Assembly: GCA_023701125.1 (NCBI GenBank)
Contig: JAMPXO010000033.1
Location: 1-41,386 of the forward strand
Length of the DNA: 41,386 bases
Reading direction: 5' to 3'
From: Vicinamibacteria bacterium
GTDB taxonomy: Bacteria > Acidobacteriota > Vicinamibacteria > Fen-336
This document shows positions 1 through 41,386 of the stretch, piece by piece. The notes below the pieces were generated by a model, which was not told where the DNA came from, ran no database searches, and saw only the letters and a program-made list of their open reading frames with translations. Positions within the stretch are counted from its first letter, which is position 1, and every line of letters starts with the position of its first letter. Position numbers and translations under genes: made by a program.

Positions 1-201
1 CCGCAGTTCTACTTCCGGACGACGGACGTGACGGGCGTGGCGACGCTGCCGGAAGGCGTCGAGATGGTGATGCCCGGCGACAACACGCAGATGACGGTGG
101 AGCTGATCATCCCGATCGCGATGGAGAAGGGTCTCCGCTTCGCGATCCGTGAGGGTGGCCGCACCGTCGGTGCCGGCACCGTCACCGAGATCATCAAGTA
201 A
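1..201 (+). CDS. tuf: Elongation factor Tu, 3' end only (domain 3)
   Basis: The frame is open from the first base and ends at TAA 199-201, giving the last 66 residues of EF-Tu. The visible part is the C-terminal beta-barrel (domain 3): FRTTDVTG near the start, then MVMPGDN, and the family ending in [14 protein letters not shown]-Tu carries aminoacyl-tRNA to the ribosomal A site as a GTP complex. Its position 10 bases before rpsJ is the usual str-to-S10 junction. The GTPase domain lies outside the window, so it cannot be told whether this is the only tuf copy. Confidence 0.97.
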
Positions 202-211
202 GGCCGGGACA

Positions 212-544
<333 letters not shown>

Positions 545-572
545 CGGCGCAATCGAGGTTGCAGGGCTAGAA

Positions 573-597
573 GGGGCGACGCCGCAACGGCGACCCC
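573..597 (+). promoter_or_regulatory. Small hairpin in the rpsJ-rplC gap
   Basis: A stem CGCCG (580-584) / CGGCG (588-592) with loop CAA is flanked by GGGG (573-576) and CCCC (594-597), which can extend it across a small internal loop. It lies in the 102-base gap between rpsJ and rplC. No T-run follows, so it is not an intrinsic terminator. A role in mRNA processing or r-protein feedback is possible but not shown. Confidence 0.3.
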
Positions 598-646
598 GGC
601 AGCACCCGGCCCGAGACCTCGTCAACGACGCGAATAAGGAACGAGA

Positions 647-1279
647 ATGTCGATCCAGGGAATCATCGGACGCAAGGTGGGGATGACCCAGGTCTTCCTG
701 CCCGACGGCAAGGCTGTGCCGGTCACCGTCGTCGAGGCGGGCCCCTGCGTGGTCATCCAGCGCAAGACCGCCGGCAAGGACGGCTACGACGCCGCGCAGA
801 TCGGGCTGGTCGAGGCCCGCAAGTCGCGTGGCGTGACCAAGCCGATGGCGGGTCACTTCGCCAAGGCCGGCGTGCCGCCGTGCCGGGTGCTGCGCGAGGT
901 GCCGGTCGCGGCCGGCTCCGAGGCGAAGGTCGGTGACCGCATCGCGGTCGACGCGTTCGCCGAGGGCGAGAAGGTCACCATCATCGGTGTCACCAAGGGC
1001 AAGGGCTTCCAGGGTGTCGTCAAGCGCCACCACTTCCGCGGTGGCGCCGCGACCCACGGCTCGATGTTCCACCGGGCGCCCGGCTCGATCGGCCAGTCGG
1101 CCTTCCCGTCGCGGGTGCTGAAGGGCATGCGCGCCGCCGGGCACATGGGCGCCGACCGCATCACGGTGAAGAACGTGCATGTGGTGCGGGTGGAAGCCGA
1201 GAAGAACGTGCTGCTGATCCGGGGCGCCGTCCCCGGGGCGAACGGCGACCTGATCGTCATTCGCAAGGCCGCGAGGTAA
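647..1279 (+). CDS. rplC: 50S ribosomal protein L3
   Basis: The 210-residue product starts with the L3 opening [13 protein letters not shown]. It carries the central loop [20 protein letters not shown] and the [23 protein letters not shown] segment, which reaches toward the peptidyl-transferase centre. The glutamine in GSIGQ is at the position methylated by PrmB in enterobacteria. The start is supported by AAGGAACGAG just upstream of ATG 647. The gene is followed 6 bases later by rplD. Confidence 0.98.
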
Positions 1280-1285
1280 GGGGAG

Positions 1286-1963
1286 ATGTCCGACAAGCGC
1301 AAGGCCGCGGAGGCCCCGGCGACGCTGCCGGTCGTCAACGCGGAGAACCAGAAGATCCGCGACGTCAGCCTCAGCCCGGAGGTCTTCGGGGGGCGCGTCA
1401 ACGAGCACCTGCTGTGGGAGGCGGTCAAGCAGTACCGCGCCGGCGGCCGTGCCGGCACCCACATGACCAAGAACCGCGCCCTCGTTTCCGGCTCGGGCAA
1501 GAAGCCGTGGCGCCAGAAGGGCACCGGCCGCGCCCGCGTCGGCGAGACGCGCAACCCGCTGTGGCGGCACGGCGGCACAGTGTTCGGTCCCCAGCCGCGT
1601 GACTACTCCTACTCGGTGCCGAAGAAGGCGCGCGTCTCCGCGCTGCGTTCGGCGCTCGTGCAGCGGGCCAGCGAGGGCGCGCTGCGGGTGGTCGACCTGA
1701 TCCGCATCGAGGCCCCCGAGGCCGGTGCCCCGCCGCGGCTGACGCGGCAGTTGAAGGCGATGCTCGAGAAGCTGGGCGTGGCCGGCAAGGTCACCCTCGT
1801 CGAGAGCCGCCCGTCGGACCTGCTCGTCCTGGCCGGCCGCAACCTGCCGGGCGTGCGGGTCGTCGACGCCTCCCACCTGACCGTCTACGACGCGCTCGAC
1901 TGCCGCACGCTGCTCGTCTCGGCGCCGGCTCTCGTCCGCCTCGAAGAGCGGCTGGCTCCGTAG
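1286..1963 (+). CDS. rplD: 50S ribosomal protein L4
   Basis: This 225-residue protein shows the L4 exit-tunnel extension ([19 protein letters not shown] followed by RQKGTGRAR) and the downstream [13 protein letters not shown] motif. The first 20 or so residues, Lys/Ala rich, are longer than in E. coli L4. L4 lines the nascent-peptide tunnel. In gamma-proteobacteria it also represses its own operon; no equivalent site can be recognised here. A purine-rich GGGGAG sits ahead of ATG 1286. Confidence 0.97.
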
Positions 1964-1984
1964 GAGGGCCGAAGAGATACCGCG

Positions 1985-2278
1985 ATGAAGAACCTCTACG
2001 AAGTCATCCGCCGTCCGCTGATCACGGAGAAGACCACCCTGCTGAAGGAACGCACGGGCGTCGTCTGCTTCGAGGTCCACCGCGACTCCACCAAGCCCGA
2101 GATCAAGAAGGCCGTCGAGGCCCTCTTCGGCGTCAAGGTCGACGACGTCCGCGTCGCCGTGATGCATGGCAAGGTGAAGCGCCAGGGCCGCTGGTCCGGC
2201 CGCCGTCCCGACTGGAAGAAGGCCTACGTCACCTTGAAGAAGGGCGAGAAGCCCATCGAGTTCTTCGAGCAGGCGTAA
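1985..2278 (+). CDS. rplW: 50S ribosomal protein L23
   Basis: The 97-residue product begins with the L23 pattern [14 protein letters not shown]. It contains [23 protein letters not shown] and [16 protein letters not shown], the conserved C-terminal RNA-binding strand. L23 forms the docking site for trigger factor and SRP at the tunnel exit. The length is typical. It follows rplD with 21 intervening bases that include the GGAGGG of its ribosome binding site. Confidence 0.97.
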
Positions 2279-2292
2279 GGAGCCACAGGAAA

Positions 2293-3114
<822 letters not shown>

Positions 3115-3117
3115 GAC

Positions 3118-3411
3118 ATGGCACGTTCGCTAAAGAAGGGCCCGTTCATCGACGGCCACCTGCTGAAGAAGGTGGAAGGCATGACCGGCAGCGGCAGCGA
3201 CCGCAAGGTCATCAAGACCTGGTCGCGCCGCAGCACGATCATTCCCGAGATGGTCGGCATCACGCTGGCCGTCTACAACGGCAAGAAGTTCGTGCCGGTC
3301 TACGTCACCGAGAACATGGTGGGCCACAAGCTCGGCGAGTTCTCGCCCACCCGCACCTTCAAGGGCCACTCTTCCAAGGTTGAGAAGGCGGCCAAGGTGG
3401 CGGGGAAGTAG
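3118..3411 (+). CDS. rpsS: 30S ribosomal protein S19
   Basis: The 97-residue protein opens [10 protein letters not shown] and contains [44 protein letters not shown] and GHS, all standard S19 features. S19 pairs with S13 in the 30S head and contacts the A-site tRNA region and bridge B1a. It is separated from rplB by only three bases and ends 10 bases before rplV, consistent with one transcript. Confidence 0.98.
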
Positions 3412-3421
3412 GAGCGGGAAA

Positions 3422-3781
3422 ATGTCGAACTTCCGCGCAGAAGCCAAGTACATCCGCAGCTCGGCCCAGAAGGCCGGGCTGGTCTGTGAACTGATCCGCG
3501 GCAAGCGGGCCTCGGAAGCGCTGTCGATCCTGCGCTTCACGAAGAAGTCCGTTGCCCGCGACCTGGAGAAGGTGCTCCGCTCGGCCGTGGCGAACGCCGT
3601 GTTCGTCGCCGACCGCAACGAGAAGCGCCGGCTCGACGAAGACAACCTCTACGTGCACGCGGCCTACGCCAACCAGGGCCCGTCGCAGAAGCGAGTGCGC
3701 CCGGCCCCGATGGGCCGCGCCTACCGTGTCATCAAGCGCACCACGCATCTCACGGTCGAGCTGGCCGAGAGGGAGAAGTAG
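3422..3781 (+). CDS. rplV: 50S ribosomal protein L22
   Basis: The start ATG 3422 gives a 119-residue L22 beginning [19 protein letters not shown], with LIRGK, the conserved beta-hairpin segment and C-terminal [21 protein letters not shown]. An in-frame ATG at 3380 is rejected because it would overlap rpsS and adds non-homologous residues. The GGAGCGGGAAA stretch before 3422 provides the ribosome binding site. The L22 hairpin lines the exit tunnel, where macrolide-resistance changes are known in other bacteria. Confidence 0.97.
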
Positions 3782-3785
3782 CAGC

Positions 3786-4433
3786 ATGGGTCAGAAAGTC
3801 CATCCCATCGGGTTCCGGCTCGGCTTCAACAAGCCCTGGCGCAGCCGCTGGTTCGCGGACAAGGAGTACGCATCGCTCCTGCACCAGGACCTGCGCCTGA
3901 AGAAGGACCTCAAGAAGCGCTTCTCCCACGCGGGCGTCTCGCGAATCGAGATCGAGCGCGCGGCCAACAAGCTGAAGGTGACGATCTTCACCTCGCGTCC
4001 CGGCATCATCATCGGGCGCAAGGGCCAGGAGGTCGACAAGCTCAAGCAGGAAGTGCAGAAGAAGACCGGCAAGGAGGTCTTCATCAACATCCAGGAGATC
4101 CTCAAGCCCGAGCTCGACGCCCAGCTGGTGTCGGAGTCGGTCGCGCTCCAGCTCGAGAAGCGGATCGCCTTCCGCCGCGCCATGCGCAAGGCGGTCGACG
4201 CCGCCCTCCGCTTCGGCGCCAAGGGCATCAAGATCCGCGTCTCCGGCCGCCTGAACGGCGCCGAGATCGCGCGCTCCGAGTGGTACCTGCACGGCCAGCT
4301 GCCGCTGCACACGCTGCGCTCGGACATCGACTACGGCTTCCACGAGGCCAGCACCTCCTTCGGCCGCATCGGCGTGAAGTGCTGGATCTACAAGGGCGAG
4401 CAGGACGCACCGCGTGCTGCGAAGGCGCTCTAG
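3786..4433 (+). CDS. rpsC: 30S ribosomal protein S3
   Basis: ATG 3786 gives a 215-residue S3 starting [13 protein letters not shown]. The KH domain is visible at the [16 protein letters not shown] motif, and the C-terminal domain carries [20 protein letters not shown] and [14 protein letters not shown]3 is part of the mRNA entry helicase with S4 and S5. The protein ends soon after the core with a short Ala-rich tail. It follows rplV after four bases. Confidence 0.97.
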
Positions 4434-4443
4434 GTTCTAGATC

Positions 4444-4869
4444 ATGTTGATGCCCAAGAAGGTCAAATTCCGCAAGCAGCAGCGCGGACGCATGAGCGGC
4501 AAGGCGTGGACCGGGTCCACCGTCTCCTTCGGCGACTTCGGCCTGAAGGCGATGGAGTGCGGCTGGGTCACGGCCCGCGAGATCGAGGCCGGCCGCATCG
4601 CGATCAACCGCTACGTCAAGCGCAACGGCCGCGTCTGGATCCGGATGTTCCCCGACAAGCCCTACACCAAGAAGCCCCAGGAAACGCGCATGGGCAAGGG
4701 CAAGGGGCAGCCGGAAGGCTGGGTGATGGTGGTCAAGCCCGGCCGCGTCCTGTACGAGATGGAGGGCGTGCCGGAGAACGAGGCGCGCGAGGCGTTCCGG
4801 CTGGCCGCGCACAAGCTCTCGATCAAGACCCGCTTCGTCAAGCGGCTCGAGGAAGAGGTGGCCCAGTGA
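4444..4869 (+). CDS. rplP: 50S ribosomal protein L16
   Basis: The 141-residue product begins [17 protein letters not shown], matching the L16 N-terminus, and carries EARRGRI-like ITAR replacement [13 protein letters not shown] plus [12 protein letters not shown] and the [12 protein letters not shown]-type segment. L16 organises the A-site region of the large subunit. No clear Shine-Dalgarno sequence precedes ATG 4444 (the 10-base gap reads mostly TTCTAGATC), so initiation may rely on coupling to rpsC. Its stop overlaps the rpmC start. Confidence 0.97.
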
Positions 4870-5060
4870 AGGCCGAGAAGATCCGCGAGATGAACCTCGA
4901 CGACCTGCGCGGCGAGGAAAAGAAGCTCGCCGAGCAGATGTTCCGCCTGCGCTTCCAGAAGGCGCTCGGGCAGCTCGACAACGCGCTCAAGATCCGCGAA
5001 ACCCGCCGCGACCTGGCGCGCGTCAAGACGGTGCTGAAGGAGAAGGCCGCCACCCGCTGA
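4866..5060 (+). CDS. rpmC: 50S ribosomal protein L29
   Basis: A GTG start at 4866 overlaps the rplP stop in the arrangement GTGA and yields 64 residues. The sequence [31 protein letters not shown] and [15 protein letters not shown] is the two-helix hairpin of L29. L29 sits near the tunnel exit beside L23. The frame stays open far upstream, but that part is antiparallel noise within rplP. Translational coupling with rplP is likely. Confidence 0.96.
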
Positions 5061-5085
5061 GGGTGGAAGGGGCCAGGAAACGAAG

Positions 5086-5388
5086 ATGGATCATTCGCAG
5101 CAGCAGAAGCCGCCCGCCCGTAGCCGCCACGCCGTGGTCGGGGTCGTGGTGAGCGCGAAGATGCAGAAGACCGTGGTGGTTGCCGTGGAGCGTCTGATCC
5201 GGCACGAGCTCTACCGCAAGACCCTGCGCAGGACGTCCACCTTCTCCGCGCACGACGAGAAGGGCGCGAAGGAAGGCGACACGGTGCGGATCGTCGAGAC
5301 CCGCCCGCTGTCCAAGACCAAGCGCTGGCGCGTCGAGGAAATCCTGACCAAGGCGGCGATCGCGCCGGCGAAGGCGGAAGGGAAGTAG
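5086..5388 (+). CDS. rpsQ: 30S ribosomal protein S17
   Basis: This 100-residue S17 has the OB-fold signature [18 protein letters not shown], followed by [26 protein letters not shown]. The first 15 residues (Gln/Pro/Arg rich) extend beyond the E. coli protein, which begins almost at the core. The C-terminus is also Ala/Lys rich. S17 binds 16S rRNA helix 11 early in assembly. The GGGGCCAGGAAACG upstream supplies the ribosome binding site. Confidence 0.96.
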
Positions 5389-5392
5389 CGCC

Positions 5393-5767
<375 letters not shown>

Positions 5768-5771
5768 AACC

Positions 5772-6122
5772 ATGGGCAAGCCGAAGCCGAAGGAGCGCGT
5801 GAAGATCCGCGTCCGCAAGGGCGACCTCGTCGAGGTCATCGCCGGCAAGGACGCGGGCAAGCGCGGAAAGATCCTGAGCGTGCTGCGTGAGAAGGGTCGG
5901 GTCGTCGTCCAGGGCGTGGGCTTCATCAAGCGCCACGTCCGGCCCAACCCCCAGCGCAACATCAAGGGCGGCATCGCAGAGCGCGAGGCCCCGATCCACG
6001 TCTCGAACGTCATGGTGGTCTCGCCCGAGACCGACAAGCGTTCGCGGCTGGGCGCCCGCAAGCTCGACGACGGACGCAAGGTGAGGGTCAGCCGCCGGGA
6101 CGGCGCTGTCCTCGACAAGTAG
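5772..6122 (+). CDS. rplX: 50S ribosomal protein L24
   Basis: The 116-residue product shows the KOW motif as [21 protein letters not shown], followed by [19 protein letters not shown] and a [18 protein letters not shown] segment, all typical of L24. L24 is an assembly-initiating protein near the tunnel exit. It begins four bases after rplN and ends 13 bases before rplE. Confidence 0.97.
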
Positions 6123-6135
6123 GCCGGGAAGGAAC

Positions 6136-6681
6136 ATGGCAGCTCGTCTCAAGGAAAGCTACGTTAAGACGGTCGTGCCGCGCCTGATGAAGGAACGCGA
6201 GTACACCACCGTCATGGCCGTGCCCAAGCTCCAGAAGGTCGTCATCAACATGGGCGTGGGCGAGGCCACCCAGAACATCAAGCTGCTCGACGCGGCTCGC
6301 GAGGAGCTCGGCCGCATCGTCGGCCAGCGCCCGGCGGTCCGTCGCGCCAAGAAGGCGATCGCCGCCTTCAAGGTGCGCGAGGGCATGCCGATCGCCGCCA
6401 CCGTGACGCTGCGCGGAGATCGCATGTACGAGTTCTGCGACCGCCTGTTCAACGTCGCGCTGCCGCGCGTGCGCGACTTCCGCGGCGTGCCGACGAACGC
6501 GTTCGACGGCCGCGGCAATTACACCCTGGGCCTGCGGGACCAGATCATCTTCCCCGAGATCGACTACGCCAAGGTCGAGAAGCTGCGGGGCATGAACGTG
6601 ACCTTCGTGACGAGCGCCCGGACTGACGAGGAATCGAAGCTCCTCCTCCAGTACCTCGGGATGCCGTTCCGGAACCAGTAG
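6136..6681 (+). CDS. rplE: 50S ribosomal protein L5
   Basis: A 181-residue L5: [16 protein letters not shown] at the N-terminus, [33 protein letters not shown], and [18 protein letters not shown], ending in the usual LGMPFR segment. L5 binds 5S rRNA and contacts P-site tRNA. GGCCGGGAAGGAAC precedes ATG 6136 as a good ribosome binding site. Confidence 0.98.
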
Positions 6682-6691
6682 GAGGAGCGCA

Positions 6692-6877
6692 GTGGCCAAG
6701 TTGTCGCTGATCGCCAAGGCGAAGCGGACCCCCAAGTTCGAGGTCCGTCGCTACCACCGCTGCAAGAGCTGCGGACGCCCCCGGGCGTACCTGCGGAAGT
6801 TCGAGATGTGCCGTATCTGCTTCCGCAAGCATGCTCTCGCCGGGGATATCCCCGGCGTGATCAAGGCCAGCTGGTAG
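6692..6877 (+). CDS. rpsN: 30S ribosomal protein S14, zinc-binding (type Z)
   Basis: A GTG start (6692) behind GGAGGAG gives a 61-residue S14 with two CxxC pairs, CKSC and CRIC. This is the short zinc-ribbon form rather than the roughly 100-residue zinc-free form. The core [15 protein letters not shown] and [15 protein letters not shown] are family hallmarks. S14 assembles late in the 30S head next to S3 and S10. The zinc-free paralogue is not in this window. Confidence 0.97.
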
Positions 6878-6902
6878 CGCGGGGAGCTGAGGAACACACG
6901 CA

Positions 6903-7301
6903 ATGAGCATGACCGATCCCATCGCGGACATGATCACCCGGATTCGCAACGGAGTCCGGGCGAGAGTCCCCAAGGTGGACGTGCCGCACTCGAAGCTCAA
7001 GGTTGCGATCGCCCGCATCCTGAAGGATGAGGGCTACGTCGCCAACTTCAAGGTGAGCGAGGGCCAGGCGCAGGGCACTCTCCGCATCTATCTCAAGTAC
7101 GGTCCGGGCATGGAGCGGGTCATCACCGACCTCCAGCGCGTGAGCCGTCCCGGGTGTCGCATCTACTGCGGCAAGGACGAGATCCCCCGCGTGTACGGTG
7201 GGCTCGGCATCAACATCCTGTCCACCTCCCGTGGGCTGATGACGGGGAAAGCTGCGGCCCGCGAGGGTGTCGGCGGCGAGATCCTCGTCAACGTCTGGTA
7301 G
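6903..7301 (+). CDS. rpsH: 30S ribosomal protein S8
   Basis: The 132-residue product opens [17 protein letters not shown], with the [18 protein letters not shown] helix and the C-terminal [37 protein letters not shown] block that carries the conserved serines contacting 16S rRNA. In E. coli S8 represses the spc operon at the rplE start. A related structure was not recognised here. It starts 25 bases after rpsN. Confidence 0.98.
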
Positions 7302-7312
7302 GAGGCGAGAGA

Positions 7313-7861
7313 ATGTCCCGAGTCGGACGCAAGCCGATCGCCATCCCCGCCGGCGTCAAGGTGGCGGTGAAGGGCGACAGCGTCGAGGTGCAGGGCCCCA
7401 AGGGCAAGCTGAGCACGCCCGTCCCGGCCGGTATCTCGTTCGCCATCGAGGGCGCGGAACTGCTGTGCAAGCGCGCGAGCGACGAGAGCTCGATGCGCGC
7501 CCTGCACGGCCTGGCCCGCGCCCTGGCGCAGAACGCCGTCACCGGCGTGTCGACGGGCTTCAGCAAGGAGCTCGACATCGTGGGCGTGGGCTACAAGGCC
7601 CAGGTCGAGGGCAGGAAGGTCACCTTCACCCTCGGTTACTCCCACGTCGTCGAGTTCCCGATCCCCGAGGGCATCCAGGTCGCGATCGAGAAGCAGACCC
7701 ACGTCGTCGTCTCCGGCTTCGACCGGCAGCGCGTCGGCCAGGTCGCGGCGGAGATCCGGCGCCTGCGCAAGCCGGACCCCTACAAGCAGAAGGGCATCCG
7801 CTACGTGGGCGAGGTGCTGAAGAAGAAGGCCGGCAAGGCCGGGGCCACCGGGAGCAAGTAG
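7313..7861 (+). CDS. rplF: 50S ribosomal protein L6
   Basis: ATG 7313, behind GGAGGCGAGAGA, gives 182 residues beginning [17 protein letters not shown]. The two L6 repeats are visible, with [13 protein letters not shown], the central [22 protein letters not shown] and the C-terminal [28 protein letters not shown]. The upstream in-frame region back to 7154 overlaps rpsH and is rejected. L6 supports the sarcin-ricin loop region where elongation factors bind. Confidence 0.97.
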
Positions 7862-7880
7862 GGACGAGGTCGGGGACGCT

Positions 7881-7900
7881 CGCGGCCCCCCGAGGCCGCG
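7881..7900 (+). promoter_or_regulatory. Hairpin in the rplF-rplR gap
   Basis: A perfect 7-base stem CGCGGCC (7881-7887) / GGCCGCG (7894-7900) with a six-base loop occupies the 61-base rplF-rplR gap. There is no U-tract, so it does not look like a terminator. It may be a processing or stabilising hairpin within the operon mRNA. Confidence 0.35.
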
Positions 7901-7922
7901 GGCAGCGCCCGCCGAGGGAACG

Positions 7923-8285
7923 ATGAAGAAGAGCCGAGACGATATCAGGCGGCGTATCCACAACCGGATCCGGAAGAAGGTTTCGGGCAGCGGTGCGCGG
8001 CCGCGCCTCTGCGTGTTCCGCAGCCAGAGCCACATCTACGCCCAGGTCATCGACGACGTGAAGGGCGGCACGCTGTGCGCGGCCTCCAGCCTCGACCAGG
8101 AGCTGAAGGGCCAGTTCAAGCGGGGCAGCAACGTCGACGCCGCCAAGGCCGTGGGGCAACTGATCGCGACCCGCGCCAAGGACAAGGGCGTCACCGCCGT
8201 CGTGTTCGATCGCGGCGGATTCCTGTACCACGGCCGTGTCAAGGCCCTGGCCGAGGCCGCCCGCGAGGGTGGGCTCTCGTTCTAG
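7923..8285 (+). CDS. rplR: 50S ribosomal protein L18
   Basis: The 120-residue product has the L18 pattern: [81 protein letters not shown]18 is one of the three 5S rRNA-binding proteins. CGAGGGAACG precedes ATG 7923. It follows the hairpin-containing gap after rplF. Confidence 0.98.
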
Positions 8286-8298
8286 AGCTGGGAAGAGC

Positions 8299-8847
8299 AT
8301 GAGAAAGACGCACGAGAAGGTCGACATCGGCAGCCTGGAGCTCAAGGACCAGGTCGTCCAGATCAACCGCGTGACCAAGGTCGTCAAGGGCGGCAAGAAC
8401 CTGTCCTTCTCGGCCATGGTGGTGGTCGGCGACGGCCACGGCCACGTCGGCTACGGCATGGGCAAGGCCCGCGAGGTCTCCTCCGCGATCAAGAAGGGCA
8501 TCGAGGCCGCCAAGAAGAACGTGTTCAAGATCCCCGTCACGGAGAAGGGCTCGACCATTCCGCACCAGGTGGTGGGCTACTTCGGCTCGGGCAGCGTGCT
8601 GCTCAAGCCGGCCTCCGAGGGTACCGGCGTCATCGCCGGCGGCGCTGTCCGCGCCGTGATCGAGGCGGCCGGCATCCAGAACATCCTGACCAAGAGCCTG
8701 GGCTCCGCGACGCCGCACAACGTGGTCAAGGCCACGGTCGACGCCCTGCTGCGGCTGAAGCAGCCGGAGCGGGTGGCGCGCCTGCGTGGCAAGAGCGTGG
8801 CCGAGATCATGGGCGTCGACGAGCCCAAGCCCCAGGCCCAGGCCTGA
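8299..8847 (+). CDS. rpsE: 30S ribosomal protein S5
   Basis: ATG 8299 (after GGGAAGAGC) gives a 182-residue S5. The double-stranded RNA-binding domain begins [27 protein letters not shown], and the C-terminal domain contains [29 protein letters not shown]. The VVKGG loop is where ram and spectinomycin-resistance changes occur in other bacteria. S5 cooperates with S4 in decoding accuracy. An upstream in-frame ATG at 8236 would overlap rplR and is rejected. Confidence 0.97.
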
Positions 8848-8864
8848 GGGGGGCGAGGATAGCG

Positions 8865-9065
8865 ATGGCAGCCAAGCAGAAGAAGACCACCGCCACCTTC
8901 AAGGTCAAGCAGATCGGCAGCCTGATCGGCTGCACCGACAAGCAGCGGGCGTCCGTGCGCGGCCTCGGCCTGCGCCGGATGCACCAGGTCGTGGAGCGGC
9001 TCGACACCCCGGAGAACCGGGGCATGGTCAACGCCGTGCCGCACCTGGTCGCGATCGTCGAGTAA
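8865..9065 (+). CDS. rpmD: 50S ribosomal protein L30
   Basis: This 66-residue protein has the L30 fold signature [51 protein letters not shown]. The first ten residues (Lys/Gln/Thr rich) extend slightly beyond the minimal bacterial L30. It is flanked by rpsE and rplO in the standard spc order, with GAGGGGGGCGAGG upstream of ATG 8865. Confidence 0.97.
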
Positions 9066-9082
9066 GAGGGAAAAGAGACGAC

Positions 9083-9532
9083 ATGGGCCTCCACGACTTG
9101 AAACCGGCCAAGGGCGCCACCAGCGCGCGCAAGCGCGTCGGGCGCGGCCAGGGCAGCGGCCTCGGCAAGACTGCCGGCCGCGGCGAAAAGGGCCAGAAGA
9201 GCCGCAGCGGTTACTCGCACAAGAGCGGCTTCGAGGGCGGCCAGATGCCGCTCCACCGCCGGGTGCCGAAGCGCGGCTTCACCAACGCCCGCTTCCGCAA
9301 GGAGTACGCGGTCGTCAACCTCGACAAGCTCGAGGCCTTCGAGCCCGGCACGATCGTCACCCCCGAGGTGCTGCTCCGACGCGGCGTGGTCAGCAAGCTG
9401 ATGGACGGGATCAAGATCCTGGCCAAGGGCAAGCTGACCAAGTCGCTGACGGTGCGCGCCCACAAGTTCAGCGGCAAGGCCCAGGAGGCCATCCAGGGGG
9501 CCGGCGGCAAGGCCGAGGTGCTCGAGGCCTAG
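9083..9532 (+). CDS. rplO: 50S ribosomal protein L15
   Basis: ATG 9083 begins a 149-residue L15: [22 protein letters not shown], then the glycine-rich [21 protein letters not shown] arm, [17 protein letters not shown], and a C-terminal domain with [27 protein letters not shown]15 is a late assembly protein that stabilises 23S rRNA. AGAGGGAAAAGAGACGAC supplies the ribosome binding site. secY starts three bases after its stop, the usual arrangement. Confidence 0.97.
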
Positions 9533-9535
9533 CCC

Positions 9536-10939
9536 ATGCTGCAAAGCCTGAAGAACATCTGGGACGTTCCGGACCTGCGCAAGAGGGTGCTGTTCACCCT
9601 CCTGATCCTGGCTGTCTACCGCCTCGGCAGTCACGTGCCCACGCCCGGGATCAATGCCACGGCACTGGTGGACTTCTTCGAACAGAACCGATCCAACTGG
9701 TTCGGCCTGGTCGACATGTTCTCGGGCGGCAACCTGGCCAACGTGACGATCTTCGCGCTGGGGATCATGCCGTACATCTCCGCGTCGATCATCCTGCAGT
9801 TGCTGACCGTGGTGTGGCCGACGCTCGAGAAGCTCTCCAAGGAGGGCGAGCTCGGGCGCCGCAAGATCACCCAGTACACCCGCTACGGCACGGTCGTGCT
9901 GTCGATCATCCAGGGCCTCGGCATCGCCTTCTACCTCGAGCGGCTGACCATCTCGGGCGACTTCCGCATCGTCGAGAACCCGGGCTGGGCCTTCAAGCTG
10001 ATGACGGTGCTGACGCTGACCACCGGCACCGCGTTCATCATGTGGCTCGGCGAGCAGATCACCGACCGCGGCATCGGCAACGGGATGAGCCTGATCATCT
10101 TCGCCGGCATCATCGTCGGCTTCCCGTCGGGGATGCTCGACAGCGTGCGCCGGCTGGCATCCGGAGAGCTGGGCCTGATCACCGCCCTGTTCCTGGTCCT
10201 GATGATGGTCGCCGTGATCGCCGTGATCGTGTTCGTCGAGCGCGGCCAGCGCCGGATCACCGTCCAGTACGCGAAGCGCGTGGTCGGGCGCCGGGTCTAC
10301 GGCGGCCAGTCGACCCACCTGCCGCTGCGGGTCAACACCAGCGGCGTGATCCCGGTCATCTTCGCCTCGTCGATCATCGCCTTCCCGCAGACGATCGCGT
10401 CGTTCTTCGAGGCCCAGAGCCCGTGGATGCAGAGCGTGGCCGAGCAGCTGCGCTGGGGGATGCCGCTGTACAACATCCTCTACGTCTCCTTCATCGTGTT
10501 CTTCTGCTACTTCTACACCGCGATCGTCTTCAACCCGGATGACGTCGCCGAGAACATGCGCAAGTACGGCGGCTTCGTGCCCGGCATCCGGCCCGGCAAG
10601 AAGACGGCCGAGTACCTGGACCACATCCTCGGCCGCATCACCTTCGGCGGCGCCCTGTACCTGGCCGCGATCGCGCTGCTGCCCGAGTTCCTGATCACGG
10701 GCTTCAAGGTCGCGCCGCTGCCGGTGATCGGCCCGGGGCTCGACCTGTTCCTCACGGAGAACGGGCTGTCCTGGATCACGGAGGGGCTCGGCCTCAACTT
10801 CTACTTCGGCGGCACCTCGCTGCTGATCGTGGTCGGCGTGGCGATGGATACGGTCTCGCAGGTGGAGGCGCAGTTGGTGATGCGCCACTACGACGGGTTC
10901 ACGGGCCGTGGCGGGCGGAGGGTGCGTGGTCGACGCTAG
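9536..10939 (+). CDS. secY: Protein translocase channel subunit SecY
   Basis: The 467-residue product is the central channel of the Sec translocon in the inner membrane. It begins with the cytosolic helix [39 protein letters not shown], contains the [27 protein letters not shown] plug and TM2 region, and [13 protein letters not shown] and [20 protein letters not shown] around TM7. Ten hydrophobic segments are apparent. It is a little longer than E. coli SecY (443). The last 14 bases overlap adk, so the two are probably translationally coupled. Confidence 0.98.
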
Positions 10940-11618
10940 CCCGAAGGCCGCGACGAGCCCGGCGCGGGTCATCTTCCTCGGGCCTCCGGGCGCGGGGAAG
11001 GGGACCCAGGCGGGTCTCGTTGCGCGCCATTTCGGGGTGCCGAAGATCTCGACCGGGGACATGCTGCGCGAGGCGATCGCGCAGAAGACCCCGCTCGGGC
11101 TCCAGGCCGGCCCGTTGATGGAAGAGGGCCGGCTGGTGCCGGACCCGCTCCTGATCGGCATCATCACCGACCGTCTCGCGCAGGCGGACTGCCAGGCCGG
11201 CTACGTGCTGGACGGCTTTCCGCGCACGCTGGCGCAGGCCGCGGGCTTCGGCTCGATGGCCGTCGGCCGCCAGTCGGGCGGGCTGCTGGTGCTCAACGTC
11301 GAGGTCCCGCGCGACGAGCTGCTGCGCCGCCTCTCCGGCCGCCGCTGGTGCCCCGAGTGCCAGGCCACGTTCCACGTCCACAATGACCCGCCGAAGCAGC
11401 CCGGCATCTGCGACCGCTGTGGTGCCGGCCTGATCCAGCGCGAGGACGACAAGGAGACCGCGGTCACGCGCCGGCTCCAGGAGTACGACGAGCGCACCGC
11501 GCCGCTGATCGGCTACTACCAGGAGCGCGGCGGCAAGGCCTTCCACACCGTCGACGGCTACCGCCCGGTGGACACCGTGTTCGCAGAGCTGAAGGGCATC
11601 GTGGAGGGCGCGCTGTGA
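10926..11618 (+). CDS. adk: Adenylate kinase, zinc-LID type
   Basis: Adenylate kinase interconverts ATP + AMP and 2 ADP. The P-loop GPPGAGKGT lies at residues 19-27, the AMP-binding segment ISTGDMLR at 41-48 and LDGFPRT at 95-101. The LID carries a four-cysteine zinc site (C142, C145, C162, C165), as in Gram-positive enzymes. GTG 10926 is chosen because GGAGGG stands just before it; GTG 10908 is an alternative adding six residues. The start overlaps secY and the stop overlaps map. The 230-residue length is about 15 longer than usual, mostly a short N-terminal extension. Confidence 0.95.
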   Translation: MVDASPKAATSPARVIFLGPPGAGKGTQAGLVARHFGVPKISTGDMLREAIAQKTPLGLQAGPLMEEGRLVPDPLLIGIITDRLAQADCQAGYVLDGFPRTLAQAAGFGSMAVGRQSGGLLVLNVEVPRDELLRRLSGRRWCPECQATFHVHNDPPKQPGICDRCGAGLIQREDDKETAVTRRLQEYDERTAPLIGYYQERGGKAFHTVDGYRPVDTVFAELKGIVEGAL

Positions 11619-12466
11619 GCGTCCAGAAGTCCTTCGCCGAGCTGGAAAAGATGCACCGCGCGTGCAGCATCGTCGTCGACACGCTGGCCGCGCTGGCGGA
11701 GGCGATCAAGCCCGGCATCAAGACCCGCGACCTCGATCGCATCGCTCGCGAGCGGATCGAGAAGGCTGGCGCGAAGCCCGCCTTCCTCGGCTACAAGGTG
11801 CGTGGCCTCGTGTACCCGGCGACGCTGTGCGTGGCGGTCAACGACGAGGTGGTCCACGGCATCCCCGGCGAGCGCCGGCTGGAGGAGGGCGACATCATCG
11901 GCCTCGACCTCGGCTGCGTCGTCGACGGCTTCTACGGTGATTCGGCGCGCACGTGCGGCGTCGGCCGGGTCAGCCCCGACGCCGAGAAGCTGATGCGGGT
12001 GACCGAGGAGTCGCTGCGCCGCGCGATCGCGCAGTGCACGCCGGGCAACCGGCTGGGCGACCTCGGCCACGCCGTGCAGAGCCACGCCGAGGCCCACGGC
12101 TTCACGGTCGTGCGCGAGTTCACCGGCCATGGCATCGGCACCCGGCTCCACGAGGAACCGCAGGTGCCGAACTACGGCAAGCCCGGCCGCGGCGCCCGCA
12201 TGAACCCGGGACTGTGCCTGGCGATCGAGCCGATGGTCAACGCCGGCGGGCCGGAGGTCGACGTCCAGGAGGACGGGTGGACTGTGGTGACGGCTGACGG
12301 TAGCCTGTCTGCCCACTTCGAGCTGTCGGTGGCGGTGATGCCCGAGGGACCGTGGGTGCTCTCGGATCCGTATCCCTATGGCGTCAATGGGCTCCGGCGC
12401 CGGGGTGAACCCGACGCCGGTCCCATGGGGGCTGCGCCCCCAAACCCCGGGCGGGCGGCGTCGTGA
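11615..12466 (+). CDS. map: Methionine aminopeptidase type I with an extra C-terminal tail
   Basis: MAP removes the initiator methionine from nascent proteins. All metal ligands are in place: D98, D109, H172, E205 and E236, with the substrate histidine H81 in EVVHGIPG. GTG 11615 overlaps the adk stop (GTGA). The family normally ends shortly after SAHFEH-type residues (here about 233-250). This protein continues some 33 residues more (251-283), rich in Gly, Pro, Arg and Ala, with no resemblance to the enzyme. Part of this tail is encoded by a palindromic element (12427-12441). Function should be unaffected because the catalytic core is complete. Confidence 0.96.
   Translation: MSVQKSFAELEKMHRACSIVVDTLAALAEAIKPGIKTRDLDRIARERIEKAGAKPAFLGYKVRGLVYPATLCVAVNDEVVHGIPGERRLEEGDIIGLDLGCVVDGFYGDSARTCGVGRVSPDAEKLMRVTEESLRRAIAQCTPGNRLGDLGHAVQSHAEAHGFTVVREFTGHGIGTRLHEEPQVPNYGKPGRGARMNPGLCLAIEPMVNAGGPEVDVQEDGWTVVTADGSLSAHFELSVAVMPEGPWVLSDPYPYGVNGLRRRGEPDAGPMGAAPPNPGRAAS
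12427..12441. repeat. GC-rich palindromic element inside the map 3' end
   Basis: GGGGGC TGC GCCCCC forms a perfect 6-base stem with a 3-base loop and is followed by AAACCCCGGGCGGG. It resembles the REP-like short palindromes scattered through some GC-rich genomes. Only one copy was noticed in this window. It lies in frame within the last codons of map and 27 bases before infA. Confidence 0.45.
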
Positions 12467-12467
12467 G

Positions 12468-12680
12468 ATGTCCGAAGGCCCAATACAAGTGAACGCGACG
12501 GTGGAAGAGGCACTGCCCAACGCGCTCTATCGCGTGCGGCTGGACGACGGGAAGCGGGAGGCGCTGTCAGCCCACGCGGCCTCGGCCAGCTTGCTGCGGC
12601 TGCTGCCGGGTGACCCGGTGGTGGTGGAGATCAGTGCCTACGACGCGACGCGCGGGCGCATCGTGCGCCGGCGCTCATGA
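12468..12680 (+). CDS. infA: Translation initiation factor IF-1, divergent loop
   Basis: This 70-residue OB-fold protein keeps IF-1 features at both ends (QVNATVEEALPNALYRVRLDDGK; LLPGDPVVVEISAYDATRGRIV). IF-1 binds the 30S A site during initiation. The stretch corresponding to the usual HISGKMRKN loop reads SAHAASASLL instead and has lost its basic residues. It starts at ATG 12468, one base after the map stop; GTG 12489 is a less likely alternative. Position between map and rpmJ is canonical. It may be a functionally altered IF-1, with another copy elsewhere. Confidence 0.9.
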   Translation: MSEGPIQVNATVEEALPNALYRVRLDDGKREALSAHAASASLLRLLPGDPVVVEISAYDATRGRIVRRRS

Positions 12681-12689
12681 GGTGACGAA

Positions 12690-12803
12690 GTGAAGGTCAG
12701 GTCGTCGGTCAAGAAGATCTGCGTGAAGTGCAAGGTGGTGCGCCGCCAGGGGGTGGTTCGCATCATTTGCGCCAACCAGAAGCACAAGCAGAGGCAGGGG
12801 TAA
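12690..12803 (+). CDS. rpmJ: 50S ribosomal protein L36, zinc type
   Basis: A 37-residue reading frame from GTG 12690 to TAA 12801-12803 reads [18 protein letters not shown] and ends with [12 protein letters not shown]. The C11-C14-C27-H32 set is the zinc ribbon of the standard L36. It lies between infA and rpsM as in most bacteria. GAGGTGACGAA precedes the start. It is very short, so automated callers may miss it. Confidence 0.95.
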
Positions 12804-12809
12804 CGTAGA

Positions 12810-13184
12810 ATGGCGCGCATCGCAGGCGTGGACCTCCCGCGGCAGAAGCAGGTGGAAGTCGCCCTGACCTACATCTACGGCATCGGTGAGGCCCGCAGCA
12901 ACAAGATCCTGGGCCAGGCCGGCATCGACCCGACCGTGCGGGTCAAGGACCTGTCCGAGGAAGAGGTCAGCCGCATTGCCCGTATCCTCGAATCCGAGGG
13001 CGGGGTGGAGGGCGACCTCCGCAAGGACATTTCGCTCAACATCAAGAGGCTGATGGAAATCGGCTCGTACCGCGGGATGCGCCACCGGCGCAACCTGCCC
13101 GTGCGCGGGCAGCGCACTCACACCAACGCCCGCACCCGCAAGGGTCCGCGTCGTTCGATGACGCGGCCCGCGAAGAAGGCGTAG
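12810..13184 (+). CDS. rpsM: 30S ribosomal protein S13
   Basis: The 124-residue product begins [26 protein letters not shown] and contains [23 protein letters not shown], the C-terminal tail that reaches the P-site tRNA. S13 forms bridges B1a and B1b with the large subunit. The alpha-operon order rpsM-rpsK-rpsD-rpoA-rplQ begins here. Confidence 0.98.
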
Positions 13185-13194
13185 GAGCTCCGGA

Positions 13195-13599
13195 ATGACG
13201 ACGACGAACACCAAGGCGCCGGCCAAGAAGGGCAAGCGCGAGAAGAAGCACGTGGCGCATGGCATCGCCTACGTGCACGCTTCCTTCAACAACACCCTGA
13301 TCACGATCACGGACCTCGAGGGGAACGTGGTGACGTGGTCCAGCTCGGGCTCGCTCGGATTCAAGGGCTCGCGCAAGGGCACGCCCTTCGCCGCCCAGCA
13401 GGCCGCCACGGCGGCCGCGACCGCGGCCAAGGACGGCGCCGGCCTGCGCGCGGTGGACGTGCGCGTGAAGGGCCCGGGCAGCGGCCGCGAGTCGGCCGTG
13501 CGAGCGATCCAGGCAGTCGGGATCGAAATCAAGTCGATCCGCGACGTCACCCCGATTCCGCACAACGGCTGCCGGCCGCCCAAGCGGCGCCGGGTCTAG
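13195..13599 (+). CDS. rpsK: 30S ribosomal protein S11
   Basis: A 134-residue S11: after a lysine-rich leader (residues 1-20) come [18 protein letters not shown], the [28 protein letters not shown] segment and the signature [16 protein letters not shown]. The C-terminus ends in the standard [15 protein letters not shown]11 lies on the platform near the mRNA exit. GGAGCTCCGGA precedes ATG 13195. Confidence 0.98.
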
Positions 13600-13612
13600 A
13601 GGAGAACGAGAA

Positions 13613-14248
13613 GTGGCCAGGTACATCGGATCCGTCTGCCGGCTCTGCCGCCGGGAGGGCATGAAGCTCTTCCTCAAGGGCGACCGCTGCTTCACGGACA
13701 AGTGCGCGATCGAGAAGCGCAACTACGCCCCGGGCCAGCACGGCAAGGGCGTGCGCACCAAGCAGAAGCTGCAGGGCTACGGCCTCCAGCTCCGCGAGAA
13801 GCAGAAGGTCAAGCGGCTGTACGGCATGCTCGAGGGCCAGTTCGGCCTCTTCTTCCAGCGCGCGACCCAGGAGAAGGGCGTCTCCGGCGAGCTGCTGCTC
13901 GCCAAGCTGGAGCGCCGTCTCGACAACGTCGCCTATCGTCTCGGCTTCGGCTCCTCGCGGTCGCAGGCGCGCCAGCTGGTGCGCCACGGCCACGTGCGAG
14001 TGAACGACCGCAAGGTCGACGTGCCCTCGTTCCAGGTCCGTCCGGGCGACCTGGTGTCGCTGTCGGCCGCAGCGGCCAAGAACGCGCAGGTTGCGGCATC
14101 GCTCGAGTCCGTCAAGGGCCGCGGCGTGCCGAAGTGGCTCGAGCTCGACGCTGCCGCGTTCAAGGGCAAGGTCAGCGCGCTCCCCGCGCGGGACGACATC
14201 AACTTCCCGATCCAGGAGCAGCTCATCGTCGAGCTGTACTCCAAGTAG
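13613..14248 (+). CDS. rpsD: 30S ribosomal protein S4, zinc-cysteine form
   Basis: A GTG start behind GAGGAGAACGAGAA gives 211 residues. Four N-terminal cysteines (C9, C12, C26, C31) form the zinc-knuckle of the C+ version of S4. The body contains [33 protein letters not shown] and the S4 RNA-binding domain [31 protein letters not shown]4 nucleates 30S assembly and contributes to proofreading. Presence of the C+ form, along with zinc S14 and L36, suggests no zinc-sparing replacements in this operon. Confidence 0.97.
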
Positions 14249-14298
14249 TCGCAGCGGTTCGGACCCGGGCCGAAAGAGCAAGAGAGGACAGTCAGAAC

Positions 14299-15276
<978 letters not shown>

Positions 15277-15320
15277 CGGGCCGCTCTCAGGAAAGTCCAG
15301 GGGAAGAAAAGAAAGACGCC

Positions 15321-15890
15321 ATGAGACACCGCGCCGCGCACCGCAAGCTGGGGCGCACCTCGTCGCACCGCCTCGCGCTGCTGCGTAACCTCGCCACAGC
15401 GCTGTTCGACAAGGAGCGCATCCGCACCACGCTGCCCAAGGCCAAGGAGCTCCGGCCCTGGGCCGAGAAGCTGATCACGCTCGCCAAGCGCGAGGACGGC
15501 CGGGTTCACGCCCGCCGCCTCGTGTCGCGCGACGTGCAGGACGCCGCCGTGGCCAAGAAGCTGTTCGACACGCTGGCCCCGCGCTTCGCCTCGCGGCCGG
15601 GGGGCTACACCCGCATCCTCAAGCTGGGCGCCCGCAAGGGCGACGGCGCCGAGATGGCGATCATCGAGCTGATCGGCTCGGAGTTCCAGCCGGGCAAGAA
15701 GGAGGCCGCCAAGAAGGAGGCCGAGAAGCCCGCGAAGGAAGAGGCGAAGGCCGCCGACAAGCCCGCCAAGGCCGACAAGCCGAAGGCGGAGAAGAAGGCG
15801 AAGGCCGACAAGCCCGCCAAGGCCGAGGCCAAGCCGAAGGCCGAGAAGAAGCCGGCGACTCGCAAGAAGAAGGCGGACGCCGCGGAGTAG
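15321..15890 (+). CDS. rplQ: 50S ribosomal protein L17 with a long charged tail
   Basis: ATG 15321 begins with the L17 opening [24 protein letters not shown] and contains [29 protein letters not shown]. The core ends near residue 122. The remaining 65 or so residues are a low-complexity run of Lys, Ala, Glu, Asp and Pro with repeats of KADKPAK. E. coli L17 is 127 residues, so this tail is extra; similar tails occur in some other phyla. It is the last gene of the superoperon and is followed by a terminator. Confidence 0.97.
15753..15826 (+). repeat. Direct repeat within the L17 tail
   Basis: A 23-base unit starting GCCGACAAGCCCGCCAAGG occurs at 15753-15775 and again at 15804-15826, encoding the repeated ADKPAKA peptide. 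It probably reflects tandem growth of the low-complexity tail. Confidence 0.6.
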
Positions 15891-15921
15891 TCCGCCCCCG
15901 GAGCCACCCACCGCTCCCGTT

Positions 15922-15964
15922 CTCGGGACCGTCCCCACGCCGGGGCCGGTCCCGAGTTCTTTTT
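15922..15964 (+). terminator. Intrinsic terminator of the ribosomal superoperon
   Basis: A perfect 10-base stem, CTCGGGACCG (15922-15931) and CGGTCCCGAG (15947-15956), encloses an inner CCCC/GGGG helix and is followed directly by TTCTTTTT (15957-15964). It stands 32 bases after the rplQ stop. On the opposite strand there is no T-run after the hairpin, so it serves only the + strand operon. Confidence 0.93.
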
Positions 15965-15987
15965 CGGGGCCTCGGGGCCTCGGGGCT
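15965..15987. repeat. Short tandem repeat CGGGGCCT
   Basis: Nearly three copies of the 8-base unit CGGGGCCT (15965-15972, 15973-15980, 15981-15987) lie between the terminator and the stop codon of the convergent TonB-domain gene. No function is evident. Confidence 0.5.
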
Positions 15988-17464
15988 ACGGGAGGCGCTC
16001 GACGCGGGCCGTGGCCTGGTCCGCGGCGAACGTGAAGTGGGCGCGCAAGCCGATCCGCTCGGTGTTGAGGCGTCGGAACTTCCAGCTCTGGACCGCCGAG
16101 CGGGCCGCCGCGACCAGCTCGGGGGCGCCGCCGACCTCCTGCACGAGCACGTCGCCCGCGCCGTCCACGGAGAACGTGACCACCGCGGACCCGGACACGC
16201 CCGCCATCCGGGCCAGTGGCGGCACGACCGGGCGACGGCCCTCGATCAGGTCGGGGATGTTGGGACCGAGCGTCACGTCGCGCACGGCCGACACGCCTGA
16301 CTCCGGCACCATCGGCGCAGGGGGCGTCGCCGCGACCGCGGGTGCGGGCGTCGGCCGCGCGGCGGCGGGCACCACTTCTTCCTGGGGACCGCGAGCGACG
16401 ACCGGGGCAGGACGGGCCGGCGCCGCGGGAGCGGGCGTGCTCGGCCGGGCCGCCGGGGTGGCGCTCGGGACCGGTGGCGGGGCCGGGCTCGGCTGGGCCA
16501 CGGGCGGGGCACCCGGGGTCGGGGCCGCGGACGGAGGCGTCACCGGCGCGCGGGACGACGGTGCCGCCGGCGTGGCCTGCGGCGCAGGAGTCGGCGCCGC
16601 GGCGGCAGTGGGAGTGGTGGTCGGCGTGGCCGCGATCGTCTCGGGCGCCGGTGCGGGCTCCGGCGTCGCCGTCGAAGCCGCCGCCGAGGCGGCCTCGAGG
16701 GTGGCCGCGGGCACGGGCCGCGGCTCGGACAACCGGAGCGTGACGCGGCCACTGTCGCCGGGCTTCGCCGGCGGCACGAACTCCGCCGCGAGCCGGACGA
16801 GCAGTGCCGGCTCGCCATCGCGGGCGGCGAACCGCCACGTGCGCAGCGCCTGCAGCAGCGCCTCCGACGGCCCGGGGCCGCCGTCGGTGATCTGAGCCTC
16901 CTGCAGCGAGCCGTCCGCGGCGATCAGCAGCAGCGCACCCGCCGCCTCGGCCTTCGCAAGGCCCGCCGGCACGACAGGCACCGCACCCGTGCGCAGCTCG
17001 GGCACACCCTGCGCCCGGATCGTCTCCGGCAGCTTGATCGCGAACGTGATCGGCACCGACAGTCGCACGCTGACGGGCCTGCCCTCCGCCCGCGTCGGCT
17101 CGTACGTCCACTGCCGCACCGCGGCCAGCGCCGCGTCGTCGAAGGGCGGCACGCTGCGCACGACCTCCGCGAAGGCGACCCGGCCCTCCGCGTCGATCAC
17201 GATCTCCAGGATCACGATCCCGCGCAGGCCCGCGGCCACGGCCTCGGCGGGGTACTCCGGCATCACGAAGTGGGTGCGGCGGGGGACCGGCACCTCGCTG
17301 CCCGCCAACCGTGGTGAGGCAGGCGCGGCGGCCTGCTCCGGAGTGGCGGCCGGCTCCTGTGGGGCGGCCGGCTCCTGAGCGCCGGCAAGGCCGGCCGTCA
17401 ACACGACCAGGGCGCAGGTCGCGCCCGCGATCAGCGGCGACCGGCCAGGCCGGCGGCCGGTCAC
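15986..17464 (-). CDS. Secreted protein with several TonB C-terminal-like domains
   Basis: The 492-residue product starts at GTG 17464, overlapping the stop of the upstream EF-G paralogue (GTGA). An N-terminal signal peptide is likely (RRPGRSP, a hydrophobic run at 11-27, AGAQ cleavage region). A clear TonB-C domain spans about 66-143 ([33 protein letters not shown]). A weaker, shortened one lies at 176-230 ([14 protein letters not shown]). A Pro/Ala/Thr linker covers 250-385. A third fold-like segment lies at 410-480 ([28 protein letters not shown]). Classical TonB has one such domain and an N-terminal membrane anchor; here the anchor may be cleaved. Role unknown; an envelope partner of TonB-like systems is a guess. 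Confidence 0.82.
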
Positions 17465-19557
17465 GCCTCCTCCTTGACTTCTCCGCGCTCGGCCTTGGCC
17501 GTGGCGATCACCTTCTCCTGCAGGTGGCTCGGCACCTCGTCGTAGTGCGAGAACTCGACGTGGTAGGTGCCGCGACCGCCCGTCATCGAGGTCAGCGTCG
17601 CGTCGTAGCCGATCATCTCGGCCATCGGCACCTCGGCCCGGATCGACTGCCCGCCCGCGCGCGGCTCCATGCCCTGCGGCCGACCGCGGCGCGACGACAG
17701 GTCGCCCATCACCGCGCCCGCGTACTCGTCGGGCACGTGCACGTCGACCTTCAGCACCGGCTCGAGCAGCGTCGGCCGGCACTTGGCCACCGCGTCCTTG
17801 AAGCCGAGCGAGCCGGCGATCTTGAACGCCATCTCGGACGAGTCGACGTCGTGGTACTGGCCGTCGTAGAGCTCGACCTGGAAGTCGACCATCGGGTAGC
17901 CGGCGAGGAACCCGCGCAGGCGCGTTTCCTGGATGCCCTTCTCGACCGCGGGGATGTAGTTGCGCGGGATCGAGCCGCCGAAGATGTCGTCGACGAACTT
18001 GAAGTCCTCGCCCCGGGCGAGCGGCTTCATCCGGATCTTGCAGTCGGCGAACTGCCCGTGGCCGCCCGTCTGCTTCTTGTGGCGCCCGTGGCCCTCGGCG
18101 GCGGCCTTGATGGTCTCCCGGTACGGGATCTTGGGCCGCTTCAGGTTGACCTCGACCCGGTACCGCTTGCGCAGCCGGGCCACGATCACCTCGACGTGGA
18201 GCTGGCCCATGCCCGAAAGCAGCATCTCGTGGGTCTGCAGGTCGCGCGAGACGCGCAGCACGGGGTCCTCTTCGGCCAGCCGCTGCAGCGAGCTCGAGAT
18301 CTTGTCCTCGTCGCCGCGGGTCTTGGGCTCGATCGCGAAGGTCGTCGCCGGCTCCGCGAACACCATCGGCGCGAACTTCACGGGCGCCGCCTTGTCGGCC
18401 AGCGTGTCGTTGGTCAGCGTGTCCTTGAGCTTGGCGATGGCGCCGATGTCGCCGGAGCGCAGCGCCGTCACGGGCGTCGTCGTCTTGCCCTGCAGCGCGA
18501 ACAGCGCGCCGATCCGCTCGACCACGTCGCGCGAGGCGTTGTAGACGCTGCCGTCCGCCTTCAGCTCGCCCGACACCACGCGCACCATCGAGATGCGGCC
18601 GGCGTGGGGGTCGACCATCGTCTTCCACACGAACGCGGAGAACGGGTCGTCCGCGGCGGCACTGCGCATCACCTCCGCACCGGCGGCGTCGACGCCCGTC
18701 CAGGCCCCGCGATCATCCGGCGACGGCAACAGGTCGACGATCGCGTCGAGGATCGGGTGCATGCCGACGTTGCGCAGGGACGAGGCCGGCAGCACCGGGA
18801 ACAGCTTCTGCTGCAGCACGCTCTGGCGCAGGCCCTTGACCAGGTCGGCGAACGGCAGGTTGCCCTGCGAGAAGAACTCCTCCATCAGGCCCTCGTCGAT
18901 CTCGGCCACCATCTCGACGAGTTGGGCGTGGGCCGCGGCCTCCGCGGCCCTCAGCGTGTCGGGCACGTCCGTCTGCTCGAACTTGCCGCTCTGGTCGTCG
19001 GCGTAGACGTCGGCCTTGTCCGTCTCCAGGTCGGCGACGCCCTTGAAGTCCTTCTCCTCGGCCAGCGGCACCGCGATCGGCACCACGCCGCGCCCGAAGG
19101 CGGAGCGCAGCGACTCGAGCGTGCGCTCGAAGGAGGCGCGCTCGCGGTCCTCGCGGTTGACCACGATCAGCCGCGGCAGCCCGTACTCCTCGGCCAGGCG
19201 CCAGGCTTTCTCGGTCTGCACCTCGACGCCGGCCACCGCGTCGACCACGATGATCGCCGCGTCCGCGGCGCGCAGCGCGGCTTGCGCCTCGGCCACGAAG
19301 TTCGCGTAGCCGGGCGCGTCGATCAGGTTGATCCGCGTCTTCTTCCACTCGCCCCAGCCGACCGCCGCCTGCAGGCTGATCTTGCGTTCGATCTCGTCGG
19401 CGTCGAAGTCGGTGATCGCGGTGCCGTCGTCGACACGGCCCAGCCGCGTCGTGGCTCCCATGTCGAACAGCAGGGCCGCCACCAGCGAGGTTTTGCCGCA
19501 ACCTCCATGGCCGACGACGGCGACGTTGCGGACAGCCGATGCATCCCAGGTCTTCAT
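17461..19557 (-). CDS. fusA2: Elongation factor G paralogue (EF-G-2 family)
   Basis: This 698-residue translational GTPase has all EF-G domains: P-loop GHGGCGKT (16-23), domain IV motif [11 protein letters not shown], and the C-terminal [17 protein letters not shown]. It matches the Thermus EF-G-2 type more than the main EF-G. The G3 motif is DAPGY (80-84), with tyrosine where EF-G and EF-Tu have the catalytic histidine, and the G4 motif is NRED instead of NKxD. ATG 19557 is chosen because GGAGGGG stands just before it; an in-frame ATG at 19587 lacks this. The main fusA is not in the window. The TonB-domain gene is translationally coupled downstream. The cellular task of EF-G-2 proteins is not settled. 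Confidence 0.93.
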
Positions 19558-19582
19558 GTCCCCTCCGCGCAGATCGCCGTCG

Positions 19583-19588
19583 ATCATA
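19583..19588 (-). promoter_or_regulatory. Candidate -10 element for the EF-G-2 gene
   Basis: TATGAT (read on the minus strand, 19588 to 19583) lies 25 bases before the ATG of the EF-G paralogue and ahead of its GGAGGGG ribosome binding site. It is AT-rich in an otherwise GC-rich gap. No good -35 hexamer is visible at 16-18 bases, so this is only a candidate. Confidence 0.4.
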
Positions 19589-19652
19589 CCTCCGCGGCCG
19601 GGCTCGTCCCGGGCCCCGGGCGGGCTCTCCCGCGGGGGTTAAGATCCCCCCA

Positions 19653-20486
19653 GTGATCGCCCTGCGCCGCGCCAGCGTGCTCGCCGCCGACGCCGCCTCC
19701 GTGAGCGGGGGCCGGGCCTCGCGCGGCCTCACGGGCGGCCTCGCGGTGGCCTCGGCCGCGCGTGTGGGGTGGAACTCGCCGGTCTCGCCGGAGCCGCTGC
19801 CGGCGGCCGAGCTGGACGCGCTCGGATCGGCCCTGCGCGAGGTCGCCGTCGCGGCCGGGGTCCGGGCGACGCGCGCGACCGTCCTGCTGCCCGACTACGC
19901 CGGTGCGGTGCTGGTGCTGGATCGCGAGCGCGGCGTCGACCTGGCCGAGCACGCGCGTTTCCGGCTGGCCGCCTCGCTCGACGCTGCCGTCGCCGACCTG
20001 GTCGCCCGGGTCGCGCCGGCGCCCGGCGGACGGCTGCTCGCGATCGCCCTGCGCCGCGACACTCTCGTGAGCTACCAGGCCGCGATCGCCGCGGCTGGCC
20101 TGGCCTCGGCCGCGATCAGCTTCACGGCCTTCGCGGCGCTGGCCGCGCTGCCCGCGGCCTCCGCCCCAGTGACCGTCGACCTCGTCCTGGGCGACGCCGC
20201 CGGCACGCTGTTCGGGTGGAATGGCGGCCGCCTGGCCAGCGCGCGCTGTCGCCTGCGTGACCCGGGAGCGGACGACGCGCCCCGCTGGCACGCGGAGATC
20301 CGTCGCACCGCCGCCCTGCTCGGAGCCGAGCCGGGTCGGGTGCGGGTGCTGGGCCCCGGGGCCGCGCGACTGGGGGCCGCCCTGGTCGGCCTCGGCCTGC
20401 AGGTGCGGGTAGGGCTGCCCCGTCTCCAGGTCGACGTGCCCGGCGTCGCCGGCGAAGACCTGCTGTGGCCGGCGGCGCTGGCATGA
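19653..20486 (+). CDS. PilM/GspL-like inner-membrane platform protein
   Basis: The predicted 277-residue product from GTG 19653 resembles the actin-like ATPase fold of PilM or the cytoplasmic part of GspL only weakly. The assignment leans on gene order: three coupled small genes follow with PilN-, PilO- and PilP-like layouts. Visible features are an LLPDYAGAVLVLDRERGVDL segment, typical of PilM domain 1 (the LP-D and L-D pattern), and a glycine-rich VLGPGAARLGAALVGLGLQV near the end. No Shine-Dalgarno sequence precedes the GTG, and TAAGAT (19640-19645) ends seven bases upstream, so translation might be leaderless. A few other starts are possible further upstream, but they overlap the divergent EF-G-2 promoter region. 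Confidence 0.55.
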   Translation: MIALRRASVLAADAASVSGGRASRGLTGGLAVASAARVGWNSPVSPEPLPAAELDALGSALREVAVAAGVRATRATVLLPDYAGAVLVLDRERGVDLAEHARFRLAASLDAAVADLVARVAPAPGGRLLAIALRRDTLVSYQAAIAAAGLASAAISFTAFAALAALPAASAPVTVDLVLGDAAGTLFGWNGGRLASARCRLRDPGADDAPRWHAEIRRTAALLGAEPGRVRVLGPGAARLGAALVGLGLQVRVGLPRLQVDVPGVAGEDLLWPAALA

Positions 20487-20992
20487 GCCGATTGCCCGAT
20501 TTCGCCGCGCCGCCGCCATCGCAGCGGGCGTCGACCCCCGCCGTGCTGGCCGCCGCGCTGGTGTTCGGCCTCGCTTTCGCGGACGCGTGGCTGGCCCGCG
20601 ATCTGGCCACGGGGACCGAGGCCCGGGTCGCCTCCCTGCAGGCGGAGACCGTGGCGCTGCGCGCTCGCGTCGATCGACTGCGCGCCGCCGTGCGTCGGGG
20701 CGCCGATGCGCCCGCGCTCGGGGCCCTGACCGTGCCACCGGCCGTGATCCTGGACCACGTCGCCTCGCGCCTGCCCGCCGACGTGCGGCTGACCGATTTC
20801 GAGGTCCGCTATCTCGACGCCGCCCGCGTCCGCCTCGCGGTCGAGGCTCGCACCCCGGAGGCCTGGGACCGCCTGCTGGCGGCGCTCGCCGCCTCGCCCC
20901 GGCTGCGCGAACTGCGGCCCAGCCCCGAGCGCCGCGAACACGACCTGCGCGCCAGCATCACCGCGACCTGGGTGGACGAGGGGGCGCAGTGA
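20483..20992 (+). CDS. PilN-like pilus/secretion assembly protein
   Basis: The 169-residue product starts at ATG 20483, overlapping the previous stop (ATGA). It has a short cytoplasmic N-terminus (SRLPDFAAPPP), one membrane segment (about 21-36), a coiled-coil stretch (ASLQAETVALRARVDRLRAAV), and a small periplasmic ferredoxin-like domain (LPADVRLTDFEVRYLDAARV...). This is the layout of PilN, which in type IV pilus systems carries the INLLP-type tail that binds PilM. The N-terminus here contains RLPDF, a possible equivalent. GspL C-terminal half is an alternative. Confidence 0.6.
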   Translation: MSRLPDFAAPPPSQRASTPAVLAAALVFGLAFADAWLARDLATGTEARVASLQAETVALRARVDRLRAAVRRGADAPALGALTVPPAVILDHVASRLPADVRLTDFEVRYLDAARVRLAVEARTPEAWDRLLAALAASPRLRELRPSPERREHDLRASITATWVDEGAQ

Positions 20993-21495
20993 ACCGCGGC
21001 GTCGTCGTCCTCGCGTTGCTGGTGGCGGCGTTGCTGCTGCACGGGGGCGTGGCCCGGCCCGCCCGCGCGCGGGCGCAGGCGCGGGGCGCCGAGGAGGCCC
21101 GGCTGCACCGCGAGCTGCGCGCGCAGCGGCTGCGGCTGGCCGAGACGACGCGCGCGGCGCGCCGCCTCGAGGCCTCGCGCGAGCAGGTGGCGCGGGCGCC
21201 GCAACTCGAGCGCGACAGCGCCCCGACCGCCGTCAGGGCCACGATCGTCGCCCGCATCGCCGGCATGGGGCTCGACGAACTGCGGCTCCAGGTGCGGCCC
21301 GCCACGGGCCTCGCGGTGGCCCAGTTCGACGTCTCGGGCCGCGCGGCGACGACTCGCCAGGCGCTGGCCGCGATCGCGGCTCTCAACGACGCCGGAGAGG
21401 CGCGGGTGACCACCGCCGTGCAGCTCTCGAGCGACGGCGCTGGGCTGCGCTTCAGCGCTCGCGGCTCGCGGCTCCAGCCGCAGGGCACCCCGTGA
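20989..21495 (+). CDS. PilO/GspM-like pilus/secretion assembly protein
   Basis: GTG 20989 overlaps the preceding stop (GTGA) and gives 168 residues. It has an N-terminal membrane segment (about 3-17), a coiled coil rich in Arg and Glu (28-68), and a C-terminal domain with MGLDELRLQVRP and FDVSGRAATTRQALAAIAAL, the ferredoxin-like fold pattern shared by PilO and GspM. In such systems it pairs with PilN in the periplasm. Sequence identity to either family is weak, so the call rests on size, topology and position. Confidence 0.55.
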   Translation: MNRGVVVLALLVAALLLHGGVARPARARAQARGAEEARLHRELRAQRLRLAETTRAARRLEASREQVARAPQLERDSAPTAVRATIVARIAGMGLDELRLQVRPATGLAVAQFDVSGRAATTRQALAAIAALNDAGEARVTTAVQLSSDGAGLRFSARGSRLQPQGTP

Positions 21496-21956
21496 GGCGC
21501 GCGATGCTGGCCCTCGTCGCCGCCCTGGCCGCGATCACGGCGTACTGGTCGTCGCGCCCACCGGAAGTCGCGGCGCCTGCCGCGCCTGCCGCCCGGCCCG
21601 CGCCCGCGCGGGTCGAGCCGACTCCGTCCACCGCGCCGCCGCGGGGCGGTCGCGACCCGTTCGCCTTCGGTGGCGCGGCCGTCGACCCCGCCCCCGAGCA
21701 GCAGATCGAAGACCACGAGCCGCAGTTCGAGTCGGTACCGCAGCTCCCCACCCCGACGCCACCGCCGTTGCGCCTGGCGGGCCTGGTCGGCCGCGACGGC
21801 CGCCTCCACGCGGCGCTGGTCGAGAGCGGCGAGGTGGTGTTGGCGGCCGTCGGCGAATCGGCCTTCGGCTGGACGGTCGCCGAGATCGATCCCGTGACCG
21901 GGGTCCTGTTGCGAGGCGCCGACGGCGCGGAGCTGCGGCTGCCGGTCGCGCGATGA
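21492..21956 (+). CDS. PilP/GspC-like periplasmic linker protein
   Basis: GTG 21492 again overlaps the previous stop (GTGA). The 154-residue product has an N-terminal anchor or signal (residues 4-19), a Pro/Ala-rich linker to about residue 50, GGRDPFAFG, and a small beta domain (LRLAGLVGRDGRLHAALVESGEVVLAAVGESAFGWTVAEI...) with a GVLLRGADGAELRLPV end. RDPF followed by a small beta domain is the layout of PilP, and also of GspC, which connects the inner-membrane platform to the outer-membrane secretin. No secretin gene follows. Confidence 0.6.
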   Translation: MRRAMLALVAALAAITAYWSSRPPEVAAPAAPAARPAPARVEPTPSTAPPRGGRDPFAFGGAAVDPAPEQQIEDHEPQFESVPQLPTPTPPPLRLAGLVGRDGRLHAALVESGEVVLAAVGESAFGWTVAEIDPVTGVLLRGADGAELRLPVAR

Positions 21957-21973
21957 GCGCGCGGCCCGCTTCG

Positions 21974-22002
21974 TTGCTTCGCCCGGGGGGCGGTGCTAGA
22001 TT
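21974..22002 (+). promoter_or_regulatory. Candidate promoter of the pseudokinase gene
   Basis: TTGCTT (21974-21979) and TAGATT (21997-22002) are separated by exactly 17 bases, and TG at 21994-21995 adds an extended -10. This lies in the 91-base gap after the pil-like operon and 45 bases before the ATG at 22048. A GAGGGTGG ribosome binding site follows. It is the best sigma-70-like promoter seen in the window. Confidence 0.6.
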
Positions 22003-22047
22003 GCCGCTTCCGTCACAATTCTTTTCAAATACGAGGGTGGCGCGCTG

Positions 22048-24042
22048 ATGACCAGGAAGGAAAAGTTCGGCAAGTTCGTCCTTCTTGAAGAGATCGAGAA
22101 GACCGGACTCGGCACCGAGTTCCGCGCCGCCAAGCTGTCCGCGACGGGCCTCGAGAAGATCGTCAGCCTGTTCCGCTTCGCGCCCGCCGTCACCGCCAAC
22201 GCCGATGCGGCGAAGCTGCTGATGGACCAGGCCAAGCTGGCGGCCCAGCTCCAGAACACCAACATCGTCAAGGTGCTCGGCATCGGCAAGGTCGAGGCCA
22301 GCTACTACGTCTCGTCCGAGTTCGTCGAGGCCAAGAGCCTGCGCGCGATCCTGCGCCGCGCGCGCCAGGACGGCTTCCCGTTCTCCGTCGACCACGCGCT
22401 GCTGGTCGCGAGCAAGGCCTGCGCCGCGCTCGAGTACGCCCACGGCCGCCGTGCCGAGGACGGCTCGCGCATGGTGCACGGCATGATGGCGCCCGAGCAC
22501 GTGCTGGTCAGCTACGAGGGTGAGGTTCGCACCCGCGGCTTCGGGCTGTGGCCCGCGCAGTTGCGCGAGTTCGGCCTGCTCGGACCCGACGAAACCGCGG
22601 CGCTGTCGCCCGAGCAGGCGGCCGGCGGCAAGGCCGACGCGCGCTCGGACGTGTTCGGTGTCGGCGCCCTGCTGTTCGAGGCGCTGACCGGGCAGCATCC
22701 GTTCGCGAACGGCCGCAGCGAAGATTTCGCCGGCCTGCTGGCCGCGGCCCGGCTCGCCAACCCGACGACGGACGACGACAGCATCCCTGCCCCGATCCTC
22801 GACATCCTCGGCAAGTCGCTGGCGCCGGCGGCCGCGCGGTACGGCGAGATGGCCGAGATGCGCAAGGCGATCGACACCCTGCTCTTCACCGGCGACTTCA
22901 CGCCGACGACCTTCAACCTCGCCTTCTTCATGCACTCGCTGTTCCGCGAGGACATCGACCGCGAGACGCGGGCGCTGAAGGAAGAACGCGAGCATGGCTA
23001 CGCCGAGTACCTCGGCGAAGAGAAGCCGGCGCCCGCGCCGGTCGTGGTGCCGTCGCCCGCGCAGGCGGCCACGGTCCAGATGGACCGGCCGCACGTGCCG
23101 GAGGCGCCGCACGTGCCGCCGCCCTCGCATGCCGGCCCGCCGCCCTCGGAGCCCGCGATCTCGATCCCCGGCGGGGCTCAGCCCGCCGCCGGGAAGAGTT
23201 CGATGCCGATGGTCGTGGGTGGCCTCGCCGCCGTGGTCGTGATCGCGGTGGGCGCCTGGATGATGCTCGGCCGCACGACGCCGGAGCCGGCGCCGACGGC
23301 TCCGGCCACGCTCTCCGCCGAAGCCGCGGCCGCGATGAAGAAGGTCCAGGAACTCGAGCAGAAGCTGGCTGCGCTCGAGGCCGAGAAGCAGGCCGAGGAG
23401 CAGAAGGCGGCCGAAGAGGCCGAGAAGAAGCTGAAGGCCCAGGCCGCCGCCAAGGGCCAGCAGGTCGATCCCGCCGCCCTCGCCAAGGCCCAGGAGGAGG
23501 CGCGCAAGAAGGCCGCCGCCGAGGCCGAGGCGCGCCAGCAGGAGGAACTGCGCAGGCTGGCCGAGGAGAAGAAGGCCGAAGAAGCGCGCATCGCCGACGA
23601 GAAGAAGCGGGCGGACGAAGCGGCCCGCGCTGCCGCCGCAGCGGCCCCGCCGACGACGGTCGCCGCCGCCGCGGCTCCGGTTTCGCAGGCGGCCGCCCCG
23701 GCCCCCGCGCCCGCGACGCCCGCGGCGCTCAAGCCCGGCACGCTCGTCAACCTGAGCGACGCGGGAGTGATCTCGCCCGTGGTCGACAAGAACCCGGCTC
23801 TCCAGTACCCGCCGATCGCGCTCCGCCAGCGCGTCGAAGGCACGGTCGAGTTGAACGTGCTGGTCGACGAGAAGGGCAGCGTCACGGATGCCCAGGTCGT
23901 GACGGGCGCCGGCGGCAAGGCCGGCCTGAACGAGGCCGCGATCGACAACGTCAAGCGGCGCAAGTACCGGCCGGCGACCAAGGACGGCGTGCCCGTCAAG
24001 GTGTGGGTGCCGGTGCGCGTGGTCTTCAAGCTGCCCAGCTAG
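22048..24042 (+). CDS. Pseudokinase - membrane segment - coiled coil - TonB C-terminal fusion protein
   Basis: A 664-residue protein with four parts. Residues 8-280 follow the Ser/Thr kinase fold (EYAHGRR; SPEQAAG; ARSDVFGVGALLFEALTGQHPF). The catalytic residues are missing: the ATP lysine position reads SLFR (K to F42), the HRD motif is HGM (144-146), the loop asparagine is H151, and DFG is GFG (164-166). Residues 325-385 are a Pro-rich linker; 387-408 form one membrane helix; 424-528 a charged coiled coil; 578-663 a complete TonB-C domain (NPALQYPPIALRQRVEGTVELNV; RKYRPATKDGVPVKVWVPVRV). The pseudokinase would be cytoplasmic and the TonB domain periplasmic. Substrate and partners are unknown. 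It is preceded by a good promoter and ribosome binding site. Confidence 0.9.
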   Translation: MTRKEKFGKFVLLEEIEKTGLGTEFRAAKLSATGLEKIVSLFRFAPAVTANADAAKLLMDQAKLAAQLQNTNIVKVLGIGKVEASYYVSSEFVEAKSLRAILRRARQDGFPFSVDHALLVASKACAALEYAHGRRAEDGSRMVHGMMAPEHVLVSYEGEVRTRGFGLWPAQLREFGLLGPDETAALSPEQAAGGKADARSDVFGVGALLFEALTGQHPFANGRSEDFAGLLAAARLANPTTDDDSIPAPILDILGKSLAPAAARYGEMAEMRKAIDTLLFTGDFTPTTFNLAFFMHSLFREDIDRETRALKEEREHGYAEYLGEEKPAPAPVVVPSPAQAATVQMDRPHVPEAPHVPPPSHAGPPPSEPAISIPGGAQPAAGKSSMPMVVGGLAAVVVIAVGAWMMLGRTTPEPAPTAPATLSAEAAAAMKKVQELEQKLAALEAEKQAEEQKAAEEAEKKLKAQAAAKGQQVDPAALAKAQEEARKKAAAEAEARQQEELRRLAEEKKAEEARIADEKKRADEAARAAAAAAPPTTVAAAAAPVSQAAAPAPAPATPAALKPGTLVNLSDAGVISPVVDKNPALQYPPIALRQRVEGTVELNVLVDEKGSVTDAQVVTGAGGKAGLNEAAIDNVKRRKYRPATKDGVPVKVWVPVRVVFKLPS

Positions 24043-24063
24043 GAGCGCGGCGGCCCGCCGACC

Positions 24064-26115
24064 GTGCACCTGCGACCGTATCCGTTCACCGCCCTGGTCC
24101 GCCGCGCGCTGCGTGAGCTGGACCGGGGCGGTGACGTCTTCGACCTGCCGCGCGCCGCCCTGCACCGCGCGGACCAGGCACTCGACCTGTCGGTCGACTT
24201 CCACGGCCATCGTGCCGCGACCCCGCTCGGGCCCGCCGCCGGTCCGCAGTCTCAGATGGCGCAGAACCTCGCGCTGTGCTGGCTGTCGGGCAGCCGCATC
24301 CTCGAGCTGAAGACCGTGCAGGTCAAGGACGCCCTCGACATCCCGCGCCCCTGCATCGACATGGCCACGGTCGGCTACAACGTCGAGTGGAGCCAGGAAC
24401 TGCGGCTGCCGGAGTCGCTCGCGGAGTACGTCAAGGGCCGGATGCTGATCGAGGTGATGCGAGCGCACCTCGGCGTGGACCCGGGCGCGGACCCGCTGGT
24501 GTTCGACACCAGCGTCGGCTACGACCTGGCGGGGCTGCGCAGCGGGCCGGTGCAGGCGTTCCTGGGCGGGATGCGTGACGCGCGCGCGCTCGTCGACCGC
24601 CTGCGCCGCGAGATCCCGGACGAGTGGCGCCACTACCGCGACCTCGACTTCCCGGCCGCCATCTCGGACACGGTGACGCTCAGCACGTTCCACGGCTGCC
24701 CGCCCGACGAGATCGAGCGGATGACGGAGTTCCTGCTCGAGAGCGGCTTCCACGCGGTGGTCAAGCTCAACCCGATGCTGCTCGGGCCGGAGCGCGCTCG
24801 CGAGCTGCTGCACGGCGTGATGGGCTACGACGAACTGCGGGTGCCGGACTCCGCGTTCGCGCGCGACACCCGCTGGGAGCAGATGGCGGGCTTCGTCGAC
24901 CGCCTCGGCCGCCGCGCGACGGAGCTGGGGCGCGGCTTCGGCGTGAAGTTCTCGAACACGCTGATCGTGGAGAACCACCGCGACTTCTTCCCCGCCACGG
25001 AAAAGGAGATGTACGTGTCGGGGCCGCCGCTGTTCGTGCTGGCGATGAATCTCGTCCAGCGCTTCCGCGCGGAGTTCGGCGCGCGTTTCCCGATCTCGTA
25101 CTCGGCCGGCATCGACCGCGGCAACTTCGCGGACGCGGTGGCGCTGGGCCTGGTGCCGGTGACCGTGTGCTCCGACCTGCTCAAGCCGCGCGGCTACGCG
25201 CGGGCGGCGGGCTACCTGCAGTCGCTGCGCGAGCGGATGCGCGCCGTCGGCGCGTCGCACGTCGGCGACTTCGTGATCCGCGCGTTCGGCCTCGGCGAGG
25301 CTGCGCTCGGACGGGTGACGGGGCTCGACGACGCGGCGCGGGCGCGGGGCCTCGCGACGCTCGCGACCGGCGGCGACCTGCGGGCCGCGGTGGGCGAGGC
25401 GGTCCACGCCGCGTGGCGCGACCAGGCCGCGCTGCTCAACACGGACCACTACGTGCCCAAGGCGACCCGCGACCCGCGCTACGGCCAGCCCGCCAATGCC
25501 AGGCCGCCGAAGAAGCTCGGTAGCCCCCTGCAGCTCTTCGACTGCGTCACCTGCAACAAGTGCGTGCCGGTGTGCCCCAACGACGCCAACTTCGCCTTCG
25601 TGCTGCCGCGGCTCGAGCAGTCGATCGTCAAGCTTCTGCCCCGGCCCGGCGGCGGCTTCGCGGCACGGGTGGACGGCCAGCTCGTGATCGAGCAGAAGCA
25701 GCAGTACGCCAACTTCGCCGACTTCTGCAACGAGTGCGGCAACTGCGACGTGTTCTGCCCCGAGGATGGCGGGCCGTACGTCGTCAAGCCGCGCTTCTTC
25801 GGCAGCGTCGACGACTGGCGCCAGCTCGCCCACCTCGACGGCTTCGTGCTGGATGCCGCCAGCGGCGCACTCCACGGCCGAATCGGCGGCCGCGACTACG
25901 CGCTCTCCGCGGAGGGCGAGCGCGAGCGCTATGCGGCCACGGGCTTCTCGCTGCTGCTCGATCCCGCGGACCCGGCCCGCGACGCGCGCGGGGAGGCGCT
26001 CGGCGAGGTCGACCTGACGCCGTTCCACATCCTGCGCTGGATCCGCGCCGGGGTGTACGCTTCGGAACGCATCAACTATCTGACTGAGTTGACGGCTGAC
26101 CCGGGAGGGCCGTGA
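24064..26115 (+). CDS. ygfK: Short YgfK-like Fe-S oxidoreductase (putative urate/ureide reductase subunit)
   Basis: The 683-residue product starts at GTG 24064, matching the E. coli YgfK opening RPxPF. A flavin-binding dihydroorotate-dehydrogenase-like barrel covers about 1-400 (PLGPAAGPQSQMAQN; ELKTVQ; LSTFHGCPPDEIE; VKLNPMLLG; DLLKPRGY). Two ferredoxin-type 4Fe-4S motifs follow at C494-497-500-504 and C555-558-561-565. E. coli YgfK is about 1030 residues and has a glutamate-synthase-like FAD/NADPH module between barrel and clusters. That module is absent here, with only about 90 residues bridging the two. In other bacteria ygfK is tied to selenium-dependent purine hydroxylases and urate breakdown. 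It lies 21 bases after the pseudokinase gene and overlaps the next gene. Confidence 0.9.
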   Translation: MHLRPYPFTALVRRALRELDRGGDVFDLPRAALHRADQALDLSVDFHGHRAATPLGPAAGPQSQMAQNLALCWLSGSRILELKTVQVKDALDIPRPCIDMATVGYNVEWSQELRLPESLAEYVKGRMLIEVMRAHLGVDPGADPLVFDTSVGYDLAGLRSGPVQAFLGGMRDARALVDRLRREIPDEWRHYRDLDFPAAISDTVTLSTFHGCPPDEIERMTEFLLESGFHAVVKLNPMLLGPERARELLHGVMGYDELRVPDSAFARDTRWEQMAGFVDRLGRRATELGRGFGVKFSNTLIVENHRDFFPATEKEMYVSGPPLFVLAMNLVQRFRAEFGARFPISYSAGIDRGNFADAVALGLVPVTVCSDLLKPRGYARAAGYLQSLRERMRAVGASHVGDFVIRAFGLGEAALGRVTGLDDAARARGLATLATGGDLRAAVGEAVHAAWRDQAALLNTDHYVPKATRDPRYGQPANARPPKKLGSPLQLFDCVTCNKCVPVCPNDANFAFVLPRLEQSIVKLLPRPGGGFAARVDGQLVIEQKQQYANFADFCNECGNCDVFCPEDGGPYVVKPRFFGSVDDWRQLAHLDGFVLDAASGALHGRIGGRDYALSAEGERERYAATGFSLLLDPADPARDARGEALGEVDLTPFHILRWIRAGVYASERINYLTELTADPGGP

Positions 26116-27347
26116 TGAAGCAGGACCGACTGGCCATCAAGGGCGCCCGGCTCGTGGGCCGGCTCGAGGAGCTGGCGCAGATCGGCGCGATCGACGGCAA
26201 CGGCTGCTGCCGGCTGGCGCTGACCGACGAGGACCGCCGCGGCCGCGACCTGGTCGTGTCGTGGATGAAGGCGCTCGGCCTGGCCGTCACCGTCGACCGC
26301 ATCGGCAACGTGGTCGGGCTCCGCGCCGGCCGCACCGCGGGCGCGCCGGTGGTGATCGGCTCCCACATCGACACCGTGCGCACGGGCGGCCGCTACGATG
26401 GCAACCTGGGCGTGCTGGCCGGCCTGGAAGTCGTGGCGACGCTGAACGACGCCGGCGTGACGACCGACAAGCCGCTGGCGGTGGCCTTCTTCACCAACGA
26501 GGAAGGCGCTCGCTTCGCGCCCGACATGATGGGCAGCGCGGTCCACCAGGGCGCGCTGGCGCTGGACACCGCGCTGGCCGCGGTCGGCATCGACGGCGAG
26601 ACGGTCGGCGACTGCCTGAACCGGATCGGCTACGCGGGCCCGGAGCCGGTCGGCACGATGCGCGCCGCGGCCTACGTCGAGCTGCACATCGAGCAGGGGC
26701 CCGTGCTCGAGCGCGAGGGCGTCCAGATCGGCGCGGTCACCGGCGTGCAGGGCATCTCGTGGACCGAGCTGACGATCAAGGGCGTCTCCTGCCACGCGGG
26801 CACCACGCCGATGGCGATGCGCCACGACGCGGGCTACGCGGCGGCGGAGATCGCCTGCTTCGTGCGTCGGCTGGCCCACGAGATCGGCGGCACCCAGGTC
26901 GGCACCGTCGGATTCCTCGAGCTCGCGCCCAACCTCGTCAACGTCGTGGCCAACCGTGCGCGGCTGACGGTCGACCTGCGCAACACCGACGAGGCCGTAC
27001 TGCGCCGCGCGGAGGAGCGCACGTTCGCCTTCCTCGACGAGCTCGCCGCGCGCGAGGGCGTCGAGATCACGCGCCGCACGCTGGCCCGCTTCGCGCCGGT
27101 CGACTTCGCGCCGGAGATGATCGCGATGGTCGAAGAGGAGGCGCAGGGGCTGGGGCTGTCGACGAAGCGGATGCCCTCCGGCGCGGGCCACGACGCCCAG
27201 ATGTTCGCCCCCAATTGCCCGTCCGGGATGGTCTTCGTCCAGAGCCACAAGGGCCTCAGCCACAACGTTGCCGAGTACACGGCCCCCGAGCACCTCGCGG
27301 CCGGCGCCAACGTGCTGCTCAAGGTCGTCCGGAGGCTCGCGGGCTAG
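26115..27347 (+). CDS. M20-family N-carbamoyl-L-amino acid / allantoate amidohydrolase
   Basis: A 410-residue zinc hydrolase of the AllC/HyuC/ureidoglycolate type, which removes a carbamoyl group from ureido acids. Metal ligands are visible: H84 and D86 in GSHIDT, D95 in RYDGNLG, E129-E130 in NEE, H191 in ELHIEQG. The central HAGTTPM motif and the late GAGHDAQ and SHKGLSHN segments complete the family pattern. ATG 26115 overlaps the ygfK stop by one base; GTG 26112 would add one residue. The substrate cannot be fixed: N-carbamoyl amino acids, allantoate or 2,3-diureidopropionate are all possible. The ygfK context favours a purine-derived ureide. Confidence 0.92.
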   Translation: MKQDRLAIKGARLVGRLEELAQIGAIDGNGCCRLALTDEDRRGRDLVVSWMKALGLAVTVDRIGNVVGLRAGRTAGAPVVIGSHIDTVRTGGRYDGNLGVLAGLEVVATLNDAGVTTDKPLAVAFFTNEEGARFAPDMMGSAVHQGALALDTALAAVGIDGETVGDCLNRIGYAGPEPVGTMRAAAYVELHIEQGPVLEREGVQIGAVTGVQGISWTELTIKGVSCHAGTTPMAMRHDAGYAAAEIACFVRRLAHEIGGTQVGTVGFLELAPNLVNVVANRARLTVDLRNTDEAVLRRAEERTFAFLDELAAREGVEITRRTLARFAPVDFAPEMIAMVEEEAQGLGLSTKRMPSGAGHDAQMFAPNCPSGMVFVQSHKGLSHNVAEYTAPEHLAAGANVLLKVVRRLAG

Positions 27348-27687
27348 CCCCGCAGCCCGCCGCCGGGCGGCCGCCGTCGTCGATCGAGCGTGGGGCGGGG
27401 TCGGACGGGGTCAGCGGTCGCACGACCAGGTGTCGCAGGCCATACAGGCTCGCGTACCCGAGCGCGAATGCCAGCAGGCCCAGCCCGAAGCTGATGCGAT
27501 AAGCGCCCTCGAGCAGCGCGGCGACCAGGAGCGTCGCGCCGCTCCAGCCCGCCACACCTCGCAGCACACGCGGATAGTACGTGCCGATCGCATGCCAGAG
27601 ATCGATGATGCCGTACAACGCCGCGAGCACGCGGATGGCGAGCGCCACGCCGAGCCCGAAGGCGAACAACGAGCCCAGCCGCGTCAC
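27319..27687 (-). CDS. Small membrane protein of unknown function
   Basis: GTG 27687 overlaps the stop of the upstream PEP-utilising enzyme (GTGA) and gives 122 residues. Three hydrophobic stretches are seen: about 5-28 (FAFGLGVALAIRVLAALYG), 46-66 and 68-90. The remaining C-terminus (91-122) is polar and rich in Pro, Gly and Arg. The 3' end overlaps the convergent amidohydrolase gene by 29 bases. I do not recognise the family. The tight coupling suggests it works with the phosphotransferase-like protein. Confidence 0.6.
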   Translation of the reverse strand: MTRLGSLFAFGLGVALAIRVLAALYGIIDLWHAIGTYYPRVLRGVAGWSGATLLVAALLEGAYRISFGLGLLAFALGYASLYGLRHLVVRPLTPSDPAPRSIDDGGRPAAGCGASPRASGRP

Positions 27688-30305
27688 GGGCTCGCTCCCG
27701 TCTCCAGCACGCAGACGCGGCCCGAGTCGGCATCGACGTCGAGCAGGTCTCCGCTACGGATTCGGCGCGTGGCCTCCGGCACGTCGACGACGCACGGCAT
27801 TCCGAACTCCCGCGCCACGGTCCCGGCATGGGAGAGGTAGCTGCCGACCTCCACGACGGCCGCGCCCGCGGTGAGGAAGAGCGGTGTCCACGCCGGGTCC
27901 GTGTAGGGCGCCACCAGCACCTCCCCGGGTTCGATCCGGGAGTCGACGGTGGGGTCCAGAATGATCCGGGCGCGGCCCTGGTAGCGGCCCGGCGAGGCAC
28001 CTCGCCCCTCGAGCCTCAGGTTGTCCCCGGCCGCGGAAGCGTGCCGGGGCCGCGGCCTCAGCTCGAAGCCGATCGTCTTCCGCGGACCCAGCTTGGACAG
28101 GCGGATGTGCTCGATCCGCCGCTCCCGGACGAGGTCCTCCACGTCGAGCCAGCCGAGCCGTCCCGCCTGCAGGCCGGAGAGCTCGGCGAAGGTCAGGAAG
28201 AAGACGTCGTCCTTGCACTTGAGTCGGCCGTCGTGGATCAGAAGGGCTTCGATCCGCGTGACCTTGGAGCGCACGATCGCCGGCCCCATGATGTGATAGA
28301 AGCGCGAGTTCTCGCGCAGCTTGAGGTAGTAGCGGGCCCGTTCCGCCGCGGCCAGGATCAGCCGGAAGCGGAGGCCCGTCGCCCGCTCCAGGGGCAGCGC
28401 TGCGAGGGACTCGCGGAGCCTCGCCGCGAGTCGTTCGCGTGCCTGCGCGGCCCGTCCCTCGTGGTCGGTCCGCGCCGGACCGAGGCCGAGGGCGTTGCGG
28501 ACCATGCCCAGCACCACGGACGGCTCCTCCTCGAAGCGTGGCGAGCGCAGCTCGAACTCCTTGACCGCGCGATGGCCGTTCTGCGCGAGGAACGCGGCCA
28601 GCGCCTCCAGGAAGGGGCCCGCCTCCGGCTCGGCGCGCAGCGCCGCGAGCGCCCGCTCGGCAGTCTCGCCCTCGAGGATTCCGCGCACCCGCGGCGAGCG
28701 TCGCGCGGTCGCGGCCAGCGCCACGATGCCGCGGCCCATCTCTGCGGAGAGCACGCCCTCCGATCCGGACGAGAGCAACACCTCGGCTTCCTCCCGGAAG
28801 TCCGGCACCCAGCGGTCGAGCAGCCGCCTCAGCGCGTGGAGCCACGGGAAGCCGATCGCCGAGCAGAGGTTCACGATCGCCGGCATGTGGGCCATCGGCG
28901 CGAAGATCGAGGGCAGCAGCCAGAACTGGCGCAGCACCTGCTCCGGAGCCACGCTGTCGTCGTCGGCGAGCCGGCGGGCGAGGTCCCGGCCCCCATCGAG
29001 GGCCGAGTCCGGGAGGGCCCGGACGCGCGCGAGCGGGACGGCGCAGACGAGGAACCCGGCCAGCCCCGCGAGCAGGAGCGGGGGGAGCTTCGACCAGTCG
29101 AGATTCCAGTCCGGGCCGTCCCGGGACAGGGAGTAGACGTGGTCGGCGAGTTCCTCCGGGGAGGCCTGGAACGGGAGCAGCCACTCGAGGACGGCGACGT
29201 CCAGGTACACCCAGCCGCGGATCACCCGCAGGCCGGCCGGAGGCATCACCGAGCGCACCATGTCTTCGCTCAGCGGCGTGAGCGGCTCGGTGAAGTTCTC
29301 GGCGATCGGCTTGAACAGGACCCAGCGTCCGCAGATCCCGCGGCCCACTTCCTCCCGCCCCACGACCGTCACGGGCCGCGACTGGAGCAGCCAGAAGCGT
29401 CCTGCGGACCAGGCCCACTCGACGTCCTGCGGCTGTCCGAAGTGCGCTTCGGCGCGCAACGCCCACTCGGCGACGAGCCGGAGGTCCCCGGGTCCGAGGC
29501 TCTCGCGGGTGCGATGGTCCAGGGGCACTGTCTCGAGCCGGGCCTGTTGGTCCGCCTCCAGCCGGGGTGCGACCATCAGCCGCTTGTCGGCGATGCGCCG
29601 CTCCAGGACCGCGAGGTCCTCGCGGCGCAGCACGAAGCGGTCGGGCGAGACGCGGCCGTCCACCAGCGCGGCTCCCATGCCCCAGCACGACTCGACGATC
29701 AGCTCGTCGCGCTCGCCCGTGACGGGGTTGAGCGTGAAGGTCACGCCCGCAACCTCGGCGGGGATCATCTCCTGCACCACGACGGCCATCGCGACCGAGC
29801 GGGAGTCGATGCCGTGGGTGGCCCGGTACGAGATCGCCTCGGGGCTCCACAGCGAAGCCCAGCACTGGCGCACCCGTTTCGAAAGGTGCTCGGCATCGAC
29901 GTAGTAGTAGGTGCCGTGCTGGCCCGCGAAGCTGGCCGCCCCGAGGTCCTCGGCGGTCGCGGAGCTGCGCACGGCGCACCGGACCTCGTCGCCGCGCCCC
30001 GCCAGCAGCCGGAGATGCGCTTCCCGGAGGGCCGTGGCGAGGGGCGGAGGCAGCTCGGCCTGTTCGATCCGGCGCCGGACATGCGCCGAGTGGGTCGCCA
30101 CCGTCGCCGCGTCGGCCCCCTCGAGGGCCCGCAGGTCCGCGCCCAGGTCGAGTTCCTCGAGATACGCGGCGGAGGCCTCGGCGCAGATCACGAAGCCGGG
30201 CGGGACGGGGAAGCCGCTGGCCAGCAGTTCGCCCAGGTTGGCCGCCTTGCCACCCACCCGGGCGCGATCCGTGGCCCGGACTTCGTCCAGCCTGACGATA
30301 TCCAC
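27684..30305 (-). CDS. PEP-synthase / rifampin-phosphotransferase-like enzyme
   Basis: This 873-residue protein has an N-terminal pyruvate-phosphate-dikinase ATP-binding domain (GGKAANLGEL near residue 18; RSSATAEDLGAASFAGQHGT; VVQEMIPAEVAGVTFT), a long central region without a clear family motif, and a C-terminal mobile phosphohistidine domain with SHAGTVAREFGMPCVV, where H826 is the expected phospho-acceptor. Order and total length match rifampin phosphotransferase (about 870 residues) better than PEP synthase, which has the swivelling histidine domain in the middle. The true acceptor may be a small molecule other than rifampin. GTG 30305 is the start; a promoter overlaps it. It is divergent from ygeW. 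Confidence 0.85.
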   Translation of the reverse strand: MDIVRLDEVRATDRARVGGKAANLGELLASGFPVPPGFVICAEASAAYLEELDLGADLRALEGADAATVATHSAHVRRRIEQAELPPPLATALREAHLRLLAGRGDEVRCAVRSSATAEDLGAASFAGQHGTYYYVDAEHLSKRVRQCWASLWSPEAISYRATHGIDSRSVAMAVVVQEMIPAEVAGVTFTLNPVTGERDELIVESCWGMGAALVDGRVSPDRFVLRREDLAVLERRIADKRLMVAPRLEADQQARLETVPLDHRTRESLGPGDLRLVAEWALRAEAHFGQPQDVEWAWSAGRFWLLQSRPVTVVGREEVGRGICGRWVLFKPIAENFTEPLTPLSEDMVRSVMPPAGLRVIRGWVYLDVAVLEWLLPFQASPEELADHVYSLSRDGPDWNLDWSKLPPLLLAGLAGFLVCAVPLARVRALPDSALDGGRDLARRLADDDSVAPEQVLRQFWLLPSIFAPMAHMPAIVNLCSAIGFPWLHALRRLLDRWVPDFREEAEVLLSSGSEGVLSAEMGRGIVALAATARRSPRVRGILEGETAERALAALRAEPEAGPFLEALAAFLAQNGHRAVKEFELRSPRFEEEPSVVLGMVRNALGLGPARTDHEGRAAQARERLAARLRESLAALPLERATGLRFRLILAAAERARYYLKLRENSRFYHIMGPAIVRSKVTRIEALLIHDGRLKCKDDVFFLTFAELSGLQAGRLGWLDVEDLVRERRIEHIRLSKLGPRKTIGFELRPRPRHASAAGDNLRLEGRGASPGRYQGRARIILDPTVDSRIEPGEVLVAPYTDPAWTPLFLTAGAAVVEVGSYLSHAGTVAREFGMPCVVDVPEATRRIRSGDLLDVDADSGRVCVLETGASP

Positions 30306-30319
30306 GGGAGCCTGCGGAC

Positions 30320-30351
30320 ACTATACGCCCGGGGTCACGGACCGGCGTCAA
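30320..30351 (-). promoter_or_regulatory. Candidate promoter of the phosphotransferase-like gene
   Basis: On the minus strand TTGACG (30351-30346) and TATAGT (30325-30320) both match consensus at five of six positions, but the spacer is 20 bases, longer than usual. The inferred transcript would begin only about 8-10 bases before GTG 30305. The same 65-base gap must also hold the ygeW promoter, so the two transcripts may be regulated together. Confidence 0.45.
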
Positions 30352-30370
30352 AATTGCATCGGTCCAGCCC

Positions 30371-31492
30371 ATGGCACATCCTGCGATCGATCCGGCATCT
30401 CTCGCGGCCCTGCACGGCCGCAGCCTGCTGCTGACGCAAGACTGGAGCACTCCCGAGCTCGACGCCCTGCTCGCGCTCGCGCAACGTCTGGCGGCGCTCG
30501 ACCGGCAGGGGAAGCGCGCCGCGCTGCTGCCCGACCAGCTCGCCTACGCGCTCTTCTTCGACAACTCGACCCGCACCAAGTCGGCGTGGGCGGGGGCCTC
30601 GGCTCGGCTCGGCATGCAGCCGGTGATCGTCGACGGCTCTTCGACCCAGGTCGCCCACGGCGAGACCGCGGCCGAGACCGGCGCGATGCTGGGCATGAAC
30701 GCCCACGCGCTCGGCATCCGCCACGACCTGATCCTCGGCGAGGGCAACCGCTTCATGCGCGAGGTCCAGTCCGGCATCGACGGCTACCTCGCCGCGACCG
30801 GCGACCCGCGGGTGGTGCCGATCGTCAACCTCCAGTGCGACGTCGACCACCCGACCCAGACCCTGGCCGACCTGCTGTGGCTGCGCGAGAAGCTGGGCGA
30901 CCTGGCCGGCAAGAAGATCGCGGTGTCGTGGGCGTATTCGCCCTCGTACGCGAAGCCGCTGTCGGTGCCGCAGGGCCTGATCACGCTGCTGACCCGCTTC
31001 GGCGCCCGCGTCACGCTGGCCCAGCCCGAGGGCTACCGGCTGATGGACGAGCCGATGGCCGCCGCCGCAGCCAACGCCGCCGCCTCGGGCGGGTCCTTCC
31101 GCGCGGTGTCGTCGATGGACGAGGCGTTCGCCGGCGCCCATGCCGTGTACCCGAAGTCGTGGGGTCCGTGGGACCTGATGGTGGAGCGGGTCGAGGCCAA
31201 CCGCGGGGGCGACAAGGCGCGGATGGGCGACATCGAGAAGCGCGCGCTGTCGCGCAACGCGGGCCACAAGGACTGGATCTGCGACGAGCGGCGGATGGCG
31301 CTGACCGCGGACGCGCTCTACCTGCACTGCCTGCCCGCGGACATCGGCGCCGAGGTCAGCCCCGGCGTGATGGACCGCTTCCGCGTCGACGTGGCGCGCG
31401 AGGCCAACTGGAAGGTGTACGTGGTGATGGCGCTGCTGGCCGCCGCCAAGGTGGACGACCTGCCTGCGCGCCTCGCGGCGCTCGACAAGTGA
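30371..31492 (+). CDS. ygeW: YgeW-family carbamoyltransferase
   Basis: The 373-residue product is a member of the aspartate/ornithine carbamoyltransferase fold. The carbamoyl-phosphate loop is FFDNSTRTKSAW (STRTK at 66-70); HPTQTLADL (160-168) and HCLPADIGAE (319-328) complete the active site. The long central insertion GWAYSPSYAKPLSVPQGL-type (SWAYSPSYAKPLSVPQG, 186-202) and the ending are those of YgeW rather than ArgF. In purine-degrading bacteria YgeW is thought to work in the phosphorolytic direction, moving a carbamoyl group from a ureido acid to phosphate. It forms a pair with ygeY. The start is ATG 30371, with no strong ribosome binding site. Confidence 0.94.
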   Translation: MAHPAIDPASLAALHGRSLLLTQDWSTPELDALLALAQRLAALDRQGKRAALLPDQLAYALFFDNSTRTKSAWAGASARLGMQPVIVDGSSTQVAHGETAAETGAMLGMNAHALGIRHDLILGEGNRFMREVQSGIDGYLAATGDPRVVPIVNLQCDVDHPTQTLADLLWLREKLGDLAGKKIAVSWAYSPSYAKPLSVPQGLITLLTRFGARVTLAQPEGYRLMDEPMAAAAANAAASGGSFRAVSSMDEAFAGAHAVYPKSWGPWDLMVERVEANRGGDKARMGDIEKRALSRNAGHKDWICDERRMALTADALYLHCLPADIGAEVSPGVMDRFRVDVAREANWKVYVVMALLAAAKVDDLPARLAALDK

Positions 31493-31509
31493 AGGTGCAG
31501 GAGAACCCG

Positions 31510-33066
31510 ATGGCCCCCGACACCCTCGACCAGCAGATTGCATCTCTCGCCGCGAGAGACCTGCCGCTCGCCACCCGCATCCTGCGCGAGGCGATCCGCA
31601 TCCCCGCCGACTTCGTCGACAAGCCCGTGGAGCAGGGCGGCGACCCGCTGTGCGGCCTCTCCAACCACGAGGGGCCGCGGATGGAGTACCTGAAGCGGAT
31701 GGTGGTCGAGGCCGGCGCGGTGCGCCGACCGGAGGACGTCGACTTCGACGCCTACGGCAACCTCGTCTGGGCCGTGCAGGACGAAGCGGACGGCATCCCC
31801 GCGAAGGCCAAGAAGGTCATCTACCTCGACGGCCACGCGGATACCGTGCGCGCGCTGCGCTCCGACTGGCGCGACAAGACGAACGGCGGCATCGACGCCT
31901 ACGACGGCGTGGTGGATCTCGGCCGCGTCGACCGCGACGTGCTGCGCGGCCTGCTCGGCTACCTGCCGCCCGACGAGGAGTGGGGCCACCTGCTGTTCGG
32001 CCGCGGCTCCGCGGACCAGCTCGCGGGTGTCGTCTCGCAGATCGTCGCCACCCGCATCCTGCTCGAGCTGGCTCCCCTGGGGGCGCTGCGCGGCGTGATC
32101 GTGCGCTCCTACGCGACGGCCGCCGAGGAGGACAACGACGGCGGCGGGCCGCTGCACCTGGTCGGCCACGTGCTGCCCGGCGCCGGCCCGGAGCGGGTCC
32201 CCGACGTGGTGATCCTGACCGAAGGCACGGGCGACGCGAACAAGGGCGCGCTCGGCATCTACCGCGGCCAGCGCGGGCGGATGCAGATCGAGGTCGTGGT
32301 CACCGGCCGCTCGTGCCACGGCTCGATGCCGTGGGAGGGCCTCAACCCGTTCGAGCACGGCGGCGCGATCGTCGCCGAGGCGGCGCGGCGCTACGACGCC
32401 CGCGACGGCTTCCTCGACCACCCGTTCCTCGGCCACGGCACCCGCACGGCGTCGTGGGCGAAGCTCGACACGCCGTCGGACTGCGCGGTGCCCGAGAAGC
32501 TGACGCTGCGCTTCGACCGCCGGCTGACGCTGGGCGAGACGCCGGAGCAGGCGCTGAAGGACGTCGAGGCGCTCGACGCGGTGCGCGTCGCGCGGGCGGC
32601 GGGGCTGAAGGTCGAGATCGCGGTGCCGCCGTACCGCGAGAAGACCTGGCGCGGCTATCTCGCCGACAACCCGCAGATCTACCGCGGCTGGCTGACGCCG
32701 GAAGATCACCCGGCGATCCGGGCGGCGGTCGCGGCCTACCGCGGCGTCGTCTCGCCGCACGTCGTCGAGCCCGCGGGCGGCGCCCAGAAGGCCACGCTGC
32801 GCCGCGAGCCGCGGGTCGACCGCTGGATCTTCTCCACCGACGGCGTCGGCTTCCCGATCCCTGTCTCCGAAACTCGGATCGCGGTCCCGGACTCCAAGCG
32901 CTGGATCGTCTCGGGCGACGTCAAGCACCCGGCGATGTTCGGCATCGGCGCGGGCGTCGAGCAGAACACCCACCGCGTCGGCGAAAACGTCGATCTGCGC
33001 GAGCTGCAGCACGCGATCGCGGTGATCGCCCGCTTCCCGAGCGCCTTCGCCGCGATCCCTCAATAA
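31510..33066 (+). CDS. ygeY: YgeY-like M20 metallo-hydrolase, long form
   Basis: ATG 31510 has AGGAG seven bases before it; GTG 31489, which overlaps the ygeW stop, is an alternative adding seven residues. The 518-residue protein keeps the M20 ligands: H109 and D111 in DGHADT, D169 in GRGSADQ, E206-E207 in AAEED, E238 in TEGTGD and H488 in [10 protein letters not shown]. coli YgeY has about 400 residues; the extra length includes a segment at 115-160 between the first two motifs and one at 370-440. In this locus it probably hydrolyses a ureido or carbamoyl intermediate. The stop overlaps the convergent nitrilase gene by seven bases. Confidence 0.9.
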
Positions 33067-33985
33067 ATCTCGGGGCGCTGGTCGCGGGGCAGGTTCCAGC
33101 CCGAGGGGTCGGGCCGCACCCGCTCGTCCAGATCGAGGTCGGCGATCACCAGCTCCGGCGGTGCGGGCACGCGCGGGAACGGGCCGTTGGGGCCGACGAA
33201 GTAGCTGGCGCCGAAGTACTCCTGGTTCCACGGCCGCTCCGAGCCCTTGCGGTTGGAGCCGCCGATGAACAGGTTGTGGCGCGCCGCGTCGGTCGGGAAC
33301 TCGAGGTCCCACATCCGCCGCGACTTGGCGCCGAACGTCACGGCCGGGCACAGCAGCAGCTCGGCGCCGTTCTGGGCCACTGTCTGTACCGCGTCGGGGA
33401 AGTGGCGGTCGTAGCAGATCAGGATGCCGAGCTTGACGAGCGGCGTCTGGAACACCGGGAAGTACGGGTTCTTCGAGATGTTGGCGGGCCACTCGCCGAG
33501 GGCCCCGTCGCTGCGCTCGTAGTAGGCCGTCTCGGTGAACGAGCCCTGCTCGTTGGTGCCCTCGGGGATGTGGGTCTTGCGGTAGCGGCCCAGTACGTCG
33601 CCGTCGGGGCCGAACACGACCGCGGTGTTGAAGTAGCGGCCGGTGCGCGGGTCCTCCTCGTAGATCGGCGCCACCAGCGTCATCCGGTGGCGCGCGGCCA
33701 GCGGCTTCATCCGCTGCGCGGTGGGCCCGTCGACCGCCTCCTCGGACAGCATCCGCCACATCGGGTCGCGGGTCAGCGCGAAGTAGGGCGCGGTGAACAA
33801 CTCGCCCATGCAGAGCACCTGCACGCCCAGGCCCGCGGCCTGTTCGATCAGCTCCTGGTGGTGGTCGAGGTTGGCCTCGCGCACCTCGTCGAGGCGGCCC
33901 GCGAGCGAGTGCAACTCGGCCAGCGACTCCGGCATGTGCGGGTAGGCGTTGCAGGTCTCGGTCAGCGCGGCGCGCAGCGGGCGGG

Positions 33986-33989
<4 letters not shown>
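33060..33989 (-). CDS. Nitrilase-superfamily amidohydrolase (beta-ureidopropionase-like)
   Basis: The 309-residue protein has the complete Glu-Lys-Cys triad: E63 in GELFTAPY, K138 in RKTHIPEG and C192 in ICYDRHFPD. The CYDRHFPD context is that of N-carbamoyl-beta-alanine or N-carbamoyl-amino-acid amidohydrolases rather than true nitrilases. Such enzymes release CO2 and ammonia from a ureido group. ATG 33989 overlaps the stop of the upstream PLP enzyme (ATGA). It is the last gene of the five-gene minus-strand operon. It offers a second route of decarbamoylation besides YgeY and the AllC-like enzyme. Confidence 0.92.
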
Positions 33990-36915
<2,926 letters not shown>

Positions 36916-36934
36916 CTCGTCCGTCCCCCCACGT

Positions 36935-37954
36935 TCATCGCGGCAACGCCCGCATTCTCTGCCACAGCCGGTCGGCCTCGGCCCGCGCGCGCTCGCGCAC
37001 CGCATCGCGTCGCGCTGCCGCCGCCGAGCGGGCGCGTTCCCACGTCGCCCGGTCGGCGCCCGTGAAAGCGCTGCCGAACCGCTCGGCCAGCAGCCGCTCG
37101 CTGGCCGCGGCCCGGCCGCGGGCGTGGCCGAGGTGATCGCCCGCTGCGGCGGCCGCAGCCAGCAGCGCCGCTTCTTCTTCCGCCATGTCGGCGGGGTAGC
37201 CGTCGGTGCCGAGCGCGACCTGCGCCGCGTGCGCCAGCGCCTGCGGATAGCCGACGCGGTTGCCCTGGTTCGAGCGCGGGTTCTGCACGAGCCAGCAGCC
37301 CGCGTCCGAGACCCGTTTCACCTCGTCCGCGTCCAGGTGCACGCCGTGGGCGAAGACCGACCCGGGGACCAGCGCCTCGAGCCGGGCGAGGCGGTCGACC
37401 ACGCCCGCGTACCCGCGTCGACGCGCGTCCTCGACGTCGGCCCCGTCCTCGGCGACGTGCACGTGCAGGACGCTGCCCAGATCGCGGGCCAGCCTGGCCG
37501 CCTCGCGGATCGTCTCGTCCGAGGCCGTGAACGAGGCGTGCAGGCCGATCGCGCCACGCACGAGCGGCCGCCGATTCGCCCGCAGGAAGCGCTCGCACTC
37601 GGCCAGGCCGCGGCGGGCCTCGTCGTCCCCGCCGTTGCGCTCCGTGGCCCCGTAGCAGAGCACCGCGCGCAGGCCCGCGGCCTGGCAGGCGTCGGCCAGC
37701 ACGTCGAGCGAACCCTCGATCGACTCGGGCGACTCGTGGTGGTCGACCAGGCCGAAGCAGCCGAGGGCCAGCGCTTCGCTCGCGTAGAACTCGGCGCTGG
37801 CGGCCAGGCTGCGCTCGTCGAGCGCGCGGTCCAGCCGCCACCACAGGCGGCCGAGGATCTGCAGGAAGTTCTCGGGCGGCGGCTCGGGCGCCGGCATCCC
37901 CAGCGGCGCCAGGCCGCTATAGAGATGGGTGTGCGCGTCGACCGCGAGCGCCAA
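36935..37954 (-). CDS. ssnA: SsnA-like amidohydrolase, core domain only
   Basis: The 339-residue product follows E. coli SsnA through the metal-dependent barrel: H8 and H10 in [10 protein letters not shown], the [17 protein letters not shown] segment (34-50), [14 protein letters not shown]166 in HVHVAED, H203 in [20 protein letters not shown] and D251 in [11 protein letters not shown]. coli SsnA is about 440 residues with N- and C-terminal strands that form a beta-sandwich. Both are missing: the protein starts at the first metal motif, and after [10 protein letters not shown] it jumps to a helical end resembling the SsnA terminus ([10 protein letters not shown]). TTG 37954 is the only sensible start (GAAGGG six bases before), three bases after the dehydrogenase stop. 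Probably a purine-ring or imide hydrolase. Confidence 0.85.
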
Positions 37955-37956
37955 GG

Positions 37957-40623
<2,667 letters not shown>

Positions 40624-40645
40624 CCGAACTTCCTCCAGAGGGGCC

Positions 40646-40651
40646 AGTCTA
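40646..40651 (-). promoter_or_regulatory. Candidate -10 element for the dehydrogenase operon
   Basis: TAGACT (minus strand, 40651 to 40646) is the only AT-containing hexamer between the groEL terminator and the GGAGGAAG ribosome binding site (40636-40629). No convincing -35 is present. Only 57 bases separate terminator and gene, so the promoter must lie here or inside the terminator. Confidence 0.3.
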
Positions 40652-40680
40652 GACGACCGGGCTCGCGCCGGCACGCCCGC

Positions 40681-40713
40681 AAACGAAAACGGGGGAGGCC
40701 GAAGCCTCCCCCG
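40681..40713 (-). terminator. Intrinsic terminator of groEL
   Basis: On the minus strand a perfect 10-base stem, CGGGGGAGGC and its complement, encloses a stable TTCG loop (40703-40700) and is followed by TTTTCGTTT. It lies 49 bases after the groEL stop and separates groEL from the purine-degradation operon. Confidence 0.93.
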
Positions 40714-40761
40714 CTGGAGCGTGGCCGCGGGCCAGAGCCCGCGACCGGTCGCTCGTGCGAA

Positions 40762-41386
40762 CTAGTACATGCCCGGCGCGCCGCCGCCGCCCATGTTCGG
40801 GGCGTCGGACTTCTCCTCCGGGATCTCGGAGACGAGAGCCTCGGTGGTCAGCAGCAGGGAAGCGATCGAGGACGCGTTCTGCAGCGCAGAGCGGACGACC
40901 TTGGTCGGGTCGATGACGCCGGCGTCGACCAGGTTCTCGTACTTGTCGGAGAGGGCGTTGAAGCCCTCCTCGTCCTTCATCTCGCGGACCTTGGAGACGA
41001 CCACGGCGCCCTCGAATCCGGCGTTGGCCGCGATCTGGCGCAGCGGCTCCTCGATCGCGCGGCGGATCAGGTTGATGCCGACCTGGATGTCGCCCTCGGC
41101 CTTCAGCTTGTCCAGCACGCGCTGCGAGCGGAGCAGCGCGACGCCGCCGCCGGGGACGATGCCTTCCTCGACCGCGGCCTTGGTCGCGTGCATCGCGTCC
41201 TCGACACGGGCCTTCTTCTCCTTCATCTCGGTCTCGGTGGCCGCACCGACCTTGATGACGGCGACGCCGCCGACGAGCTTCGCCAGGCGCTCCTGGAGCT
41301 TCTCGCGGTCGTAGTCGGAGGTGGTCTCCTCGACCTGGTTGCGGATCTGCTTGACGCGACCCTCGATGTCCTTGGCCTTGCCGGAG
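40762..41386 (-). CDS. groL: Chaperonin GroEL, C-terminal part (truncated by the window edge)
   Basis: The frame is open from the window edge and covers about the last 207 residues of the 60-kDa chaperonin. It includes [62 protein letters not shown], and ends in a Gly/Met-rich tail ([10 protein letters not shown]). GroEL folds proteins in an ATP-driven cage with GroES. The apical domain and start lie outside the window. It is followed by a terminator. Confidence 0.97.

Follow-up and report, generated by a model that had tools for sequence, protein, structure and literature searches.

A role is known for only a few bacterial pseudokinases. A review from 2025 recognizes seven bacterial pseudokinase families, none of them with TonB, and describes MviN and EssB/YukC as non-catalytic scaffolds (PMC12599244). 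MviN (ActPs3, Mycobacterium) is an envelope protein with a dead kinase domain that has lost all three motifs, EssB/YukC of type VII secretion is a single-pass membrane pseudokinase scaffold, and the GLW and ActPs2 families have a membrane helix on the C-terminal side of the dead kinase, whereas DLHK pseudokinases keep the catalytic Asp and have no membrane helix (PMC12599244). PknB-type PASTA kinases likewise join a cytoplasmic STPK fold to an extracytoplasmic domain through one helix. TonB and TolA combine a membrane helix with a periplasm-crossing linker (a helical rod in TolA) and a C-terminal TonB_C-fold domain, and bind their motor via a Ser/His motif in the membrane helix (PMC12204202).

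Here, we describe a gene from the window (the whole stretch of 41,386 nucleotides that was analyzed), whose host was judged from the closest named relatives to belong to the Acidobacteriota, and whose product resembles each of these systems in part. Unlike MviN, which is actinobacterial, is fused to a multi-pass transporter, reads Lsidhpsr in place of HRD, and has no TonB_C, it carries HRD and DFG replacements that differ from those of ActPs3 (compared by description in PMC12599244); EssB/YukC, also compared by description, is found in Firmicutes as part of T7SSb and has no TonB_C. The GLW family has Gly-Leu-Trp at HRD (PMC12599244), where the window protein reads HGM, and ActPs2 is marked by a beta3 Arg, HRN, and large insertions; TonB_C has been reported for neither family. 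The protein differs from DLHK in having lost the Asp and in having a membrane helix, from PASTA kinases in its dead active site and in carrying TonB_C instead of PASTA, and from TonB and TolA in its large cytoplasmic domain, its lack of the Ser/His motif, and its location away from exbBD/tolQR. No kinase-TonB fusion architecture was found in published reviews, older domain surveys, or a Planctomycetota kinase survey, a search confined to freely readable papers (and so without the original 42-family bSTK atlas), whose negative outcome is not proof of novelty. Membrane pseudokinases are thus known, but the present architecture is not described in the published reviews found, and its evolutionary setting is unusually clear.

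Domain architecture

The open reading frame (22048–24042, forward strand, exact boundaries) starts with ATG, shows coding-type codon use, and encodes 664 amino acids. Pfam matches above the cut-off were obtained for the kinase (PF07714, 1.8e-13; PF00069, 5e-11) and for TonB_C (PF03544, 4.8e-19), the latter also matching TIGR01352 at 3.7e-15. In an AlphaFold2 model built with 12 sequences, pLDDT was mostly 85–95 in the kinase region, followed by a disordered linker (~325–390), a membrane helix (392–407), two further helices (424–468 and 475–531), and a TonB_C fold (578–660). The kinase part resembles PknB/PknA of Mycobacterium tuberculosis (Foldseek E 5.5e-16; VIA-align Z 27–28 over ~250 residues), with StkP and PknB as its best sequence matches, and the TonB_C part aligns to TonB2 and TonB structures. 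An earlier note, made from the sequence alone, had proposed a clear kinase fold followed by a membrane helix, a coiled coil, and an intact TonB-C domain; the Pfam matches and the model agree with this order, the helical segment corresponding to a rod at ~424–531. The kinase is predicted to be cytoplasmic, and the rod and TonB_C periplasmic (Table 1).

Table 1. Features of the pseudokinase gene and of the genes upstream of it (window positions).
Feature	Coordinates	Strand	Remarks
Divergent PilM/GspL-like cytoplasmic actin-fold protein	19653..20486	+	PilM fold confirmed; syntenic in the window's order only
PilN-like	20543..20992	+	
PilO/GspM-like (weak)	20989..21495	+	By position and size
PilP/GspC-like	21504..21956	+	Weak NCBIfam matches to both
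Probable own sigma70-type promoter	21974..22002	+	TTGCTT-N17-TAGATT with TGn extension
Pseudokinase domain, aa 1–282	22048..22893	+	Bi-lobed STPK fold, every catalytic residue replaced
Post-kinase tail, aa ~282–315	22891..22992	+	Most conserved stretch; GDFTPTTFNLAFFMHSLFR (near-)invariant in dead relatives, differs in active ones
Pro-rich linker, predicted cytoplasmic	23020..23208	+	Low model confidence, probably disordered
Single transmembrane helix, aa 389–407	23212..23268	+	Without TonB/TolA Ser/His motor-binding motif
Helical rod, predicted periplasmic, aa ~424–531	23317..23640	+	Ala/Glu/Lys-rich, TolA-like make-up
TonB_C domain, aa 584–662	23797..24033	+	Fold intact

Loss of the active site

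Alignment to active relatives showed that none of the five residues of an active STPK (Lys, alphaC Glu, catalytic Asp, Asn, and DFG Asp) is present: the beta3 Lys is replaced by F42, the alphaC Glu by Q61, HRD by H144-G145-M146 (the catalytic change being D146M), the catalytic-loop Asn by H151 (N151H), and DFG by G164-F-G (D164G). The replacement of the Lys, HRD Asp, loop Asn, and DFG Asp that had been noticed earlier was therefore confirmed, with the alphaC Glu added to the list. Degradation also extends to the Gly loop, while the structural residues H144, P149, P188-E189, and D201 are retained. Orthologues with as little as 42% identity show identical catalytic losses. When the two most closely related genomes (G000, that of the window, and G002) were compared, the kinase domain gave a dN of 0.050 and a dS of 0.302, that is, a dN/dS of ~0.17; the loss of catalytic residues is therefore not chance decay, and the gene is under purifying selection. 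The protein thus qualifies as a pseudokinase, with a kinase fold, lost catalytic motifs, and retention by selection.

Conservation of the dead family

Orthologues occur in most genomes of the window's taxonomic family and also in its sister family, and every one of them combines the losses with TonB_C; homologues with an intact catalytic core, which according to the earlier note would speak against its reading, were sought, and the window's orthologues are all without that core. A search of the phylum (396 genomes) yielded further dead members in other classes, together with another group of proteins whose core is intact. The dead family extends over 13 or more taxonomic families of Acidobacteriota, the phylum that the survey covered; a separate single-sequence contig scan reaches close relatives only. 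Dead members measure 600–705 aa and share the order kinase-TM-rod-TonB_C. At one locus (L122 1528–5600, forward strand; G280:C60), two such genes lie in tandem, with their reading frames overlapping by 4 bases.

Residue conservation was counted in 39 dead and 38 active sequences. None of the 39 dead relatives has the catalytic Asp; 29 of them have lost all five catalytic residues, and the remainder keep at most two. The HRD Arg is Gly in all 39, most of which read HG(F/L) at this position. Since G145 is invariant and H144 nearly so, the old HRD loop is still constrained, and other bacterial pseudokinases have changed their chemistry (PMC12599244), so that a conversion of the fold into a different enzyme, or into a sensor of nucleotides or small molecules, akin to the chemistry change of SelO and SidJ, might be considered. 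SelO and SidJ retain ATP- or metal-binding residues (PMC12599244), whereas the dead clade shows free variation at positions 42, 61, and 151 and in the Gly loop, and we regard such a conversion as quite unlikely.

The strongest constraint in the dead clade is found C-terminal of the kinase domain rather than inside it, in a tail that reads PTTFNLAFFM and is near-invariant across the family. Residues G282, P286, T287, T288, F289, N290, L291, A292, F294, M295, and R300 are 92–100% conserved (F289, L291, and A292 in 39/39; N290 and T288 in 38/39; R300 in 37/39), while the active clade mostly has other residues at 282, 288, 289, 290, and 300. Judged by this pattern, the post-kinase tail would be the place to seek a docking surface.

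The active sister clade

In two maximum-likelihood trees, the dead proteins formed one side of a branch supported at 100/100, also when outgroups were included. With twelve other Acidobacteriota kinases added, the outgroup (98/87), active (93/91), and dead (100/100) groups were separated, and the dead clade was sister to the clade with an intact catalytic core, in a tree that has some long branches and whose root rests on this single outgroup. The active sisters are mostly kinase-TM-TonB_C proteins of 870–1170 aa, with a receiver domain in both members scanned by Pfam; within the window's own order, the active sister is without the helix and TonB_C. Active and inactive kinase-TonB fusions, for which a survey had been suggested, thus both exist, and the fusion is therefore probably older than the inactivation. 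The simplest reading of the trees would be a single inactivation, after the TonB_C fusion and before the classes diverged.

The receiver-STPK-TM-TonB_C proteins of the active clade (L086, L123, and others), for which no published name was found, share with the dead ones the order kinase-TM-linker-TonB_C and a helix without the motor motif, but differ in their intact VAIK/HRD/DFG, their N-terminal receiver (the two scanned), and a tail not conserved as PTTFNLAFFM. By eye, the receiver domain of L086 (aa 9–121) has Ser in place of the phospho-acceptor Asp, so that a live kinase may carry a dead receiver. A conserved FGI(K/D) motif, possibly a docking tag, is also found at the C-terminus of active sister kinases (L044–L056). 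Kinase-TonB fusions are recurrent in these genomes: the window's genome encodes a further, active-looking kinase-TM-TonB_C protein with an intact core (C101; L004 558–2330, reverse strand), whose kinase is only distantly related to that of the window protein. Dead members were found in 30 genomes and active ones in 62, with 23 genomes carrying both, versus 4.7 expected (Fisher), a co-occurrence that is suggestive only, having been tallied by hand at E 1e-60 without regard to phylogeny and with active members found via a dead-built profile.

TonB_C and energy transfer

The earlier note had linked the protein to TonB-type energy transfer. In such a model, the pseudokinase would sense a cytoplasmic state and control a true TonB, through which ExbB/ExbD would supply an outer-membrane transporter with proton-motive energy. 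The TonB_C fold is indeed intact, the genome has 3 clear ExbD matches and one weaker, together with 23 TonB-dependent receptor matches, and the modeled rod and linker would be long enough to span to the outer membrane. On the other hand, the Ser/His motor-binding motif is absent from the helix of the window protein and of every relative checked: the helix core contains a His in 0 of 65 kinase-TonB_C fusions (41 dead and 24 active), versus an SxxxH in 5/5 canonical TonB/TolA-like proteins examined in the window's genome. Moreover, no ExbB/ExbD or receptor gene lies next to the locus, the ExbD loci being on other contigs (C82, C235, and C58), where those on C82 and C235 adjoin canonical TonBs. 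The domain is thus TonB_C by fold, but a role as a TonB energy transducer is not supported by these sequences, and we consider it very unlikely.

Other proteins also carry TonB_C. In the window, a gene between rplQ and the EF-G paralogue (15986–17293, reverse strand), conserved in the order, encodes two TonB_C domains, and its sibling product in L060 starts with a secretion-type, lipoprotein-like signal, which places TonB_C there without a TonB helix. A TM-PEGA-PEGA-TonB_C protein cut by a contig end (L077 7787–8878, reverse strand; G000:C170) is possibly the tail of another kinase fusion. The TonB_C proteins of C178 were considered as further fusions and rejected, since none showed kinase homology to the query. 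TonB_C appears to be used repeatedly as a periplasmic module without a motor-binding helix, which calls for caution against naming every TonB_C protein an energy transducer.

Genomic neighborhood

Throughout the window's order, PilM-N-O-P-like genes precede the pseudokinase gene, beside an EF-G paralogue and rpoA-rplQ. In the window, these genes (19653–21956, forward strand) make up a second, divergent PilM-N-O-P/GspL-M-C-like set without a secretin, the canonical pil genes being on another contig (C154). This linkage, the PilM fold of the first gene product, and the finding that all 11 genomes with a dedicated PilM (E<1e-60) have the pseudokinase would agree with a fixed part of a type IV pilus/type II secretion-like machine, in which the pseudokinase docks the PilM-like neighbor and TonB_C reaches a secretin or the cell wall, as in EssB/YukC of T7SSb. 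Against this, pil-like genes lie near the pseudokinase at 0/25 loci outside the window's order, and one genome (G006) has the pseudokinase without a dedicated PilM. A promoter pattern (TTGnnn-N17-TGnTAnATT) between the PilP-like and pseudokinase genes, kept in 6/6 aligned genomes, suggests separate transcription; it was seen by alignment only, a sigma70 consensus scan having called no promoter upstream, and the pseudokinase gene probably has its own promoter. In several sibling genomes, an opposite-strand gene also intervenes between the two. We therefore consider membership in such a machine unlikely, and a pil-like operon as universal partner is ruled out, the linkage being confined to the window's order. 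A possible genome with pil-like genes but without the pseudokinase (G016) was not counted, since its contig ends inside the matching fragment.

The intervening gene (L061 9670–11322, L063 2704–4347) encodes a protein of ~550 aa with an HEVGH motif, the L061 copy of which had no Pfam match. Downstream, a block of YgfK-like, amidohydrolase, transcarbamylase-like, and xanthine dehydrogenase-like genes (24064–40623; assigned by eye and partial Pfam) separates the pseudokinase from groEL, which is close to it in other genomes of the family. In one sub-clade, the pseudokinase gene lies beside ruvX and mltG, co-directional and close in 8/9 mltG loci; mltG encodes a peptidoglycan lyase, and the MltG of Enterococcus is phosphorylated directly by the PASTA kinase IreK, a membrane STPK (PMC12369325). 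The neighbors suggest an envelope role, but since they differ between clades, no single pathway is implied.

Proposed role

We favor, at a probability of roughly 55%, a scaffold or sensor that spans the envelope with a single membrane pass, is non-catalytic, and does not draw its energy from ExbB/ExbD. In this model, the pseudokinase and its PTTFNLAFFM tail would form a module that docks a partner in the cytoplasm, for which the active sister kinase, or a client of that kinase, is the first candidate, and the periplasmic helical rod would carry TonB_C toward the peptidoglycan or outer membrane, where it may bind a partner or cue. By analogy with membrane STPK receptors, MviN, and EssB/YukC, binding on one side might be relayed to, or clustered with, the other. 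The earlier proposal of a cytoplasmic sensor or scaffold joined across the membrane to TonB_C stands in part: the kinase is dead, TonB_C is intact, and a scaffold or sensor is plausible, whereas the link to TonB energy transfer is not supported.

More tentatively, the dead and active proteins may represent an ancient, phylum-wide pair of envelope kinases with periplasmic TonB_C as sensor or anchor, without energy transfer, in which the dead member would partner the live one allosterically or by docking, perhaps in the control of cell-wall synthesis (MltG, in one sub-clade). The family seems to have been inactivated once, persists in much of the phylum, and still has a living sister clade of similar architecture, so that the loss of catalysis and the putative gain of docking could be compared position by position.
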